NCBI RefSeq assembly: GCF_023156585.1
Contig: NZ_JALNMI010000004.1
Span: forward strand, 158,407-222,406
DNA from: Subsaxibacter sp. CAU 1640
GTDB taxonomy: Bacteria > Bacteroidota > Bacteroidia > Flavobacteriales > Flavobacteriaceae
Direction: 5' to 3'
Length of the DNA stretch: 64,000 nucleotides
Shown: piece after piece, positions 1 to 64,000 of the stretch
Layout of the letters: the number at the start of each line of letters is the position of its first letter
How positions within the stretch are numbered: the first letter of the stretch is position 1
Program-made: the position numbers and the translations under genes
Notes under the pieces: generated by a model
The model's input: the letters and a program-made list of their open reading frames with translations, nothing else
The model's database searches: none
What the model was told of the DNA's origin: nothing

Positions 1-1537
1 GGCTCACCGTGATGCTCGCGGTGGTGGCTCCCGTGCTCCAAAGGTAACTGGAGCCGCCAGTGGCAGTAAGGGTCGTGCTACCGCTCTCGCAGATCGAAAC
101 ATCCTGACCTGCATTGGCAGTGATACCCGTTGTCTGTAAAGTCATACCATTTAGATAATATTCAAGATTTGTATAGCCATCCGGTTGAACTATATTCCTA
201 TCATTAGCATCATTTGGGTTGAGTCCATTTAAGTTTTCCCAGACATTTGGCATCCCATCATTATCTGTATCCCAACCTGAACCTCTGGAATTATTTGGCA
301 AATTAGGTTGAGTCCATGATTTATTATAAGGATTAGAGCTAATATTATTCAGTACATTTGAAATTTTTAAAATGTCAAAACTGTCTTGATATATCCCAAA
401 ACTTCCATCAGCATTTAAATATTTATTGGCTCCAACGTCATTTGTCACGCTTGTATAAGTTTCACTTGCCGACTTTATATTAGGAGCAAATCCTAATAAT
501 TGGTGTCTTGTACTTGTAAAATTACTATTTGGCAATGCTAAACCGACAACACTAAAGTTTGTCCATAATGCTCTATCATCTAGTTGAGGCGTTGGAAATA
601 GTTCAGGGTGATAATTATTTGCAGTGTAAATACTAGGCACAATCCCTTGAACAACATTCGTTCTAATAGATGAGCTATAGGAACCTAATTTATAATAGTT
701 ACCTATATTATTAATTCTTGGTGCTCCGCCATTTGCATTGCATAATCTATTTTCCCAATTGAAGTATACATTATTTATAAGATCCCATTGTAAGCTCCCT
801 GACATATTTGGGGTTCTTTGTGATGTGTCAACGAAAAGATTATTTAAGATTGACATATCTCCCCTTGGATATGCACCTGTATATCCTGCAATAACTTGTG
901 TAGCGTTTTCAGAAAACACACATCTTTGGATCGTAATATTTGTCAAAGGACCACTATAAGAATTCATGGAAATAGCCTGATCATCACAAAAACTAAAAGA
1001 GCAATGATCAAATATTAGACCGTTTGTTCCATCTGAAATAAAGCCATTGTGATCATAAACATCATTCACGCCAGTGTAACTGCCATTTCTGAATCTAATG
1101 TATCTCCAAATACCGTTATTACATGCCTGACCATTATTGCCCATTTGGATTGGTTTACCACTTACAGTAATTCCTCCTTCAGGTGCCGTTTGTCCAGCCA
1201 CGGTAAAATTTGAATTTGCAATTCCTAGTTCAAGCAAACTGGTTAGTTGAATTCTACCGCTTACTTCAAAAACAATAGTTCGAGGAACAGTCATTAGCAA
1301 TGCAGCTCTTAAGCTACCTGGACCAGACGCATTTAGATTGGTAACCTTTACAACAATACCTCCACGACCACCAGTAGTATAAGCTCCCGCTCCTTCTGCA
1401 GTGGGAAATGCTAATTGGGATTGAACCGAATGAACTGCGGAAACAGTTAAGAAAATGAATGAAACAATTTTTACATAATGAGGGGTGCATGTCTTAATCA
1501 TATTCAAGACACGCAAAAGAGTTCTTGGGGACTTCAT
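1..1537 (-). CDS. Secreted pectate-lyase-like protein, partial (C-terminus beyond window)
   Basis: The frame is open from ATG at 1537 to the window edge, about 512 codons, so the C-terminus is missing. A secretion signal comes first (hydrophobic VKIVSFIFLTVSAVHSVQSQ); an alternative in-frame start is at 1501. The mature N-terminus reads AFPTAEGAGAYTTGGRGG, the usual opening of Bacteroidota family-1 polysaccharide lyases, followed by parallel beta-helix sequence with FDHCSFSF and Asn-rich turns. A Ca-binding segment DTDNDGMPNVWE follows, then near bases 1-140 an Ig-like/SprB-like module (AGQDVSICESGSTTLTATGG). Family knowledge suggests a surface or secreted polysaccharide-degrading enzyme, often exported by T9SS; the sorting domain would lie outside the window. 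Catalytic residues were not assigned, so lyase activity is inferred. The gene is divergent from the polysaccharide locus. Confidence 0.8.
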   Translation of the reverse strand, partial: MKSPRTLLRVLNMIKTCTPHYVKIVSFIFLTVSAVHSVQSQLAFPTAEGAGAYTTGGRGGIVVKVTNLNASGPGSLRAALLMTVPRTIVFEVSGRIQLTSLLELGIANSNFTVAGQTAPEGGITVSGKPIQMGNNGQACNNGIWRYIRFRNGSYTGVNDVYDHNGFISDGTNGLIFDHCSFSFCDDQAISMNSYSGPLTNITIQRCVFSENATQVIAGYTGAYPRGDMSILNNLFVDTSQRTPNMSGSLQWDLINNVYFNWENRLCNANGGAPRINNIGNYYKLGSYSSSIRTNVVQGIVPSIYTANNYHPELFPTPQLDDRALWTNFSVVGLALPNSNFTSTRHQLLGFAPNIKSASETYTSVTNDVGANKYLNADGSFGIYQDSFDILKISNVLNNISSNPYNKSWTQPNLPNNSRGSGWDTDNDGMPNVWENLNGLNPNDANDRNIVQPDGYTNLEYYLNGMTLQTTGITANAGQDVSICESGSTTLTATGGSSYLWSTGATTASITVS

Positions 1538-2091
1538 TTGCTATTAAAAATTTGGGGCAATGTTTTGCGCTATTAATCTTTAGCCTTAAAAATTTGCTAT
1601 TACAAGGCCAATCTAACTAAATATTTTAAAATTATACGATAAATGAACTTAAAAAACGATTAAGTGTAATTTTTATAAGGAAAATTCTTATAAAAAATAT
1701 TTAACTTACATATGCTATTTAAAAATATAAGTAAATACTTACGAGCTTAATCACTTGCTACTCTTTTAACTACGTGTCATTCTAGACTTTGGATTACGTT
1801 ATGATAATTTTAACATTTCAAGAATAAAATATCAATTTTTTCATCTAACATTTCTACCTTTGATTATTAGGATTCAATAAGATGGTTATGTTATCAATGA
1901 TGAAAAATCGTTATCGACAGACAGTTTTATACTCATCCGATTCAGGTTTCCCAAAAAATTGTTACTTCGATTACAGACAACAACTAATTTTTATTCACAT
2001 ATTTGTATCTATGTATTAATACATTTTAAAATATGAAATTCAATATCCATATCACATTTAAGCGATCTATATACCTAAGCTAGATACATCC
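1538..2091. other. AT-rich divergent intergenic region, no gene seen
   Basis: About 550 bp between the divergently transcribed lyase gene and the first glycosyltransferase. It is strongly AT-rich with no credible ORF on either strand. It should hold the promoters of both the lyase and the polysaccharide operon. I could not pick out a convincing TTTG/TAnnTTTG pair; CATATTTG near 2000 is only an approximate -7 box. Confidence 0.6.
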
Positions 2092-3084
2092 ATGAATTAT
2101 TCCGCTAGCATCATTGTTCCTGTTTATAACGCCGAAAAATATCTCGATCGATGTATTAATAGTTTACTTAATCAGTCATATGAAAATCTAGAAATCATTT
2201 TAGTAAATGATGGTTCAACTGACAATAGCGGAACTATTTGTGACAGATACCATAACAGCTATAAAAACATTCGTGTAATCCACCATGAAAAAAGCAGTGG
2301 TTCCGCAAGTCGTGCTAGAAACTCTGGATTGTTTATTGCGTCTGGAGATTACATTTCGTTTGTAGATAGCGACGATTGGATTCATCCAGAGATGATATCT
2401 ATAATGTGCTCATATATAGAAAAATACGAAGCAGGCCTTTCGGAGTGTGAATTGCTGGAGACAGCAGATTACATAATTAAATCTCTACCCGAAAATATTG
2501 ATAACCACTGTATATTTGAGGATCGGTTAGAAACGCTTAAAAGAATAATTGACACTCAAAGATTTTCGGTCTGTGTGAGAGTTTATAAAGCTTCGATTTT
2601 AAAAGGTATAAAGTTCCCTGAAGGTGTAATATCCGAAGATCTTTATTTTACTCTTGATGTTAGCGAGAGAATCAATAGTATTGTGAAAATCGATCTCCCT
2701 TTATACTATTATCACTTAACTCCTAACAGTATTACCAGAAAAGACTATAACTTAAAACATCTAGACACTTTAAAATCTAGCTTATATCTAATTAATACCA
2801 TTTCAGAAAAGGAAACTGATTCCGAACTTCAGTTGAAGGCACGTTCATTTGTTGTAAATGAACTTGTTTATCATTATAAAATGTTGAATTATTTTCCGAG
2901 TTTAGATAAAAAATTTGAACATAGGAAACGTCTAAAGAAGCAAATAAGAGAAAATTTAAAAAGTGAAATTTCATACAATCTCTATACAAAATTGGCTAAT
3001 GCTCTTCCTGTTAAAACGTTCGAGATGATAATCAGTTTGAATAAATTCAAACATCGAGTTATGAGGACAAATCATTTTTCATGA
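2092..3084 (+). CDS. Family 2 glycosyltransferase
   Basis: A 330-residue GT-A fold inverting glycosyltransferase that would add one sugar to the lipid-linked repeat unit at the cytoplasmic membrane face. The N-terminus SIIVPVYNAEKYLDRC and VNDGSTDNS (about residues 6-46) form the nucleotide-binding start. SRARNSGL (about 73-80) and VDSDDW (91-96, the DxD-like metal/UDP site) are typical of the family. SEDLYFTLDV near residue 180 matches the ED region that supplies the catalytic base. The C-terminal third is helical and basic with no clear membrane span. It is the first gene of the plus-strand polysaccharide operon, 36 bp before the flippase. Donor and acceptor cannot be read from sequence. 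Confidence 0.93.
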   Translation: MNYSASIIVPVYNAEKYLDRCINSLLNQSYENLEIILVNDGSTDNSGTICDRYHNSYKNIRVIHHEKSSGSASRARNSGLFIASGDYISFVDSDDWIHPEMISIMCSYIEKYEAGLSECELLETADYIIKSLPENIDNHCIFEDRLETLKRIIDTQRFSVCVRVYKASILKGIKFPEGVISEDLYFTLDVSERINSIVKIDLPLYYYHLTPNSITRKDYNLKHLDTLKSSLYLINTISEKETDSELQLKARSFVVNELVYHYKMLNYFPSLDKKFEHRKRLKKQIRENLKSEISYNLYTKLANALPVKTFEMIISLNKFKHRVMRTNHFS

Positions 3085-3120
3085 TTTTTACTTTATTTTT
3101 GATCTTGTTAAAATCCTTTC

Positions 3121-4665
3121 ATGTCTAGAGTTTCAAAATCTATAAAAAATGCCAAAGTTGGAGCCTTCTTTTTTTTAGTCTCAATTTTTGCGCAATTTTT
3201 TACTAGAAAAATATTTTTGGATTTCCTTGGCGATGAATTTATAGGCCTTACCTCTACCTTAAGGAGCATTTTGGGGTTTCTGAATTTGGCCGAACTTGGG
3301 ATTGGTACAGCCATAGGTTATGCTCTGTACAAACCAATTTTTGACAACGACCAATCGGAGATAAACAAAATCATTGCACTTCTGGGCATTTTATATAAGA
3401 GAATTGGTCTTTTTATATTAGGTACTGGAATAGTTCTGTCTCTCTTTTTCCCCTATTTCTTGGGTGAAACGCAATTTTCATTGGGACTGATATACTTTAT
3501 ATTTTTCTCATTTTTGACATCTACTCTTTTAAGTTACTTCTTCAATTTTCATATGACCTTATTGGAAGCTGATCAAAAAGGTTATGTTGTACAAGTTTAT
3601 TTTCAAAGCATTAACATTTTAAGGCTTCTTGTACAAGCTTTGATTGCCTACTATCTTCAGAACTATTATGCTTGGGTCATTATGGAGTTGCTTTTCTCAA
3701 TAATCTTAAGCATTATTTTAAGAAAGAAAATTACGCAGCATTATCCATGGTTAATTATCAATTCAGATGAATCTAAAGAGTTGATAAAAACGTATCCTTG
3801 GATCATAAAAAAAACAAAGCAGCTTTTTGTTCATAAGATGGGTTCATTTGTAAAAGATGGAACGGATAACATTTTAGTTTATGCTTTAGTCAATGTTCAA
3901 AGTGTAGCTTTTTTCGGGAATTATCAGCTCATATTCGTAAATCTCATTAGTTTAACACAAATTGTATTTTCAGGTACAGGTGCTGGCATTGGCAATTTGG
4001 TTGCAGAAAATGACCAAAAAAATATCAAAAAAGTGTTCTGGGAAATGATGGCCTTACAGTTTTTTATAGCCGGCTTTTTTAGTATCGCAATTTATTTTTT
4101 AATCAGTCCATTTATCGTTTTATGGATTGGGGAAGAATATGTTTTAGGAAGGCTTATTGTAATATTGATGATAGGCAATTTCTTTATTTCTTTAGTAAGG
4201 TCACCTGTTCAGTACTTTCAAAATGCCTATGGTTTATTTTCAGATACTTGGGCGCCAGCTTTAGAAATAGTAGTCAATTTAGTAATATCACTTATTTTTG
4301 GAAAGCTTTGGGGGATATCGGGTATACTGTTGGGAACCTTCACTAGTTTAATAATTATAATTATGATTTGGAAGCCTTATTTGCTTTATTCAAAAGGTTT
4401 TAAGTTAAGTGTTTGGAATTATTGGAAAGGTTTTCTACCATTGCTGTTTATCTTTTTTTTATCTGCATTTATATTAAATTTTATATACCAGAATTTCCTA
4501 AGTCAGAATAGTTTGAATTTCTTTAAATGGAGTGTGCATGCTTTTATATTGAGTATCGTCATTTTTACTGTATATGGGCTATTGATGTATGCTTTCTCGA
4601 AAGGCTTCAGGGATTTCAATAAAAGAATTTATCACATCATAAAAGCAAAAATTAAACAGTCATAA
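3121..4665 (+). CDS. Wzx-type oligosaccharide flippase
   Basis: A 514-residue polytopic membrane protein of the MOP/polysaccharide biosynthesis family, with about 12-14 hydrophobic segments spread along its length. The N-terminal part (KVGAFFFLVSIFAQFFTRKIFLDFLGDEFIGL) and the segment GTGAGIGNLVAENDQKN are typical of Wzx/RfbX proteins. Family role: moving undecaprenyl-diphosphate-linked repeat units from the cytoplasmic to the periplasmic face before polymerisation. It sits between glycosyltransferases and upstream of a Wzy-like gene, supporting a Wzx/Wzy-dependent pathway. The substrate is unknown. Confidence 0.92.
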   Translation: MSRVSKSIKNAKVGAFFFLVSIFAQFFTRKIFLDFLGDEFIGLTSTLRSILGFLNLAELGIGTAIGYALYKPIFDNDQSEINKIIALLGILYKRIGLFILGTGIVLSLFFPYFLGETQFSLGLIYFIFFSFLTSTLLSYFFNFHMTLLEADQKGYVVQVYFQSINILRLLVQALIAYYLQNYYAWVIMELLFSIILSIILRKKITQHYPWLIINSDESKELIKTYPWIIKKTKQLFVHKMGSFVKDGTDNILVYALVNVQSVAFFGNYQLIFVNLISLTQIVFSGTGAGIGNLVAENDQKNIKKVFWEMMALQFFIAGFFSIAIYFLISPFIVLWIGEEYVLGRLIVILMIGNFFISLVRSPVQYFQNAYGLFSDTWAPALEIVVNLVISLIFGKLWGISGILLGTFTSLIIIIMIWKPYLLYSKGFKLSVWNYWKGFLPLLFIFFLSAFILNFIYQNFLSQNSLNFFKWSVHAFILSIVIFTVYGLLMYAFSKGFRDFNKRIYHIIKAKIKQS

Positions 4666-4685
4666 TACAAATGCGTCAATAATTA

Positions 4686-5819
4686 ATGAATCAAGCACCG
4701 AGGAGAAAAATAGCATTTGTAATAGCTTCATTAGCACCAGGTGGTGCCGAACGCGTAATTTCCAATCTCAGCAACGGTTTAATAAACTCTTTTGAAGTTG
4801 TTATTGTTACTTTTGAAAACTCAAAACCATTTTATGAATTAGATGAACGAATTCAGGTAATTCCATGTCTTGAGTCGATCAAACAGCCATCAAATTTTTA
4901 TCAATCACTTAAACTCAATTCAACTTTAATCTCAAGGCTCTATCAGATAATTAAAAAAGAACAAATTGACATTGTAATTGGTTTCATTACTTCTGCAAAC
5001 ATTCTTTCTATCATAGCCTCAAAATTAAGTGGAGTTCCCAACATAATCTGCGAACGCAATAATCCTTTAATGGAGGATGTTCCAAAGTTTTGGGTGTTTT
5101 TAAGAAAGTTTATGTATCCCTTGGCAGATAAAATAGTTCTTCAAACGCAAGGAGTAAAACGTATTTACCAAAAAAAAATAAATCCAAAAAAATTATTTAT
5201 TCTTCCAAACCCTATTGCTACAGAATTGACCAATTCTAGAGATTCAAATAATAATGGAAAAGAAAATCTAATTTTGACAGTAGGCCGATTAGATAAAAAC
5301 AAATGCCAGGAAGATTTAATTAATGCATTTGGTAAGATTAAAAAAAATGGCTGGAAGGTGTTATTGATTGGAGATGGATACAGAGAAGCAGAATTAAATC
5401 ACCTCATTGAATCTAACGAATTATCAGGTAAAGTTGAAATTATATCTCAAGTTAAGGACATACATAAATATTACAACAAGGCTTCTATTTTTGTGTTTAC
5501 CTCTAAAACTGAAGGTTTTCCAAATGCACTATTGGAAGCAATGCATTTTGGATTACCAAGCATTTCAACAGATTGTGATTTTGGTCCATCCGATCTTATT
5601 GTTGAAGGAGAGAATGGCTTTTTGGTACCTGTAAACAACGTGGATATGTTAGCTGAAAAGCTTACTCTTTTAATAATCGATCGAGAATTAAGAAATAAAT
5701 TATCGTGTAAAGCAATTGTTTCAACAAATAATTATGCTGCTGAAAAAGTGGTGTCAAAATGGGAAGAATTAATAAATTCAACATTACATTCTAATTTAGA
5801 TAAAACAGATTACATTTGA
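4686..5819 (+). CDS. Family 4 glycosyltransferase
   Basis: A 377-residue GT-B fold retaining glycosyltransferase. The N-terminal ASLAPGGAERVISNLSNGL is the glycine-rich acceptor-side motif. The C-terminal domain starts near ILTVGRLDKNK and holds EGFPNALLEAMHFGLP (about residues 276-291), the EX7E motif that contacts the donor nucleotide. The gene starts 20 bp after the flippase and ends 17 bp before the polymerase, so co-transcription is likely. The closest informal match is the GalNAc-transferase subgroup (PglJ/PglH style), but substrate is not assignable. Three further GT4 genes lie downstream. Confidence 0.92.
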   Translation: MNQAPRRKIAFVIASLAPGGAERVISNLSNGLINSFEVVIVTFENSKPFYELDERIQVIPCLESIKQPSNFYQSLKLNSTLISRLYQIIKKEQIDIVIGFITSANILSIIASKLSGVPNIICERNNPLMEDVPKFWVFLRKFMYPLADKIVLQTQGVKRIYQKKINPKKLFILPNPIATELTNSRDSNNNGKENLILTVGRLDKNKCQEDLINAFGKIKKNGWKVLLIGDGYREAELNHLIESNELSGKVEIISQVKDIHKYYNKASIFVFTSKTEGFPNALLEAMHFGLPSISTDCDFGPSDLIVEGENGFLVPVNNVDMLAEKLTLLIIDRELRNKLSCKAIVSTNNYAAEKVVSKWEELINSTLHSNLDKTDYI

Positions 5820-5836
5820 TTTAAGATTATCCTCTA

Positions 5837-6961
5837 TTGAAAATATTAAGAATTCTCATATTAATGTTGATTTTATGGAATTTACCATCCATAACACTTT
5901 TTGCTTTTAGTGAAAGCCTGGGGAGTCTAATGAGTTATCTTACCATTGGTTTGTTGGGTCTTTATTATCTATTCGAAAAAAAAACACAGCCGAACTGGTG
6001 GATAATTATCCTTGCCCTTATGTACTTTACAATATCCAGCTTCCAATATTATGGACCTCCTATGGATTTTATTCTTGAAACAATAAAATATTTTGTATTT
6101 GTAATAGGTGGTTACGAACTTGTTAAAAGAGTAAACAAAGAACAGCTTTTCATTTTTATGACGTTAGGGGCGTTAAGTGTAGCCGTTGAAGCATTTTTTT
6201 TCCCAAGTAAATTTGGTAGATATGCAGGCTTTTACCTAAACCCCAACGAGGCAGGGTTTATTTGCCTTTATGGATACGCTTTAGTCTATAGTTTTAAAAA
6301 TGCCAGTATTAAGTTATTAGGACAATTCACATTTACTTTGATGGGATTATTGACTTTCTCTCGGACATTCATTGTTATTTGGGTTGTTCTCAATTTAGTG
6401 TCACTAAAAATCAGCTTAAAAAATATAAGGATATTAGGAATTGGCGTTTTGCTGTTCGCAACACTGTTGTTTATCGATGAAACGGTTGGACTTAACAATC
6501 CGCGCTTTGATCAACTAAAAAGTATAGTCAATAATGAAAGTGTCTCAACAAGTGAAGTGGGTGAAGATTCACGAATGTCAACCTGGTCTCACTTTTATGA
6601 TAAAATATTAAAATCTCCTTTTATAGGAAATGGATATGGCACGTTATCTGGTAAATTGGGCTCCTTGGGAGTGCACAACACATATTTAATGGTAATTGGC
6701 GAAGCAGGCATTATTCCATTTCTCTTGTTGATTTTCTACATAGGTTATTTGGTCTACTGGAGTATATATTTTTTTAAGAAAACCCCATATTTAATAATGC
6801 AAACAATTGCACTTGCATTATTTTTATTGACCGATCATAACTTCTTTGTTCACTATTATGTCGCATTTGTTGCAATGTGGATTCAATATCAAATAGCTGA
6901 ACAAAAAATGATGTTCAATAATTATGATAGTGAATCGAAAATAGGAGCCTTAATAACATGA
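5837..6961 (+). CDS. Wzy/WaaL-type O-antigen polymerase or ligase
   Basis: A 374-residue membrane protein with about ten hydrophobic segments and one large loop. That loop carries EVGEDSRMSTWSHFYDKI then GNGYGT and HNTYLMVIGEAGIIPFLLL, the arrangement seen in the Wzy_C/O-antigen ligase family. The R, G-x-G and H-N residues match positions conserved there. Because a Wzx-like flippase and a Wza/Wzc pair are in the same locus, polymerase (Wzy) is more likely than ligase, but sequence alone does not separate them. It acts at the periplasmic face of the inner membrane. Confidence 0.85.
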   Translation: MKILRILILMLILWNLPSITLFAFSESLGSLMSYLTIGLLGLYYLFEKKTQPNWWIIILALMYFTISSFQYYGPPMDFILETIKYFVFVIGGYELVKRVNKEQLFIFMTLGALSVAVEAFFFPSKFGRYAGFYLNPNEAGFICLYGYALVYSFKNASIKLLGQFTFTLMGLLTFSRTFIVIWVVLNLVSLKISLKNIRILGIGVLLFATLLFIDETVGLNNPRFDQLKSIVNNESVSTSEVGEDSRMSTWSHFYDKILKSPFIGNGYGTLSGKLGSLGVHNTYLMVIGEAGIIPFLLLIFYIGYLVYWSIYFFKKTPYLIMQTIALALFLLTDHNFFVHYYVAFVAMWIQYQIAEQKMMFNNYDSESKIGALIT

Positions 6962-7008
6962 GCTTTTAATAATTCTAAAAAGTTAATTTTTCAATTAAAC
7001 GACTTTAT

Positions 7009-8856
7009 ATGTGCGGTATCTACGGAACAACTATAAAATATAATGAATACCAAATAAAAGAGAAACTAAAGCGTACTTCTTTTAGGGGACCAGATAAAAT
7101 GGGTTGGGAATTTTATCCTGGCAGCCAACAAGTAACCTTTGGACATAATCGTCTATCAATAATAGATTTGGACCCAAGATCCAATCAACCTTTCACCTAT
7201 GAAAATCACATTCATATAGTCTTTAATGGCGAAGTTTATAATTTTAATAGCATTAAGAAAAAGTTAATTGAAAAAGGCTATAAATTTCGCACTACAAGTG
7301 ATACCGAGGTTATCTGTGCTGCCTATTTGGAATATGGTGAAGCGTGCGTAACCCATTTTCATGGTATGTTTGCCTTTGTAATTTATGATGAAAAGAAAAA
7401 AGTATTTTTTGGGGCAAGAGACCGTCTAGGAAAAAAGCCCTTTTATTACTATCTGAATAATAAAGATTTTGAATTTGCAAGTCAAATTTCTTCTATCCAA
7501 ATGTTTCATTCTGACTTAAGTATTTCGAGCAAAGCAATTTCTTATTATCTAGCATGGGGAAATATACCCGACACGCAATCCATATTCAATGAAATAAAGA
7601 AGTTAAGAGCAGGTCATTCTTTCGTTTTCTATTTAGAGACAGGAACTTTTAAAGATAAACCTTATTGGGATATAGATTATAAAAATGAAAACCCCTTTAA
7701 AGGGACATACGAAGATGCAAAATCGGAATTAAATACAATTCTAGAAGATGCCGTTTCGAGTAGGTTATTTGCTGATGTGCCCGTTGGTGTTTTCTTGTCT
7801 GGTGGTGTGGATTCATCATTGGTTTCGGCGATTGCAACCAAAACATCTACGTCGACCGTAAAAACCTTTTCTGTAAAGTTCAATGAAAAAGGATTTGATG
7901 AGAGTCAGTACGCAAAAGATGTTGCTGACCATTTAAAAACAGACCATCATATTATTGAATGTAACTATGACGAAGGTATAGAACTTATTAAAAACTTTAC
8001 ACATTTTTATGACGAACCTTTTTCAGATTCATCAGCGATTCCCTCAATGTTGTTAGCAAAATATACTAGAGAACATGTAACTGTTGCCCTTTCTGGTGAT
8101 GGTGGTGATGAAAGTTTCATTGGATATCACAGATACAAATGGGCAAAAAAAGGAGGGCAATTTTACAATCTTCCTTTACCTCTTCGTCAGTTTGGCGGGA
8201 AATTGTTAAGTTTGGCACCTCATTATCGTTTGAAGGTTATCGCAAAAGCGCTTCAATATAAAGATCGAAACGAAGTATATTTGAGTGCAATGACTGGTGT
8301 CGATCAATCATATATCAAATCCAACATTGATAATAGAGACGTTGAAGAACTCAAATATCTTTATCACAACCATAAAAACTTTTTTGAGCGTATTTCTGAT
8401 TTTGATATAAAGACATATCTCAATTGGGACATTAATACAAAAGTTGACAGGGCAACCATGGCATTCTCATTGGAAGCCCGTGCTCCATTGTTGGATCATC
8501 GCATAGTCGATTTTGCCAACTCCTTACCTACCGAGTTTAAGTTTCATAAAGGTGAGCAAAAAAGAATTTTGAAAGACCTTTTATATGAGCACGTTCCAAA
8601 GCACATTTTTGACAGACCAAAAGCCGGATTCACTATGCCATTTGAGCGTTGGTTCAGAGAGGATTTAAAGGATTATGTTTTAGAAGAATTGAATGACGCA
8701 TCCTTAAAATCAATACCAGGAATTGATGTTGACAGGGTAAAATTCATGATCGATCAGCACATGGATGGCTCTTGGAATCGTTATCCGCTCATCTGGAAGT
8801 TATTAGTGCTTAAACAATGGCTTATCAACAATGGTAAAGGTTTTATGATGAAATAA
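7009..8856 (+). CDS. asnB: Asparagine synthase B-type amidotransferase (copy 1)
   Basis: A 615-residue glutamine-dependent amidotransferase. Cys2 in MCGIYG is the class II glutaminase nucleophile exposed after Met removal; RGPDKMG, HNRLSIIDL and NGEVYN are glutaminase-domain motifs. The synthetase domain carries the PPi loop SGGVDSS (about residues 264-270) and SGDGGDE. Such proteins form an acyl-adenylate and amidate it with glutamine-derived ammonia. In free-standing metabolism this makes asparagine. Inside polysaccharide loci, homologues are thought to amidate uronic acids or other carboxyl groups on sugars (WbpS-type), which I favour because a second copy lies 4 kb downstream. The following GT4 starts 4 bp after the stop. 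Confidence 0.93.
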   Translation: MCGIYGTTIKYNEYQIKEKLKRTSFRGPDKMGWEFYPGSQQVTFGHNRLSIIDLDPRSNQPFTYENHIHIVFNGEVYNFNSIKKKLIEKGYKFRTTSDTEVICAAYLEYGEACVTHFHGMFAFVIYDEKKKVFFGARDRLGKKPFYYYLNNKDFEFASQISSIQMFHSDLSISSKAISYYLAWGNIPDTQSIFNEIKKLRAGHSFVFYLETGTFKDKPYWDIDYKNENPFKGTYEDAKSELNTILEDAVSSRLFADVPVGVFLSGGVDSSLVSAIATKTSTSTVKTFSVKFNEKGFDESQYAKDVADHLKTDHHIIECNYDEGIELIKNFTHFYDEPFSDSSAIPSMLLAKYTREHVTVALSGDGGDESFIGYHRYKWAKKGGQFYNLPLPLRQFGGKLLSLAPHYRLKVIAKALQYKDRNEVYLSAMTGVDQSYIKSNIDNRDVEELKYLYHNHKNFFERISDFDIKTYLNWDINTKVDRATMAFSLEARAPLLDHRIVDFANSLPTEFKFHKGEQKRILKDLLYEHVPKHIFDRPKAGFTMPFERWFREDLKDYVLEELNDASLKSIPGIDVDRVKFMIDQHMDGSWNRYPLIWKLLVLKQWLINNGKGFMMK

Positions 8857-8860
8857 TGTT

Positions 8861-9955
8861 ATGCCAAAATCTAAAATCAACATTGCATTTATTCTCCCTT
8901 CTTTGGTTGCAGGTGGTGCAGAACGAGTAATCTCTACGGTTGCGCAGCATTTGGATAAATCAAGATTTGAAGCAACCTTGGTTATTATCGGTTTTGAAAA
9001 AGATAAAGCATACGATACTTCAGCCATCAAGACGATTTACTTCAATAAAAAAAGAGTCCTATCGGGAATCCCAAAATTATTTAACTACATTGCCACAAAC
9101 AAACCCGATATTGTCGTTAGTTGCATGAGTCATGTTAACATCCCGGTTGCAATGATACTCACTTTTTTTCCAAAGATAAAATTGATAATTAGGGAAGCAA
9201 ACATTAAAAGTATTACTGCAGTTTATCATGGTTCCAACAAATCTTGGTTTTTTAAGCACGCATTGCCCTACTCTCAAAGTAGAGCCTCGATGATTATTTG
9301 TCAATCCAAAGACATGTCAGAAGAAATGACAAGTGAATTTAAAATTGAATCATCAAAGTTATGTGTGATAAACAATCCTATTTCTGATGGCTTTGAGTCA
9401 AAAACTAGAGAGTATGATGAAAGCATATTTAACTTTATAACCGTTGGTCGCCTACACGCTGAAAAAGGTCATAAACGTATATTAGAAACGTTATCAAAAA
9501 TTGAATTTCCTTTTAGGTATACTATAATAGGTACTGGAGAAGCGGAGGCAGATTTAAAACAACTCGTAAATGATTATAAGTTGACTTCTAATGTGACTTT
9601 TATACCATATACCAATGAGGTTCAAAAATTCTTAATAAAAAGTGATTTATTTCTACAGGGATCTTATGCTGAAGGTTTTCCTAATGCGCTTTTGGAAAGC
9701 TGTGCCGTTGGAACTCCAGCCCTCGCCTATCAATCTTTGGGAGGTACCAATGAGATAATTGAACATGGAATAAATGGATATGTAGCTAATGATGATGCGG
9801 ATTTTTTGAGTTACTTGAATAAGTTACACCAAGATTATCATTTTGACAAACAAAAAGTGAGAGATTCTGTTCATAAAAAGTTCAACAAAGAAAAAATTAT
9901 TGTTCAATATCAAGAGCTATTTTTTCATGTTATGAATGAAACCATTCCTACATGA
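8861..9955 (+). CDS. Family 4 glycosyltransferase
   Basis: A 364-residue GT-B enzyme. It opens with INIAFILPSLVAGGAERVISTVAQ, the acceptor-domain glycine loop, and the donor domain holds FITVGRLHAEKGHKR and EGFPNALLESCAVGTP (EX7E). It is translationally tied to its neighbours: 4 bp after asnB copy 1, and its stop overlaps the next ATG (ATGA). The last residues are hydrophilic with no membrane span, so it is probably a peripheral inner-membrane protein working on the lipid-linked glycan. Substrate unknown. Confidence 0.92.
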   Translation: MPKSKINIAFILPSLVAGGAERVISTVAQHLDKSRFEATLVIIGFEKDKAYDTSAIKTIYFNKKRVLSGIPKLFNYIATNKPDIVVSCMSHVNIPVAMILTFFPKIKLIIREANIKSITAVYHGSNKSWFFKHALPYSQSRASMIICQSKDMSEEMTSEFKIESSKLCVINNPISDGFESKTREYDESIFNFITVGRLHAEKGHKRILETLSKIEFPFRYTIIGTGEAEADLKQLVNDYKLTSNVTFIPYTNEVQKFLIKSDLFLQGSYAEGFPNALLESCAVGTPALAYQSLGGTNEIIEHGINGYVANDDADFLSYLNKLHQDYHFDKQKVRDSVHKKFNKEKIIVQYQELFFHVMNETIPT

Positions 9956-11106
9956 CCAATAAACCTAAAATATCTATTTTGACAATTGATTTTGGTATGG
10001 GTGGAGCTCAACGCTTTATAAGCCTACTCTTGCCACAATTGGTCCAAGATTTTCAGGTTAGTTTAGTTCTTTTTGTTGATTATATCCACTTTGAAATACC
10101 TGAAGAAGTTGAGCTAGTTATACTTAATCCTGATTCCAAAAGCTCTAATTCATATATTTCAAAAATACAGCGAACATTTGGTCTGTTTTCTAAATATAAA
10201 AATTTCGTAAGAAAAAATAAGATTGAGGTTTCGCTATCGCTCCTACCTGTTCCGAATATTATAAATAGCCTTTTAACCATTAGTAATAAAAGGGTGAAGA
10301 CAATAATTAGTGAGCGGTGTTATTCTTCAGAAATGTATAAGGATAATGGTGTTCAAATGCTTTTAGCCAAAATATGTTTTCCAGTTTTATATCATCGTAA
10401 TAACCTTCTATTTTCTAATTCCATTCATATCAATGAAGATTTGAAACAAAATTTTGGAGTTAAAATGCCTATGAAAGTTGTTTATAATCCTATAGAAGTA
10501 AATGATAAGGTTAAGCTTCGAACAGAAGCACGTCCCAACGCAAATGCTTTGAAAATCATTAATTCTGGAAGAATTTATGAAGCCAAGAATCAAAAATTGA
10601 TTGTTGAAGCAATGAATATGTCTGAAAAAGGCGGATATTACTTAACTGTTTTGGGTGATGGGATTCTTCAGGAGGAGTTACAAAAGAATATCCAAAATTC
10701 AGGTCTGAATGATTTTGTCGATTTAAAAGGTAAAGTTTCTGGTGTTAAAACATACTTGATTGAAAATGATTGTTTTATTTTATCTTCAAATAACGAAGGT
10801 TTTCCAAACGCCTTATTAGAAGCCTTGTCTGTTGGGTTACCATGCATTTCGACCAATTGTCTCTCTGGACCATTGGAGATGTTGAATGACAATGAACCTG
10901 TGAATATATCTGCAGGAGAATTCCATGAAGCAAAATACGGTATATTAGTCAATGTCAATGACGCTATTGGGCTTAATAAAGCAATGGAATACTTAAAAAA
11001 CGAACCTGAAATGCGTCAAAAATACTCTCGTTTGGCATTTGAACGCGCCAAAATGTATAGTTTGGACAACATCTACAATGAAATAAAAGAACTTATCATA
11101 AATTAG
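9952..11106 (+). CDS. Family 4 glycosyltransferase
   Basis: A 384-residue GT-B enzyme overlapping the previous gene by 4 bp (ATGA). The N-terminal ISILTIDFGMGGAQRFISLLLPQL is the acceptor-side glycine motif with GGAQR in place of GGAER. The donor domain shows INSGRIYEAKNQ and EGFPNALLEALSVGLPCIST (EX7E). SGPLEMLNDN follows, as in the GalNAc-type subgroup. It ends 12 bp before the second asnB gene. Each asnB copy lies next to a GT4, suggesting successive transfer and amidation steps; that pairing is inference. Confidence 0.92.
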   Translation: MTNKPKISILTIDFGMGGAQRFISLLLPQLVQDFQVSLVLFVDYIHFEIPEEVELVILNPDSKSSNSYISKIQRTFGLFSKYKNFVRKNKIEVSLSLLPVPNIINSLLTISNKRVKTIISERCYSSEMYKDNGVQMLLAKICFPVLYHRNNLLFSNSIHINEDLKQNFGVKMPMKVVYNPIEVNDKVKLRTEARPNANALKIINSGRIYEAKNQKLIVEAMNMSEKGGYYLTVLGDGILQEELQKNIQNSGLNDFVDLKGKVSGVKTYLIENDCFILSSNNEGFPNALLEALSVGLPCISTNCLSGPLEMLNDNEPVNISAGEFHEAKYGILVNVNDAIGLNKAMEYLKNEPEMRQKYSRLAFERAKMYSLDNIYNEIKELIIN

Positions 11107-11118
11107 TATAGCTGTTAT

Positions 11119-13020
11119 ATGTGCGGAATTAATGGAATAGTTTATAAAAATTCAGTTGAAGAATCAGTTGCGAGAAGACAGCTTAAATCCATGAATGATT
11201 TAATTATACATCGTGGCCCTGATGATGAAGGCAACTATATCAAGTCGTCAGATAATCATACAGTCGCCATGGGAATGAGACGACTGTCAATTATAGATTT
11301 GCATACTGGAAATCAACCTATGTTTTCTGAAGACGAACAAATAACTCTAGTTTTCAATGGAGAAATTTACAACTTCAAAAAACTTCGTGAAGAACTGGTG
11401 TCAAAGGGTGTAAAATTTGCAACAAAAAGTGATACTGAAGTTGTATTGAAACTATATGAGACTTATGGCGAACAGAGTTTCGCAATGCTTGATGGCATGT
11501 TCGGATTGAGTATTCATGATAAGAAAAGAGATAAAATATTTATTGCTCGCGATTTTTTTGGCGAAAAACCGTTATATTATACCCATACTTCAAACTCCTT
11601 TTTTTGGGCTTCAGAGCTTAAATCCATCATTCAAAATCTGTCTGTAAAACCACAAATCTGCAAGGAAGGATTGAATCTATATTTTCGCTTAACCTATATT
11701 CCAGCTCCTTTTACTATCTATGAAACTATTTACAAGCTGGAGTCCAATAGCTATTTGGACTATGATTTAAAAACCTTCAGTCTTGATATTCGAAACATTC
11801 ATGAGATTAAAAATACAGAGAAGATAGATATTTCATTTCAAGAGGCAAGAAACAAAACAGCAAACATGGTATATAAAAGTGTTGAAAGTCGTTCTATTTC
11901 TGACGTTCCATTAGGCACTTTTTTATCAGGCGGTGTGGACTCTTCCATTGTTTCTTATTGCTTGGCCGATATGACTTACTCAAAAATCGACACATTCTCC
12001 ATAGGTTTTGAGAAAAAATCATATGATGAAACTGACAAATCGCGTATAGTGGCAAAACTCATCAATAGCAATCATCACGAGTTTATTATTAGCGAAACTG
12101 ATTTAAAAAGTTCTGTAGACGAAATTCTTTTAAATTTTGACGAGCCTTTTGCAGATTCTTCCTCACTCCCAACCTATTTGGTTTCCAATAAAACAAAGGC
12201 ACATGTGAAGGTAGCTTTAACAGGAGACGGAGGTGATGAAATTTTTGGCGGTTATAATAAATATTATATAGGCAAATTAAATCGTAAATACACATCATTA
12301 GTTCCTGAATTTGTACATAATTCAATTTCAAATGTTTCCAATTCTGTATTAAGACGAAAAGATGATAACAGAGGCTATAAATACAAAATAAACAAACTCC
12401 TAAAGTCGATAGACTATAGTGACGAGTATTATTGGGATATTATCTCTCTCGGATTTGATAAGGAAGATATCAATGCCCTTTTAAGTGAAGAATTTCAACA
12501 TCTCAATACTTTTTCCTATTTTAAAGAAAAAACCTCAATTGCTAATCCAAAATCATTAAGTGATTTTAGAATGATTGATAAGCATATAAGTCTTGAAGGC
12601 GATATGCTCGTGAAAGTAGATAGAACCAGTATGCTCAATTCTTTAGAGTGTAGAGCGCCATTTTTGAATAGAGAAATTTTTGAATTCACCATGAGTCTGC
12701 CTGAAGATTATTTGATGAAAAAATGGAACAAAAAGTACATCCTAAAAGAAGCATTCAAAAATAAATTTCCTGATAGATTTCTTGAAAAATCTAAACACGG
12801 TTTTGGAGTTCCTGTGGGAGATTGGCTAAGACAAGGGCTTAAAGACGAACTTTTAAGATATTCTGATGCTGATTTCATTGAAAAACAAGGGATTTTTAAC
12901 TATTCAGGAATCGATGCATTGATAAACAATCATCTTACAGGCAAGGCCGACAATACTTTCAAGGTTTGGTCATTTTTCTGCTTTCAAAAGTGGTATTTAA
13001 AAACCTATAATCCATTTTAG
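11119..13020 (+). CDS. asnB: Asparagine synthase B-type amidotransferase (copy 2)
   Basis: A 633-residue protein with Cys2 (MCGINGIV) as glutaminase nucleophile, RGPDDEG, RRLSIIDL and NGEIYNFK in the N-terminal domain, and SGGVDSS (about residues 270-276) plus TGDGGDEIFGGY in the synthetase domain. It has clearly diverged from copy 1 rather than being a recent duplicate, so the two probably act on different substrates or sites. Retained catalytic motifs argue both are active. Its carboxyl substrate cannot be read; a sugar acid or an amino-acid side group on the glycan is plausible from context. A 180-bp gap follows before the next gene. Confidence 0.92.
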   Translation: MCGINGIVYKNSVEESVARRQLKSMNDLIIHRGPDDEGNYIKSSDNHTVAMGMRRLSIIDLHTGNQPMFSEDEQITLVFNGEIYNFKKLREELVSKGVKFATKSDTEVVLKLYETYGEQSFAMLDGMFGLSIHDKKRDKIFIARDFFGEKPLYYTHTSNSFFWASELKSIIQNLSVKPQICKEGLNLYFRLTYIPAPFTIYETIYKLESNSYLDYDLKTFSLDIRNIHEIKNTEKIDISFQEARNKTANMVYKSVESRSISDVPLGTFLSGGVDSSIVSYCLADMTYSKIDTFSIGFEKKSYDETDKSRIVAKLINSNHHEFIISETDLKSSVDEILLNFDEPFADSSSLPTYLVSNKTKAHVKVALTGDGGDEIFGGYNKYYIGKLNRKYTSLVPEFVHNSISNVSNSVLRRKDDNRGYKYKINKLLKSIDYSDEYYWDIISLGFDKEDINALLSEEFQHLNTFSYFKEKTSIANPKSLSDFRMIDKHISLEGDMLVKVDRTSMLNSLECRAPFLNREIFEFTMSLPEDYLMKKWNKKYILKEAFKNKFPDRFLEKSKHGFGVPVGDWLRQGLKDELLRYSDADFIEKQGIFNYSGIDALINNHLTGKADNTFKVWSFFCFQKWYLKTYNPF

Positions 13021-13030
13021 TAATCGGTTA

Positions 13031-13047
13031 TCCTCATTCAATGAGGA
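13031..13047. repeat. 17-bp perfect palindrome after asnB copy 2
   Basis: TCCTCATT-C-AATGAGGA has 8-bp arms around a single central base, 11 bp after the asnB stop. The loop is too small for a good hairpin and no T-run follows, so it is not a standard terminator. It could be a dimeric-protein binding site in the gap between asnB and the cupin gene. The rest of the gap (13048-13201) is AT-rich with no gene. Confidence 0.45.
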
Positions 13048-13201
13048 GTCATTAATTCCCTATTAAAGCAATTCATAAGAAAAAACAGGCATTATAAAGT
13101 TTTTTTTTTACTGAACAGTTGTATTTTCAGATATTTACAATTCAAATCTACATATTCTGAAGTTTAAAAAACTAAATTGCATAAGCTAAAAACCTATAAA
13201 A

Positions 13202-14101
13202 ATGTCACAAGAGCTTTTAAAACAAATCCAGTCCTATTTAGATAAGCCTTTAAGAAAGGTCGGTTCCATTGAAACTATCAATCATAAAGATTTTTATAAA
13301 AATTACATGACTAAAAACAAGCCTGTGGTCATGACTAAAATGATGGATGATTGGGAGGCAACAAAAACATGGTCACTCGATTTTTTCAAGAAGATAGGAA
13401 AAGATAAAAGCACCTTTATCTCCAAAGGAAATAACTTTCAAGAAGATACCAAATGGGAATACGGCAACTTTTTGGAATCAATTGAACGGATTGAAAAATC
13501 AGACGATGCCTCTAAAGGTGGTTACTTAATGAATCTTTCTATTTTGAATATGTTTCCTAAATTGAGAGACCATGTTGATTTTTCACTTATATCGAACTTT
13601 AAGGTTAGAGATTCTTTATCATTTTGGATTGGACCTAAAGGAACATTGACAGGTTGGCACACAGACCGATTAGCAGACAATATATTGGCACAAATAAAAG
13701 GTAGTAAGCTGGTATTATTAGCCAATCCCAATCAGAGCAAATACATGTATACTAGCGACAAATACGAACCTGGTTCCCGCTTAAGCTCCATTGACATGAA
13801 AAATTTTGACGAGAAAAAATTTCCGCTTTTCAAAAAAAATGCCGAAATCATGTACTATGTTTTGGGTCCTAAAGAGATGATTTTCATACCTAAACAATGG
13901 TGGCATTGTGTTTATGGATTAGAAATTTCAATCAGCTCTAATAATTTTGGTTTCTCGGCTGTGGATGATATGAAACAAAAAGCTAATGAATTTTTAAAGC
14001 GAAAGTTGCACAACGTGGGGCTGTATGGAAAAAATTGTGTATGTCATTACTATGATGACAATGGAAAAAGACACAAATATGGTGCTAAAAAATCGAGTTG
14101 A
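13202..14101 (+). CDS. Cupin-like/JmjC-type Fe(II)-2-oxoglutarate hydroxylase
   Basis: A 299-residue protein with the cupin_8/JmjC arrangement. The iron triad is visible as H153-x-D155 (GWHTDRLADNI) and H235 (KQWWHCVYGLEIS), with IKGSKLVLLANP between them and SISSNNFGFS after. Upstream VVMTKMMDDWEATKTW matches the family start. Known members hydroxylate protein Asn/Asp/His/Lys side chains or small molecules using O2 and 2-oxoglutarate. The C-terminus is basic with a Cys pair (CVCHYYDDNGKRHK). Lying inside a polysaccharide operon it might hydroxylate a sugar substituent or a glycan-attached amino acid; this is inference. A 180-bp upstream gap may hold its own promoter. Confidence 0.8.
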   Translation: MSQELLKQIQSYLDKPLRKVGSIETINHKDFYKNYMTKNKPVVMTKMMDDWEATKTWSLDFFKKIGKDKSTFISKGNNFQEDTKWEYGNFLESIERIEKSDDASKGGYLMNLSILNMFPKLRDHVDFSLISNFKVRDSLSFWIGPKGTLTGWHTDRLADNILAQIKGSKLVLLANPNQSKYMYTSDKYEPGSRLSSIDMKNFDEKKFPLFKKNAEIMYYVLGPKEMIFIPKQWWHCVYGLEISISSNNFGFSAVDDMKQKANEFLKRKLHNVGLYGKNCVCHYYDDNGKRHKYGAKKSS

Positions 14102-14160
14102 TTTCCATTGAAGCCATCTTCCTTTATAGGGATTTTGTTCGAACAAAACCAACCCAAATT

Positions 14161-15306
14161 TTGAAAAAATTAATCCGTATCACAACCGTACCGTCTTCTT
14201 TAAGAACGCTATTGAGAGGACAGCATAAATTTATGAGCCAATACTATGAAGTTATTGGCATTTCTAGTGATGGTGACGCATTGGCCGAAGTGAAACAAAA
14301 CGAAGGTATAAGAACTCATGTTGTTGAAATGACTCGGTCTATAACGCCATTAAAAGACATTAAAGCCACCTATCAATTGTATAAATTTTTTAAAAAGGAA
14401 AAACCTTTTATAGTTCATACACATACCCCGAAAGCTGGAACAGTCGGTATGTTTGCGGCAAAGTTGGCTGGAGTGCCTCATAGAATTCATACGATTGCCG
14501 GGTTGCCTCTATTAGAAGAAAAGGGAATTAAGAGAAAGGTTTTGGATGTTGTCGAAAAATTCACATACAGTTGTGCTTCCCATATATTACCAAATTCTTT
14601 TGGTCTAAAAAAAATTATTTTAGAAAACAATTATACTAATGAAACTAAAACAGAGGTTATTGGGAAAGGTAGCTCTAATGGGATTGACACATCACATTAC
14701 GATGCATCACTGGTTTCTATTCAAACCAAAGCCGAATTAAAGAAAGAACTTAAAATTTCGGAATCAGATATTATTTTTATCTTCATTGGAAGGATTGTAA
14801 AAGATAAAGGAATTAACGAGTTGGTTGAAGCTTTCAATGAATTATCAAAAGTTAACACCCACTGCAAATTGTTGTTGGTAGGGCCAAAGGAAGATCATCT
14901 CGACCCTTTATTGCCTCATACTGAAAATACTATAAAAAACAATAAGAATATTTTGGCGGTGGGCATTATTAAAGATATTCGTCCTTATGTTGCGATATCG
15001 CATGTTTTAACCTTTCCAAGTTATCGGGAAGGCTTTCCTAATGTGGTTTTACAAGCTAGTTGCATGGGTTTGCCCTGTATAGTATCAAACATTAATGGCT
15101 GTAACGAAATTATTGAAGAAGGTGTCAATGGTATGATTGTTCCTGTTAAAAATAAAACAGCTTTACAAAAAGCCATGCAAGAACTATTGGACAATGCAAA
15201 AAAGAGGGATGACATGTCAAGATATTCACGTTCTAGAATTATTGACCGCTATCAACAAAATTATGTTTGGAACGAACTTTTGAAATTTTATAAAAAATTA
15301 GAGTGA
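14161..15306 (+). CDS. Family 4 glycosyltransferase (PglA/WbpT-like)
   Basis: About 381 residues from a TTG start at 14161, chosen because KKLIRITTVPSSLRTLLRGQHKFM is how this GT4 subgroup begins. The frame is open upstream to another TTG at 14098 overlapping the previous stop, but the extra 21 residues do not look like the family. HTHTPKAGTVGMFAAKLAGVPHRIHTIAGLPL is the characteristic acceptor segment, and EGFPNVVLQASCMGLPCIVS replaces the usual EX7E with Q at the second acidic position. IPVKNKTALQKAMQEL closes the donor domain. It precedes the initiating transferase and, by analogy with PglA/PglC pairs, may add the second sugar. Confidence 0.88.
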   Translation: MKKLIRITTVPSSLRTLLRGQHKFMSQYYEVIGISSDGDALAEVKQNEGIRTHVVEMTRSITPLKDIKATYQLYKFFKKEKPFIVHTHTPKAGTVGMFAAKLAGVPHRIHTIAGLPLLEEKGIKRKVLDVVEKFTYSCASHILPNSFGLKKIILENNYTNETKTEVIGKGSSNGIDTSHYDASLVSIQTKAELKKELKISESDIIFIFIGRIVKDKGINELVEAFNELSKVNTHCKLLLVGPKEDHLDPLLPHTENTIKNNKNILAVGIIKDIRPYVAISHVLTFPSYREGFPNVVLQASCMGLPCIVSNINGCNEIIEEGVNGMIVPVKNKTALQKAMQELLDNAKKRDDMSRYSRSRIIDRYQQNYVWNELLKFYKKLE

Positions 15307-15938
15307 AGCTATATCAACATTTTTTTAAACCAATACTAGATGTAGTTGCATCCTCATTTGCACTCATAATATTATCTCCTGTTTTTTTGGTTGTATGGAT
15401 TGTTCTCGCTATTATGAATAATGGCAAGTCCTTTTTTCTTCAAGAAAGGCCTGGAAAGGACGAAAAGATATTTAAAATCATCAAATTCAAAACCATGAAT
15501 GACAAAAAGGATGTGAATGGTAACCTATTGCCTCCTTCTGAACGCCTTACCAAAACCGGTATTTTTATACGAAAGTATTCGTTGGATGAAATTCCACAGT
15601 TATTAAATGTTATTAAAGGCGACATGAGTCTGATAGGCCCAAGGCCTCTTCTAGTGCGTTATCTTCCAAGATATAACAATTTTCAAAAACAACGACATAA
15701 CATTAAACCAGGAATAACCGGATGGGCACAAGTTAATGGTAGGAATGCCATTAGCTGGGAGCAAAAATTTGAGTACGACGTTTGGTATTTGCAGAATCTT
15801 TCATTTTTACTCGATTTAAAAATCATATTTTTAACGATCCAAAAGGTTTTCAAAAAAGTAGGCATTAATACTGTTGACAATGATATTATGCCAGATTTTA
15901 TGGGAACACCAACCAATAATGGAACATATGGCAGTTAA
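15303..15938 (+). CDS. Initiating sugar-phosphate transferase (monotopic PglC/WcaJ-type)
   Basis: A 211-residue bacterial sugar transferase starting with GTG that overlaps the previous stop by 4 bp. One N-terminal membrane segment (VVASSFALIILSPVFLVVWIVLAIM) is followed by FKIIKFKTM, SLDEIPQLLNVIKGDMSLIGPRP with the catalytic Asp-Glu pair, and PGITGWAQVNGRN. Members transfer a sugar-1-phosphate from UDP-sugar to undecaprenyl phosphate, starting the repeat unit. The short form fits the PglC-like group, often paired with bacillosamine-type sugars, which matches the downstream DegT and PglF-like genes. Confidence 0.93.
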   Translation: MKLYQHFFKPILDVVASSFALIILSPVFLVVWIVLAIMNNGKSFFLQERPGKDEKIFKIIKFKTMNDKKDVNGNLLPPSERLTKTGIFIRKYSLDEIPQLLNVIKGDMSLIGPRPLLVRYLPRYNNFQKQRHNIKPGITGWAQVNGRNAISWEQKFEYDVWYLQNLSFLLDLKIIFLTIQKVFKKVGINTVDNDIMPDFMGTPTNNGTYGS

Positions 15939-16950
15939 TATTTTATTCACTTGTGCTGGCCGTCGTAATTATCTTATCAATTATTTCAAAGAAGCTTTGA
16001 ATGGTCGAGGAAAAGTTTTTGCTGCTGACATGAGCCTTTCAGCGCCGGCCATGGTGGATGCAGATGTAGCAATAGTGACACCAAGTATTTATGATGATAT
16101 TTATATATCAAACCTTAAGAAATTGATAAAATCATATGACATAAAAGCTGTCATTTCTTTGAATGATTTGGAGTTACCAATTCTTTCAAAGTATAAATCG
16201 AAATTGGAACAACTTGGCACCAAAGTCATTGTTTCAGAAGAAAAAGTAATCAACATAGCTTTTGACAAGGTTGAGACTTTCAAGTTTCTTAATCATATTG
16301 GATTACAAACACCAAATACTTATACCCAATTAGATAAGGCTGTAAACGCATTAAAAAATAAGGAATTAAATTTCCCGTTGGTTGTTAAACCTCGCTGGGG
16401 CAGCGCCTCTATAGGTATTGACTTTCCAGAAACCGTTGAAGAACTAGAACTTGCGTTCAAATTGCAAAGATTAAAATTGAAAAAATCAATACTTAATACT
16501 GCTAGCCAGAATGATTTTGACAATGCCATCCTTATCCAAGAAAAACTTGTTGGTAAAGAATTCGGAATGGACGTCTTAAATGACTTTGAAGGTAATTATA
16601 TTGGCACATTCGTTAGAGAAAAATTAGGCATGCGTTCTGGAGAGACTGATAAAGCAATATCGGTAATCGATGAGCGATTTAATATGCTTGGTAAAGAAAT
16701 TTCAAAAAATTTAAGGCATATCGGTAACTTGGACTGCGATGTTTTTGAATTCGAAAATCAACTTTATGTTTTAGAGTTAAATCCAAGGTTTGGAGGTGGT
16801 TATCCTTTTTCACATGAAGCAGGAGTTAATACACCAGCTATTTATATTGAATGGCTTATGGGGCAATCAAATATTTCTGGTTATATTAAGTATGAAAGCG
16901 GAAAGGCGTTTTCAAAATGTGACAGAATGCTTGAAATTCCAAAAGGCTAA
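15928..16950 (+). CDS. ATP-grasp domain protein
   Basis: About 340 residues from ATG at 15928, overlapping the sugar transferase by 11 bp; the in-frame start at 15874 would add an implausible leader. The N-terminal VNILFTCAGRRNYLINYFKEAL is a PreATP-grasp Rossmann-like start. The ATP-grasp core shows FPLVVKPRWGSASIGI (ATP-binding lysine), ILIQEKLVGKEFGMDVL, and the metal site FEFENQLYVLELNPRFGGGYPFSHEAG. It resembles carbamoyl-phosphate-synthase-like ligases found in polysaccharide loci. These join a carboxylate to an amine via acyl phosphate, so it could attach an amino acid to an amino sugar or carboxyl group. It is convergent with and overlaps the next gene by 4 bp. Confidence 0.85.
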   Translation: MAVNILFTCAGRRNYLINYFKEALNGRGKVFAADMSLSAPAMVDADVAIVTPSIYDDIYISNLKKLIKSYDIKAVISLNDLELPILSKYKSKLEQLGTKVIVSEEKVINIAFDKVETFKFLNHIGLQTPNTYTQLDKAVNALKNKELNFPLVVKPRWGSASIGIDFPETVEELELAFKLQRLKLKKSILNTASQNDFDNAILIQEKLVGKEFGMDVLNDFEGNYIGTFVREKLGMRSGETDKAISVIDERFNMLGKEISKNLRHIGNLDCDVFEFENQLYVLELNPRFGGGYPFSHEAGVNTPAIYIEWLMGQSNISGYIKYESGKAFSKCDRMLEIPKG

Positions 16951-18182
16951 TTAAAGATCACACTTTGTGCCTTTTCAGTCCCTTTTATAACATATTCCTT
17001 CTTTGAACTTTTTCTCTTATAAATTGATATATCCCCGAAGCTCTCGCTGTTGAGAAAAAGAAATGAATATACTATTACTTTAAGATGCTGATATTTATTA
17101 TCCTGAAGGCTTATCCTTTCATAGTTAGAAGAAACCTCAAAGGACTGTAAATCGTTGATTCTGTATTTTGCCTCTGGGTGGCCGTTTTCATCTTTTTTTA
17201 GTTTATAGAGAAGTTTTCTGTAAAAGACGTTTACATTTTTGTCCCTTAAATAACGTTTTGTTTCAAAAAGCCACCGCACGGCCAATGCAATTGTTGAAGC
17301 TCTAAATGATTTAGAATCATATAACAAATGATAGTCAAAATCATACGTAATATTGCACCATTCATGTTTAAAATCAAAATCGCCTTTTGAAAAATCGGCT
17401 ATTTTCATGTCATTTTCATAACACCACTCTATAATTTTTACAATCGTGGTCTTTCCAATATTAAATTTGTAATAATCAGGATCAAAAACTGTAATTGAAA
17501 CAAACACTATGTCGTCTGAATGAATATTTAGCGTCACAGCAATAGGCAAATCTTTATTATAGATAACGAAAAGTGAAGCACGGTTTTCTTTCATCATTTC
17601 ATAAGAAAACTCATTATGAAATGCCCATTTATCAGGCCTCAAATGATGATAATTGACCTTTTTTCCTGAAAACCTGTCCGACAATAATTCATGAAATTGT
17701 CTGAATACGACATCAAACTCTTCTTTGCTGATATCGTCAGTATAAAACCGATAAGAAATGTCAAAGCATTTTTCTAATCGTTCTTGCCTAGAGCGCAGTC
17801 CTCTCCTATTTTTACTGCTGATACGACTATTTATATAATCTTGAGCTGTTGGAAATCCCTTGAAATTCAATAAAAACCCTTGATATTGAAAAATCTCATT
17901 TCGCTTCAATGCCGATTTAGTGTTATCAAAAGATTCTACTCCAAAAAAATCGGGAACATCATAAATCAAAAATGCCTTTTTCCTAAATCCTTCTTTTTGA
18001 TAATCGAGGGTATAATAAATACCTTTTGTCAGATTTTTGCCAATATTAATATAAAGTGGAAAAAATTTTGTTTTGTAAAAAGAAACATGATTAATAAACC
18101 CAAATTTAAATTCTTTTCTCGAATTGTTGAAATGCTTAGACCAAATTTCAACGAATAATTTCGATGTAAATGGGTTATTCAT
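16947..18182 (-). CDS. FemAB/BioF2-like GNAT acyltransferase
   Basis: A 411-residue protein on the minus strand inside a plus-strand locus. The middle part (ISSKNRRGLRSRQERLEK, then FRQFHELLSDRFSGK and SLFVIYNKDLPIAVTLNIHSDD) matches the Acetyltransf_6 (BioF2-like) GNAT domain. The following YYKFNIGKTTIVKIIEWCYEND and DFSKGDFDFKHEW are characteristic of these proteins in capsule/EPS loci. Members acylate amino groups or add amino acids to cell-wall or polysaccharide amines. N- and C-terminal regions beyond the domain are not recognised. Its 3' end overlaps the ATP-grasp gene by 4 bp convergently, so each transcript is antisense to the other's end. Confidence 0.78.
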   Translation of the reverse strand: MNNPFTSKLFVEIWSKHFNNSRKEFKFGFINHVSFYKTKFFPLYINIGKNLTKGIYYTLDYQKEGFRKKAFLIYDVPDFFGVESFDNTKSALKRNEIFQYQGFLLNFKGFPTAQDYINSRISSKNRRGLRSRQERLEKCFDISYRFYTDDISKEEFDVVFRQFHELLSDRFSGKKVNYHHLRPDKWAFHNEFSYEMMKENRASLFVIYNKDLPIAVTLNIHSDDIVFVSITVFDPDYYKFNIGKTTIVKIIEWCYENDMKIADFSKGDFDFKHEWCNITYDFDYHLLYDSKSFRASTIALAVRWLFETKRYLRDKNVNVFYRKLLYKLKKDENGHPEAKYRINDLQSFEVSSNYERISLQDNKYQHLKVIVYSFLFLNSESFGDISIYKRKSSKKEYVIKGTEKAQSVIFN

Positions 18183-18215
18183 AGTCGGTTACGTGGGTTG
18201 TGGCGTTTTATGATA

Positions 18216-18223
18216 CAAATGTA
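18216..18223 (-). promoter_or_regulatory. Candidate -7 promoter box for the acyltransferase gene
   Basis: On the minus strand the sequence reads TACATTTG, an exact match to the Bacteroidota -7 consensus TAnnTTTG, 33 bp before the ATG at 18182. No convincing -33 TTTG was seen at the expected spacing, so the call rests on the -7 box alone. Confidence 0.4.
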
Positions 18224-18263
18224 AAAATAATTTCAACTATATAACAGTAATAAAAAGCCGAAG

Positions 18264-18293
18264 TTTGGAATCTTAATAATTTAATTACTTTTG
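18264..18293 (+). promoter_or_regulatory. Candidate promoter of the deacetylase gene (TTTG / TACTTTTG)
   Basis: TTTG at 18264-18267 and TACTTTTG at 18286-18293 are separated by 18 bp, close to the Bacteroidota primary-sigma pattern TTTG-N19-TAnnTTTG. The ATG is 20 bp downstream. This gives the deacetylase its own promoter, independent of the main operon. Confidence 0.55.
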
Positions 18294-18312
18294 ATGCAAA
18301 TTATTTCGGTTT

Positions 18313-19317
18313 ATGAATGGACAGTTTGTTGTGTCGCTAGATTTTGAAATTCATTGGGGAGTCTTTGATCAACGAACCGTTGAGATTTACAAAGAAAACT
18401 TAATTAATGTACCCACTGTTATTGAAAGACTTCTAGAAATGGCAGACAGATATAATGTAAAGTTAACCTTTGCGACTGTCGGTTTTTTATTTGCAAAAGA
18501 CAAGCAGGATTTACTCAAACATGCTCCTAAACAAAAGCCGACGTTCATAGATGATAAGTTTTCACCATACCCACTGATTGATTCTATTGGCAATAGTGAA
18601 GATGATGACCCATTTCATTATGCCCACAGTTTGATAAAAAAAATCAGGGATAATGGTAATCATGAAATAGGAACGCATACATTTTGTCACTACTATTGCC
18701 ATGAATTGGGTCAAACGGTTGAACAATTCGAAGAAGATCTTAAAGCCGCTATTTCAATTGCATCGAAAATGGATATCAAATTGGAAAGTATAGTTTTTCC
18801 TAGAAACATGATGGACCTCCGATATGAACAAGATAAGCCGTATGCGGAAACATTTTATAAGCTTGGCTTCAAGTCATTCAGGGGAAAAGAAAAGGCTTAT
18901 ATCTATAATATTTTTACCCAAAAATTTTATCATGGTTGGTATATTTTCAAGGTATTGAGAATGATGGACGCTTACGTGAATATCACCGGCATGAATACCT
19001 ATAAAATGAAAGCTTTATATAAAAAAGGGAAGCCCCTGAATATTCCATCAAGCCGACTTTTGAGAGCATACAACCCAAACTTTTCATTCCTTGAACCTCT
19101 AAAAGTTAAACGTATTACCAATGGAATGCGTTTTGCCGCAAAAAAAAACGAAATGTTCCATTTATGGTGGCATCCTCATAATTTTGGAACATACATTGAT
19201 CAAAACTTTAAAAACCTTGAAATTATATTTCAAGAATACGCTTGTTTAAACAAAAGCCATAATTTTCAAAGTGAAACTATGACTAGCTTGACTAACAAAA
19301 TGATTAATGACCATTGA
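18313..19317 (+). CDS. NodB-type polysaccharide deacetylase
   Basis: A 334-residue protein starting directly with the NodB domain: VVSLDFEIHWG (D10 probable catalytic base, flanked by metal-ligand context), then GNHEIGTHTFCHYYC giving the H-x3-H metal ligands, and FPRNMMD as the motif 3 arginine region. MFHLWWHPHNFG near the C-terminus supplies the last histidine motif. It lacks a signal peptide, so it probably acts in the cytoplasm on a nucleotide sugar or lipid-linked sugar, removing N-acetyl groups. Divergent from the acyltransferase gene; removing one acyl group and adding another is a possible joint function (inference). Confidence 0.88.
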   Translation: MNGQFVVSLDFEIHWGVFDQRTVEIYKENLINVPTVIERLLEMADRYNVKLTFATVGFLFAKDKQDLLKHAPKQKPTFIDDKFSPYPLIDSIGNSEDDDPFHYAHSLIKKIRDNGNHEIGTHTFCHYYCHELGQTVEQFEEDLKAAISIASKMDIKLESIVFPRNMMDLRYEQDKPYAETFYKLGFKSFRGKEKAYIYNIFTQKFYHGWYIFKVLRMMDAYVNITGMNTYKMKALYKKGKPLNIPSSRLLRAYNPNFSFLEPLKVKRITNGMRFAAKKNEMFHLWWHPHNFGTYIDQNFKNLEIIFQEYACLNKSHNFQSETMTSLTNKMINDH

Positions 19318-19563
19318 TCGTGCAATGCAGTTTATAACGGTCTCGCTAACTAGCTATCAACGTAAAAAAGTGTTTTTTATCGTATTTATTAGGCACATTC
19401 TACAATATTGAATGATATTTAATCAAAATTTCGCAATTTGATTACATCACATCCCTCAAATTATTGAGAAATTTGATAGAATTGAAAGTAGAATTTTCTG
19501 GTCCCAAGCCTCCCTCACTAGACAAGAAAATTGAATAGTACTAAACTTATGTAATGTATACTT
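19318..19563. other. Intergenic region before the aminotransferase gene
   Basis: 246 bp of AT-rich sequence with no gene. It contains the short inverted repeat CAAATTattgagAAATTTG, which lacks a T-run. A promoter for the aminotransferase and downstream export genes should lie here, but no good TTTG/TAnnTTTG pair was found. Confidence 0.45.
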
Positions 19564-20688
19564 ATGGATACTAAAATTTGGTTATCCTCGCCACATATGG
19601 GTGGCAAAGAGCAAGACTACATAAATGAAGCCTTCGATACCAATTGGATTGCTCCTTTGGGACCTAACGTTACAGGCTTTGAAGAAGATATTCGCCATTA
19701 TTTAGGAGATGAAAATTTTGTGGCTGCCTTAAGCTCCGGAACTGCGGCTATTCATTTAGGACTTATACTTTTAGGTGTCGACAAAGATGATGAAGTTCTT
19801 TGCCAAAGCAAAACCTTTTCTGCTTCTGCCAACCCAATTGTTTATCTTGGGGCAAAACCAGTTTTTATTGATAGTGAAAAAGACACATGGAATTTATGTC
19901 CTGAACAACTTGAAACTGCGATCAAAGAAAAGATTAAGAAAGGAAAAAAGCCCAAAGCCATAATTTCAGTACATCTTTATGGCATGCCATATAAAGTTGA
20001 AGAAATCCACAAAATAGCTTCAAATTATGAAATTCCAATTTTAGAAGACAGTGCTGAATCTTTGGGAAGTATATACAAAGATAAAAAGTGTGGAACTTTT
20101 GGAGACATTTCCATATTATCTTTTAATGGGAACAAAATCATAACAACTTCAGGTGGAGGAGCTCTTGTCACTAAAAATGAAAATTTCAAAAAGAAGGCAG
20201 TATTTTTAGCAACTCAAGCAAGAGACAATGCTGTAGAGTATTTACATTCAAACATTGGCTATAACTATAGAATGTCTAATGTGTTGGCAGGAATCGGTAG
20301 AGGACAAATGACTGTTTTGCAAGACAGAGTCATTGCGCGAAGAAAAAATCATGAATTCTACAGAAGAAATTTAGAGAAATTCAATGAAATATCATTTTTG
20401 GAAGAGCCAGATGGTCATTTTTCAAATAGATGGTTAACCTGTATTTTGACCGATTCTAATAAGATACGAGAAGGTTTAAGAATAGCTTTGGAAAAGAGAA
20501 ATATTGAATCAAGACCACTATGGAAGCCTATGCATCAGCAACCTGTTTTCAAAGATGCTGACAAATATTTAAATGGTGTTTCTGATGAGTTATTCGAAAA
20601 AGGCTTATGTTTGCCAAGTGGCTCTAACTTATCTGATAATGAACTTGATAGGGTTTTATCTACAATTTTTGATTATTTTAGTGCATGA
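19564..20688 (+). CDS. DegT/DnrJ/EryC1/StrS nucleotide-sugar aminotransferase (PglE-like)
   Basis: A 374-residue PLP enzyme. NWIAPLGPNVTGFEEDI opens the family, LSSGTAAIHLGLILLG is the phosphate-binding region, EDSAESLGS holds the cofactor-pairing Asp, and SFNGNKIITTSGGG contains the Schiff-base lysine (about K191). SRPLWKPMHQQPVF is the typical C-terminal substrate motif. It transaminates a 4-keto-6-deoxy nucleotide sugar, which the next gene's product would supply. Stop and next start overlap (ATGA). PglE-type activity giving UDP-4-amino-4,6-dideoxy-GlcNAc is the best guess; no PglD-type hexapeptide acetyltransferase is seen in the locus. Confidence 0.92.
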   Translation: MDTKIWLSSPHMGGKEQDYINEAFDTNWIAPLGPNVTGFEEDIRHYLGDENFVAALSSGTAAIHLGLILLGVDKDDEVLCQSKTFSASANPIVYLGAKPVFIDSEKDTWNLCPEQLETAIKEKIKKGKKPKAIISVHLYGMPYKVEEIHKIASNYEIPILEDSAESLGSIYKDKKCGTFGDISILSFNGNKIITTSGGGALVTKNENFKKKAVFLATQARDNAVEYLHSNIGYNYRMSNVLAGIGRGQMTVLQDRVIARRKNHEFYRRNLEKFNEISFLEEPDGHFSNRWLTCILTDSNKIREGLRIALEKRNIESRPLWKPMHQQPVFKDADKYLNGVSDELFEKGLCLPSGSNLSDNELDRVLSTIFDYFSA

Positions 20689-22577
20689 TCAGTAGACTAC
20701 TACATAGAATATCTCAACGATATGCGTCAAAATGGTTCATTTTGCTGATAGACCTCTGTATCGTAATATTCACCTTTTTCTTTGCATATATCATCCGTTT
20801 CAATTTTCAGATAGAATTTGACGTAGATGAGCTCCTCAACCAACTTCCGTATGTTTTTTTTGCAGCATTAATAAGTTTCTTGCTTGTTGGGTCTCATAAA
20901 GGAGTTGTTAGATTTACCGGTTTTAAGGACGTTGTTAATATTATTATCGGTGTTAATATTTTGGCTACCATTTTAATAATAACGACATTTTTGAGTAGAC
21001 AATATGATTTCGAAGAATACTATAATATTCCAGGTTCCATCGTTTATATTCACCTATTACTGAATATTCTATTCTTAATTGGGTTTAAGTTCTTTGTGAA
21101 ATCATTGTACAATAATCTTACTCAAGATTTTAAGTCTCAAAAAAATGTGTTGATTTTTGGTGCGGGTAGTTCCGGAATGATCACTTATGATGCCATCAAT
21201 AATGACCCTGCGAGTCAGTCTGAAGTGATTGGGTTCATTGATGACAATGATCAGAAAATTGGTAAAAAGATTAATCTGTTAACCGTTTATGCCTTTAACA
21301 AGATCAATCCAAGTTTTATTGAAAAGCATCAGGTTGAAGAAGTCATCATATCAATACAAACGATAGAGTCGGCTCGATTGTTAGAGATTACAGGCAAACT
21401 TTTTTCATTAGGTCTAAAGGTGAAAATTGTTCCTCCCGTTAAACAGTGGATAGATGGAGACTTAAGTGTTGTTCAAATTAAAGAAGTAAAAATTGAAGAT
21501 CTTTTGGGAAGAGAACCTATTTCTATTGCAAATCCTGAAATGATTGACGAGTATGAGAATCAAATAATTTTCATTACCGGTGCAGCTGGTTCAATAGGAA
21601 GCGAAATTGCCCGTAAAGTTGCTCAATACAACTATAAAAAGCTGATCTTGATTGATTCTGCCGAATCCGCATTGTATGATATTGAACAAGAATTTGTTCA
21701 AAGTGGAAAAAGTCGATTTATTGCTGTCATTGCAGATGTAAGAGATAACAAAAGAATGGAGCAATTGTTTGATCAATATAAACCAAAAATTGTATTTCAT
21801 GCAGCGGCTTACAAGCATGTCCCACTAATGGAGAATAATCCTTATGAAGCTGTAAGTGTAAACATAATTGGAACCAAAAATATGGCAGATTTGTCGGTAA
21901 AGCATAGCGTTAAGAAATTTGTGCTTATCTCAACTGACAAAGCTGTCAATCCCACTAATGTAATGGGTGCGACAAAAAGAATTGCTGAATTGTATGTCAA
22001 TTGTCTACAAATTAAAGGTAGTACAAAATTCATTACTACCAGATTTGGCAATGTATTGGGATCTAACGGCTCCGTTATTCCGTTGTTCAAAAAACAGATA
22101 GATTCAGGAGGACCGCTTACGGTAACACATAAAGATATTACCAGGTACTTTATGACCATATCTGAAGCTTGCCAACTGGTTTTGGAGGCAGCAACAATGG
22201 GTAACGGTGGCGAGATTTTTGTTTTTGACATGGGCAAATCAGTTAAAATTTATGATTTGGCCGTAAATATGATCATCCTTTCTGGCTTAAGATTTCCAGA
22301 AGATATTGACATCAAAATCACTGGACTTAGACCTGGAGAAAAAATTTATGAAGAACTTTTGGCAGACGGAGAAAATACACGGCCTACCTATCATGAGAAA
22401 ATTATGATTGCAAAAACAAAAAAGTTAGAAGTGGTCGAAATTGAAGAACGAATTGAAAGACTGTGTTTGACAAATACCAAAATGCAGAATTTAGAAATAG
22501 TTTCAATTATTAAGGAAATAGTGCCCGAATATCGTTCAAACAATTCAACATTTGAAGTTTTGGACATAAAAAAATAA
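20685..22577 (+). CDS. Membrane NDP-sugar 4,6-dehydratase (PglF/WbpM family)
   Basis: A 630-residue protein with four N-terminal membrane segments (about residues 15-140), a first Rossmann-like CoA-binding domain (VLIFGAGSSGMITYDAI) and a catalytic SDR domain starting IFITGAAGSIGSEIARKV. STDKAVNPTNVMGATKR is the family catalytic segment, in which the usual SDR Tyr is replaced by Met; this is normal for PglF/WbpM. TRFGNVLGSNGSVIPLFKKQI and GLRPGEKIYEELL confirm the family. It converts UDP-GlcNAc to the 4-keto-6-deoxy sugar used by the overlapping aminotransferase gene. Confidence 0.94.
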   Translation: MISRLLHRISQRYASKWFILLIDLCIVIFTFFFAYIIRFNFQIEFDVDELLNQLPYVFFAALISFLLVGSHKGVVRFTGFKDVVNIIIGVNILATILIITTFLSRQYDFEEYYNIPGSIVYIHLLLNILFLIGFKFFVKSLYNNLTQDFKSQKNVLIFGAGSSGMITYDAINNDPASQSEVIGFIDDNDQKIGKKINLLTVYAFNKINPSFIEKHQVEEVIISIQTIESARLLEITGKLFSLGLKVKIVPPVKQWIDGDLSVVQIKEVKIEDLLGREPISIANPEMIDEYENQIIFITGAAGSIGSEIARKVAQYNYKKLILIDSAESALYDIEQEFVQSGKSRFIAVIADVRDNKRMEQLFDQYKPKIVFHAAAYKHVPLMENNPYEAVSVNIIGTKNMADLSVKHSVKKFVLISTDKAVNPTNVMGATKRIAELYVNCLQIKGSTKFITTRFGNVLGSNGSVIPLFKKQIDSGGPLTVTHKDITRYFMTISEACQLVLEAATMGNGGEIFVFDMGKSVKIYDLAVNMIILSGLRFPEDIDIKITGLRPGEKIYEELLADGENTRPTYHEKIMIAKTKKLEVVEIEERIERLCLTNTKMQNLEIVSIIKEIVPEYRSNNSTFEVLDIKK

Positions 22578-22598
22578 AAACTGACAAAAAATAAAATT

Positions 22599-23393
22599 AT
22601 GAACCCTAAAATCAACACTAGTAACCTATTATCAAGCGTTTCAATCCTTTTTATTGTTATGCTATCATCTTGTGCCTCTAGAAAGGAAATGGTTTATTTT
22701 CAAGATGAACCACTTACTCCTACTGAATTTAACAATATGAATACAGAATTGGTATATCAACCAAATGACCTTTTGACAATAGACATTAATGGCGCAGATC
22801 CAGAAACAGTACAACCATTCAAACTACCTCCAGTAACTTTTGAAGAGAATATGTCTGTAATAAATGCACAAGGAACTTTGAGAGTGCAAGCGTATCTAAT
22901 TGATGTTAACGGCAATATAGAATTTCCAATTTTAGGTACCTTGAAAATTGCAGGAATGACAAGAACCCAAACCATTGCGTTTTTTAAGGAGAAACTTTCT
23001 GAATATGTTAAAGATCCAATTGTAAATGTTCGTCTTGCCAACTTTACCATTTCTGTTCTAGGAGAGGTAAACAGGCCTGGAGTCTATACTATTCAGGATG
23101 AGCGAATTTCTTTGAGTGAGGCTTTGGGCTTGGCGGGAGATTTGACCAACACTGGTAAACGTGACAACATTTTTCTTATTCGTGAGGTAGACGGCAAAAA
23201 GAAATTTGCAAAACTCGATCTTACTTCTATTAACATTGTCAACTCTCCGCTATACTATTTGGTTCAAAATGATGTTATATACGTTGAACCTAATACCGCA
23301 AAAATTAGGTCGTCAACCTATAACCCTAATACAGCACTGGTAATATCGGCTATTTCTACTCTGGCAACTATTGCCGCTATTTTGATTAGATAA
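22599..23393 (+). CDS. Wza-like polysaccharide export lipoprotein
   Basis: A 264-residue outer-membrane export protein. The signal peptide ends in a lipobox with C25 (IVMLSSCAS). The poly_export motif YQPNDLLTIDINGADPE is followed by an SLBB region (NFTISVLGEVNRPGVYTIQDERISLSEALGLAG). The C-terminal segment TALVISAISTLATIAAILIR is a single hydrophobic helix, as in Bacteroidota OPX proteins. It forms the outer-membrane channel for the polymer together with the Wzc-like protein encoded 25 bp downstream. Confidence 0.94.
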   Translation: MNPKINTSNLLSSVSILFIVMLSSCASRKEMVYFQDEPLTPTEFNNMNTELVYQPNDLLTIDINGADPETVQPFKLPPVTFEENMSVINAQGTLRVQAYLIDVNGNIEFPILGTLKIAGMTRTQTIAFFKEKLSEYVKDPIVNVRLANFTISVLGEVNRPGVYTIQDERISLSEALGLAGDLTNTGKRDNIFLIREVDGKKKFAKLDLTSINIVNSPLYYLVQNDVIYVEPNTAKIRSSTYNPNTALVISAISTLATIAAILIR

Positions 23394-23418
23394 ACAACGC
23401 TTTTCTGGAATTTTACTT

Positions 23419-25770
23419 ATGATTCAGTCACCACAAAATAAAAATAACAAAGAGACGATTATTAATATCTTTGAATTATATCTTTCCAAATGGAAACTAA
23501 TCGTGTTTTGCTTATTGATTGCATTGGGTATTGCTTTCTTAAAGATAAGATATAGCACATATGAATATCAAGCAAATGCATCCATCAAACTTAAGCAGGA
23601 TGAAAACTCTAAAAAGCTATCTGAAATTTCAGCCATTCAAAATTATGGCATTTTTGCTAATGATTATTCAAAAGTCATTGATGAAGTCGAAATTCTGAAA
23701 TCTCGCTCAATCATCAAACAGGTTGCGCAGGATTTAAAACTAAATATCCAATATTTTGTAAGTGGCAAGGTGAAATTGCAGGAAGTTTATGTAGACCCAC
23801 CCGTAAACATCAACTTTTATGCTAAAGACTCTGTCGTCAATCAATACAATCAATCCATATTCATCAAGATTGTTTCTGATAACCAATATGAACTTTCTAA
23901 AATCAATAACAATAAAATACTTGAATTCGAAAAAGGTGAAACATCGCTACACAATTTTGGGGAAAAGACCAGAACAGATTTTGGAGATTTTGTATTGACC
24001 CCAAATCCTGGAACTTATGGCTCTTCAGTAGGTTCATATATTGAAATAAAGCTAATTCCTTTGAATAGTATCGTCGAACGGTATTTGGGTAAAATCAAAG
24101 TTGAAATGTCCAAAGAATCAAATGTAATAAAGCTTTCATTAAATGAAGAGATTAAAGAAAAGGCACGTTTGATTCTGGATAAACTCATCGAAAAATACAA
24201 TCAAGATGTCATTAATGATAAAGAAGAAGTCATAAAGATTACTTCAGACTTTATAACGAATAGGCTGGAAGTCGTATCTAACGAATTGGAACAAGTAGAT
24301 TTTACTGCAGAAACTTTGCAGAAAAATAATAGGTTAACAGCGTTGGCCTCGCAATCCAATATTTATCTTGAAAGCGAAAGACAGAACGAAAATAAAATTA
24401 TTGAAACTGCAAATCAACTTCAATTGGTTGATTACATGAAAGACCATCTATCGGAACATAGTAAACCATCTGATTTGCTGCCAGCAGATGTAGGTATAGC
24501 CGATAATTCAGTATCTCAAATAACCAATACACACAATGAACTGGTTTTGCAGAGAAATCGCTTAATTAAAAACTCTAGTGAAAAGAATCCAACCATTGTT
24601 AATCTTGATAATCAGATAAATGCGTTAAAAGAAAACTTGAACCAAAGCTTGAGCAACATTAGAACAGCAAACAATATTACCTTAAATACCCTTAACAGAG
24701 AAGATGCTCGGATAAGTGGTCAAATTTATTCAGCACCTACAAAAGAACGCCAATTTAGAGACATAAAGCGTCAACAAGACATAAAAGAGTCTCTATATCT
24801 ATATTTGCTGCAAAAAAGAGAGGAAACAGCAATATCGCTGGGAATGTCTTCATCAAACGCAAAAATTATTGACCAAGCGTACACCTTGGATGGTCCAGTC
24901 TCCCCTAACCCAAAAATCATTTATTTGGCCGCAATCATCTTGGGATTGTTCATCCCTATATCTTTGATATATGCAAGAGACTTAATTGACAACAAAATAC
25001 ATTCTAAAGATGATTTGATAAAATACATCAGTGCACCATATATTGGAGACATACCAAAATCGAGTAATAAAACAAGATTGATTAAGAAAGTGGATTATTC
25101 GCCAAAAGCAGAAGCATTCAGGATTATAAGAACCAATGCGGAATTTATGATGCAAGATGTTGACAAAGCGTGCAAGACCATTTTTGTGACATCAACCACG
25201 AGCCAAGAAGGCAAGTCACATACTTCAATAAATCTAGCAACTTCTTTCTCATTCTCTGAAAAGCGTGTTTTGTTGATTGAAACAGATATACGTGTGCCAA
25301 GAGTTAACGATTACTTAAATATTGATAGTAAAAAAGGTTTGACAGACTTTATTTCTGATAAGACTTTGGGTATTGAGGATGTTACAACCAAACTTGAAGA
25401 TAATCCATATTTGGATATCATTCCGTCCGGTACAATTCCACCAAATCCTGCCGAATTGTTGATGAGCGACAGAGTAAAATATCTTTTTGAACACGTCAAA
25501 AAAGATTATGATTACATCATTGTTGACACTGCGGCTGTTGGATTGGTTACCGATACATTATTGATAAGCAAATTTGCTGATTTATTTCTTTATGTTGTTA
25601 GCGCAAATAACATAGACAAACGCCAACTACATATTGCACAAACTATGTACACCGAAAAGAGGCTCCCAAATATGGCAATTTTATTAAACGGAACTGAACA
25701 TAAAAAGGGATACGGTTACGGATATGGAAAAGCTCCGAAAAAGAAAAAAGGATGGTTTAAAAAATCCTGA
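23419..25770 (+). CDS. Wzc-like polysaccharide co-polymerase with tyrosine-kinase domain
   Basis: A 783-residue protein combining an N-terminal Wzz domain (membrane span about residues 25-45), a long periplasmic coiled-coil region (about 270-430), a second membrane span (IIYLAAIILGLFIPISLIYA) and a cytoplasmic BY-kinase domain. The kinase has Walker A TTSQEGKSHTS (K about 599), Walker A' LLIETDIRVPR and Walker B YIIVDTAAVG. The C-terminal tail GYGYGYGKAPKKKKGW is a short tyrosine cluster for autophosphorylation. It controls chain length and export. It is the last gene of the plus-strand locus; a minus-strand gene ends 6 bp later. Confidence 0.95.
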   Translation: MIQSPQNKNNKETIINIFELYLSKWKLIVFCLLIALGIAFLKIRYSTYEYQANASIKLKQDENSKKLSEISAIQNYGIFANDYSKVIDEVEILKSRSIIKQVAQDLKLNIQYFVSGKVKLQEVYVDPPVNINFYAKDSVVNQYNQSIFIKIVSDNQYELSKINNNKILEFEKGETSLHNFGEKTRTDFGDFVLTPNPGTYGSSVGSYIEIKLIPLNSIVERYLGKIKVEMSKESNVIKLSLNEEIKEKARLILDKLIEKYNQDVINDKEEVIKITSDFITNRLEVVSNELEQVDFTAETLQKNNRLTALASQSNIYLESERQNENKIIETANQLQLVDYMKDHLSEHSKPSDLLPADVGIADNSVSQITNTHNELVLQRNRLIKNSSEKNPTIVNLDNQINALKENLNQSLSNIRTANNITLNTLNREDARISGQIYSAPTKERQFRDIKRQQDIKESLYLYLLQKREETAISLGMSSSNAKIIDQAYTLDGPVSPNPKIIYLAAIILGLFIPISLIYARDLIDNKIHSKDDLIKYISAPYIGDIPKSSNKTRLIKKVDYSPKAEAFRIIRTNAEFMMQDVDKACKTIFVTSTTSQEGKSHTSINLATSFSFSEKRVLLIETDIRVPRVNDYLNIDSKKGLTDFISDKTLGIEDVTTKLEDNPYLDIIPSGTIPPNPAELLMSDRVKYLFEHVKKDYDYIIVDTAAVGLVTDTLLISKFADLFLYVVSANNIDKRQLHIAQTMYTEKRLPNMAILLNGTEHKKGYGYGYGKAPKKKKGWFKKS

Positions 25771-25775
25771 AGATG

Positions 25776-26948
25776 TTAAATCTTTCTTCTTTCTTTTTCT
25801 TGTTTTAATAAATTAAGTTCTCTACTTGTTTGACCGGCAACCGATGTATTCTCTTCTGCACGACGAATCAAATATGGCATTACATCTTTTACCGGTCCAA
25901 AAGGAACATATTTAGCTACATTATATCCTTCTGAAGCAAGGTTAAAACTGATATGATCACTCATGCCATACAATTGACCAAACCATACGCGATTATCGTT
26001 TTTCGCTATATTTAACTGATCCATAAGTTCCATTGCTTGATAGCAACTTTGCTCATTATGAGTTCCGATAAACACTGATAGGATATCCAACCGTTTAAGA
26101 ATATATTCTAGAGTTGTGTTGAAATTGATATCTGTGGCTTCTTTTGTAGCACAAATTGGAGAATCATAGCCTTTTTCTTCAGCACGATCACGTTCTTTTT
26201 CCATATAAGCTCCTCGAACTATCTTTACACCTATAGTAAAACCATCCCGTTTGGCACGACTATAGAGCTCTTTTAGATAATCTAATCGATCCCAACGATA
26301 CAGTTGTAAAGTATTGTAAACAATAGGAATATCTTTATTGTAGCGACGCATCATATCTTCGCACAAATCATCTGCGGCATCTTGCATCCAACTTTCCTCA
26401 CCATCAATTAATATTTCTACGTCTCGTTCTTTAGCTAATCTACAAACTTTATCAAATCGATTGATAACACGACCCCATTCATTTTCTTCTTCTTGGGTAA
26501 AAGGTTTTCCTTCGCCTTTCTTCTGATAAAGATAAAATCTTCCAAAACCAGTTGGTTTAAACACCGCAATGGGCATGGCCTCTTTCTCGTCTGCAAATCG
26601 AATAATTTTTAATGTTTTTTCAACAGCAGAATCAAATGCTTCTTCTTCTTCCTTACCTTCCACCGAAAAGTCCAAAACCGAACAAACACGTTTTGTATAC
26701 ATTTTATCGATTACAGGAAGACAATCATCTTCATTCACTCCACCGCAAAAATGGTCGAATACAGTAGAACGTATCAAACCTTCTACGGGTAAATGAGCTT
26801 TTAGGGCAAAATTCGTAGCCGCAGTGCCAATACGGACCAAAGGTTGATGAGATATCATCTTGAACAAAAAGTAGGCTCTTTCGAGCTCTGAATCACTTTT
26901 CAATTGAAAAGCGATTTCGGTATTGTCAAATAATCGATTTTCTGGCAT
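25776..26948 (-). CDS. Proline dehydrogenase family protein
   Basis: A 390-residue FAD enzyme of the PRODH TIM-barrel family that oxidises proline to pyrroline-5-carboxylate at the inner membrane. Visible family segments are VKIVRGAYMEKERDRAEEKG (substrate-site Arg and flavin contacts), VFIGTHNEQS and WFGQLYGMSDHISFNLA. Length fits the monofunctional type rather than PutA. A possible -7 box (TATTTTTG, minus strand) lies near 26970-26977. It is convergent with the polysaccharide locus and divergent from aroB. Confidence 0.93.
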   Translation of the reverse strand: MPENRLFDNTEIAFQLKSDSELERAYFLFKMISHQPLVRIGTAATNFALKAHLPVEGLIRSTVFDHFCGGVNEDDCLPVIDKMYTKRVCSVLDFSVEGKEEEEAFDSAVEKTLKIIRFADEKEAMPIAVFKPTGFGRFYLYQKKGEGKPFTQEEENEWGRVINRFDKVCRLAKERDVEILIDGEESWMQDAADDLCEDMMRRYNKDIPIVYNTLQLYRWDRLDYLKELYSRAKRDGFTIGVKIVRGAYMEKERDRAEEKGYDSPICATKEATDINFNTTLEYILKRLDILSVFIGTHNEQSCYQAMELMDQLNIAKNDNRVWFGQLYGMSDHISFNLASEGYNVAKYVPFGPVKDVMPYLIRRAEENTSVAGQTSRELNLLKQEKERRKI

Positions 26949-27041
26949 TGTATAGAAATATTCGCAAAAATATACATTCGTTCGCTAATAATTAATCAAA
27001 AACCGCTTATTTTGAAGTTCAAAGTAAACGCTTCTTAAAAT

Positions 27042-28109
27042 ATGATATCCATAAAAGCCTCCAATTATTCTGTTCACTTTAATAATACTGCTTACAGACA
27101 GCTAAATTTATATCTTGAACAGAATGTGTTTTCTAAATTATTTGTATTGGTTGACACGAATACAAACCAGCATTGCTTTCCAAATTTCATGTCAAGGCTT
27201 GAAACAAATTTGAATATCGAGATTATTGAAATTGAGGCGGGAGAAGCACATAAAACCATTGAGACCTGTTTAGGTGTTTGGAATGCCCTATCAGAGCTTG
27301 GAGGTGATAGAAAAAGTATTTTGATCAATTTAGGAGGCGGTGTGGTTACGGATCTTGGTGGCTTTGTAGCAAGTACTTTTAAGCGTGGCATTAAGTATGT
27401 CAATGTGCCCACCTCACTTCTGTCAATGGTAGATGCATCAATTGGAGGAAAAAACGGAGTGGATTTAGGAGTGATAAAAAATCAAATTGGTGTCATAAAT
27501 TCTGGTGAAATGGTTATTGTGGACACTACTTTTCTAGATACTCTACCTCAAAATCAGTTAAAATCTGGTTGGGCAGAAATGCTAAAGCATGGCCTAATTG
27601 CTGAAATTGATTATTGGAAAAAACTTTCTGACCTATCTCAATTAACTCTTGAAGACTTGGATCAACTTATCTACAATTCTATTATTATAAAAAATACAAT
27701 CGTCAATAAGGATCCTTATGAGATTAAGGAACGAAAGCATTTAAATTTTGGACATACACTAGGTCATGCAATTGAGTCTTACTTTTTGAGTTCCAAACAC
27801 AAAAATGAATTGCTTCATGGAGAAGCTATAGCAATAGGAATGATATTAGAATGTTACTTATCTTATAAACTGTTGAATTTTCCCAAGAGCGATTGTGATG
27901 AAGTGAAAAATGTCATAAATAGTCTTTTCCAACAAGTAGATATTACATCTAATGACTATGAATCTATAATTGAACTGTTGAAATTTGACAAGAAAAACGA
28001 ACATGGCAATGTTAACTTCGTGCTCCTTGAAGCTTTAGGCAAACCAAAAGTGAACTGTTTGGTAGAAAATGATCTTATATTAGAAGCCTTTGATTACTAC
28101 AAAAATTAA
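27042..28109 (+). CDS. aroB: 3-dehydroquinate synthase
   Basis: A 355-residue NAD- and metal-dependent enzyme converting DAHP to 3-dehydroquinate in the shikimate pathway. Visible motifs: INLGGGVVTDLGGFVASTFKRGI (NAD-binding), PTSLLSMVDASIGGKNGVDLG (substrate site), GWAEMLKHG (Zn ligand Glu region) and LNFGHTLGHAIES (His ligands). Full length for the family. Single gene divergent from proline dehydrogenase; the convergent DinB gene ends 3 bp after its stop. Confidence 0.96.
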   Translation: MISIKASNYSVHFNNTAYRQLNLYLEQNVFSKLFVLVDTNTNQHCFPNFMSRLETNLNIEIIEIEAGEAHKTIETCLGVWNALSELGGDRKSILINLGGGVVTDLGGFVASTFKRGIKYVNVPTSLLSMVDASIGGKNGVDLGVIKNQIGVINSGEMVIVDTTFLDTLPQNQLKSGWAEMLKHGLIAEIDYWKKLSDLSQLTLEDLDQLIYNSIIIKNTIVNKDPYEIKERKHLNFGHTLGHAIESYFLSSKHKNELLHGEAIAIGMILECYLSYKLLNFPKSDCDEVKNVINSLFQQVDITSNDYESIIELLKFDKKNEHGNVNFVLLEALGKPKVNCLVENDLILEAFDYYKN

Positions 28110-28111
28110 CT

Positions 28112-28627
28112 TCACAGATATCGCTCTTTCAAAATATTGCAGTGATGGATTTCATGCCCCAAAATTATAAAACCCAATGCTCTAACAGAAATGGTGCTAT
28201 TGCTAGCCGTTCCCGTTTGTTCCAACATCTCATCATCAAGGTTGTCAAAAAGAGTTATAGTGGCTAGCCTAACCGCCCTGTATTCATCTAACAAACTTTC
28301 AAATGATCTTATGTTTGCTTTGCTTGGTCCAACATATAAATCCTGATCAAAACCAGGCAAAGACGTCTGATCATGTCTCGCAATCCGCAAAGCTCTATAA
28401 GAAAAAATTCTTTCAGTATCAATCATGTGTAGTATTACTTCTTTTATTGTCCATTTTCCATCTGCATATCTGTATATATGTTTGTCAACATCAATAGATT
28501 GAAAAAAAGTAAAAACATTCTCTAAATTGCTTCGGAAACCATCTTTGAGATTCAAGCCTTTTGCTTTAGAAATATAGGTTTCGTAATATGGATTATATTC
28601 GTTTGATTTTAAGTGTCTAGATGTCAT
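28112..28627 (-). CDS. DinB family protein
   Basis: A 171-residue four-helix-bundle protein of the DinB/YfiT superfamily. GKWTIKEVILHMIDTERIFSYRALRIAR is the usual metal-site helix (HMIDTE), and GHEIHHCNILKERY supplies further histidines near the C-terminus. Members are metal-dependent hydrolases or thiol transferases; the substrate of this one is not known. It ends 3 bp from the aroB stop on the opposite strand. Confidence 0.88.
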   Translation of the reverse strand: MTSRHLKSNEYNPYYETYISKAKGLNLKDGFRSNLENVFTFFQSIDVDKHIYRYADGKWTIKEVILHMIDTERIFSYRALRIARHDQTSLPGFDQDLYVGPSKANIRSFESLLDEYRAVRLATITLFDNLDDEMLEQTGTASNSTISVRALGFIILGHEIHHCNILKERYL

Positions 28628-28659
28628 CTCATTGATTATTTTGCTTCATAAGTTTGAAT

Positions 28660-28693
28660 AAAAAACCCTTTGTTTGAATAAAAACAAAGGGTC
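28660..28693 (-). terminator. Rho-independent terminator of the Lrp gene
   Basis: Stem ACCCTTTGTTT / AAACAAAGGGT (28665-28675 and 28682-28692) with a short loop; on the minus strand it is followed by a T-run. It lies about 30 bp after the Lrp-family gene stop. Confidence 0.75.
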
Positions 28694-28723
28694 TGTTTAG
28701 CTATTAATCGAGCATTTGACATA

Positions 28724-29203
28724 TTACATATCATTAAAGATCGTATGCATCAAACGCTTTTTATCATTGATACTTTCTTCAAGCGAAATCATGGTTTCCG
28801 TTCTATAAACACCTTCAATATCATCAAGCATAAAAATCACTTCTTTAGCATGTGTTGTATTTTTAGCTCTGATTTTGCAGAAAATATTGAATTTTCCGGT
28901 CGTAATATGAGCAACAGTTACATAGGGTATGTTATTGATTCTTTCGAGAACAAATTGTGTTTGGGAAGTGTTATTTAGAAAAAGTCCTACGTAAGCAATA
29001 AAGGAATACCCCAACTTCTTATAGTCTAAAGTCAACGAAGAGCCTTGAATAATACCTGCATCTTCCATTTTCTTTACACGCACATGAACTGTTCCTGCAG
29101 AAATTACCAATTTCTTCGCAATATCAGTAAAGGGAATTCTAGTGTTTTCTATCAACATATCTAGAATTTGGTGGTCAATTTCGTCTATTTTATACTTACC
29201 CAT
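28724..29203 (-). CDS. Lrp/AsnC family transcriptional regulator
   Basis: A 159-residue regulator. IDEIDHQILDMLIENTRIPFTDIAKKL and SAGTVHVRVKKMEDAGII form the N-terminal winged helix-turn-helix, and the rest (YVGLFLNNTSQTQFVLERI, VTTGKFNIFCKIRAKNT, TETMISLEESI) is the RAM/AsnC ligand-binding domain. Members bind amino acids and control amino-acid metabolism genes. Monocistronic, with its own terminator. A TATTTTTG -7-like box (minus strand) lies just upstream of the start. Confidence 0.94.
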   Translation of the reverse strand: MGKYKIDEIDHQILDMLIENTRIPFTDIAKKLVISAGTVHVRVKKMEDAGIIQGSSLTLDYKKLGYSFIAYVGLFLNNTSQTQFVLERINNIPYVTVAHITTGKFNIFCKIRAKNTTHAKEVIFMLDDIEGVYRTETMISLEESINDKKRLMHTIFNDM

Positions 29204-29276
29204 TTTTTATTTTCTTTAAATTTTTTACAAAAATAGGAGAAATTGTTTGAAGATAAATCACCAAATCAAAGATTTT

Positions 29277-30422
29277 TTAGAGTTTAAATGATAATACTTC
29301 ATTATTTAATAAAACGAAATCGTTTTCGTATCCTTCGTAAATCACCTGTTTGTCGTGTGTCAAAACCACACTACTATTGGCATCCACTTCTTTATGCCCA
29401 TAAAAATCAGTTAAATCTGAAATTTTTTCAACAACAGGTATAAATTTCAACTCATCACCTATCAATAGTTCCTTATATTGGACAGCCAAATCAACATTGC
29501 GATCACCAACTTTAGCATTCCGAATTATGAAGTCATAGAACAACTTCTCATTTTGTGGAATATTAAAGTATGATTTATAATTATAGCCAGTCAATTCTTT
29601 AGACGAAATATATTCTAGCGCCAAAAGCATCGATTGGAATATATACTCTCTCACGACCTCCCTATTGTAATCATCAGGAAAATGTCCTGCTTCAAACAAA
29701 ACAGTGGGAACTTCAAGACTTTGAAAAGTATCACCCACACATTTAAGATTAAAAGCATCGTCATAAATCCCGACCTGATGAGGTATCTGCGTTTGCAAAT
29801 TGTCATTCATCAAAATAATAACCTCCATGGCTTTCTGTCGCGTTTTAGTTATGGAGCGTGCTTCATCCTGGGCTGGAGCGAGAAAAGATACTGTAGCGGG
29901 ATTATCAGTGGTTCCAGCGCTGAAAATAGTTCTTTGTCCATGAAGATTGAAACATACATTTGGTTTTATCTTTTCAAAACAGTCTCTTAGACAAATGCTT
30001 TCTGGTTGCGAAAGGTCCTGCGCATCCCTATTAAGGTCGATATAATTCGCATTGAGTCTTGTATACATTTTGGCCCCATCTGGGTTTAGTATCGGAATAA
30101 TGTGTATGGTGCAGTTGCGTAATATTTGTTTTACAGCGTTTTCAGCAGAATTAGCAAACACATTGCACAAATCAAAAATGGCTTTGGTAGTTGTGCTCTC
30201 ATTACCATGCATTTGAGACCACATGAAAACATTTTTGCTACCCGAGCCAACAGTTATTAGGTGTATTGGTTCTCCCAAAACCGAATTACCAACAATCTCC
30301 AGTTTAAAATTTAAATTGAGTTTTTTTAAAAGGGGAGCTATATTATCACCATTAATGTAACGTCCAAATAATTTAGATTCTTTATGTGCCTGAAACAGTC
30401 TTTGCAGAGTTTTTAAATCCAT
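29277..30422 (-). CDS. M14 family zinc carboxypeptidase
   Basis: A 381-residue metallocarboxypeptidase-like protein. MWSQMHGNESTTTKAI supplies the HxxE zinc ligands, IPILNPDGAKMYTRLNANYIDLNRDAQDLSQPES carries the substrate-binding Asn-Arg region, and CFNLHGQRT gives the third zinc histidine. VLFEAGHFPDDYNRE provides the catalytic Glu. No signal peptide, so probably cytoplasmic; the C-terminal 100 residues are beyond the peptidase core. It is divergent from the HTH regulator, with inverted-repeat elements between them. Confidence 0.88.
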   Translation of the reverse strand: MDLKTLQRLFQAHKESKLFGRYINGDNIAPLLKKLNLNFKLEIVGNSVLGEPIHLITVGSGSKNVFMWSQMHGNESTTTKAIFDLCNVFANSAENAVKQILRNCTIHIIPILNPDGAKMYTRLNANYIDLNRDAQDLSQPESICLRDCFEKIKPNVCFNLHGQRTIFSAGTTDNPATVSFLAPAQDEARSITKTRQKAMEVIILMNDNLQTQIPHQVGIYDDAFNLKCVGDTFQSLEVPTVLFEAGHFPDDYNREVVREYIFQSMLLALEYISSKELTGYNYKSYFNIPQNEKLFYDFIIRNAKVGDRNVDLAVQYKELLIGDELKFIPVVEKISDLTDFYGHKEVDANSSVVLTHDKQVIYEGYENDFVLLNNEVLSFKL

Positions 30423-30431
30423 TGGAAATTA

Positions 30432-30476
30432 TTGTTTCACAAATGTAAACAATTACAATTTTACATTTGTGAACAA
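30432..30476. promoter_or_regulatory. Long inverted repeat with back-to-back -7 boxes
   Basis: TTGTTTCACAAATGTAAA (30432-30449) and TTTACATTTGTGAACAA (30460-30476) are inverted copies differing by one inserted T, around a 10-bp centre. Each arm contains TACATTTG, a perfect -7 box: on the minus strand this serves the M14 gene. The symmetry suggests an operator built over the promoter. Confidence 0.55.
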
Positions 30477-30492
30477 CAAAATGAAGCCTTTT

Positions 30493-30510
30493 TGTTTACA
30501 ATATTAAACA
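30493..30510. promoter_or_regulatory. Candidate operator, copy 1
   Basis: TGTTTACAATATTAAACA has 6-bp arms TGTTTA/TAAACA. It matches the element at 30707-30724 at 15 of 18 positions. Paired palindromes in the gap upstream of an HTH regulator suggest an autoregulatory operator. Confidence 0.45.
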
Positions 30511-30675
30511 GCATAAGTCGGATATGTCGGTGAAATTACAAATTAAATCTCACAACTTTAAAACAATCTATTAAAATGTTTATTTTCAGTTATTTAAATA
30601 TATTTAAGTGAACTTATAATTTATATTTTTGTTTGATTATTTGTTAATTACTTTTCTATAGTCAACATTAATATT

Positions 30676-30683
30676 TACATTTG
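30676..30683 (+). promoter_or_regulatory. -7 box of the HTH regulator gene
   Basis: TACATTTG lies 31 bp before the ATG at 30715, embedded in TTTACATTTGTAAA, a near-palindrome resembling the arms at 30432-30476. No clear -33 TTTG was found. Confidence 0.5.
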
Positions 30684-30706
30684 TAAAACTCAAGAACCAT
30701 ATCTAT

Positions 30707-30724
30707 AGTTTACAATGATAAACA
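30707..30724. promoter_or_regulatory. Candidate operator, copy 2, covering the start codon
   Basis: AGTTTACAATGATAAACA carries arms GTTTA/TAAAC and includes the ATG at 30715. It matches copy 1 at 15 of 18 positions. Binding here could block transcription or translation of the regulator. Confidence 0.45.
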
Positions 30725-31107
30725 ATGAAGAATTTGCGAAACGGTTAGAAAAAGTCATCGAATTTTACGGTGAAACAGCCTCCTCTTTTTCAGAAAAAAT
30801 AGGTGTACAGCGCTCAAGCATTTCGCATATTTTATCTGGTCGTAATAAACCGAGTTTGGATTTTGTTTTAAAAGTTTTGTCGGAATATCCCGAAGTGGAA
30901 TTGTACTGGCTGTTAAATGGCAAAGGAACTTTCCCATCCTCTGCTCTAACTTCAAATGCTTCTAAAAGTGAACAGCAAAAAATTGAAAGGTCAGATTCAA
31001 ATGTCGAAAGAACTCTTGAGAATCTTCCTAAAGACGACAAATCCATCGAACGCATTGTGATCTTCTATAAAGATGGAACATTTCAAAATTTTGAGAATTT
31101 GAAATAG
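30715..31107 (+). CDS. XRE-type helix-turn-helix regulator
   Basis: A 130-residue protein with an N-terminal HTH_3 domain (FAKRLEKVIEFYGETASSFSEKIGVQRSSISHILSGRNKPSLDFVLKVLSEYPEV, about residues 5-60) followed by ELYWLLNGKGTFP. This is the typical flavobacterial XRE layout. The C-terminal 55 residues are polar, with a short conserved-looking tail IERIVIFYKDGTFQNFE. It is divergent from the M14 peptidase and preceded by paired palindromes, so self-control and control of the peptidase are plausible. Confidence 0.88.
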   Translation: MINNEEFAKRLEKVIEFYGETASSFSEKIGVQRSSISHILSGRNKPSLDFVLKVLSEYPEVELYWLLNGKGTFPSSALTSNASKSEQQKIERSDSNVERTLENLPKDDKSIERIVIFYKDGTFQNFENLK

Positions 31108-31169
31108 AAGTTAATTCACATGCTTCAATTATCTGCTTTTACTAATTTTGCTGCTGTTAAACCTAATTT

Positions 31170-31556
31170 ATGCGAACATACTTTTCCTTATTTTTATTGA
31201 TCTGTTTAACAAGTTGCTACGAGAAAGAGCGAAATTGCACCGATTTTAAGACAGGAACTTTCACTTTCAATTATACCATTGATGGTGTCGAGAAAACAGG
31301 AAAGTTTGTAAGAACTGAACATTATAATATTGATTATTATGAAAACAAAGTAGATTCTGCTTCCATACGATGGATCAATGATTGTGAGTTCATACAGACT
31401 AAAATAAATCCGAAAAGCAAATCAGAGGAAAAGGCAATCCATATGAAAATTTTGAGTACAACAAAAGACTCCTACACCTTTGAATACAGCCTAGCTGTGC
31501 CTCCTACCAACAAAAAGAAGCGTGTAGAAAAAGGTACGGCGACAAAAATCGATTAA
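31170..31556 (+). CDS. Small lipoprotein of unknown function
   Basis: A 128-residue protein with a lipobox signal (LFLLICLTSC, C16), so probably anchored in a membrane facing the periplasm or surface. The mature part begins CYEKERNCTDFKTGTFTFNYTIDGVEKTGKFVRTE and is predicted mostly beta-strand. Homologues beside topoisomerase IV genes are sometimes mislabelled as topoisomerase; nothing here supports that. It is convergent with parC. Confidence 0.8.
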   Translation: MRTYFSLFLLICLTSCYEKERNCTDFKTGTFTFNYTIDGVEKTGKFVRTEHYNIDYYENKVDSASIRWINDCEFIQTKINPKSKSEEKAIHMKILSTTKDSYTFEYSLAVPPTNKKKRVEKGTATKID

Positions 31557-31622
31557 ATCAAACGTTTCAATTTAAATTTAGGCCAACGTTTGACTGTCAT
31601 AAAGGGCTTTTAAAGTAAGATA

Positions 31623-34322
31623 TTAGAATAATTTCGTCTGCCCTTTTTCATCCAAAAAGGTTTCGTCGTCATCGTCATTCTTCCTGGTAAGATTTGTGAT
31701 TTCCATTGGCGGATTTTGTCCAGAAGGTTTGCTCGGCGAATCTTCTTCATTCACTTCCTCCTCATCCACAACATCTATCTCGTCTGCGTGAACTTCTTCT
31801 GGCTCTTCATACGGTAACGGATCCAACAAACTGACTTGTTTAATTTTTTCGGTAGTGAACTGATTACCCAGGGCTTTAATACCTTTTATGGAAATGAATT
31901 CCTCAAAATTCAATTCTTCATTGTCACGCTGTTCCTTGCCTCTTGGTTTAGCAAACACGACTTCGGCAATCGGTCGCCAATCGGTAGAAACAATCTCTAA
32001 TTGGGAATTAGGATGGTCAGAAATAAAGACTTCTTCCCTATTTTCGTTTTCAATCAAAAAGCGTTTTACAAAGTAACGTTCCTTTTCGCCATCATAATAC
32101 AAAGCAGAAATTGGTTTTTTTGGCACCCACTTTTCCAAGACAATCATATCATCATCAAATCGGGTGGTAAGCTCTGGGAGAATGGTCTTAATCACACCAG
32201 CTTGGGTTATGATCAACAAACGGTCTTCTCCTCTAAACTCTCCCATCAATTCGCCACGCTCATCAACATTCAAACGTTGAACGGTATCATCAAACCAAAT
32301 TTTACGAGGTTTTAAAGTGGATATACCGTGCTCTTTAAGTTCGATTTTCTTAACAGCGTGTTTTGTGACTTGATTTCCTTTGGAATTTCGGCCTTTGATA
32401 AGCACATCTGAAAAATCCAAATCCCACTTCAGTTTTTTGATACTTCCCACCTGGCGCAAGAAAATAGTCACGACTTCTGCCTCACCATTCGGATTGGCTG
32501 AAAAATAAAGCACGGTCGAACCTTTGGTTTCGTTGGTCAAATCATATTCTCTATCGCGCGTTATACTTGTAACCGCAAAACGTTTCACGTACGATGGACC
32601 TTTACTGCCATCGCGATAAATCATATTATAGATGGTGCGTTTGTCCTTTTTCTTAAAGACAGCCACGTGGATAATATCTTTGCCAACGAACTTTTTATCA
32701 TCGACCTTGGAAACCATCATTTTACCATCATTGGTAAACACAATAATATCATCAATATCACTGCAATCGCACACATATTCATCTCTGCGTAAGGAGGTTC
32801 CAATAAATCCTTCTTCCCTATTGACATACAATTTCGTGTTGCGCATCACCACTTTTGTAGCATCGACATCATCAAACAATCGCAATTCGGTCATACGCTC
32901 ACGACCTTTGCCGTAATCGTTTTTCAAACGTGTGAAGTAAGCAATGGCGTAATCCGTCAAATGCTCCAAATCATATTTCACTTGAGCAATTTGCTCCTCC
33001 AAAGCTTCAATACGTTGCTGCGCTTTGTCAATATCAAATTTTGAAATACGTTTGATTCTAATTTCGGTCAAACGCTCAATATCCTCTTGGGTAATGGCAC
33101 GTTTTAAATGTGCAATATGAGGTTTCAAACCTTTATCGATGGCTGCAATAACACCTTCCCAAGTTTCTTCTTCCTCAATATCGCGATAGATTCTATTTTC
33201 AATAAAGATGCGTTCCAAGGATGCAAAATGCCACTGTTCTTCAAACTCATCCAATTTGATTTCCAAATTAGATTTCAACAACTCAACCGTATGGTCTGTA
33301 GATCGTTGCAGTATTTCAGTGACACCAATAAATAAAGGTTTGTTGTCTTCAATTACACAACCTAATGGTGAAATGGAATTCTCGCAATTGGTAAATGCAT
33401 ACAAGGCGTCAATGGTCTTATCTGGTGAAATTCCTGAAGGCAAATGCACCAAAATCTCAACTTCTGCAGCCGTATTGTCCTCTATCTTCTTGATTTTGAT
33501 TTTGCCCTTATCATTGGCTTTCAAAATGGAATCAATCAACGAAGAAGTGGTGGTACCATAAGGAATTTCGGTAATGTTGAGTGTGTTCTTGTCAAGCGTT
33601 GAAATCTTCGCGCGAACACGCACTTTTCCGCCTCGCATTCCATCTTTATAATCACTGCAATCTGCGATACCGGCTGTTGGAAAATCAGGTAAAATGGTAA
33701 ACTTCTTTCCTTTCAAATGCTTAATGGAAGCATCAATCAATTCATTAAAATTGTGAGGTAGAATCTTTGTAGACAATCCCACTGCAATTCCTTCACCACC
33801 TTGTGCCAACAGCAAAGGGAACATCACCGGAAGATTGATAGGCTCCTTACGACGACCATCATAAGAGGCTTGCCATTCGGTGATTTTTGGATTGTAAACA
33901 ACATCCAAGGCAAATTTAGACAAGCGCGCCTCAATATAACGAGAAGCTGCTGCGCTATCACCTGTCAGGATGTTTCCCCAGTTTCCTTGGGTATCTATCA
34001 ATAAATCTTTTTGTCCTATCTGCACCATCGCATCACCAATACTGGCGTCACCGTGTGGATGGTATTGCATCGTATGTCCAACGATATTCGCCACTTTGTT
34101 GTAACGACCATCATCCAAATCTTTCATAGACTGCATAATGCGTCGTTGCACTGGCTTAAAACCATCTTCAATGGCAGGCACAGCACGTTCCAAAATCACA
34201 TAGGAAGCATAGTCGAGGAACCAATCCTCAAACATTCCCGAAACCCTCGTTATGGTCTCGTTGCCTGTAGATTCTTGTGGTTGTTCGTTATCGTTGTGTA
34301 GTTCTTCGTTCTCTAAACTCAT
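31623..34322 (-). CDS. parC: DNA topoisomerase IV subunit A
   Basis: An 899-residue type IIA topoisomerase breakage-reunion subunit. FKPVQRRIMQSMKDLDDGRYNKVANIVG starts the winged-helix region, HPHGDASIGDAMV follows, and SAAASRYIEARLSK contains the active Tyr (Y129). The C-terminal half holds beta-pinwheel repeats with an acidic tail (VDEEEVNEEDSPS). With ParE it decatenates daughter chromosomes. The operon order is parE, small membrane protein, parC. Naming as ParC rather than GyrA rests on the adjacent parE-type gene. Confidence 0.95.
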   Translation of the reverse strand: MSLENEELHNDNEQPQESTGNETITRVSGMFEDWFLDYASYVILERAVPAIEDGFKPVQRRIMQSMKDLDDGRYNKVANIVGHTMQYHPHGDASIGDAMVQIGQKDLLIDTQGNWGNILTGDSAAASRYIEARLSKFALDVVYNPKITEWQASYDGRRKEPINLPVMFPLLLAQGGEGIAVGLSTKILPHNFNELIDASIKHLKGKKFTILPDFPTAGIADCSDYKDGMRGGKVRVRAKISTLDKNTLNITEIPYGTTTSSLIDSILKANDKGKIKIKKIEDNTAAEVEILVHLPSGISPDKTIDALYAFTNCENSISPLGCVIEDNKPLFIGVTEILQRSTDHTVELLKSNLEIKLDEFEEQWHFASLERIFIENRIYRDIEEEETWEGVIAAIDKGLKPHIAHLKRAITQEDIERLTEIRIKRISKFDIDKAQQRIEALEEQIAQVKYDLEHLTDYAIAYFTRLKNDYGKGRERMTELRLFDDVDATKVVMRNTKLYVNREEGFIGTSLRRDEYVCDCSDIDDIIVFTNDGKMMVSKVDDKKFVGKDIIHVAVFKKKDKRTIYNMIYRDGSKGPSYVKRFAVTSITRDREYDLTNETKGSTVLYFSANPNGEAEVVTIFLRQVGSIKKLKWDLDFSDVLIKGRNSKGNQVTKHAVKKIELKEHGISTLKPRKIWFDDTVQRLNVDERGELMGEFRGEDRLLIITQAGVIKTILPELTTRFDDDMIVLEKWVPKKPISALYYDGEKERYFVKRFLIENENREEVFISDHPNSQLEIVSTDWRPIAEVVFAKPRGKEQRDNEELNFEEFISIKGIKALGNQFTTEKIKQVSLLDPLPYEEPEEVHADEIDVVDEEEVNEEDSPSKPSGQNPPMEITNLTRKNDDDDETFLDEKGQTKLF

Positions 34323-34327
34323 TATAA

Positions 34328-34807
34328 TTATAATGGATTTGCATTCATCTTTATCATCTTGCTTAACGACTGCCTAATGTAGCGTCTCTTCTTCTTTGGA
34401 ACCAGCGAGATGTTAAAGGTTTCTTTCTTCTTTCCGCCTTTTCTGTCTTTTATGTATAAGTCCAAGGTTCTATACAGCAAAAAATTATTGAATTTAAAAG
34501 CTGCCAATCTATCCTTGTCAAACTCAACAATGTGTTCTCTGTAGTTGGCATATTCTGCCAATAACAATCCTCTGTTAATGACGATGACCTTTGAACCATC
34601 ACTATCATACTCAAAATACCTTGAAACTCTGTGTACCAAGAAGAACACTGCGGCGAAAAATAGAATGATGATAGCAAACGTCAGTATCGGACTTGAGGTC
34701 AAATGCCTGAAAGAGCTGAATAGAATAGCAGATACTATAGCAAACACTACCAGTATGAAATATACCGACACTATCATATTTCTTACCTTGGAGTTGTTAG
34801 TTCTCAT
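34328..34807 (-). CDS. Two-TM membrane protein between parE and parC
   Basis: A 159-residue protein with two N-terminal membrane helices ([19 protein letters not shown] and [20 protein letters not shown]) and a basic cytoplasmic domain ending [18 protein letters not shown]. Its ATG overlaps the end of parE by 11 bp and its stop is 5 bp before the parC start, so it belongs to the topoisomerase IV operon. No family recognised; a role in chromosome segregation is only suggested by position. Confidence 0.82.
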
Positions 34808-36662
34808 GTGCTTCTTCTACGATATCTAATTCTACTTTAAGGTTGTTGATAATGAAATCTTGACGGTCTGGGGTGTTTTTGCCCATATAGAATTCCAAAA
34901 GATTTTCGATAGACATATCCTTATCGAGCATCACTGGGTCGAGACGGATGTCTTCGCCAATGAAATTCTTGAACTCATCTGGTGAAATCTCGCCCAAACC
35001 TTTAAATCGGGTGATTTCGGGTTTTGGTTTTAATTTTTCGATGGCATTACGACGTTCTTCATCAGAATAACAATAAATCGTTTCTTTTTTGTTTCTGACC
35101 CTAAACAACGGCGTTTGCAAGATATACAAATGACCTTCCTTTATCAACTCTGGAAAGAATTGCAGGAAAAAGGTAATCAACAGCAAACGAATATGCATTC
35201 CATCCACATCGGCATCTGTAGCGATGACGATGTTGTTATATCTTAAATCTTCAATGGTTTCTTCGATATTCAGCGCAGCTTGCAAGAGATTGAATTCTTC
35301 ATTCTCATACACAATCTTTTTGCTCATACCATAAGAGTTGAGAGGCTTTCCCCTCAAACTGAACACGGCTTGCGTATTCACATCCCTGGATTTTGTGATG
35401 CTACCTGAAGCCGAATCACCCTCTGTGATGAAAAGCGTGGTCTCTAGATTGCGTTCGTTTTTGGTATCACCAAAATGCACTCGGCAATCTCGTAGTTTCT
35501 TGTTGTGCAGACTGGCTTTCTTGGCTCTGTCTTTTGCGAGTTTACGAATACCTGACAACTCCTTACGTTCGTGTTCTGCTTGAATGATCTTACGTTGAAT
35601 GCGTTCCGCAGTTTCTGGATTTTTATGAAGGTAGTTGTCGAGGTGTGTCTTTAGGAAATCGTTGATGTAGGTACGTACTGTTGGCAAGTCGCCTCCCATG
35701 TCGGTAGAGCCCAACTTTGTTTTGGTCTGGCTCTCGAAGACGGGTTCCATCACCTTAATGGAGACGGCAGACACGATTGATTTTCTAACATCGGCTGCAT
35801 CGTAACTTTTTCCGTAGAACTCACGAAGGGTTTTTACCAAGGCTTCTCTGAACGCTGCCAAGTGCGTTCCTCCCTGGGTGGTGTTCTGTCCGTTGACGAA
35901 GGAATGATACTCTTCGCTATACTGTGTCTTGCTATGTGTGATGGCCACCTCGATATCATCACCACGTAAGTGAATGATAGGATACGCCATATCTGCTTCG
36001 GTGATGTTCTCTTGCAAAAGATCCTTCAATCCGTTTTCTGAATAGAACTTTTCGCCATTGAACATAATGGTAAGTCCTGGATTGAGGTACACGTAGTTTT
36101 TGAGCATACGCTCTACGTACTCATTCCTGAACTTATAATTCTTGAAAATGGTATCATCTGGTACAAACGAAACCTTCGTACCCTTGCGGCGTGTGGTATC
36201 GTCGAGGAGTTCTTCATTGGTGAGATTCCCAATATTGAATTCTGCGGAAGCGGACTTCCCATCTCTATTACTTTCGACACGGAAATAGCTGGAGAGTGCA
36301 TTGACGGCCTTGGTTCCTACCCCATTCAATCCGACGGATTTCTTAAAGGCTTTGGAATCGTACTTACCACCTGTGTTCATCTTTGAGACGACATCTACCA
36401 CTTTACCAAGTGGAATGCCACGTCCATAATCGCGCACAATGACTTTATTGCCCTGAATGCTGACCTCAATGGTCTTGCCGGCGCCCATCACATACTCATC
36501 GATAGAGTTGTCGAGGACTTCCTTCAACAAGATGTAAATACCATCATCTGCCGAGGAGCCATCGCCGAGTTTCCCGATGTACATACCGGGACGCATACGT
36601 ATGTGCTCTTTCCAATCGAGCGAGCGTATGTTTTCTTCGGTATATTCGGTGTGTTGAGACAT
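34797..36662 (-). CDS. parE: DNA topoisomerase IV subunit B
   Basis: A 621-residue GHKL ATPase subunit. [12 protein letters not shown] (about residues 49-60) is the ATP/Mg site, [11 protein letters not shown] and [14 protein letters not shown] are further GHKL motifs. [12 protein letters not shown] is the TOPRIM acidic motif and [16 protein letters not shown] the DxD motif. Length is short as for Bacteroidota ParE. Base composition of this gene is more GC-rich than its surroundings. It is first in the parE-membrane protein-parC operon. Confidence 0.95.
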
Positions 36663-36719
36663 AAGTGGTGTGCGATTTTTAGCTAGGACGCTAATATAAC
36701 ATATAGGCTTAAAAGATAA

Positions 36720-36830
36720 AACCTGTGTGTGGGAAAGTAATTAACAATTGGATGTTAGCTATTAGCTGTTAGCCTTTAGCTTTTAGCTGCTGGCTGTATA
36801 CCGTTAACTGTAAACTGTGAACTATAAATA
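36720..36830. repeat. Low-complexity TTAGCT/AACTGT repeats
   Basis: Imperfect short repeats of TTAGCT (TTAGCTATTAGCTGTTAGCC and so on) followed by AACTGTAAACTGTGAACT lie between parE and a small membrane gene. There is no ORF. The period is about 7-8 bp, unlike the 21-bp arrays nearby. Confidence 0.5.
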
Positions 36831-36986
36831 CTAGCTGCTTTTCGACTTAACCGCAAAATAGATGATGGGGATGATGATGACTGCGGCAGCGATGACGAGG
36901 GATGTGATGAGTACAAATTTGAAGACGTAGTAGAACAGTACGAATGCGATGATGGCTACGATGATGCCGATGATGAATCCTTTCAT
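36831..36986 (-). CDS. Small single-domain membrane protein (51 aa)
   Basis: An ATG at 36986 opens a 51-residue ORF ending at TAG 36831. It is almost entirely hydrophobic: GFIIGIIVAIIAFVLFYYVF and FVLITSLVIAAAVIIIPIIYF, ending in the basic tail AVKSKSS. The pattern of two short helices with Lys only at the ends is typical of real small membrane proteins, and codons are not random (ATC-rich). No family recognised. Confidence 0.65.
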   Translation of the reverse strand: MKGFIIGIIVAIIAFVLFYYVFKFVLITSLVIAAAVIIIPIIYFAVKSKSS

Positions 36987-37189
36987 AGGGTGTGTTGGGT
37001 TAAATTGTTTGTATTAAAGGTAGGGATTTTTTGATGAAAGATGGACGATTTACGATGAATGATTAACTCTTATACTCCAATTAATGATGAATAATTACTC
37101 ATTAATAATTGTTGATTTTTGATGGTGGTTTTTTGACCCTGTTTTTGGGGTGTTTTTGAGGTTTTACTGGGGTTGCGGAGCGTTTTTCT

Positions 37190-37483
37190 AGACTACAGAG
37201 TACAACTATTAGACTACAAAGTACAATTGTTAGACCATAGAGTACAACAATTAGATGACAGAGTACAACTGTTAGACTACAGAGTACAATTCCTTGACAT
37301 AATAGTACAAGTGTTTGACATTAAAAAACTATTGTTTGGCAGAAAAGTACAGTTGCTTGGCAGAAAAGTACAGTTGCTTGGCAGAAAAGTATAATTGTTT
37401 GGCAGGAAAATACTATAGTTTGGCAGGAGAGCACTTTTGTTAGGGTGCGGAGTACTATTTGTTGGCAGGAGAAAATTGTTGTT
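37190..37483. repeat. 21-bp tandem array 1 (14 units)
   Basis: Fourteen contiguous units of exactly 21 bp run from 37190 to 37483 without an indel. The core of the first half is AGTACAACTGTT after AGACTACAG; later units drift to TGGCAGAAAAGTACAGTTG. In one plus frame (from a TTG at 37173 to a TAA at 37392-37394) the units encode heptads LDYRVQL, with V and L at positions that would be a and d of a coiled coil. Several unit-to-unit changes are silent in that frame (TTA/CTT/CTA, CTA/TTG/CTG, CAA/CAG, GAC/GAT). No ATG precedes it, so a gene is not called. Confidence 0.9.
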
Positions 37484-37540
37484 TTATTCCAATCGTCTTG
37501 AATGTAATATTTGTTTTATCTATCATCTACGTTCATTTTT

Positions 37541-37704
37541 TGCTGGTCCAAAAAACGAACCAAAAAAGACCTTCCCAATCGAGAGGTATTTTTGCTCACT
37601 CGAGCAAAACCAGCATAACAAGGCTAAATTCGCTCCAAGGCTTCACGAATTTTTAACGCCTTGCTATGCCTATACTGCCGATTGGGGTTGCCGCCTGTGG
37701 CGGC
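37541..37704. ncRNA. Highly folded intergenic element, possible structured RNA or dispersed repeat
   Basis: Nested inverted repeats: TGCTGGT (37541) with ACCAGCA (37609), TTTTGCTC (37590) with GAGCAAAA (37602), CAAGGC (37619) with GCCTTG (37658) enclosing AAATTCG/CGAATTT, and GCCGCC-TGT-GGCGGC (37690-37704). CCCAATCG near 37574 pairs at distance with CGATTGGG near 37679. No coding signal. It resembles dispersed intergenic elements I associate with flavobacterial genomes, but copies elsewhere cannot be checked here. Confidence 0.35.
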
Positions 37705-37712
37705 ATTGGGTT

Positions 37713-38192
37713 TTATGCTTTTAGCGCATCGCTTGTGTCTTTTAGCCTTTCAAGGTGTTTATAAGCATCTAACGGAAAGTCTATTCGCCATTTTTTGAAA
37801 TAGCCCTCTACTCCATTTTCGTCGAGTATTTTTTTTGCGGAGTCATAGACATTAAAAATAAAACTCTTTAAAGTGGTTTCGCCTTTAAACATAGTTTCGT
37901 AGTCGTCAGTGCCTGCCTTATTCCAGGTTGTCCAATCGTCGTACCATCTTAATTCTAGTTCTATCGTATGGTTGTCAATTTTATGAATGACCAGTTGATG
38001 TTCGCCCGGTTCTGAAAAGAATGGGATAATGACTTTGCTATTGCTTGTTAACAGCGTAATTGCCGCCTGTAGGGTTGATGATAAACTGTCGTGCAAAAAG
38101 GATGCATCGAATTCTGTTTTGAAATCTCTAGCGGATAGGTGCGCCACTGCCCAGCCGTGGTCTTCTAATATGTATTGGAATTCGATTTTCAT
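37713..38192 (-). CDS. Hypothetical protein, second gene of a two-gene operon
   Basis: About 159 residues from ATG 38192 (MKIEFQYILEDHGWAVAHLS), which overlaps the stop of the upstream gene as ATGA; an in-frame start six codons earlier is less likely. The middle (SKVIIPFFSEPGEHQLVIHK, IELELRWYDDWTTW) suggests an alpha/beta cytosolic protein with no signal or membrane span. Not recognised. The layout of paired small acidic cytosolic proteins resembles immunity-type genes, which is only a guess. Confidence 0.75.
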   Translation of the reverse strand: MKIEFQYILEDHGWAVAHLSARDFKTEFDASFLHDSLSSTLQAAITLLTSNSKVIIPFFSEPGEHQLVIHKIDNHTIELELRWYDDWTTWNKAGTDDYETMFKGETTLKSFIFNVYDSAKKILDENGVEGYFKKWRIDFPLDAYKHLERLKDTSDALKA

Positions 38193-38713
38193 TGATGTTC
38201 TGAAAACCAATTTTCATCATATTCAGCGTTTGTTTGATATTCTTTATTTGTTCCGAAGTAGATAATGTCTTCGTGAAAAAAGAATAGAGCCCATTCTAGA
38301 CTTTGGTCAAACACCGTTAAATCATCTGGGCCGCCATAAAATAGAGAATCCCAATACTTCACAACGAATTTCCATTTTGTTATCATTCCGATTTGATTAT
38401 CCCACGACAAGTAGACTTCTTTGTCAAAAGGCAGCGCTCGGCGATATAACCACTTGGTTATCTCTTTTTCGTTACCGTTAAGAATATAAGTTTCATCAAA
38501 ATTCCTAAAGAGACCAGCCTTAAATGGTAATTGGTCGTGAATGCCACAGTCATTTAAATAAGTAGCCAAAAATTTAGCTCCGTCTTCATCAAGCGGCTTT
38601 AACTCCGCAAGATGTTGTTCAGACAGCAAATCATAGTTTTCGTCCGTAAACCTCCAATTAAGGATGAATTCGTCCATAGGCATGATATGTTTATTTAATT
38701 CCTTGAATGTCAT
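38189..38713 (-). CDS. Hypothetical protein, first gene of a two-gene operon
   Basis: A 174-residue acidic cytosolic protein: MPMDEFILNWRFTDENYDLLSEQHLAEL at the start, TKWLYRRALPFDKEVYLSWD in the middle and LEWALFFFHEDIIYFGTNKEY near the end. Trp/Phe-rich and without membrane features. Not confidently placed; DUF2947-like or SUKH-like folds are possible. Translationally coupled to the following gene through a 4-bp overlap. Confidence 0.75.
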   Translation of the reverse strand: MTFKELNKHIMPMDEFILNWRFTDENYDLLSEQHLAELKPLDEDGAKFLATYLNDCGIHDQLPFKAGLFRNFDETYILNGNEKEITKWLYRRALPFDKEVYLSWDNQIGMITKWKFVVKYWDSLFYGGPDDLTVFDQSLEWALFFFHEDIIYFGTNKEYQTNAEYDENWFSEHQ

Positions 38714-38790
38714 TTTTAATCTGTTTCAAAAACTTTAATTTCCAGCTACCAACCGAAGATAGGGAAATAATGTGGTATTTTTTTGATTGT

Positions 38791-38850
38791 TGAGGAGATT
38801 GCTTCGTCGTGCCTCCTCGCAATGACGAGGTCCCCGCTTTCGCGAGGATG
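38791..38850. repeat. REP-like palindromic element
   Basis: GATTGCTTCGTCGTGCCTCC and TCGCAATGACGAGG resemble the widespread GTCATTGCGAG...GAAGCAATC repetitive element of many bacterial genomes, followed by TCCCCGCTTTCGCGAGGA. Only one copy is in the window, so its repeat status is from general knowledge. Confidence 0.4.
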
Positions 38851-38854
38851 AAAA

Positions 38855-38887
38855 AAAACCACAGACTCTTTCGAATCTGTGGTTTTT
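38855..38887. terminator. Bidirectional rho-independent terminator
   Basis: AAAACCACAGA (38855-38865) and TCTGTGGTTTT (38876-38886) form an 11-bp stem with a 10-nt loop, with A- and T-runs on both sides. It lies upstream of a minus-strand gene's 5' end and next to array 2, so it separates transcription units. Confidence 0.65.
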
Positions 38888-38959
38888 GAATTAAGGTTGG
38901 GATGCTTTTAGTCTTTGATGCGTCTGAACTTAAAGCGTGCTACCTGGTGATATAGCCTC

Positions 38960-39253
38960 CTGTAAACATATTCTTGCATGGTTGAAACATATTCTTGCAT
39001 GGTCGCAACAAATGATGGTGTGGTTGCAACAAATTATGCCACGGTTGCAACAAATTATGGCTCGGTTGCAACAAAATATGGTTCGGTTGGAACAAATTAT
39101 GACTCGGTTGCAACATATTCTTGCATGGTCGCAACAAATTATGCCATGGTCGCAACAAATTATGCCGCGGTTGCAACATATTCTTGCATGGTCGCAACAA
39201 ATTATGGCATGGTTGCAACATATTCTTGCATGGTCGCAACACATTCTTACTCG
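38960..39253. repeat. 21-bp tandem array 2 (13 full units plus a degenerate one)
   Basis: Thirteen exact 21-bp units occupy 38981-39253, preceded by a divergent unit at 38960. Core GTTGCAACAAATTATG begins with the palindrome GTTGCAAC. Two unit types alternate irregularly: one with AAATTATG and one with ATATTCTTGC. Because 21 is seven codons, most frames stay open on both strands, producing heptads such as LQQIMAR and VATNYAT (plus) or LLQPCHN (minus); no frame stands out enough to call a gene. Lies between two minus-strand genes. Confidence 0.92.
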
Positions 39254-39294
39254 GTAAAAACTAAATTGTGTCTAGCGTCCCCAAAAACAAACCC

Positions 39295-40452
39295 TCATTC
39301 CCCTTCAAACACCTTCAACAACTCCGGTATATAGTCCTTCCACTGTGGGTATTGGTCTCTGTTCGCCTCAAAAACCTTGATGGAAGCCTCCAGTTGCGGC
39401 AAGTAGATAAAATGTTCAGCCTCGGTATGATAGGTGCGCAATCGGTTCTCACGTTCGGTGTCCTGCTGCATCGCCGCAATGCGTATCTCCCCTAGCCGTA
39501 CAAAACTCTCCACCACATATATGTACCAGTTGCCCACACCTTTCGAGGCCATTTTCTCTTTTAAGTCGTCGGTAAATAAATGCGAGGATTGCTCAATCCG
39601 TTCTCTATAAGCTTCCAAAGGCGCATTCACAAACGAATGGCTAAACTCGTGCACGGTCAAAAATGTAGCGGTGCGCTCAAAATCAAATCCGTAATGGTCA
39701 TACGTATGTGTAGCATTCACAGGCACTTCCACATAAGGGCTCATCACTTCATACACGGTCTGCCCGCCATCTCGCGTCACCGTCGCACTGATGCCGCGTG
39801 CCTCGTTCTCTTCAATGGGCCAAATTTCCAGAGGGCTCACCAGCGCCACGTATTGCTTGCGTGTATCGCCATAATACCGCTCCATAGCATCCGTAAAATT
39901 GGGAGGAATCAAGGCTTGCAGCTCCTTAATAGCACCATTGTAAAAGGTAGAATGCATTTCAAAGAAGGTGCCCACCGCTTCTTCCTTGTAAAACTGATAC
40001 AGCGTTTGAAGATACGCACTGATTTTAAGTTTGAGCGCCACTTTTTGTTCGTCCGTGAGTTGCAAATCCATCATCTCAAAATCTTCTGGCGCCTTGCCCG
40101 TACTGAATTCAGGAATTTGAAGTAAAATCGGCATCATAATGTCATTGCCATAGCCGTAACCCACCAGCGCATCGCTAAACTCCGCCGTATGTTTGGCAAA
40201 GGCTTCCGTTTTTTTATTCTGAAATTGTTCCAATGCCATCGCCACCATCGGTTGATAGGCTTTACAGGTATTGAGCTTGTAAGTTTCCCATTGTGTATTG
40301 GTCTTACGATAGGGCACCGCCAAAAGTTCCGCCAAAAAATAGGTTTCAGTATTCTGATGAAAGCCGACTTTAAACTTGGATTCAGTGATGTGCGCCGTTT
40401 TACAAGAGGTGAGCATTACCAAACTCAACAGAAGCGCCAAATGTTTTATCAT
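39295..40452 (-). CDS. DUF4932-like lipoprotein metallopeptidase
   Basis: About 385 residues from ATG 40452, chosen because it gives a clean lipoprotein signal (MIKHLALLLSLVMLTSC); an upstream in-frame ATG at 40482 adds ten residues. The zinc-metallopeptidase motif HEFSH sits in TFLTVHEFSHSFVNAPLEAY at about residue 265, and VVESFVRLGEIRIA downstream may supply the third ligand Glu. The layout fits DUF4932. Likely periplasmic or surface-anchored; substrate unknown. Composition is GC-richer than flanking genes. Confidence 0.82.
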   Translation of the reverse strand: MIKHLALLLSLVMLTSCKTAHITESKFKVGFHQNTETYFLAELLAVPYRKTNTQWETYKLNTCKAYQPMVAMALEQFQNKKTEAFAKHTAEFSDALVGYGYGNDIMMPILLQIPEFSTGKAPEDFEMMDLQLTDEQKVALKLKISAYLQTLYQFYKEEAVGTFFEMHSTFYNGAIKELQALIPPNFTDAMERYYGDTRKQYVALVSPLEIWPIEENEARGISATVTRDGGQTVYEVMSPYVEVPVNATHTYDHYGFDFERTATFLTVHEFSHSFVNAPLEAYRERIEQSSHLFTDDLKEKMASKGVGNWYIYVVESFVRLGEIRIAAMQQDTERENRLRTYHTEAEHFIYLPQLEASIKVFEANRDQYPQWKDYIPELLKVFEGE

Positions 40453-40512
40453 AAGAAGTGGTTTACGGTACAGACTAACCAAAACAGCCTTTGTTACAGT
40501 TCATAACGACGA

Positions 40513-41619
40513 TTAGTGCTTCAAATGAACGGTTTCACCCGTCTGCGCACTCTTGATGGCAGCATCCAAGATTTCCACCACCAGCATATTATTCTCAAGA
40601 GACGATAAATCAAACGGCTTTACCGTAATTTCTTTTCGGATGACCGCCGCAAAAAACGAAAACGGATCGTTATAAGGCTTGATACGTTCTTCTAATTTAA
40701 AAACCTCTTCAGAAAAACCATCGTACCCTTCAGAAATACGCAGTCGCATATCATTTCGGTTGTCAGCATAAATCACACCGTCGAGTCCATAGATTTCCAT
40801 ATCCTTCCTACCGATGGGCCAATCCCAAGATGCCTGTATAATCGCATTGGCCTTTGGATAGGTCAAGATAATTGTCGCATCATCATCCACCTTCGGATTG
40901 TTTTCTGGCTGTTGCTGTTGCGTCACAGCGGTGACAGTTAAAGGCTTTTCACCCTTCATCAACCAAGTCATTAAATTGATACCATAACAGCCGAAATCGG
41001 TAATAGCCCCTCCTCCATTCTGCACAGGATCGGTCAACCAATCCAAAAACTCTTTGTTCACGCCAATCTTTTTCGGGCCCTTATGACCATCATGAACTAC
41101 CACCTTTCTAATCTCCCCAATGGAATCTTTTTGGACCAAATCATACGCCATATGATTTGTAGGATACCAGGTAGTTTCATAATTTGTCAATAAGTGAATA
41201 TTGTGTTTCTTTGCCAAGGCTTGCATCTTTTTTGCGTGGTTGAGGCTTACTGCCAAAGGTTTTTCCACCATCACGTGAATGCCCAAAGGAGCAGCCTTTT
41301 CAACGACTGCCAGATGCTCATAAATACTTCCAAAGGCAGAAACCGCTTCGGGTTTGGTTTCCTTAATCATCTCATCCATTGTGTCATAAACCATCGTCAT
41401 CGCAAATCCGTATTGGTCTGCATAGCGCTGCGCGAGCTCTTTATTAGTTTCTACAATACCCACAATTTTGATATCGCCCAATTTCTCACTACTAAAAATC
41501 CAATGCACGTGAGTGTGCGTCAAACCCACCACACCAATCTTAACTGGGTTTTGTTGGGCACGTATAGCAATTGTAAAATTTAAAAATAAACATACAGCTA
41601 GGATGAACTTTGACTTCAT
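40513..41619 (-). CDS. Secreted Gfo/Idh/MocA family oxidoreductase
   Basis: About 368 residues from ATG 41619 (MKSKFILAVCLFLNFTIAIRAQQ, a signal peptide); the longer in-frame start at 41688 would put 23 odd residues before it. The N-terminal Rossmann fold reads VKIGVVGLTHTHVHWIF, VEKPLAVSLNHAKKMQALAKKH holds the conserved EKP motif, and DFGCYGINLMTWL the catalytic region. NAD(P)-dependent sugar oxidoreductases of this family can be periplasmic in Bacteroidota. Substrate unknown. Confidence 0.9.
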   Translation of the reverse strand: MKSKFILAVCLFLNFTIAIRAQQNPVKIGVVGLTHTHVHWIFSSEKLGDIKIVGIVETNKELAQRYADQYGFAMTMVYDTMDEMIKETKPEAVSAFGSIYEHLAVVEKAAPLGIHVMVEKPLAVSLNHAKKMQALAKKHNIHLLTNYETTWYPTNHMAYDLVQKDSIGEIRKVVVHDGHKGPKKIGVNKEFLDWLTDPVQNGGGAITDFGCYGINLMTWLMKGEKPLTVTAVTQQQQPENNPKVDDDATIILTYPKANAIIQASWDWPIGRKDMEIYGLDGVIYADNRNDMRLRISEGYDGFSEEVFKLEERIKPYNDPFSFFAAVIRKEITVKPFDLSSLENNMLVVEILDAAIKSAQTGETVHLKH

Positions 41620-41677
41620 AGGGAAATTATTTGAAGATGTAAGATATGAATTTGGTGATGAAATTTGTTCAGTAAAG

Positions 41678-42250
41678 TTAATCCGCACAATTATACGTCA
41701 TACCACCGTTGGTGATTTTGCACCTGGTTTTGCTTAATACCAATCGGGCTTTATCTGTTGTCACAGAGCCATCATCTGCCACACCGCGTTCAAAGTTTTG
41801 GTACTCACTGTTCTTTGTATCAGGCTTTCTGATGAATGTGCCTGGCCAGTCGTTACTAACATACCGCAAGCGAAGTAAGCCTTTATCTGAAACGAACACC
41901 TTTACCTCTATCCACTCGGTCAACACATCAGGATTGTAGCCTTCATTCTGCTGAAAAAGTGTGTTGTTTTCAATCTTAAAACGTGTATAAAAGTTTGGAA
42001 TGGTAGGATAAAACCATTCGTCTTGAAGCCAAGTAAGATTTGCCACATCTTCGTTTTTCCAAACTTCATTTGGATATGCATCTGGCAATTCGACTGTATT
42101 CATATTGCTAAACCAGTCGCTGATGCCATCTACTACAGGCACAATAATGGGAAGTGCGCCGGCAACAATGCCCATAGCGGTTAAATAGCGTTTGGTAGAA
42201 GTTTTGAGGCCGTTAAATTTTGCTTTAAGAGCACTGAATGATTGCTTCAT
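41678..42250 (-). CDS. Hypothetical single-TM protein
   Basis: A 190-residue protein with one N-terminal hydrophobic segment (AMGIVAGALPIIVPVVDGI) after a basic stretch, so a membrane-anchored protein with a C-terminal periplasmic domain. The domain is rich in Trp, Asp and Asn (WKNEDVANLTWLQDEWFYPTIP) and ends with two Cys (KTRCKITNGGMTYNCAD) that could form a disulphide. No family recognised. Confidence 0.78.
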   Translation of the reverse strand: MKQSFSALKAKFNGLKTSTKRYLTAMGIVAGALPIIVPVVDGISDWFSNMNTVELPDAYPNEVWKNEDVANLTWLQDEWFYPTIPNFYTRFKIENNTLFQQNEGYNPDVLTEWIEVKVFVSDKGLLRLRYVSNDWPGTFIRKPDTKNSEYQNFERGVADDGSVTTDKARLVLSKTRCKITNGGMTYNCAD

Positions 42251-42356
42251 AGTTGGTCGTTTTTATGTTGAACAATCTGATGTCTAATGACATAAAAACA
42301 AATTTAAGCGATTTAGGAATGCAAAGTGCATTTGTAAATTACTTTTATAAAATGAT

Positions 42357-42812
42357 TTAAGTCTTTTTTTCTGCCCTTGTCGTCAACTCCTTATTCCTAA
42401 TCTTCAATAAAGACGCCACATATCCCTTTAGAAAAAGAATATTCACAAATTCGCCCAGCAATCCGTAAGGCGATTTAAAATGAAATTTATCAATCATCAA
42501 GGTGCCATCTTGAGTCTTTTCAAAAATGTGTTCGTGTTTGAACGATTCAAATGCACCAGAAACCATTTCGTCCACAAAATAATATGGTCTATTGAATTCT
42601 GTGATTTTTGAAGTCAGGCGTTGTGTAATGCCAAAATGCTTTGCTTCCCAAGTGACAGACTCGCCAAGCTCTATCAACCCAGAAGTTTTGCCTGCAATGG
42701 CTCTTTCGTGGGAATGTTTTAAGGATTCTTGATGAAAATCGATATCACGCGACAAATCAAAGCAGGTATTGATATCTGCATTAATGAGTGTTTGAAGCGT
42801 GATGAGTGGCAT
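42357..42812 (-). CDS. SRPBCC (START-like) family protein
   Basis: A 151-residue protein with the helix-grip layout: LITLQTLINADINTCFDLSRDIDFHQES, then SVTWEAKHFGITQRLTSKITEFNRPYYFVDEMVSGAFESFKHEHIFE, then MIDKFHFKSPYGLLGEFVNILFLKGYV. Close to the cyclase/dehydrase-like CDP/epimerase-associated proteins. Probably binds a hydrophobic ligand; function unknown. Confidence 0.88.
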   Translation of the reverse strand: MPLITLQTLINADINTCFDLSRDIDFHQESLKHSHERAIAGKTSGLIELGESVTWEAKHFGITQRLTSKITEFNRPYYFVDEMVSGAFESFKHEHIFEKTQDGTLMIDKFHFKSPYGLLGEFVNILFLKGYVASLLKIRNKELTTRAEKKT

Positions 42813-42870
42813 TTAATTAGTTTGTAAATCGCTTTACAAACTTAATGAATGCGATTGAAGATATGCCACT

Positions 42871-43662
42871 TCAAAGAGGAGTTTTATTCTCTGTCGTTGA
42901 ATTTATATCCTTAAACAGAAGCATATCAAGTACCTTGGAAGACGCTCCGTTATAAAAGCCCGTCTCGTGAGTATACTCTTTTGGATTGTTAAACGTACCA
43001 AATAAGATATCGTAGATAGACACATCGGAATAGTTATAGGCGTGAATACCCTTGGCGTGATGAACAGCGTGCGCCTCGGGACGTTGTATAAAATAACCAA
43101 GCCATTGAGGTGTTTTAATATTACTATGCTGAAAAACTGCCAAAAAAGTTGTGGTAAGAATGATTAATGTTGAAGCCTCCGCAGAAAAACCTGCAACAAC
43201 TACAAGACAAAGACTGCCCAAAAATGTGAAACCAATCATATCCATTGGACTAAAATAGAAAGTTCCATACGTGTCAACTCGCTCTGCACTATGATGCAGT
43301 TGATGGAAAATCCTCCAAAGAAAATTGCTTTTGTGCATACTGTAATGCCAAACAAAAACACCAAACTCATAAATCATCACACCAACAACTGCTCCCCAAA
43401 AAGTACCAAGGGATGACAAATTGAAAATTTGATATTTCGCCAAATAACCATCCCAAATTATTGGGAGATAAGATGACAAGAAAAAGAATAGAAAAAAAGC
43501 AAAGATTCCTTTAATCTTCCAATATTTAACCTTTGGAAGTTTCCTGGCAGGAAACAATGCTTCAATAAGCATCAAACCTCCATACAATGCAAAAACAATG
43601 TATGAAATAGGGTCAAAAATTAATTCAAAAGGAGTCGGGAGGTTGGCAAGTATAGATTCCAT
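42871..43662 (-). CDS. Sterol desaturase/fatty-acid hydroxylase family protein
   Basis: A 263-residue integral membrane di-iron enzyme. Histidine clusters are visible: WHYSMHKSNFLWRIFHQLHHS and PEAHAVHHAKGIHAYNYSD, matching HX3H/HX2HH boxes. Four to five hydrophobic segments surround them. It would hydroxylate or desaturate a lipid. Divergent from the TetR gene with only about 100 bp between starts, so it is a likely target of that repressor. Confidence 0.92.
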   Translation of the reverse strand: MESILANLPTPFELIFDPISYIVFALYGGLMLIEALFPARKLPKVKYWKIKGIFAFFLFFFLSSYLPIIWDGYLAKYQIFNLSSLGTFWGAVVGVMIYEFGVFVWHYSMHKSNFLWRIFHQLHHSAERVDTYGTFYFSPMDMIGFTFLGSLCLVVVAGFSAEASTLIILTTTFLAVFQHSNIKTPQWLGYFIQRPEAHAVHHAKGIHAYNYSDVSIYDILFGTFNNPKEYTHETGFYNGASSKVLDMLLFKDINSTTENKTPL

Positions 43663-43722
43663 AATTGAAAGTTTTATTTAAACAGACTGAATGGTACAAA
43701 TATAGAAATAAAATTTTATTTT

Positions 43723-43736
43723 ATACCAACTGGTTT
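43723..43736. promoter_or_regulatory. Candidate TetR operator
   Basis: ATACCAACTGGTTT has ACCA/TGGT arms around a 2-bp centre, with a further matching outer A/T pair. It lies in the short gap between the divergent desaturase and TetR genes, where a local repressor would control both. An AATCTTTG -7-like box follows 10 bp before the TetR start. Confidence 0.4.
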
Positions 43737-43760
43737 GTTTATTTTTTTAATCTTTGCAAT

Positions 43761-44381
43761 ATGCCTAAAGATGGACAACTTACTAAAGACAGAATATTAG
43801 CTGAATCTAGGTCACTAGTTCTAAAGAATGGGTTTGCAGCTACCAGTATTGACAATATCCTTGAAAAAACAGGTCTTACAAAGGGAGCATTTTTCTATCA
43901 TTTTAAATCAAAGAGTGAATTGGCAAAAGCTTTGATTGAAGATTTTGCTGGAGAGGATATTTCGTATATGAACAAAGCTCTGGATAAAACTGCTACCATC
44001 AACGAAAAAGATGCCCTGGAGCGTTTGTTGCAATTTATACAGGAATTTATTGATATGATGGCTGATTTATCAGATCCGCCTCCTGGATGCTTGTATGCTT
44101 CCTATCTTAATGAAACCAACCAATTCGATGAAGATATCAGGAGTTATATAACTTCGACTATTTTGTTATGGAGACAAACATTAGAGCTTCTTATAGGCAA
44201 TGTTTTGGAACAACGAAAAATGAGCATTGAAGTAGATTCAAAGTCATTGGCTGATATGCTGGTCGTTATTTTTGAAGGTTCTTATGTGGTTTCAAAAGCA
44301 GTGAATGAAGCAGATTTAACTGCCAAACAATTAACACACTTAAAAAACTACTATCAGCTTCTTTTTAAAGAAAAGAAATGA
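43761..44381 (+). CDS. TetR/AcrR family repressor
   Basis: About 206 residues from ATG 43761 (MPKDGQLTKDRILAESRSLVLKNGFAATSIDNILEKTGLTKGAFFYHFKSKSELAKAL), an exact TetR_N layout; the longer open frame from 43665 runs through the promoter region and is rejected. The C-terminal ligand domain carries PPGCLYASYLNE, common in the TetR_C_16/33-like groups. Likely controls the divergent desaturase gene in response to a lipid or small hydrophobic ligand. Confidence 0.92.
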   Translation: MPKDGQLTKDRILAESRSLVLKNGFAATSIDNILEKTGLTKGAFFYHFKSKSELAKALIEDFAGEDISYMNKALDKTATINEKDALERLLQFIQEFIDMMADLSDPPPGCLYASYLNETNQFDEDIRSYITSTILLWRQTLELLIGNVLEQRKMSIEVDSKSLADMLVVIFEGSYVVSKAVNEADLTAKQLTHLKNYYQLLFKEKK

Positions 44382-44397
44382 GGATGCTACGATATTA

Positions 44398-45492
44398 TTA
44401 AACATTAAATAAGAAATGCATCACATCGCCATCCTTTACGATGTAGTTCTTACCTTCTACTCGCATTTTTCCGGCTTCTTTTACTTTGGCTTCACTGCCG
44501 TAAGATGAATAGTCCTCATAACCTATCACCTCTGCACGGATAAAACCTTTTTCAAAATCTGTGTGAATGACACCAGCAGCTTGTGGTGCAGTGGCGCCAA
44601 CATCAACGGTCCAGGCACGTACTTCCTTAACACCAGCGGTGAAGTAAGTTTGCTGATTAAGTAACTTATAAGCCGCACGAATCAATTTTGAAGAGCCTGG
44701 TTCGTCTAGTCCAATATCTTGAAGGAACATTTGACGCTCTTCGTAATCTTCCAATTCGTTGATATCTGCTTCCGTACCTACAGCCAATACCAAAATTTCA
44801 GCATTTTCATCCTTTACAGCATCGCGAACTTTCTCCACATATGCATTGCCTGTCGCAGCCGAACCTTCGTCAACGTTACATACGTACATCACTGGTTTGT
44901 CTGTGATGAATTGGGCTGGTTTTACAAACTCTTCGTCATCTTCTTTAGAAAACTCCAAAGCACGCACTGATTTGCCTGCTTCCAATCCTGCTTTGATAGC
45001 CAATAGTACAGCCTCTTCTTTTTGAGCTTCTTTATTGCCTGTTTTTGCAGCACGTTTTACTTTCTCCAGTTTTTTATCAACTGTTTCCAAGTCTTTCAGC
45101 TGCAATTCCATATCGATGGTCTCTTTGTCTCGAATAGGATTCACACTACCATCTACGTGCACGATATTATCATTGTCGAAACAACGCAATACGTGCAAAA
45201 TAGCATCTGTCTCACGGATATTTGCCAAGAATTGATTACCCAAACCTTCACCTTTGCTTGCTCCTTTTACCAAACCTGCAATGTCTACAATCTCCACAGT
45301 AGCAGGCACCACACGTTGCGGTTGCACCAACTCTTCCAAACGCACCAAACGAGGGTCTGGCACATTCACGATGCCAATGTTTGGCTCAATGGTACAAAAT
45401 GGAAAGTTTGCACTTTGCGCTTTTGCGTTCGACAAACAGTTGAACAAGGTTGATTTTCCTACGTTTGGTAATCCTACTATTCCGGCTTTCAT
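44398..45492 (-). CDS. ychF: Obg-family ATPase YchF
   Basis: A 364-residue P-loop protein. [21 protein letters not shown] is the Walker A/G1, [14 protein letters not shown]2 and [22 protein letters not shown]3. NVDEGS replaces the usual NKxD guanine motif, which is why YchF prefers ATP. The C-terminal TGS domain ([30 protein letters not shown]) is complete. It associates with ribosomes and stress response. Single gene. Confidence 0.96.
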
Positions 45493-45589
45493 TTCTTTAA
45501 GATACTAGATGTTAGACACAAGACCCAAGATTTCTTTAGCTAGGATTTTGCGAGTGCAAATTTAGACAATTATCTCAATTAAAAGGCAT

Positions 45590-45618
45590 AAAAAAATCCC
45601 GAGCTTTCTCGAGATTCA
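45590..45618 (-). terminator. Terminator of the ferredoxin gene
   Basis: On the minus strand AATCTCGAG-AAAG-CTCGGGATT is followed by a run of seven T. One internal mismatch. It sits about 40 bp after the ferredoxin stop and upstream of ychF, separating the two. Confidence 0.8.
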
Positions 45619-45659
45619 TTTCTAATTTTTTACGGTATACTACGACCGAAAACTGAACA

Positions 45660-47135
<1,476 letters not shown>

Positions 47136-47247
47136 TTGATAAATTATCATATTCATAACATTAATTTCTTCAGAATTTAGCACCTTTGCAAGTGTTCAAA
47201 AAAACAACACTTTTCCATTTTAGTGAAAGCAAAAAACATTTTTTTCA

Positions 47248-48312
47248 ATGAAAAAACACAATTTTAGTGCTGGTCCGAGTATTTTACCGCAAGAAGTTTT
47301 AAGAAAATCTGCCGAGGCAGTTATCGAGTTGGACAATTCAGGTTTGTCCTTATTGGAAATCTCCCACAGAAGCAAGGCTTTTGTTGACATTATGGAGAAT
47401 GCTCGATCCTTGGCATTGGAACTTTTAGGTTTACAAGGTCAGGGCTATAAAGCATTATTTCTTCAAGGTGGTGCCAGTATGCAATTTGTGATGGTAGCAT
47501 TGAATCTTTTGGAAAAAAGAGCTGGCTATTTAAATACAGGAACTTGGGCCGACAATGCCATAAAGGAAGCTAGAATTTTTGATGATGTGTATGAAGTAGC
47601 CTCTTCTAAAGAAGCTAACTATAATTACATTCCTAAAGGTTACGAAATTCCGGAAGACTATGATTATTTCCACTGTACCTCTAATAATACCATTTTCGGA
47701 ACACAGATGAAATCCTTTCCGGATTCTCCAATTCCAATGGTGTGTGATATGAGTAGCGATATTTTTTCTCGTAATCTTGATTATTCAAAATTTGATTTGA
47801 TTTATGCAGGCGCACAGAAAAATATGGGTCCTGCTGGGACAACATTAGTAGTTGTGAAGGAAGATATCTTAGGGAAAGTTTCTAGAAAAATTCCTTCAAT
47901 CCTCGATTATAAAGTACACATCAGCAAAGGCAGTATGTTCAATACGCCACCTGTGTTTCCTATTTACGTGTCTATGTTGACAATGGAATGGTTGAAAAAG
48001 ATGGGAGGTATTTCTGCTATCGAAAAAATAAATGACCAAAAAGCACGATTGATTTATTCTGAAATTGATTTGAATCCATTGTTTGAAGGCTTTACAGTAA
48101 AAGAAGATCGTTCTACTATGAACGCTACATTCAATTTGGTAAATGACAACCTTAAAGAAACTTTTGACACAATGTTGAAAGAAGCAGATATCAGTGGTTT
48201 GAATGGTCACAGAAGCGTTGGAGGTTACAGAGCGTCAATGTACAACGCCTTGCCTTTGGATAGCGTAAAAGCATTGGTAGAGGTTATGAGCGAATTGGAA
48301 ACAAAAGCATAA
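47248..48312 (+). CDS. serC: Phosphoserine aminotransferase
   Basis: A 354-residue class V PLP aminotransferase. NFSAGPSILPQEVL is the signature start, LFLQGGASMQFVMVALNLL binds phosphate, and IYAGAQKNMGPAGTTLVVV contains the PLP lysine. HRSVGGYRASMYNALP is the C-terminal substrate motif. It makes 3-phosphoserine from 3-phosphohydroxypyruvate, the product expected from the dehydrogenase encoded downstream. Confidence 0.96.
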   Translation: MKKHNFSAGPSILPQEVLRKSAEAVIELDNSGLSLLEISHRSKAFVDIMENARSLALELLGLQGQGYKALFLQGGASMQFVMVALNLLEKRAGYLNTGTWADNAIKEARIFDDVYEVASSKEANYNYIPKGYEIPEDYDYFHCTSNNTIFGTQMKSFPDSPIPMVCDMSSDIFSRNLDYSKFDLIYAGAQKNMGPAGTTLVVVKEDILGKVSRKIPSILDYKVHISKGSMFNTPPVFPIYVSMLTMEWLKKMGGISAIEKINDQKARLIYSEIDLNPLFEGFTVKEDRSTMNATFNLVNDNLKETFDTMLKEADISGLNGHRSVGGYRASMYNALPLDSVKALVEVMSELETKA

Positions 48313-48434
48313 ACTAGTCGGCAGTTTTAAGGAGCGGTTGGCAGTGTATTTATAAAGAATAAAGATTATATAAATAAAAGTATGATGTTAAAATAGAAAC
48401 TTTGAACATTTAACTTTGAATTTAAACTTGAAGA

Positions 48435-49397
48435 ATGAAAGTATTAGCAAATGATGGAATTTCAAACAGCGGAAAGGTATCCCTTGAAGAAGCAGGATTT
48501 GAAGTCATCACCACAACAGTAGCACAAGAACAATTAATCAACTACATAAACGAGCACAACATTGACGTCATTTTGGTCAGAAGTGCCACAAAAGTGAGAA
48601 AAGATCTTATTGATGCTTGTCCAAGTATCAAAATCATTGGTCGTGGTGGCGTAGGTATGGATAATATTGATGTGGAGTATGCTCGTGGCAAAGGATTGCA
48701 CGTCATTAACACGCCAGCGGCATCTTCAGAATCGGTAGCAGAATTGGTTTTTGCGCATTTATTTGGAGGTGTGCGTTTCTTGCACGATGCCAACAGAAAT
48801 ATGCCATTGGATGGTGATACACAATTCAATACGCTTAAAAAGAATTATGCGAAAGGTAGAGAATTACGTGGCAAAACGTTAGGAATTATTGGTTTTGGTC
48901 GAATTGGTCGTGAAGTAGCAAAAATTGCATTGGGTGTTGGTATGAAAGTCATTGCCAGCGATAAGTTTGCAGACAAAGCAACCATCAAGGTTGATTTTTA
49001 TAATGGTCAGTTTATCAATGTTGAAATTGAAACCCAACCAATGAAAGATTTGTTGCAACATTCAGATTTCATCACCCTACACGTTCCTGCACAAAAGGAA
49101 TATGTGATTGATGAAAAACAATTTAAACAAATGAAAGATGGTGTCGGCATTATCAATGCAGCTCGCGGTGGTGTTATCAATGAAGTGGCTTTAATTAAAG
49201 CGCTTGATAGCGGTAAAGTTGCCTTTGCAGGATTGGATACTTTCGACAATGAGCCTACTCCGGCTGTTCAAGTCTTGATGAACCCAAAAGTGTCATTGAC
49301 ACCTCATATTGGTGCTGCCACGAATGAAGCTCAAGATAGAATCGGTACTGAATTGGCATCACAAATTATCAGTATTTTAAAGACTGAAAAAGTCTAA
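48435..49397 (+). CDS. D-2-hydroxyacid dehydrogenase, likely 3-phosphoglycerate dehydrogenase
   Basis: A 320-residue NAD enzyme without an ACT domain. IGRGGVGMDNIDVEYARGKGLHVINTPAASSESVAELV, the Rossmann loop LGIIGFGRIGREVAKIA, NAARGGVINE (Arg), FDNEPTP (Glu) and LTPHIGAATNEAQ (His) are all present. Position directly after serC supports a serine-pathway role (SerA). A TAACTTTG -7 box lies at 48411-48418, 16 bp before the ATG, so it may also be transcribed on its own. A strong terminator follows. Confidence 0.92.
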   Translation: MKVLANDGISNSGKVSLEEAGFEVITTTVAQEQLINYINEHNIDVILVRSATKVRKDLIDACPSIKIIGRGGVGMDNIDVEYARGKGLHVINTPAASSESVAELVFAHLFGGVRFLHDANRNMPLDGDTQFNTLKKNYAKGRELRGKTLGIIGFGRIGREVAKIALGVGMKVIASDKFADKATIKVDFYNGQFINVEIETQPMKDLLQHSDFITLHVPAQKEYVIDEKQFKQMKDGVGIINAARGGVINEVALIKALDSGKVAFAGLDTFDNEPTPAVQVLMNPKVSLTPHIGAATNEAQDRIGTELASQIISILKTEKV

Positions 49398-49418
49398 AAG
49401 TTATCAACATAACTTCAT

Positions 49419-49458
49419 AAAAAAAACCTATAACTGCCTATGTTATAGGTTTTTTTTA
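49419..49458 (+). terminator. Rho-independent terminator after the dehydrogenase gene
   Basis: AAAAAACCTATAAC / GTTATAGGTTTTTT forms a long stem around the loop TGCCTAT, followed by more T residues. It closes the serC-dehydrogenase unit and can act in both directions. Confidence 0.88.
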
Positions 49459-49491
49459 TAATTTACAAACTCAACTTAAAACTTAAAGAAA

Positions 49492-50133
49492 ATGTCTGGA
49501 ATTTTAGATTTATTGAACAGCCCTGTTGGAAAATCAATCGTTAGTGGTGTGGCTGGTCAAACAAACCAACCTGAAAGCAAAACACAAGATGTGTTGACAA
49601 TGGCGCTGCCAGTTTTGATGCAAGCGATGAGAAGAAATGCCTCCACATCTCAAGGTGCTGATAGTTTGTTGGGAGCACTAAACGGTAAACACGACGGCAG
49701 CATCTTGGAAAATCTGGGCGGACTTTTTGGAGGTGGTGTTGATGACAACGTATTGAATGATGGTAGCAAAATATTGGGGCACGTTTTGGGCAATAAGCAA
49801 TCGAATGTTGAGAATGCCTTGAGCCAAAAATCTGGGCTTGATGCTAACTCTGTTGCACAAATTCTAAAAGTAGCTGCTCCAATTCTTATGGGAATTTTAG
49901 GCAGTCAAGCCAAACAGAAAAACGTCAATAGTCAAAGTGGTCTAGAAGGAATGCTAGGCGGTTTGTTAAAAGGAAATTCACCTCAAAATGAGCAAAGCTT
50001 CCTCGAATCAATCCTAGATGCTGATGGTGACGGCAGTGTTATTGATGATGTCGCCGGAATGGTACTAGGAGGTGGCAACAAAAAGAAAGGCGGCCTGGGA
50101 GGTCTTCTGGGAGGATTGTTTGGAGGTAAATAG
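49492..50133 (+). CDS. DUF937 domain protein
   Basis: A 213-residue protein. MSGILDLLNSPVGKSIVSGVAGQTN and VLTMALPVLMQAMRRNAST begin the DUF937 region; ALSQKSGLDANSVAQILKVAAPILMGILGSQAKQ is its second helical repeat. DADGDGSVIDDVAGM looks like an isolated EF-hand-type calcium loop, and the tail is Gly/Leu/Lys-rich (GGLGGLLGGLFGGK). No signal peptide. Function unknown for the family. Monocistronic. Confidence 0.9.
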   Translation: MSGILDLLNSPVGKSIVSGVAGQTNQPESKTQDVLTMALPVLMQAMRRNASTSQGADSLLGALNGKHDGSILENLGGLFGGGVDDNVLNDGSKILGHVLGNKQSNVENALSQKSGLDANSVAQILKVAAPILMGILGSQAKQKNVNSQSGLEGMLGGLLKGNSPQNEQSFLESILDADGDGSVIDDVAGMVLGGGNKKKGGLGGLLGGLFGGK

Positions 50134-50336
50134 TTTTTTATTTGAAGTGTGTCTCAACCAAAACACACTTTCACTCACTAAAAACCTTTGACAACTAAAT
50201 ACAGTTGTTCTATAAAAGCCAAAACAAATACTTTTGATTCATCATTGAAATAAAGGTTTGTTTTGGCTCTTCTTTTGTATAAAGAATATAGTTTGAAGTC
50301 AACTCTTTTTTTCGTAACTTATAAAAAAGAATTATT

Positions 50337-50792
50337 ATGAAATCATTAAGCTATCTTTTAATTATTTGTTCAATATTCATTGGTTGTGATAGCAGCAAAA
50401 CTGCATCTACAGCATCCTCAACCAACAAGTCGAATGACATAAGAAACGCAATTAGCGAAAGCCAAGACACTGTTCGCATTGCCAATGACAATTTGGAATA
50501 CGAAATCATTATCATCGAGCCAGGTTTTAATTCATGGCTAGCCAGTACTGCAAGACCGGAAGGGTATTATTCACAGCAGTTTATGGAGGCCAGAAACAGA
50601 CAATATGTTATTGAGTGGAACAATAGGGTACTCCAACCTCATCGTTTCAATCCTAATCTATATGAAATGCAAATTAACTATGATCCTGCCGTAGACTATG
50701 GTTACGATGTGAATTACAAACTTTACAATTATTTCATTTATTTCCAATTGACTTACAATCAAAAATTGGCAGGCTACATTCCGCGCATTTAG
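50337..50792 (+). CDS. DUF6146-like lipoprotein
   Basis: A 151-residue protein with a lipobox (LLIICSIFIGC, C17). After a Ser/Thr/Asn-rich linker the folded part reads YEIIIIEPGFNSWLASTARPEGYYSQQFMEARNRQYVIEWNNRVLQP and ends NYFIYFQLTYNQKLAGYIPR. This matches my memory of the DUF6146 family in flavobacteria. Outer-membrane or surface location likely; role unknown. Confidence 0.82.
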   Translation: MKSLSYLLIICSIFIGCDSSKTASTASSTNKSNDIRNAISESQDTVRIANDNLEYEIIIIEPGFNSWLASTARPEGYYSQQFMEARNRQYVIEWNNRVLQPHRFNPNLYEMQINYDPAVDYGYDVNYKLYNYFIYFQLTYNQKLAGYIPRI

Positions 50793-50794
50793 AG

Positions 50795-50802
50795 TATATT
50801 TG
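50795..50802 (+). promoter_or_regulatory. -7 box TATATTTG upstream of the membrane protein gene
   Basis: Exact match to TAnnTTTG just after the lipoprotein stop and 16 bp before the next ATG (50819). No good -33 element at 19-20 bp, so strength is uncertain. Confidence 0.45.
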
Positions 50803-50818
50803 CAGCGCAAAATAGTCT

Positions 50819-51313
50819 ATGGAAAACTTCAAAAAGCGTTGGGAAATACAGCATAATTGGCAATTGATATTTCCATTTCTCGCCATTTTAGCCAACTTTT
50901 ATTTGGCTTACAAACTGGCTTCCATCATTTTAAAAGGATTAGACATTCTATATATCGCTGTTCTCACCATCGTCTTGTATTTTGTACTTCTGAAGTTTTT
51001 CCTCTGGTGGTTCAAAAAAGTGGAAGACAAATGGATAGTGGACTATAGATGGCAAATGATTCGAATTTTTTTGGTTTTTGCCATTACTGGTTCTTCTTCA
51101 GCATTCATCAGCAAACCTATTATGCTCTTTTTAGGAATTACTAAAGAAAACTTAAACCCTTTTGCTTATTGGTTTTTATATGCTATCATTGGGCTGTTTT
51201 TCTACCAAATTCTATTGGTATGCTTCGGATGGCTTTTTGGCCAGTTTCAATTCTTCTGGGAATTCGAAAAAAAAATACTCCGTAGATTTGGCTTGAAACG
51301 TTTTTTAGATTGA
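50819..51313 (+). CDS. DUF6787-like membrane protein
   Basis: A 164-residue protein with four membrane segments (LIFPFLAILANFYLAYKL, LYIAVLTIVLYFVLLKFFLWWF, MIRIFLVFAITGSSSAFI, YWFLYAIIGLFFYQILLVCFGWLFG). The opening ENFKKRWEIQHNWQL is characteristic of DUF6787 as I recall it. The ending FEKKILRRFGLKRF is basic and cytoplasmic. The stop overlaps the next ATG by 4 bp. Confidence 0.85.
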   Translation: MENFKKRWEIQHNWQLIFPFLAILANFYLAYKLASIILKGLDILYIAVLTIVLYFVLLKFFLWWFKKVEDKWIVDYRWQMIRIFLVFAITGSSSAFISKPIMLFLGITKENLNPFAYWFLYAIIGLFFYQILLVCFGWLFGQFQFFWEFEKKILRRFGLKRFLD

Positions 51314-51657
51314 TGCGGAAATTTAGCGAACATATTGCTTTTAGAATTGCCACGTTAGTATTGGTACTTACGCTGTTGGTACCAACTGGAGTTAAATTTT
51401 CGCACGTTTTTACCCATCAACATCATCATCACGAAGTATGTAAAGGGGAACCGGAAACACATCTTCATAATGCCGATTTTGATTGTAGCTTTTATAAATT
51501 CAAATTAAGCTCACCATTTACCATCCCTGTTCTTCAGGCCGAATTAGTAATGGTGGAGATAAATACTCTTAAAACTGAAGCTCCTTATGCGTTTTTAAGT
51601 GAGTTTCAACAACTGCATTTCTCACTTCGTGGGCCGCCACAAATTAGTTTATCATAA
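51310..51657 (+). CDS. Small His-rich exported protein
   Basis: A 115-residue protein with one N-terminal membrane or signal segment (FRIATLVLVLTLLVPTGVKFSHVF). Directly after it comes HQHHHHEVCKGEPETHLHNADFDC, rich in His, Cys and Asp, an obvious metal-binding stretch. It is translationally coupled to the previous gene and 53 bp upstream of a TonB receptor that also has a His-rich loop, so a shared role in metal handling (Zn, Cu, Ni or Co) is likely. No family recognised. Confidence 0.8.
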   Translation: MMRKFSEHIAFRIATLVLVLTLLVPTGVKFSHVFTHQHHHHEVCKGEPETHLHNADFDCSFYKFKLSSPFTIPVLQAELVMVEINTLKTEAPYAFLSEFQQLHFSLRGPPQISLS

Positions 51658-51660
51658 CAT

Positions 51661-51689
51661 TTTCTGAAGGATTTCAGAAGCTTTTTTTT
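51661..51689 (+). terminator. Hairpin plus T-run between His-rich gene and TonB receptor
   Basis: TTCTGA (51662-51667) and TCAGAA (51674-51679) form a short stem followed by GCTTTTTTT. It could attenuate rather than fully stop transcription into the receptor gene. Confidence 0.5.
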
Positions 51690-51710
51690 AAACTAATTAA
51701 AATCATTCAT

Positions 51711-53957
51711 ATGAAATTATTTTTCAATGTATTGCTATTATTGGCAATACCATCAATATATGCACAACATAGCTTGTCTGGCACAGTTACAGACAAAACG
51801 ACAAACGAACCTATAGTTTTTGCCAATGTGTACCTTCCCCAATTGGAGAAAGGCGGCACAACCAATGAGCACGGTGTTTTTACCATTAATAATTTACCCA
51901 AAGGCACTTACAAAGTGGTCATTTCCATCATTGGATACGAAACTTTATCGCAAAACATAAGTTTACCTCTAAATGAACCTATTGTTTTTGCTTTAAATCC
52001 GTCTGCCATAGAGATGGAAGAAGTGATTGTTTCCACCCCTTTTCACAAGCTTCAAAGCGACAATGTGATGAAGGTAGAGCGCGAAAGTGTCAGCGATTTA
52101 AAATCAAAAGGTTCAGTGACCCTTGCGGATGGGATATCCAATATTGCTGGTGTAGAGAGCGTCACTACCGGAATTGGTATAGGCAAACCAGTCATTCGAG
52201 GATTAAGTTCCAACAGAGTTTTGGTTTATACCCAAGGTGTTAGACTCGAAAATCAGCAATTTGGTGATGAACACGGACTCGGTGTCAGCAATGCTGGCAT
52301 TGAAAGTGTTGAAGTCATCAAAGGACCTGCTTCCCTACTCTATGGTAGTGATGCTCTTGGCGGTGTTCTGTATTTAAATCCAGAGAAGTTTGCTGAAGCC
52401 AATAGTTCAAAGGCTGATTTTGGCGGAAATTACTTTACCAATACGCAGGGATATTCAACAAATGCTGGCTTTAAGTCATCGGGAGATAAATTCAAGTTTC
52501 TGTTTAGAGGAAGTTTAACAGAGCATTCCGATTATGACACTCAAGACTACCGCGTGACCAATACGCGCTTTAGAGAACAGGATTTTAAGGCTGGTTTTGG
52601 TTTTCAAGATAAAAAATTCAAGACTGAAGTACGTTACAATGTCAATCATTCAAAATTGGGTATTCCCGAAGAGATTGGTGAACAATCGACTGCCAGAACG
52701 CCTTTACTGCCCTATCAGGATATTACCAACCACGTGTTGAGTTCAAAATCTACAGTATTCTTTGACAACTCCAGTTTGGACATCAATTTAGGTCTTTTGT
52801 ACAATGATAGAAATGAATTTGAAGAGCATCATCATCATGAAGGAGAGGAAGAACATGAAGGCGGTGAAGAGCACGAAGGTGAAGAACATCATGAAGACGA
52901 AGAAGGCGAATTGCACCCTGCTCTGCAAATGAAGCTTAAAACCTTTAATTACGATGTGAAATACCATCTCCCAAAAATGGGCAAGTTTGAAACCATTGTG
53001 GGTGTACAAGGTATGAGCCAAAGAAATACCAATTACGGCGAAGAACAATTGATTCCAGATGCAACTACAAATGACATAGGAGTTTTGGCAACATCACATA
53101 TTCATTTTGAAAAAGCCGATGTTCAATTGGGCGCTCGTTTTGATAATCGAACTATTGAGGTGTTGGATGGCATCAATCGTCAATTCAACAGTTTTAATGG
53201 TGCTGTTGGTGTCAAAACTGATATTTTTAAACAAGTAACGGCACGACTTAATCTGGCAACGGGCTTTAGAGCACCTAATTTGGCCGAATTGACTTCAGAC
53301 GGTACGCACGAAGGTACCAATCGTTACGAAGTAGGAAATGCTAATTTAGCCAATGAGCAGAATTTTCAAACTGATTTATCCTTGGAATATGCCAATGAAC
53401 ATTTTGAACTATTTGCCAACGGCTTTTACAACACAATTCAAAATTACATCTATATCGCTCCCACTGGCGAAGAGATTGATGACACGCCTGTGTTCAATTA
53501 TGTACAGAACAATGCACGATTATATGGCGGTGAAATTGGGTTTCACTTGCACCCTCACCCACTCGATTGGTTACACGTAGAGAGCAGTTTTGAAACCGTC
53601 ACCGGTCAGCAAGAAGATGACTCTTATTTGCCACTGATACCAGCAAATACGCTCAACAATACCATACATGTGGAACTTAACAACAAATGGCTGCAAAAAG
53701 GCTATGCCTTTGTGACTTTAAGATCAACATTTGAGCAAAACAATGTGAGCCAATTTGAAACCACTACAGGTGCTTATGATTTGTTGAGTGCAGGGATTGG
53801 TGGTATGGTTAAATTGTTCAAGAAGGATTTGGCAATAGCTATTTCAGGTACAAATTTGACTGACGAAGCATATATCAATCATTTGTCGCGATTAAAGTCT
53901 GAAGGAATTTTTAATATAGGAAGAAATTTTAGTTTAGGCTTGACCTATTATCTGTAA
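51711..53957 (+). CDS. TonB-dependent receptor, probably for a metal
   Basis: A 748-residue outer-membrane receptor. Signal peptide to about residue 19; a carboxypeptidase-like regulatory domain (LSGTVTDKTTNEPIVFANVYLP, residues 21-100); a plug domain with GIGKPVIRGLSSNRVLVYTQGV and VEVIKGPASLLYGSDALGGV; then a barrel ending INHLSRLKSEGIFNIGRNFSLGLTYYL. The extracellular loop at about residues 371-404 (bases 52821-52922) is almost only His, Glu and Asp, a metal-binding feature seen in ZnuD-like zinc receptors. No partner SusD gene is present, arguing against a glycan substrate. Confidence 0.92.
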   Translation: MKLFFNVLLLLAIPSIYAQHSLSGTVTDKTTNEPIVFANVYLPQLEKGGTTNEHGVFTINNLPKGTYKVVISIIGYETLSQNISLPLNEPIVFALNPSAIEMEEVIVSTPFHKLQSDNVMKVERESVSDLKSKGSVTLADGISNIAGVESVTTGIGIGKPVIRGLSSNRVLVYTQGVRLENQQFGDEHGLGVSNAGIESVEVIKGPASLLYGSDALGGVLYLNPEKFAEANSSKADFGGNYFTNTQGYSTNAGFKSSGDKFKFLFRGSLTEHSDYDTQDYRVTNTRFREQDFKAGFGFQDKKFKTEVRYNVNHSKLGIPEEIGEQSTARTPLLPYQDITNHVLSSKSTVFFDNSSLDINLGLLYNDRNEFEEHHHHEGEEEHEGGEEHEGEEHHEDEEGELHPALQMKLKTFNYDVKYHLPKMGKFETIVGVQGMSQRNTNYGEEQLIPDATTNDIGVLATSHIHFEKADVQLGARFDNRTIEVLDGINRQFNSFNGAVGVKTDIFKQVTARLNLATGFRAPNLAELTSDGTHEGTNRYEVGNANLANEQNFQTDLSLEYANEHFELFANGFYNTIQNYIYIAPTGEEIDDTPVFNYVQNNARLYGGEIGFHLHPHPLDWLHVESSFETVTGQQEDDSYLPLIPANTLNNTIHVELNNKWLQKGYAFVTLRSTFEQNNVSQFETTTGAYDLLSAGIGGMVKLFKKDLAIAISGTNLTDEAYINHLSRLKSEGIFNIGRNFSLGLTYYL

Positions 53958-53967
53958 AGTGGCAAAA

Positions 53968-54006
53968 CAAAAAGAGCCAAGAATCGTATATATCTTGGCT
54001 CTTTTA
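53968..54006 (+). terminator. Rho-independent terminator after the receptor gene
   Basis: AAAGAGCCAAGA and TCTTGGCTCTTT form a 12-bp stem around a loop of about 9 nt, with A/T runs on both sides, so it can also serve the convergent small gene. Confidence 0.85.
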
Positions 54007-54023
54007 ATTTATAAACTGAAGTA

Positions 54024-54317
54024 TTAATTATCACTTCTTACTTTAATCGGAATAGGTTCTTTATCTTGATCTTTCTTAAACACATACGTCAAGAACCACA
54101 TAATGGTAAATGATGGTATCACATCAAACCCAGGTAAAATCTCTTCTACGAAAGATAAGATACCGGCTATTCTACCTTTGCGTCCACTATACATTTTTGA
54201 CATCAAGTAACCAGAAACTGGCGCCCAAATAATGTCAATGAAGGTAATCATCCCGACAAGATCAAAAATGATTCCCAGTACCAACTTTTTATTTCTACTT
54301 AACTTTTCTAATTTCAT
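54024..54317 (-). CDS. Small membrane protein
   Basis: A 97-residue protein with two hydrophobic stretches (LVLGIIFDLVGMITFIDIIWAPVSGYLM and GFDVIPSFTIMWFLTYVF) separated by a polar, basic link (SGRKGRIAG). No signal-peptidase site. Family not recognised. Convergent with the receptor gene. Confidence 0.75.
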   Translation of the reverse strand: MKLEKLSRNKKLVLGIIFDLVGMITFIDIIWAPVSGYLMSKMYSGRKGRIAGILSFVEEILPGFDVIPSFTIMWFLTYVFKKDQDKEPIPIKVRSDN

Positions 54318-54371
54318 TCTGCAAATAATTGATTTATAATTGTTTTATAGCAAGAAACGTACCAAAATATA

Positions 54372-54968
54372 TTAGGAAAACTTATTGCTAATCAGCTTCA
54401 AAAACTCATTGCGTGTTTCAATCTTTTCAAACTGACCTCTAAATCCTGACGTTGTAGTAACAGAGTTCTGTTTTTGTACGCCACGCATCATCATACACAT
54501 ATGCGACGCTTCAATCACTACCGCAACGCCTTGAGGTTTTAAGGTATCGTTGATACAATCGAGAATCTGCTCTGTCAATCGCTCTTGCACCTGCAATCGC
54601 CTGGCAAAAACATCGACAATGCGTGGCAACTTGCTCAACCCGACAATATGTCCGTTGGGAATGTAGGCAATGTGTGCCTTTCCAAAAAATGGCAATAGAT
54701 GATGTTCACAAAGTGAATACACTTCTATATCCTTTACAATTACCATCTCGTTATAGGTTTCTTCAAACATCGCGCTCTTTAGAATCTCTGCGGCATCCTG
54801 GTGATAACCTTGCGTGAGAAACTGCATTGCTTTCGATGCGCGCTCTGGAGTTTTGAGAAGTCCGTCTCGTGAGACATCTTCGCCTAAATCTGTAATAATC
54901 TCCTTAAATCGGTCTTTGATATCTTCCGTAACTTTGATATTGTACTCTTCAAAATGTTGGTATGGCAT
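54372..54968 (-). CDS. folE: GTP cyclohydrolase I
   Basis: A 198-residue type I enzyme that converts GTP to dihydroneopterin triphosphate, the first step of folate and pterin synthesis. [52 protein letters not shown] holds the zinc Cys and His ligands and substrate residues, and [24 protein letters not shown] gives the second zinc Cys. Full-length core with a short N-terminal extension. A gap of 213 bp without a gene separates it from the next, divergent gene. Confidence 0.96.
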
Positions 54969-55181
54969 TCGCGTGGTTTTAGTTTGTTTGATAAATGTAC
55001 ATAATAATTATTGGTCTTGAAACCTTCTACAAGCTTACTGTAACATTAACAATTCTAACGGTTTTTTAACGTTTGTTTATGACAATACCCTGCTTGTCAT
55101 AAGTAGATTTGTTTTACTAACTGTAACAAACCAATTGTTCTATAGTCTTTAAGATTATATAACATCATCAATCAATAAACT

Positions 55182-57614
55182 ATGACCATCCGCTTTATTA
55201 GTTTTCTGATGTCCATACTATGCATCTCATCAATGCTTGGACAGGAAAAGAAAACCTTGCAAATTCAACGCACCGACAACCCTCCCAAAATAGATGGCGT
55301 CCTGGATGACGCCGTGTGGGCAAGCGCTATGGAGGCGAAAGATTTTACCCAGTTTCGGCCCACAATGGGCGTCAAGGAAAAACCTGGCCAAGAGACTGTG
55401 GTCAAAATGACCTATGATGACAATGCCATTTACATTGCTGCCTATCTTTATGACAATCCTGCCGAAATAATGAAGCAAATGACCAGTCGTGACAACTTTG
55501 GTCAGAGTGATTTTTTCTTGGTAGTCTTTAACCCAAACAACGATGCACAGAACGATACCGAATTGGTCGTATTCCCAACAGGCACACAGGCCGATGCCAT
55601 CGCGAGTCCGAGCAATGGAGAGGATTTTGGGTGGAATGCCGTTTGGGACAGTGCCGTAAAGATTGTAGATGATGGCTGGATTGTTGAAATGAAAGTACCG
55701 TATGCCGTGTTGCGTTTTGCCAATCAGGAGAAACCTACTTGGGGACTGCAATTTCACAGGCAGTTTAGACGTACTCGTGAGCAATACACTTGGAATCCTG
55801 TAGATATTTCACAAGGGAATATCGGTTTGTATCACGGCGAAATGGTAGGCCTTGAGAACATCCAACCTCCTACTCGCTTGTTTTTGTATCCGTTTGCCTC
55901 TGCGTTGATCAATTCTTCTGACGGAAAAACGACAGATGATTATAGCATAGGGCTTGATGTGAAATATGGTATCAGTGAAAACTTTACATTGGATGCCACC
56001 TTGATTCCTGATTTTAGTCAGGCAGGTTTTGACAATGTGGTGCTGAATCTTGGGCCTTTTGAACAACAATTTTCAGAGCAACGCCAATTCTTTAAAGAAG
56101 GTGTCGATTTATTCAACAAAGGAAACCTGTTTTATTCGCGTCGTGTGGGAAGTGCGCCTACTGGTGATGTCAATTTACAGGAAAATGAAGAACTCGTCGA
56201 CTATCCGGATAAGGTGAAGACTTTAAACGCCATCAAAGTATCAGGTAGGACTAAAAAAGGTTTGGGCATCGGTTTTTTTAATGCGATTACTGAAAAGACA
56301 TATGCTACCGTAAGAGACACTCTTACAGGAAACACACGTGGTGAGGTGGTAGAGCCCTTGGCCAATTACAACATCTTGGTACTCGACCAGCAATTTAATC
56401 AAAACTCATCGGTAAGTCTGGTGAATACCAATGTGACACGCGATGGTCATTTTAGGGACGCCAACGTTACGGCTGCGCTGTTCGACATTACTACCAAATC
56501 CAATAAATATAACGTCAGCGGTGGCGCCAAAATGAGTTCGTTGAATCTTCCTGACGGGTCTCGCAATGGCTTTAGTTCGGAATTATTCCTAGGAAAGGTA
56601 AACGGCAATTATCGCTACAGCGTCGGGCATTCTTTGGCAGATACCAAATACAACATCAACGACTTGGGCATTCTGTTCAGAAACAATTACAATAACTTTT
56701 CTGCCGATGCGTCCTATAGAATCTTTGAGCCAACAGAAAAACTCAACAACTTCTATGTAGGCACTTGGTTTAACTATAACCGTTTATTTGATCCTAGTGT
56801 CTATACAGGCAAGAATACGGGCATCAACATCAACGGAACCACTAAAAAACTGCACAGCTTTGGGCTAAATGCCAATTGGCAAATAGGTAAGATCTATGAT
56901 TATTTTGAGCCACGCACACCTGGCCGTTATTTTATTGTGGAAGATATTGTTAATACCAATGCTTGGATTTCGACCAATTATAACAAAACTTTTGCACTGG
57001 ATGCCAACGTGGGCTACGCAGGCATCTATGAGCCAGGCAGGGATTTTTACAACTATTGGTTTGGGATTGAACCAAGGGTACGCTTTAGCGATAAGTTTTT
57101 GATGCAGTATTCGTTTTATATGGATGATTACCGCAAAGACCGTGGCTTTGTAACCAAGGTAGATGATGACATCATCTTTGGGCAACGCCGTAGGCTTGAG
57201 GTGGTGAACAGTCTTTCGGGAAATTATACCTTTAATCCGTTTCATTCGCTCAACCTGACCTTTAGAAACTATTGGTCTACCGTTACCTATGAGCGCGACC
57301 TTTATGTTTTACAAGAAAACGGACGTTTATCGCAAGAAGATGGTTATACGGTAGATGACATCAATGACCCAAATGTCAACTTCAACACTTGGAATCTCGA
57401 CTTTAGTTATTCGTGGCAGTTTGCGCCAGGCAGTTTCCTGACAGCCTTGTATCGCAATCAATTGTTCAATAGAGATGTGTTTTCCAAACGGAAATATTTC
57501 AACAGTGTAAAAACCTTATTTGAGCAGCCTATTGAGCATACCCTATCCATCCGTTTGGTGTATTTTATTGATTATAATAACATCAAAAACGTCTTTCAGA
57601 AGAAAAACTCTTGA
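55182..57614 (+). CDS. DUF5916 outer-membrane protein with CBM9-like N-terminal domain
   Basis: An 810-residue exported protein (signal peptide FISFLMSILCISSMLGQ). The N-terminal domain reads RTDNPPKIDGVLDDAVWASAMEAKDF, VVKMTYDDNAIYIAAYLYDN and WIVEMKVPYAVLRF, the carbohydrate-binding family 9 pattern. The rest is DUF5916: DFSQAGFDNVVLNLGPFEQQFSEQRQFFKEGVDLF then barrel-like amphipathic strands to a terminal aromatic region. Likely a surface beta-barrel; the ligand is not known. GC content is higher than that of the EPS locus. Confidence 0.88.
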   Translation: MTIRFISFLMSILCISSMLGQEKKTLQIQRTDNPPKIDGVLDDAVWASAMEAKDFTQFRPTMGVKEKPGQETVVKMTYDDNAIYIAAYLYDNPAEIMKQMTSRDNFGQSDFFLVVFNPNNDAQNDTELVVFPTGTQADAIASPSNGEDFGWNAVWDSAVKIVDDGWIVEMKVPYAVLRFANQEKPTWGLQFHRQFRRTREQYTWNPVDISQGNIGLYHGEMVGLENIQPPTRLFLYPFASALINSSDGKTTDDYSIGLDVKYGISENFTLDATLIPDFSQAGFDNVVLNLGPFEQQFSEQRQFFKEGVDLFNKGNLFYSRRVGSAPTGDVNLQENEELVDYPDKVKTLNAIKVSGRTKKGLGIGFFNAITEKTYATVRDTLTGNTRGEVVEPLANYNILVLDQQFNQNSSVSLVNTNVTRDGHFRDANVTAALFDITTKSNKYNVSGGAKMSSLNLPDGSRNGFSSELFLGKVNGNYRYSVGHSLADTKYNINDLGILFRNNYNNFSADASYRIFEPTEKLNNFYVGTWFNYNRLFDPSVYTGKNTGININGTTKKLHSFGLNANWQIGKIYDYFEPRTPGRYFIVEDIVNTNAWISTNYNKTFALDANVGYAGIYEPGRDFYNYWFGIEPRVRFSDKFLMQYSFYMDDYRKDRGFVTKVDDDIIFGQRRRLEVVNSLSGNYTFNPFHSLNLTFRNYWSTVTYERDLYVLQENGRLSQEDGYTVDDINDPNVNFNTWNLDFSYSWQFAPGSFLTALYRNQLFNRDVFSKRKYFNSVKTLFEQPIEHTLSIRLVYFIDYNNIKNVFQKKNS

Positions 57615-57631
57615 TGCTTGCAATGCAAGCA
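57615..57631. repeat. 17-bp perfect palindrome
   Basis: TGCTTGCA-A-TGCAAGCA begins at the end of the DUF5916 gene and lies 22 bp before the ABC ATPase start. Single-base centre, so more like a protein-binding site than a terminator. Confidence 0.4.
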
Positions 57632-57653
57632 TTAAAGTAGTATGTTTGAGGTT

Positions 57654-58313
57654 ATGATTACAGCTACAAACATTCATAAATATTACGGCGACCTGCACGT
57701 ATTAAAAGGTGTCGATTTGCACATTGCCAAAGGTGAAGTCGTCTCGATAGTGGGCGCTTCTGGTGCTGGTAAAACCACCTTGCTGCAAATACTTGGTACA
57801 CTCGACAGGGCTTCTACGAAAGATAAAGGCGAACTCATCATCAACAATGTAAGTTTGAACAGCCTGAACGACAAAGCCCTAGCCAAATTCAGAAATGAGC
57901 ACATTGGGTTTATCTTTCAGTTTCATCAGCTGTTGCCAGAGTTCACAGCTCTAGAAAATGTGTGTTTGCCAGCATTTATCAAAGGCACTGCCAAGGCCGA
58001 TGCCGAGAAACGTGCCATGGAACTTCTGGCCTTTTTAGGTCTGAAAGACCGCTACCATCATAAACCCGGCGAACTATCGGGTGGTGAGCAGCAGCGTGTG
58101 GCTGTGGCAAGAGCCTTGGTAAACAACCCAGAACTTATATTTGCCGATGAACCCAGTGGTAACCTAGACAGCGAGAGCGCTGATAATTTGCATAAACTCT
58201 TTTTTAAACTTCGCGACGAGTTTGGACAAACCTTCGTCATCGTTACCCACAATGAAGAATTGGCTGACATGGCCGATAGAAAGCTTGTGATGGTTGATGG
58301 GAAGATTGTCTGA
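57654..58313 (+). CDS. LolD-like ABC transporter ATP-binding protein
   Basis: About 219 residues from ATG 57654 ([22 protein letters not shown]); an in-frame ATG four codons earlier is less family-like. Walker [20 protein letters not shown]-loop [16 protein letters not shown], signature [15 protein letters not shown], Walker [14 protein letters not shown] and H-loop FVIVTHN are complete. It matches the LolD/MacB (lipoprotein export or efflux) group. No permease gene is adjacent, so the partner is elsewhere. Confidence 0.93.
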
Positions 58314-58738
58314 TTTAAGCTTCCTAATAACCTGTTCAAACAGTCATTGCTTAACCTTATTTTCGACAAGAACAGGAACTACAACGATATGAACAGTATT
58401 TTCAGCAGCGTGAACACCATTTCCAGCGATGGGAACAGCTAAAACATCGTTGGGAACAGCATTTCCAGCAATGGGAACAACTAAAACACCGTTGGGAACA
58501 CAATTTCCAGCGTTGGGAACAACTAAAACACCGATGGGAACACGATTTCCAGCGTTGGGAACAGCTAAAACATCGTTGGGAACAGCATTTCCAGCGATGG
58601 GAACGGAAAAACATCGACGGGAACGCGTTTTGCAATAATTTTCACTTAAGTTTTATTTCTGTTCGGCCTTTGAATGAAATTGTTCGTTCATATGTTTTAA
58701 AAGTGTATTTTAGTGACATTCTAATACTCTAAATCTAT
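58314..58738. other. Intergenic gap holding array 3
   Basis: 425 bp between the ABC ATPase and the next lipoprotein gene. The first 75 bp and last 115 bp are AT-rich with no gene; the centre is the 21-bp array described separately. TTTTAGTG and similar A/T-rich sequence before 58739 probably contains the promoter, but no clear consensus was found. Confidence 0.5.
58390..58620. repeat. 21-bp tandem array 3 (11 units, two alternating types)
   Basis: Eleven units of 21 bp run from 58390. From 58432 they alternate strictly between a GGAACARCTAAAACAYCG type and a GGAACANNATTTCCAGC type, giving a 42-bp higher-order repeat; a degenerate unit precedes at about 58369. In the frame GAA CAG CTA AAA CAT CGT TGG the four copies of the first type encode the identical heptad EQLKHRW while differing only at silent third positions (CAG/CAA, CAT/CAC, CGT/CGA). 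The other type gives EQHFQRW and variants. No start codon precedes that frame and a TAA closes it about 40 bp upstream. Confidence 0.93.
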
Positions 58739-59191
58739 ATGAAAAGAATCAACAACACCATAGCGCTTCTAGCCTTTCTACTACTGGTGTCCTGTGGGCT
58801 AAAACCTATAACTTCAGAATACACATACATTAAAACCGACCTTCAAAATGTGAAGTTGGATGAACTTGGCAACGGAATCATTCTCATATATAATGGCGCT
58901 AATATTTTTCATAAGATAGATAATACGGCACGTTTGAATATTTGGCTCAATGACCAAGCTCTTGGACAGTTAAAACCTAGCGAGTATGTAATCATCAATC
59001 TGAAAAGTGGAGATCATCATTTTAAGGTGCTGCATAAAGATGTTGTGAATATGAGAAGCGAACACGATGTTGAGATAGATGCCACTACCAAAGTCATTAA
59101 AATAAAACCCAACATTACCTCAAATAAGCTAGAAGTAACCAATGAACTTCCAGAAAACTTTGAAAAATTCAAGTATGCTGAAACTAGATAA
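58739..59191 (+). CDS. Lipoprotein, DUF2846-like
   Basis: A 150-residue protein with lipobox signal (IALLAFLLLVSC, C19). Central part GNGIILIYNGANIFHKIDNTARLNIWLNDQALGQLKPSEYVIINLKSGDHHFKV matches the fold of DUF2846-type proteins (beta sandwich with a G-x-Y/L-R-P-like ending). Function unknown. It overlaps the next gene by 17 bp. Confidence 0.8.
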   Translation: MKRINNTIALLAFLLLVSCGLKPITSEYTYIKTDLQNVKLDELGNGIILIYNGANIFHKIDNTARLNIWLNDQALGQLKPSEYVIINLKSGDHHFKVLHKDVVNMRSEHDVEIDATTKVIKIKPNITSNKLEVTNELPENFEKFKYAETR

Positions 59192-59744
59192 TCATTGCCT
59201 ATCTCGCGTTTTTGGAGTCTTGCTGGTGCTAATCCTGACGTTAAATGTGTGCACCTGCAAAGGCATTGCGCAAGAACAGGATACTGTGCAATCTACAACC
59301 AAATTTGATTTCTCAAAAATTGAAAAATTCCGCAACACAAAGCTCCAAGGTCAAATCATAAATGATTATGACAGCATTTTCAGTCCGTCTCAAAGAATAG
59401 AGCTCACAAAGCTTCTATATGATTACGACATTAAAACCACCCGACAGGTAGTAGTTGTAACGGTTGACAGTATAAAACCTTATTCCGACATCCAAAAATA
59501 TGCAACAGATTTAATGAACTATTGGGGCGTGGGAAATGCCGAAACAAATAACGGACTCGCAATTGTGCTGTGCAAGCCTTGTAGAAAAGTAGCAATAGCC
59601 ACAGGATATGGCACTGAACTCGTCCTGACAGACGACATCTGTAAAAAAGTGATAGAAGAAACCATCATTCCTGAATTCAAAAAAGGAGACTATTATCTCG
59701 GCATTAAAACAGGTGTACTAGAGCTGATAGAACGATGGGAATAA
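59175..59744 (+). CDS. TPM domain protein (YgcG-like)
   Basis: About 189 residues from ATG 59175, which gives a proper signal peptide (VFGVLLVLILTLNVCTCKGIAQ); a longer open frame from 59142 is unlikely. The TPM domain reads YDSIFSPSQRIELTKLLYDYDIKTTRQVVVVTVDSIKPYSDIQKYATDLMNYWGVGNAETNNGLAIVLC and ends VAIATGYGTELVLTD. The C-terminal repair/kinase parts of larger homologues are absent. Likely periplasmic, associated with envelope stress. It is the last ordinary gene before the cassette array. Confidence 0.9.
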   Translation: MLKLDNHCLSRVFGVLLVLILTLNVCTCKGIAQEQDTVQSTTKFDFSKIEKFRNTKLQGQIINDYDSIFSPSQRIELTKLLYDYDIKTTRQVVVVTVDSIKPYSDIQKYATDLMNYWGVGNAETNNGLAIVLCKPCRKVAIATGYGTELVLTDDICKKVIEETIIPEFKKGDYYLGIKTGVLELIERWE

Positions 59745-59762
59745 AAGTCTCCTGGTTTAATC

Positions 59763-59811
59763 ATTAACTTTAATCCCGTAACTGGCGGTTATACGAGACC
59801 GTCAGCAAATA
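59763..59811 (+). repeat. Partial attC-like site at the left end of the cassette array
   Basis: Only the right half of a recombination-site-like palindrome is present: CCCGTAACTGGCGGTTATAC, then GAGACC, then GTCAGCAAAT. The 40 bp at 59763-59802 match 61830-61869 at 39 positions. No matching left arm (GTATAACCG...) lies upstream, so the site is truncated. Confidence 0.65.
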
Positions 59812-59815
59812 TTAA

Positions 59816-60418
59816 ATGAAGAACTTAACTATTATATTTACATTTTTAATCACACTAACAGGTTATGCTCAATCAAATTATTCTAAATGGAAAACAGAAA
59901 AATTTGAAAATAAAAAAATTTATGTTGATTTGAAAAACGCTTTAGAAAATCCATTAAGCGTAAAAATTTTGGATTTAGGTGGGCAAAATTTAACGGAAAT
60001 CCCCAAAAGCATAAAAGAATTTAAAAATCTTCAAGTGTTACTTTTAGGCTGGAGACCAAAAAAATATTTAGATAGTTCAATAATAAAAATGGCTCAAAAT
60101 ATTGGAGGTGGATATTTTCATCTTGACCGCAATAGAGGAATCGTTCTTGATTATAATAAAATTCAGCAATTACCATCCTAACTTTGCACTCTAACACAAC
60201 TGGAATATCTTGAACTGAATTATAATGATATTAAAAGTTTTCCTGATGAAATGGTTAACCTTGAGAATCTGAAACAAATCTCTCTATTTGGAAATTCGAC
60301 AATTTTCAGGAATAACGAAATCATTGAGGAAATGGAATTAAAAATGCCAAATTGTGAATTCCTGACTGCTCGAAATTTTATGAAAGAGAGAAAAAAGAAA
60401 GAACAAAACATTTGCTAA
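59816..60418 (+). pseudogene. Cassette 1: exported leucine-rich-repeat protein broken by an in-frame stop
   Basis: ATG 59816 opens a signal peptide (LTIIFTFLITLTGYAQ) and LRR sequence (VKILDLGGQNLTEIPKSIKEFKNLQVLLLG). A TAA at 60179-60181 ends it after IQQLPS. The same frame then continues for 78 codons with further LRR sequence (LCTLTQLEYLELNYNDIKSFPDEMVNLENLKQISLFG) to TAA 60416-60418. Reading GAA in place of TAA gives LPSELCTLTQLEYL, the usual LRR join, so a single G-to-T change explains the break. The final stop lies inside the cassette end box. A sequencing error is the alternative. Confidence 0.8.
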
Positions 60419-60546
60419 CACCGTATATAAGCTATGGCTCGGTCAGTGCACACTTGGAAAATCCTTGCGGATTTTCAGTTTGGTGTGTACTTGCTAAGTT
60501 TAGTGCTAACCCACGCAACTACTCATAGCCGAGACCGTTGTACACA
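60410..60546 (+). repeat. attC-like site after cassette 1
   Basis: Left box ATTTGCTAAC, then ACC and an inner arm GTATATAAGCTATGGCTCGG. The centre holds the hairpin GAAAATCC-TTGC-GGATTTTC. The right inner arm is CTCATAGCCGAGACC and the right box GTTGTACACA. Total about 137 bp, within the attC size range. Confidence 0.7.
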
Positions 60547-60576
60547 ATTAAAGACAAACATTTCGCTGAAAAGAAA

Positions 60577-60861
60577 ATGATGGAATTACCAAATGATATT
60601 ATTGAAGAAATGAAAATCCGCTTTGACTCGGGTTTTGATTTAGCGAATAAAATTTTGACTGAATCTCTCAATGAAAATGAATACCTAAATCACGAGAGAA
60701 TTATTCGATGTGTAATCTATCTTTCAGACGGAATTCAAAGTTTTAAGCATAATCTGAAAGTAGCTAAAACTGACCCAAGAGATGTTATGCTGTTTGCGGA
60801 ATATGAACAAATGAATAGAATCAGAGATTTCAATAAAACCTTTGCCGAAAATGATGTTTAA
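60577..60861 (+). CDS. Cassette 2: small helical protein (first ORF)
   Basis: About 94 residues from ATG 60577 (MMELPNDIIEEMKIRFDSGFDLANKILTESL); the open frame extends to a TTG at 60538, but that TTG is part of the cassette boundary. Sequence is polar and predicted all-helical (NHERIIRCVIYLSDGIQSFKHNLKVAKTDPRDVMLFAEYE). No family recognised. Its 3' end overlaps the next ORF by 11 bp, making a two-gene cassette. Confidence 0.68.
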   Translation: MMELPNDIIEEMKIRFDSGFDLANKILTESLNENEYLNHERIIRCVIYLSDGIQSFKHNLKVAKTDPRDVMLFAEYEQMNRIRDFNKTFAENDV

Positions 60862-61006
60862 AGAAAAAACGAAGGATAATGAACTTTATGTTTATCTGAA
60901 TGGAAAACTGATTTACAAAAAGTGGCTGAATAGTGGAGAATCGAAAGTGTTTGACGTAATGGCTTATGACAAATACACTTTGAAAACAATAAAAGAAACG
61001 GAATAA
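60851..61006 (+). CDS. Cassette 2: second ORF, 51 aa
   Basis: ATG at 60851 (a second ATG follows at 60854) opens 51 codons to TAA 61004-61006. The product is basic and beta-rich: FKEKTKDNELYVYLNGKLIYKKWLNSGESKVFDVMAYDKYTLKTIKETE. Overlap with the upstream ORF suggests translational coupling. The stop is 6 bp before the cassette end box. Unknown function; a two-component module such as a toxin-antitoxin pair is possible but unsupported by motifs. Confidence 0.6.
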   Translation: MMFKEKTKDNELYVYLNGKLIYKKWLNSGESKVFDVMAYDKYTLKTIKETE

Positions 61007-61012
61007 AATAAC

Positions 61013-61151
61013 TGTGTACAACAACGTATAAAAATAATTGCTATTTTGTGCTTAAATAAAGGTCGGTGCATATTTGCCAACTTCTGATTTTCCTTCGGAA
61101 AATCCTCGCTGACAAACACGCAACTATTCTTATACAAAACCGTTGTGCATA
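61013..61151 (+). repeat. attC-like site after cassette 2
   Basis: Left box TGTGTACAAC, inner arm GTATAAAAATA, central hairpin GATTTTCC-TTC-GGAAAATC, right inner arm TATTCTTATAC, linker AAAACC, right box GTTGTGCATA. Inner arms are complementary at 10 of 11 positions. Confidence 0.72.
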
Positions 61152-61181
61152 ATGTAAAAAAACAACGAAAATACATCAAAA

Positions 61182-61703
61182 TTGTCAAATGAAAAGCGGA
61201 AAACTAAACTCAAATATTACGGATTGAAACGGAAAGAAATTTTTTGGCTAATAGCTACATTTGGTATTTCAATAATTATTTGTCTGATTTTGCTTGGACT
61301 TAATTGCTTTAGCTCATCGACGACTGACATAAATGTTCACGACACTTATTTCGTTGTGGAAAAAAGTGAATTATCCCTGCTAATTATCAAGCTTACTTTT
61401 TTCTTTGTATATCTAATCAGAATGCTAAAAAGAAAATTCAAAAATTTGACGGCAAATCTGATTTTTATGATTGCCAATGTCTTTATGAATTTTTCAGTTG
61501 TTGGATTATTTTCACTAATCAAATCATTTGCTCGTTCGACAGGGGTGATTGAAAATAATATGGAAAAAAATTCTATGTTAGATAGTGGTTCAACAGAATA
61601 TATTATTTTGTGGTTGACATTTCTAATGTTTCAAATATTCTTGCTGATTTCGCTCGGATATACAGGGTTTAAAACCGGACTGAATTACAAAAAGAATGGA
61701 TAA
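61182..61703 (+). CDS. Cassette 3: four-TM membrane protein
   Basis: About 173 residues from a TTG start at 61182; no ATG is available in frame after the upstream stop at 61155. Hydrophobic segments: IFWLIATFGISIIICLILLGL, LLIIKLTFFFVYLI, ANLIFMIANVFMNFSVVGLFSLI and YIILWLTFLMFQIFLLISLG. Between the first two lies TDINVHDTYFVVEKS, a motif I recognise from small uncharacterised Bacteroidota membrane proteins. Function unknown. Confidence 0.72.
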   Translation: MSNEKRKTKLKYYGLKRKEIFWLIATFGISIIICLILLGLNCFSSSTTDINVHDTYFVVEKSELSLLIIKLTFFFVYLIRMLKRKFKNLTANLIFMIANVFMNFSVVGLFSLIKSFARSTGVIENNMEKNSMLDSGSTEYIILWLTFLMFQIFLLISLGYTGFKTGLNYKKNG

Positions 61704-61708
61704 AACAC

Positions 61709-61877
61709 TATGCACAACAATGTATAACCGCAATTACGGCGGATTCGACTACGTCCGGCACGAGCACGAAGTGCGAACTGGCGTAGCAATCCACTCGGAA
61801 TTGCTAACGTCTGTGCTTAACCGAAAATTATTAACTTTAATCCCGTAACTGACGGTTATACGAGACCGTTGGCAATA
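61709..61877 (+). repeat. attC-like site after cassette 3
   Basis: Left box TATGCACAAC, inner arm GTATAACCGCAATTACGG, a GC-rich centre with GCAC-GAAG-TGCG type hairpins, right inner arm CGTAACTGACGGTTATAC, linker GAGACC and right box GTTGGCAATA. At about 169 bp it is longer than typical attC sites. Its right half is nearly identical to the partial site at 59763. Confidence 0.7.
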
Positions 61878-61880
61878 ATT

Positions 61881-62381
61881 ATGAAAAAATCGATAATTCT
61901 AACGACAATACTTCTGATATTTTCAATGTCCGAAATTTGTGCGTGTAGCTGTTTCAAAAAAAGTGTGACAGAAAACTTTAAAGGAGCTGATTTAGTTTTT
62001 ACTGGACAAGTAGTAGAAATAATTGAGCATAAAATGATTGATTCAATTCCAACCGACGATGAATTGAAACCTTTCAAAATCCGAAAATATAACCGAATTG
62101 AATTTAAGTTCAAAATCTTGAAATTATACAAAGGAGATATTGATTCGGAATTCGTTTCTATATATACAACAGGCGGAATTATTGACTGCGGAAATTACTT
62201 CCCAATAAATTCCAAGCAATTTGTTTATTCATATATTACAGACGTAAGACTTAATGACTATGGTTCCGACAGAAAAGTTAAGCCCTATTATTCGACAAGT
62301 ACTTGCAGTCAAACCAAAGAATTGAAAAGAACCAAACGCCGTGAAATAAAGGAAATTGAACAATTATCTGGAATAAAATAA
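61881..62381 (+). CDS. Cassette 4: exported Cys-rich protein, TIMP/NTR-like
   Basis: About 166 residues from ATG 61881 (KKSIILTTILLIFSMSEICACSC); a TTG four codons earlier belongs to the cassette boundary. The signal is followed by CACSCFKKSVTENFKGADLVFTGQVVEI, the usual start of bacterial netrin/TIMP-like domains, with later cysteines in IIDCGNYF and STSTCSQTKE that could form disulphides. Probably exported; possible protease inhibitor-like fold, function untested. Confidence 0.75.
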   Translation: MKKSIILTTILLIFSMSEICACSCFKKSVTENFKGADLVFTGQVVEIIEHKMIDSIPTDDELKPFKIRKYNRIEFKFKILKLYKGDIDSEFVSIYTTGGIIDCGNYFPINSKQFVYSYITDVRLNDYGSDRKVKPYYSTSTCSQTKELKRTKRREIKEIEQLSGIK

Positions 62382-62382
62382 C

Positions 62383-62519
62383 TATTGCCAACACCGTGTA
62401 TAAACCATTGCTGGGTCTGTGCTCATCTGGAAAATTCCTGCGGAATTTTCACGTAGATTTGTACTTGGAATGGTCCGGGCAATCACACGCAACGGTCCAT
62501 ACACAAACCGTTGTGAGTA
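62383..62519 (+). repeat. attC-like site after cassette 4
   Basis: Left box TATTGCCAAC, ACC, inner arm GTGTATAAACC; central hairpin GAAAATTCC-TGC-GGAATTTTC; right inner arm GGTCCATACAC, linker AAACC, right box GTTGTGAGTA. Confidence 0.72.
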
Positions 62520-62522
62520 ATT

Positions 62523-63029
62523 ATGAGAAACCGAATTACATTCATATTATCAATTTTAATTTTCATTATAGGTTGTAAAAACGAGGAATCTGTATCTGAA
62601 AATAAAAATGCAGAAATTGGTCAGTTTAGATTTATAATTTCCGACACATTGGCTTATGGAAAAAATATTGCGAGAATATCTGAATACAATCGTAATTTAA
62701 AAGAAAACGAAACTTCTTTAATATCAGTAATAATCAAAAACGAACTGGAAGACGGAACCACGAAAATTGACACTTTTAGTGACGGACTAAAAACACCATT
62801 TTTTGGAATTAGTAAATACCGCACTGGAAAACATAAAATCGAAATTAAGGTAGAAGAAAAAATATTGAGAACGAAATCACTTCCGAACGACTCAATGTCT
62901 CTCGAAATAAAAGACATATATTACACATACGATTTTGATGTGTTTGTAATGGATAAAGAATATAAATCTGAACTGAACGAATTGTTGCGAAAACAAATGG
63001 ATATTGAATATAGTGAAAACCCAATATAA
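62523..63029 (+). CDS. Cassette 5: lipoprotein of unknown function
   Basis: A 168-residue protein from ATG 62523, 12 bp into its cassette. Signal peptide with lipobox (ILSILIFIIGC, C18). The mature part is charged (KNEESVSENKNAEIGQFRFIIS) with beta-like segments KTPFFGISKYRTGKHKIEIKVEEKI and ends in a helical acidic/basic tail. No family recognised. Confidence 0.75.
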   Translation: MRNRITFILSILIFIIGCKNEESVSENKNAEIGQFRFIISDTLAYGKNIARISEYNRNLKENETSLISVIIKNELEDGTTKIDTFSDGLKTPFFGISKYRTGKHKIEIKVEEKILRTKSLPNDSMSLEIKDIYYTYDFDVFVMDKEYKSELNELLRKQMDIEYSENPI

Positions 63030-63035
63030 AATAAC

Positions 63036-63141
63036 TACTCACAACAATGGCTATAATTCATTGCGGTTGAATTCCTTATCGGAATTCAACCGCAAATTTG
63101 CTATCTTCGGTGCACGGCAGACATAAGCCAGAACGTAAATG
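63036..63141 (+). repeat. Degenerate attC-like site closing the array
   Basis: Left box TACTCACAAC and inner arm GGCTATAATTC are present, and the central hairpin GGTTGAATTCC-TTATC-GGAATTCAACC is the longest of the set (11-bp arms). The right side (GACATAAGCCAGAACGTAAATG) has lost the ACCGTT boundary, so this site is probably inactive or marks the array end. Confidence 0.6.
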
Positions 63142-63255
63142 CTTCTAAAATACGTCAAATGTCGTATTGTACAAAGCGTACTCCTCTCCTACTTTTACAG
63201 CTTAATTCTAAAACATTAAGCCATCAAATCATTTTCTAACATTCTAGACCAGCAA

Positions 63256-63852
63256 TTGCAAAACTATCGTAAGTGGGACTTTTTGGTCTTTACGCTTCTC
63301 ACGTTGTTGGCAGTGCTAAATGGGCAAACCACAGTATTTTACATTATTTATTTCTTTTGGTGGAATGAATTGGCCCGTATCATCATCGACACGTTTATGT
63401 ACAAACGCAACCCTAATGCTAAACAAGATGGAAAACGCATGCTTCTGTTGGCACCACTGGGTCAAATGTTCATTTATTTTGTATTCATTGTGGTCTTTTT
63501 TGGCTTTATGCTCAATTGGGATAACACGCACATTACCATGATCAATATACAGGTCTTGGGGTTCAATAATTGGTTTTTTAATCTGAATTTGTTGTTTGTA
63601 ATTGCGGAACGTATTTACATACATAAAACACATCAGCCGGTAGATGTTTCATTGGGTATTTTTACACCACCCATGATTGTTTTGCACGTATCCATCATTG
63701 TGGGTGGTGTATTGATGTTTTTTGTTGTCAAGAACTTTCCAGATACCTTCACACCAAATAATCTCTGGGGTTCGGTAATAATAATCTTGCCGTTTTTGGG
63801 TTTCAAAATGTTGATGAACTGGTGGATGGAGCCTGTAAAAAAGGTTTATTAA
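63256..63852 (+). CDS. Multi-pass membrane protein (DUF6498-like)
   Basis: About 198 residues from TTG 63256; no in-frame ATG exists between the upstream stop and this point. Six hydrophobic segments, starting FLVFTLLTLLAVLNGQTTVFYIIYFFWWNELARIIIDT and including MFIYFVFIVVFFGFML and MIVLHVSIIVGGVLMFFVV. The central pattern and length suggest DUF6498, not certain. Not cassette-like: the upstream gap is long and no GTT box matches a downstream box. Confidence 0.72.
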   Translation: MQNYRKWDFLVFTLLTLLAVLNGQTTVFYIIYFFWWNELARIIIDTFMYKRNPNAKQDGKRMLLLAPLGQMFIYFVFIVVFFGFMLNWDNTHITMINIQVLGFNNWFFNLNLLFVIAERIYIHKTHQPVDVSLGIFTPPMIVLHVSIIVGGVLMFFVVKNFPDTFTPNNLWGSVIIILPFLGFKMLMNWWMEPVKKVY

Positions 63853-63968
63853 GCTTAATAATATACTGACAAGAAAATGTTTTATTAAAGCAATTTATAA
63901 TGACATTTACATATAAAACAATCAAAAATTGATTAACTTAAGACTTTTGACATCTAAAGTAATAAGTT

Positions 63969-64000
63969 ATGAACACTCCAGATTTCAGTAAACTCCGTTG
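63969..64000 (+). CDS. Start of a further gene (partial)
   Basis: ATG at 63969 begins MNTPDFSKLR and runs off the window. The preceding gap is AT-rich. Too short to identify. Confidence 0.35.
   Translation, partial: MNTPDFSKLR

Follow-up and report, generated by a model that had tools for sequence, protein, structure and literature searches.

An array of probable gene cassettes in a Bacteroidota chromosome, very likely part of an integron-like system run by a HARP-type tyrosine recombinase

Near the end of the window (the whole stretch of 64,000 nucleotides of Subsaxibacter sp. CAU 1640 that was analysed) we identified an array of five units, which are very likely cassettes of an integron-like Bacteroidota gene-capture system run by a HARP-type tyrosine recombinase; recombination itself is inferred. 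In its working the system is most probably integron-like; it did not pass tests that define membership in the IntI/attC integrons. Integrons have been reported to be rare in Bacteroidetes, from which earlier only In0 elements and then one complete integron, in Salinibacter, were known (IntegronFinder 2.0, PMC9024848). A literature search for integron-like arrays in Bacteroidota found no description, preprints and most subscription papers being outside its scope. A large gene-capture route in this phylum (about 100 sites in one genome) may have escaped notice, since search tools are designed around IntI and canonical attC.

The window array consists of five plus-strand units at 59801-63134, and its cassette anatomy and boundaries are shown by sequence (Table 1). 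An earlier note, made from the sequence alone, had described five plus-strand units at 59802-63135, each with one or two ORFs and with palindromes between them. The description held, and the observation proved to be of larger extent than claimed; as a correction, the array probably began further upstream. The hairpin sites between the units are approximately 90-150 bp long, and all five window sites were detected by the covariance model (CM). Each unit has a private terminal inverted repeat of 13-15 bp (5/5 units); a repeat finder recovered those of units 2-5 unprompted, and that of unit 1 contains one mismatch more. The same single mismatch occurs at repeat position 11 in all five units. After S5 the chromosome junction reads GAAC↓GTA (the arrow marks the cut, here and below). 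The LRR match of the unit 1 product is weak, and the Pfam TIMP match of the unit 4 protein (2.8e-4) is under the cut-off.

Table 1. Positions of cassette units, hairpin sites, terminal repeats and upstream features in the window
Feature	Position	Strand	Description
Possible relic attI-like site	58697..58727	+	58703-58716 = exact 14-mer of attI-like site in a relative, G027 (L087, L053)
TPM-domain gene	59142..59744	+	Directly before S0; Pfam TPM 3e-35
S0	59759..59800	+	Right half of site only, left half lost
Cassette unit 1	59801..60536	+	LRR-like exported protein; start = GTC
Unit 1 terminal repeats	59801/60419		GTCAGCAAATATTA / GTTAGCAAATGTTT
Site S1	60420..60536	+	CM 113 bits
Cassette unit 2	60537..61141	+	Two small ORFs, 60538-60861 and 60842-61006
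Unit 2 terminal repeats	60537/61022		GTTGTACACAATTA / GTTGTACACAGTTA
Site S2	61023..61141	+	CM 121.9 bits
Cassette unit 3	61142..61867	+	Membrane protein, 61182-61703
Unit 3 terminal repeats	61142/61718		GTTGTGCATAATGT / GTTGTGCATAGTGT
Site S3	61719..61867	+	CM 38.7 bits; long terminal structure
Cassette unit 4	61868..62509	+	Exported Cys-rich protein, 61881-62381; weak TIMP/netrin-like match
Unit 4 terminal repeats	61868/62392		GTTGGCAATAATTA / GTTGGCAATAGTTA
Site S4	62393..62509	+	CM 120.4 bits
Cassette unit 5	62510..63134	+	Lipoprotein, 62523-63029
Unit 5 terminal repeats	62510/63045		GTTGTGAGTAATTA / GTTGTGAGTAGTTA
Site S5	63046..63134	+	Last site; CM 37.4 bits

The same type of end was observed in a larger collection of cassettes. 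In 117 out of 131 units the first ten bases, compared with the last ten in reverse complement, differed at no more than one position, and when ends were paired across different cassettes (shuffle control) the matching fraction was 3.9%. Position 11 of the end repeat was mismatched in all 117, the 5' base being always A and its partner C in 103, which reads as G once reverse-complemented. Movement of units is shown in a relative, G017, whose complete genome contains two minus-strand arrays approximately 500 kb apart (of the best 150 matches, 45 sites fall in one and 57 in the other). Nine cassette families are present there in 2-13 copies at separate places, 96-100% identical over their full length, and for most pairs the copies have one or two bases in common before GTT and three (GTT) to five past the site end. 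The repetition of these nine families with sharp C↓GTT cuts therefore indicates that cassettes move as units, and the mobility claimed in the earlier note was borne out by the presence of exact units at different places in this relative. The ORF lay on the array strand in 83 out of 85 ORF-bearing cassettes (median length 885 bp). As a separate observation, the intragenomic duplicates of G017, taken alone, leave partial spread by homologous recombination possible; the sharpness of the C↓GTT edges speaks against this.

The hairpin was examined in an alignment of 13 sites, all from the window genome. Paired cells accounted for 86.5%, compared with 20-39% with partners slid; covariation as high was found in none of 500 shuffles, and changes on both sides occurred in 11 of the 18 pairs. 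It should be noted that such controls favour any structure derived from the same 13 sequences, which does not account for the compensatory changes. In a set of 150 model-aligned sites, mostly from one genome (G017), Watson-Crick covariation extended throughout the stem except for two A.C positions (150/150 and 142/150). A.C mismatches are near-invariant at three places per site, namely these two inner stem positions and end-repeat position 11, and A.C on the top strand gives G.T wobbles on the bottom strand. By computed energy, the bottom strand of the circle form folds more stably in 113 of 117. This preference persisted when the end mismatch was replaced in silico by a pair, and therefore the inner mismatch positions contribute. 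It is possible that the fixed mismatches (A.C on the top strand, T.G on the bottom) stand in for extrahelical bases in strand choice, an inference from sequence alone. On the basis of covariation and pair counts, a site consists of an R box, an unpaired central spacer, an L stem and a variable terminal structure. The attC consensus (R' box GTTRRRY, R'' RYYYAAC) was satisfied by just 3 out of 117 cassettes.

In array heads elsewhere a tyrosine recombinase comes first, then an attI-like site and after it the first cassette, an arrangement that is shown by sequence. In all nine heads inspected, the first cassette began 31-142 nt past the recombinase stop and had its own matching 3' end (the match was poor in L092). 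A wider scan gave approximately 32 distinct heads, with the first cassette 26-250 nt past the stop and attI-like sequence upstream of the cassette; two of its rows were repeated loci, a wrong start had been chosen in the L089 row, and the IntI control row L205 was a chance match lacking the end mismatch. The heads belonged to Flavobacteriaceae, Cyclobacteriaceae (Algoriphagus, Aquiflexum), Rufibacter, Bacteroidales and MAGs labelled otherwise; Winogradskyella ursingii (L151) and Seonamhaeicola aphaedonensis (L159) are examples of species with an array-head recombinase. Recombinase and cassettes usually had the same direction (divergent in L094 and L160). Sites adjoined the recombinase in more than 30 loci. 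On the other hand, one marginal site match (E 0.043) was all that came from 50 control loci around other tyrosine recombinases, among them true IntI, and the present site model found no credible site adjoining true IntI genes.

The recombinase contains a HARP-like N-terminal domain, a SAM-like core-binding domain and a XerA/IntI-type catalytic domain; the additional domain that IntI has near patch III is missing. Its motif spacing is 70-71, compared with 112-113 in IntI and 76-81 in Xer. Among the recombinases fetched, the N-terminal domain was confined to this family. The Pfam HARP model (PF07443) matched L154 with an E-value of 5.4e-7 (29.5 bits against a cut-off of 25), two members scored below the cut-off, and HARP similarity was weak in most of the family. 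A structural model of the domain (pLDDT 90) ranked the XPB DRD and SMARCAL1 HARP first, with weak Foldseek E-values above 0.04; VIA-align gave a middling Z of about 6, common to eIF1-like and XPB folds, and SMARCAL1 HARP was absent from the listed rows. Thus the likeness to SMARCAL1 HARP (PF07443) and the XPB damage-recognition domain, in fold as in sequence, is weak. An annealing-helicase activity driven by HARP has been reported (Ghosal 2011, cited in PMC9243424), and we found no description of a HARP domain on a tyrosine recombinase in the sources searched. The role of the HARP-like domain here is inferred.

Further copies of the site had been sought in the genome, and the covariance model found approximately 32 at E < 1e-4, in eight places, with others across the phylum. 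Sites were present in 42 out of 60 relatives and in at least 76 out of 296 sampled Bacteroidota genomes (about a quarter), the latter being a lower bound because few candidates were scored per genome; a single genome supplied the training set of the model, which is tuned to one site type. Among the 296 genomes, 48 had both site and recombinase, 28 the site only, 45 the recombinase only and 175 neither (odds ratio 6.7, p 2e-11, relatedness uncorrected). Thus, 28 out of the 76 site-bearing genomes had no recombinase above threshold, and the 45 recombinase-bearing genomes had no site by the present model.

We propose that the HARP-type tyrosine recombinase would recombine cassettes at C↓GTT. A cassette circle would bear the hairpin site, the bottom strand of which would fold, and the enzyme would read in this fold a paired CAAC/GTTG box, an unpaired spacer and a covarying stem with fixed G.T wobbles. 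The partner of the folded site in joining would be either an attI-like dyad site or a second cassette site, so that genes would stack in one orientation. Both the single-strand, bottom-strand recombination and the chemistry are inferred. A bolder reading, which could as easily prove wrong as right, is that this is a second integron system, widespread in Bacteroidota, which arose independently of IntI, whose HARP-domain enzyme recognises folded bottom-strand sites through their fixed G.T wobbles instead of extrahelical bases, and in which one enzyme serves several dispersed attI-like platforms. The combination of a recombinase from another lineage, an extra domain akin to DNA-annealing proteins and a fixed mismatch code in the sites makes the minimal needs of a folded-site recombinase directly testable.

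Comparison with known systems revealed both likenesses and differences. As in integrons (Vibrio sedentary chromosomal and class 1), cassettes have the same orientation, each with a hairpin site, exchange is at GTT, an attI-like site adjoining the integrase gene is the point of cassette entry, arrays can be large, bottom-strand folding is predicted and integrase-less arrays are common. IntI is defined by its additional domain, in archaeal integrons too (PMC9668308), whereas the recombinase of the window system lacks this domain and carries the HARP-like one at its N-terminus. Its private end repeats are longer (about 14 bp) and have a fixed mismatch, and R' is not GTTRRRY. A.C/G.T mismatches lie at fixed stem positions at which extrahelical bases are found in canonical attC, whose features and strand choice have been described (PMC2727003). 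In addition, the genome bears several attI-like platforms, and the integrase usually points in the same direction as the cassettes. The window array resembles a CALIN in being a cluster of cassette sites without an intact integrase; it differs in that its sites depart from canonical attC in the R' consensus and that a decayed copy of a non-IntI recombinase persists elsewhere in the genome. The proposal of a CALIN-type or distant integron-like array in the earlier note was therefore supported, although, judged by the R' consensus, the array would not count as a CALIN in the strict sense, with canonical attC; the note's view that the system would be new if the recombinase was not a classical IntI also held, the partner recombinase not being IntI. 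XerA, XerC and XerD have the SAM-like core-binding and catalytic domains in common with this family (PDB 4a8e, 5hxy, 1a0p) and differ in lacking the HARP-like domain and in their spacing. Xer acts on dif in chromosome resolution.

Of the other explanations, the one that survives best is a variant of ours and not an alternative to it: the recombinase may be a divergent sister lineage of IntI in which the additional domain was lost or had never been acquired. We lean slightly against it. In its favour, the IntI model (TIGR02249) gave the catalytic part of the family 185-211 bits, in two broken stretches and below the cut-off of 265, compared with 93-122 bits for XerC/XerD-type enzymes, and a joint clade of the family and IntI was not rejected (p-AU 0.217). 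Against it, Xer and archaeal/Patescibacteria XerA-like enzymes fell between the family and IntI in free trees, with weak support. Independent origin remains undecided because the sister relation was not rejected, and we have withdrawn it as a firm claim.

It is very unlikely that the array is a remnant of a canonical integron (CALIN) with ordinary attC sites that were formerly served by IntI. Such an integron has in common with the window system the GTT exchange point, attI next to the integrase, same-orientation cassettes and a hairpin with R box, spacer, stem and variable tip. However, the partner enzyme lacks the additional domain, has the shorter motif spacing, scores under the IntI cut-off and lies outside the clade of IntI rows (100/100 support); GTTRRRY is rare in the sites, and the site model found nothing credible beside true IntI genes. 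We consider it similarly improbable that the host XerC/XerD moves the cassettes and that the recombinases at array heads are incidental. The Xer-like recombinases that remain intact in the window genome are indeed of XerC/XerD type, but Xer genes are general, whereas the distribution of the sites follows the HARP-type recombinase, both across genomes and in position next to it, and no sites were found near the Xer genes tested. Finally, palindromes between genes are a recognised mark of static clusters with terminator palindromes and of elements spread by a single-strand HUH/RAYT/IS200-type transposase, but both are all but excluded by the private terminal repeats of each unit, the tyrosine recombinase at array heads and exact unit-sized duplication at many places, the duplications in G017 ruling out the static cluster.

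Under the preferred reading, that of a cassette system run by a HARP-type recombinase, the window array would be a stranded and slowly decaying remnant unless the enzyme comes from outside. The genome had been searched for recombinases, and no intact HARP-type member was found; nor was IntI found near the array. The recombinases above the Pfam cut-off that are intact are two of XerC/XerD type and a 403-aa integrase adjoining an apparent tRNA 3' end. Decay of the local copy is shown: on contig C6 only a C-terminal part of the gene is left, interrupted by stops and frameshifts and, over 26 aa, 85% identical to the same-genus enzyme. Behind it come an intact attI-like site, then a 2-kb cassette and its site. 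Since the local recombinase has decayed and its remnant is on another contig, the window array is an orphan. In this genome approximately ten attI-like sequences stand at the beginning of arrays with no accompanying recombinase; three of these lie together in a single stretch.

The array itself is also decaying, as indicated by the half site S0, the hybrid S1 (its left and right arms are of two site types and do not match each other) and the in-frame stop at 60179-60181 in the unit 1 gene. Over 56 nt, S0 and the right half of S3 share 89% identity. No intact attI-like site was found in the window, the sole candidate (at 58.70 kb) having a degenerate right half. A search for an empty site by comparison of flanking genes yielded none because the upstream TPM gene is itself a cassette gene. 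Its homologues are single-gene cassettes in G017 and G015 (two other genera), with 62-69% identity. The TPM-domain gene is thus likely to be a former cassette gene, and the array start to have been originally further upstream.

In one stretch of the window genome, one to three cassettes came after each of the three attI-like platforms (dyad sites where the first cassette of an array enters). Two of these platforms had repeated DNA containing a terminator-like hairpin in front of them. Judging from sequence alone, such attI-like copies appear to spread together with a short tail resembling the C-terminus of the array-head tyrosine recombinase. In the relative G027, a second platform was preceded by only the 3' end of the recombinase gene, a duplicate of its final codons (ISGNIKS-stop), and the rest of the gene was absent.

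The recombinase, with its clearest HARP match, was also present on a contig labelled Spirochaetota (JARKUF010000008.1), together with an attI-like site and a cassette whose ends showed the same mismatch (at terminal-repeat position 11). This label might reflect either spread outside Bacteroidota or mis-binning of the contig. In the window array, the left arm of cassette-end site S1 was of one site type and the right arm of another; a half-swap between two sites within the hairpin could tentatively be inferred.

The large array of the complete relative genome G017 contained a gene for another tyrosine recombinase, which has a frame of 427 aa, lacks the HARP-like domain and, on sequence evidence only, appears to be cargo. 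A cytosine DNA methyltransferase-like gene in a G017 array was encoded on the other strand from the cassettes. Immediately upstream of the window array region, imperfect tandem repeats of ∼30 bp (GGGAACAGCTAAAACATCGTTGGGAACAGCATTTCCAGCG...) lay between the genes for an ABC transporter and a lipoprotein.

Coordinates of the platforms and other features
Feature	Locus	Positions	Strand
Three near-identical attI-like platforms in tandem	L220 (G000:C4:366001-384000)	4559, 7414, 10032	reverse
Second attI-like platform	L053 (G027:C2 near 1761.7 kb)	870-930	
Site S1	window	60420-60536	
Different tyrosine recombinase gene	L081 (G017:C1:2765999-2766475)	10495-11775	
Methyltransferase-like gene	L082 (G017)	2751-4049	plus
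Tandem repeats	window	58380-58620	
Recombinase, attI-like site and cassette	L154 (JARKUF010000008.1)
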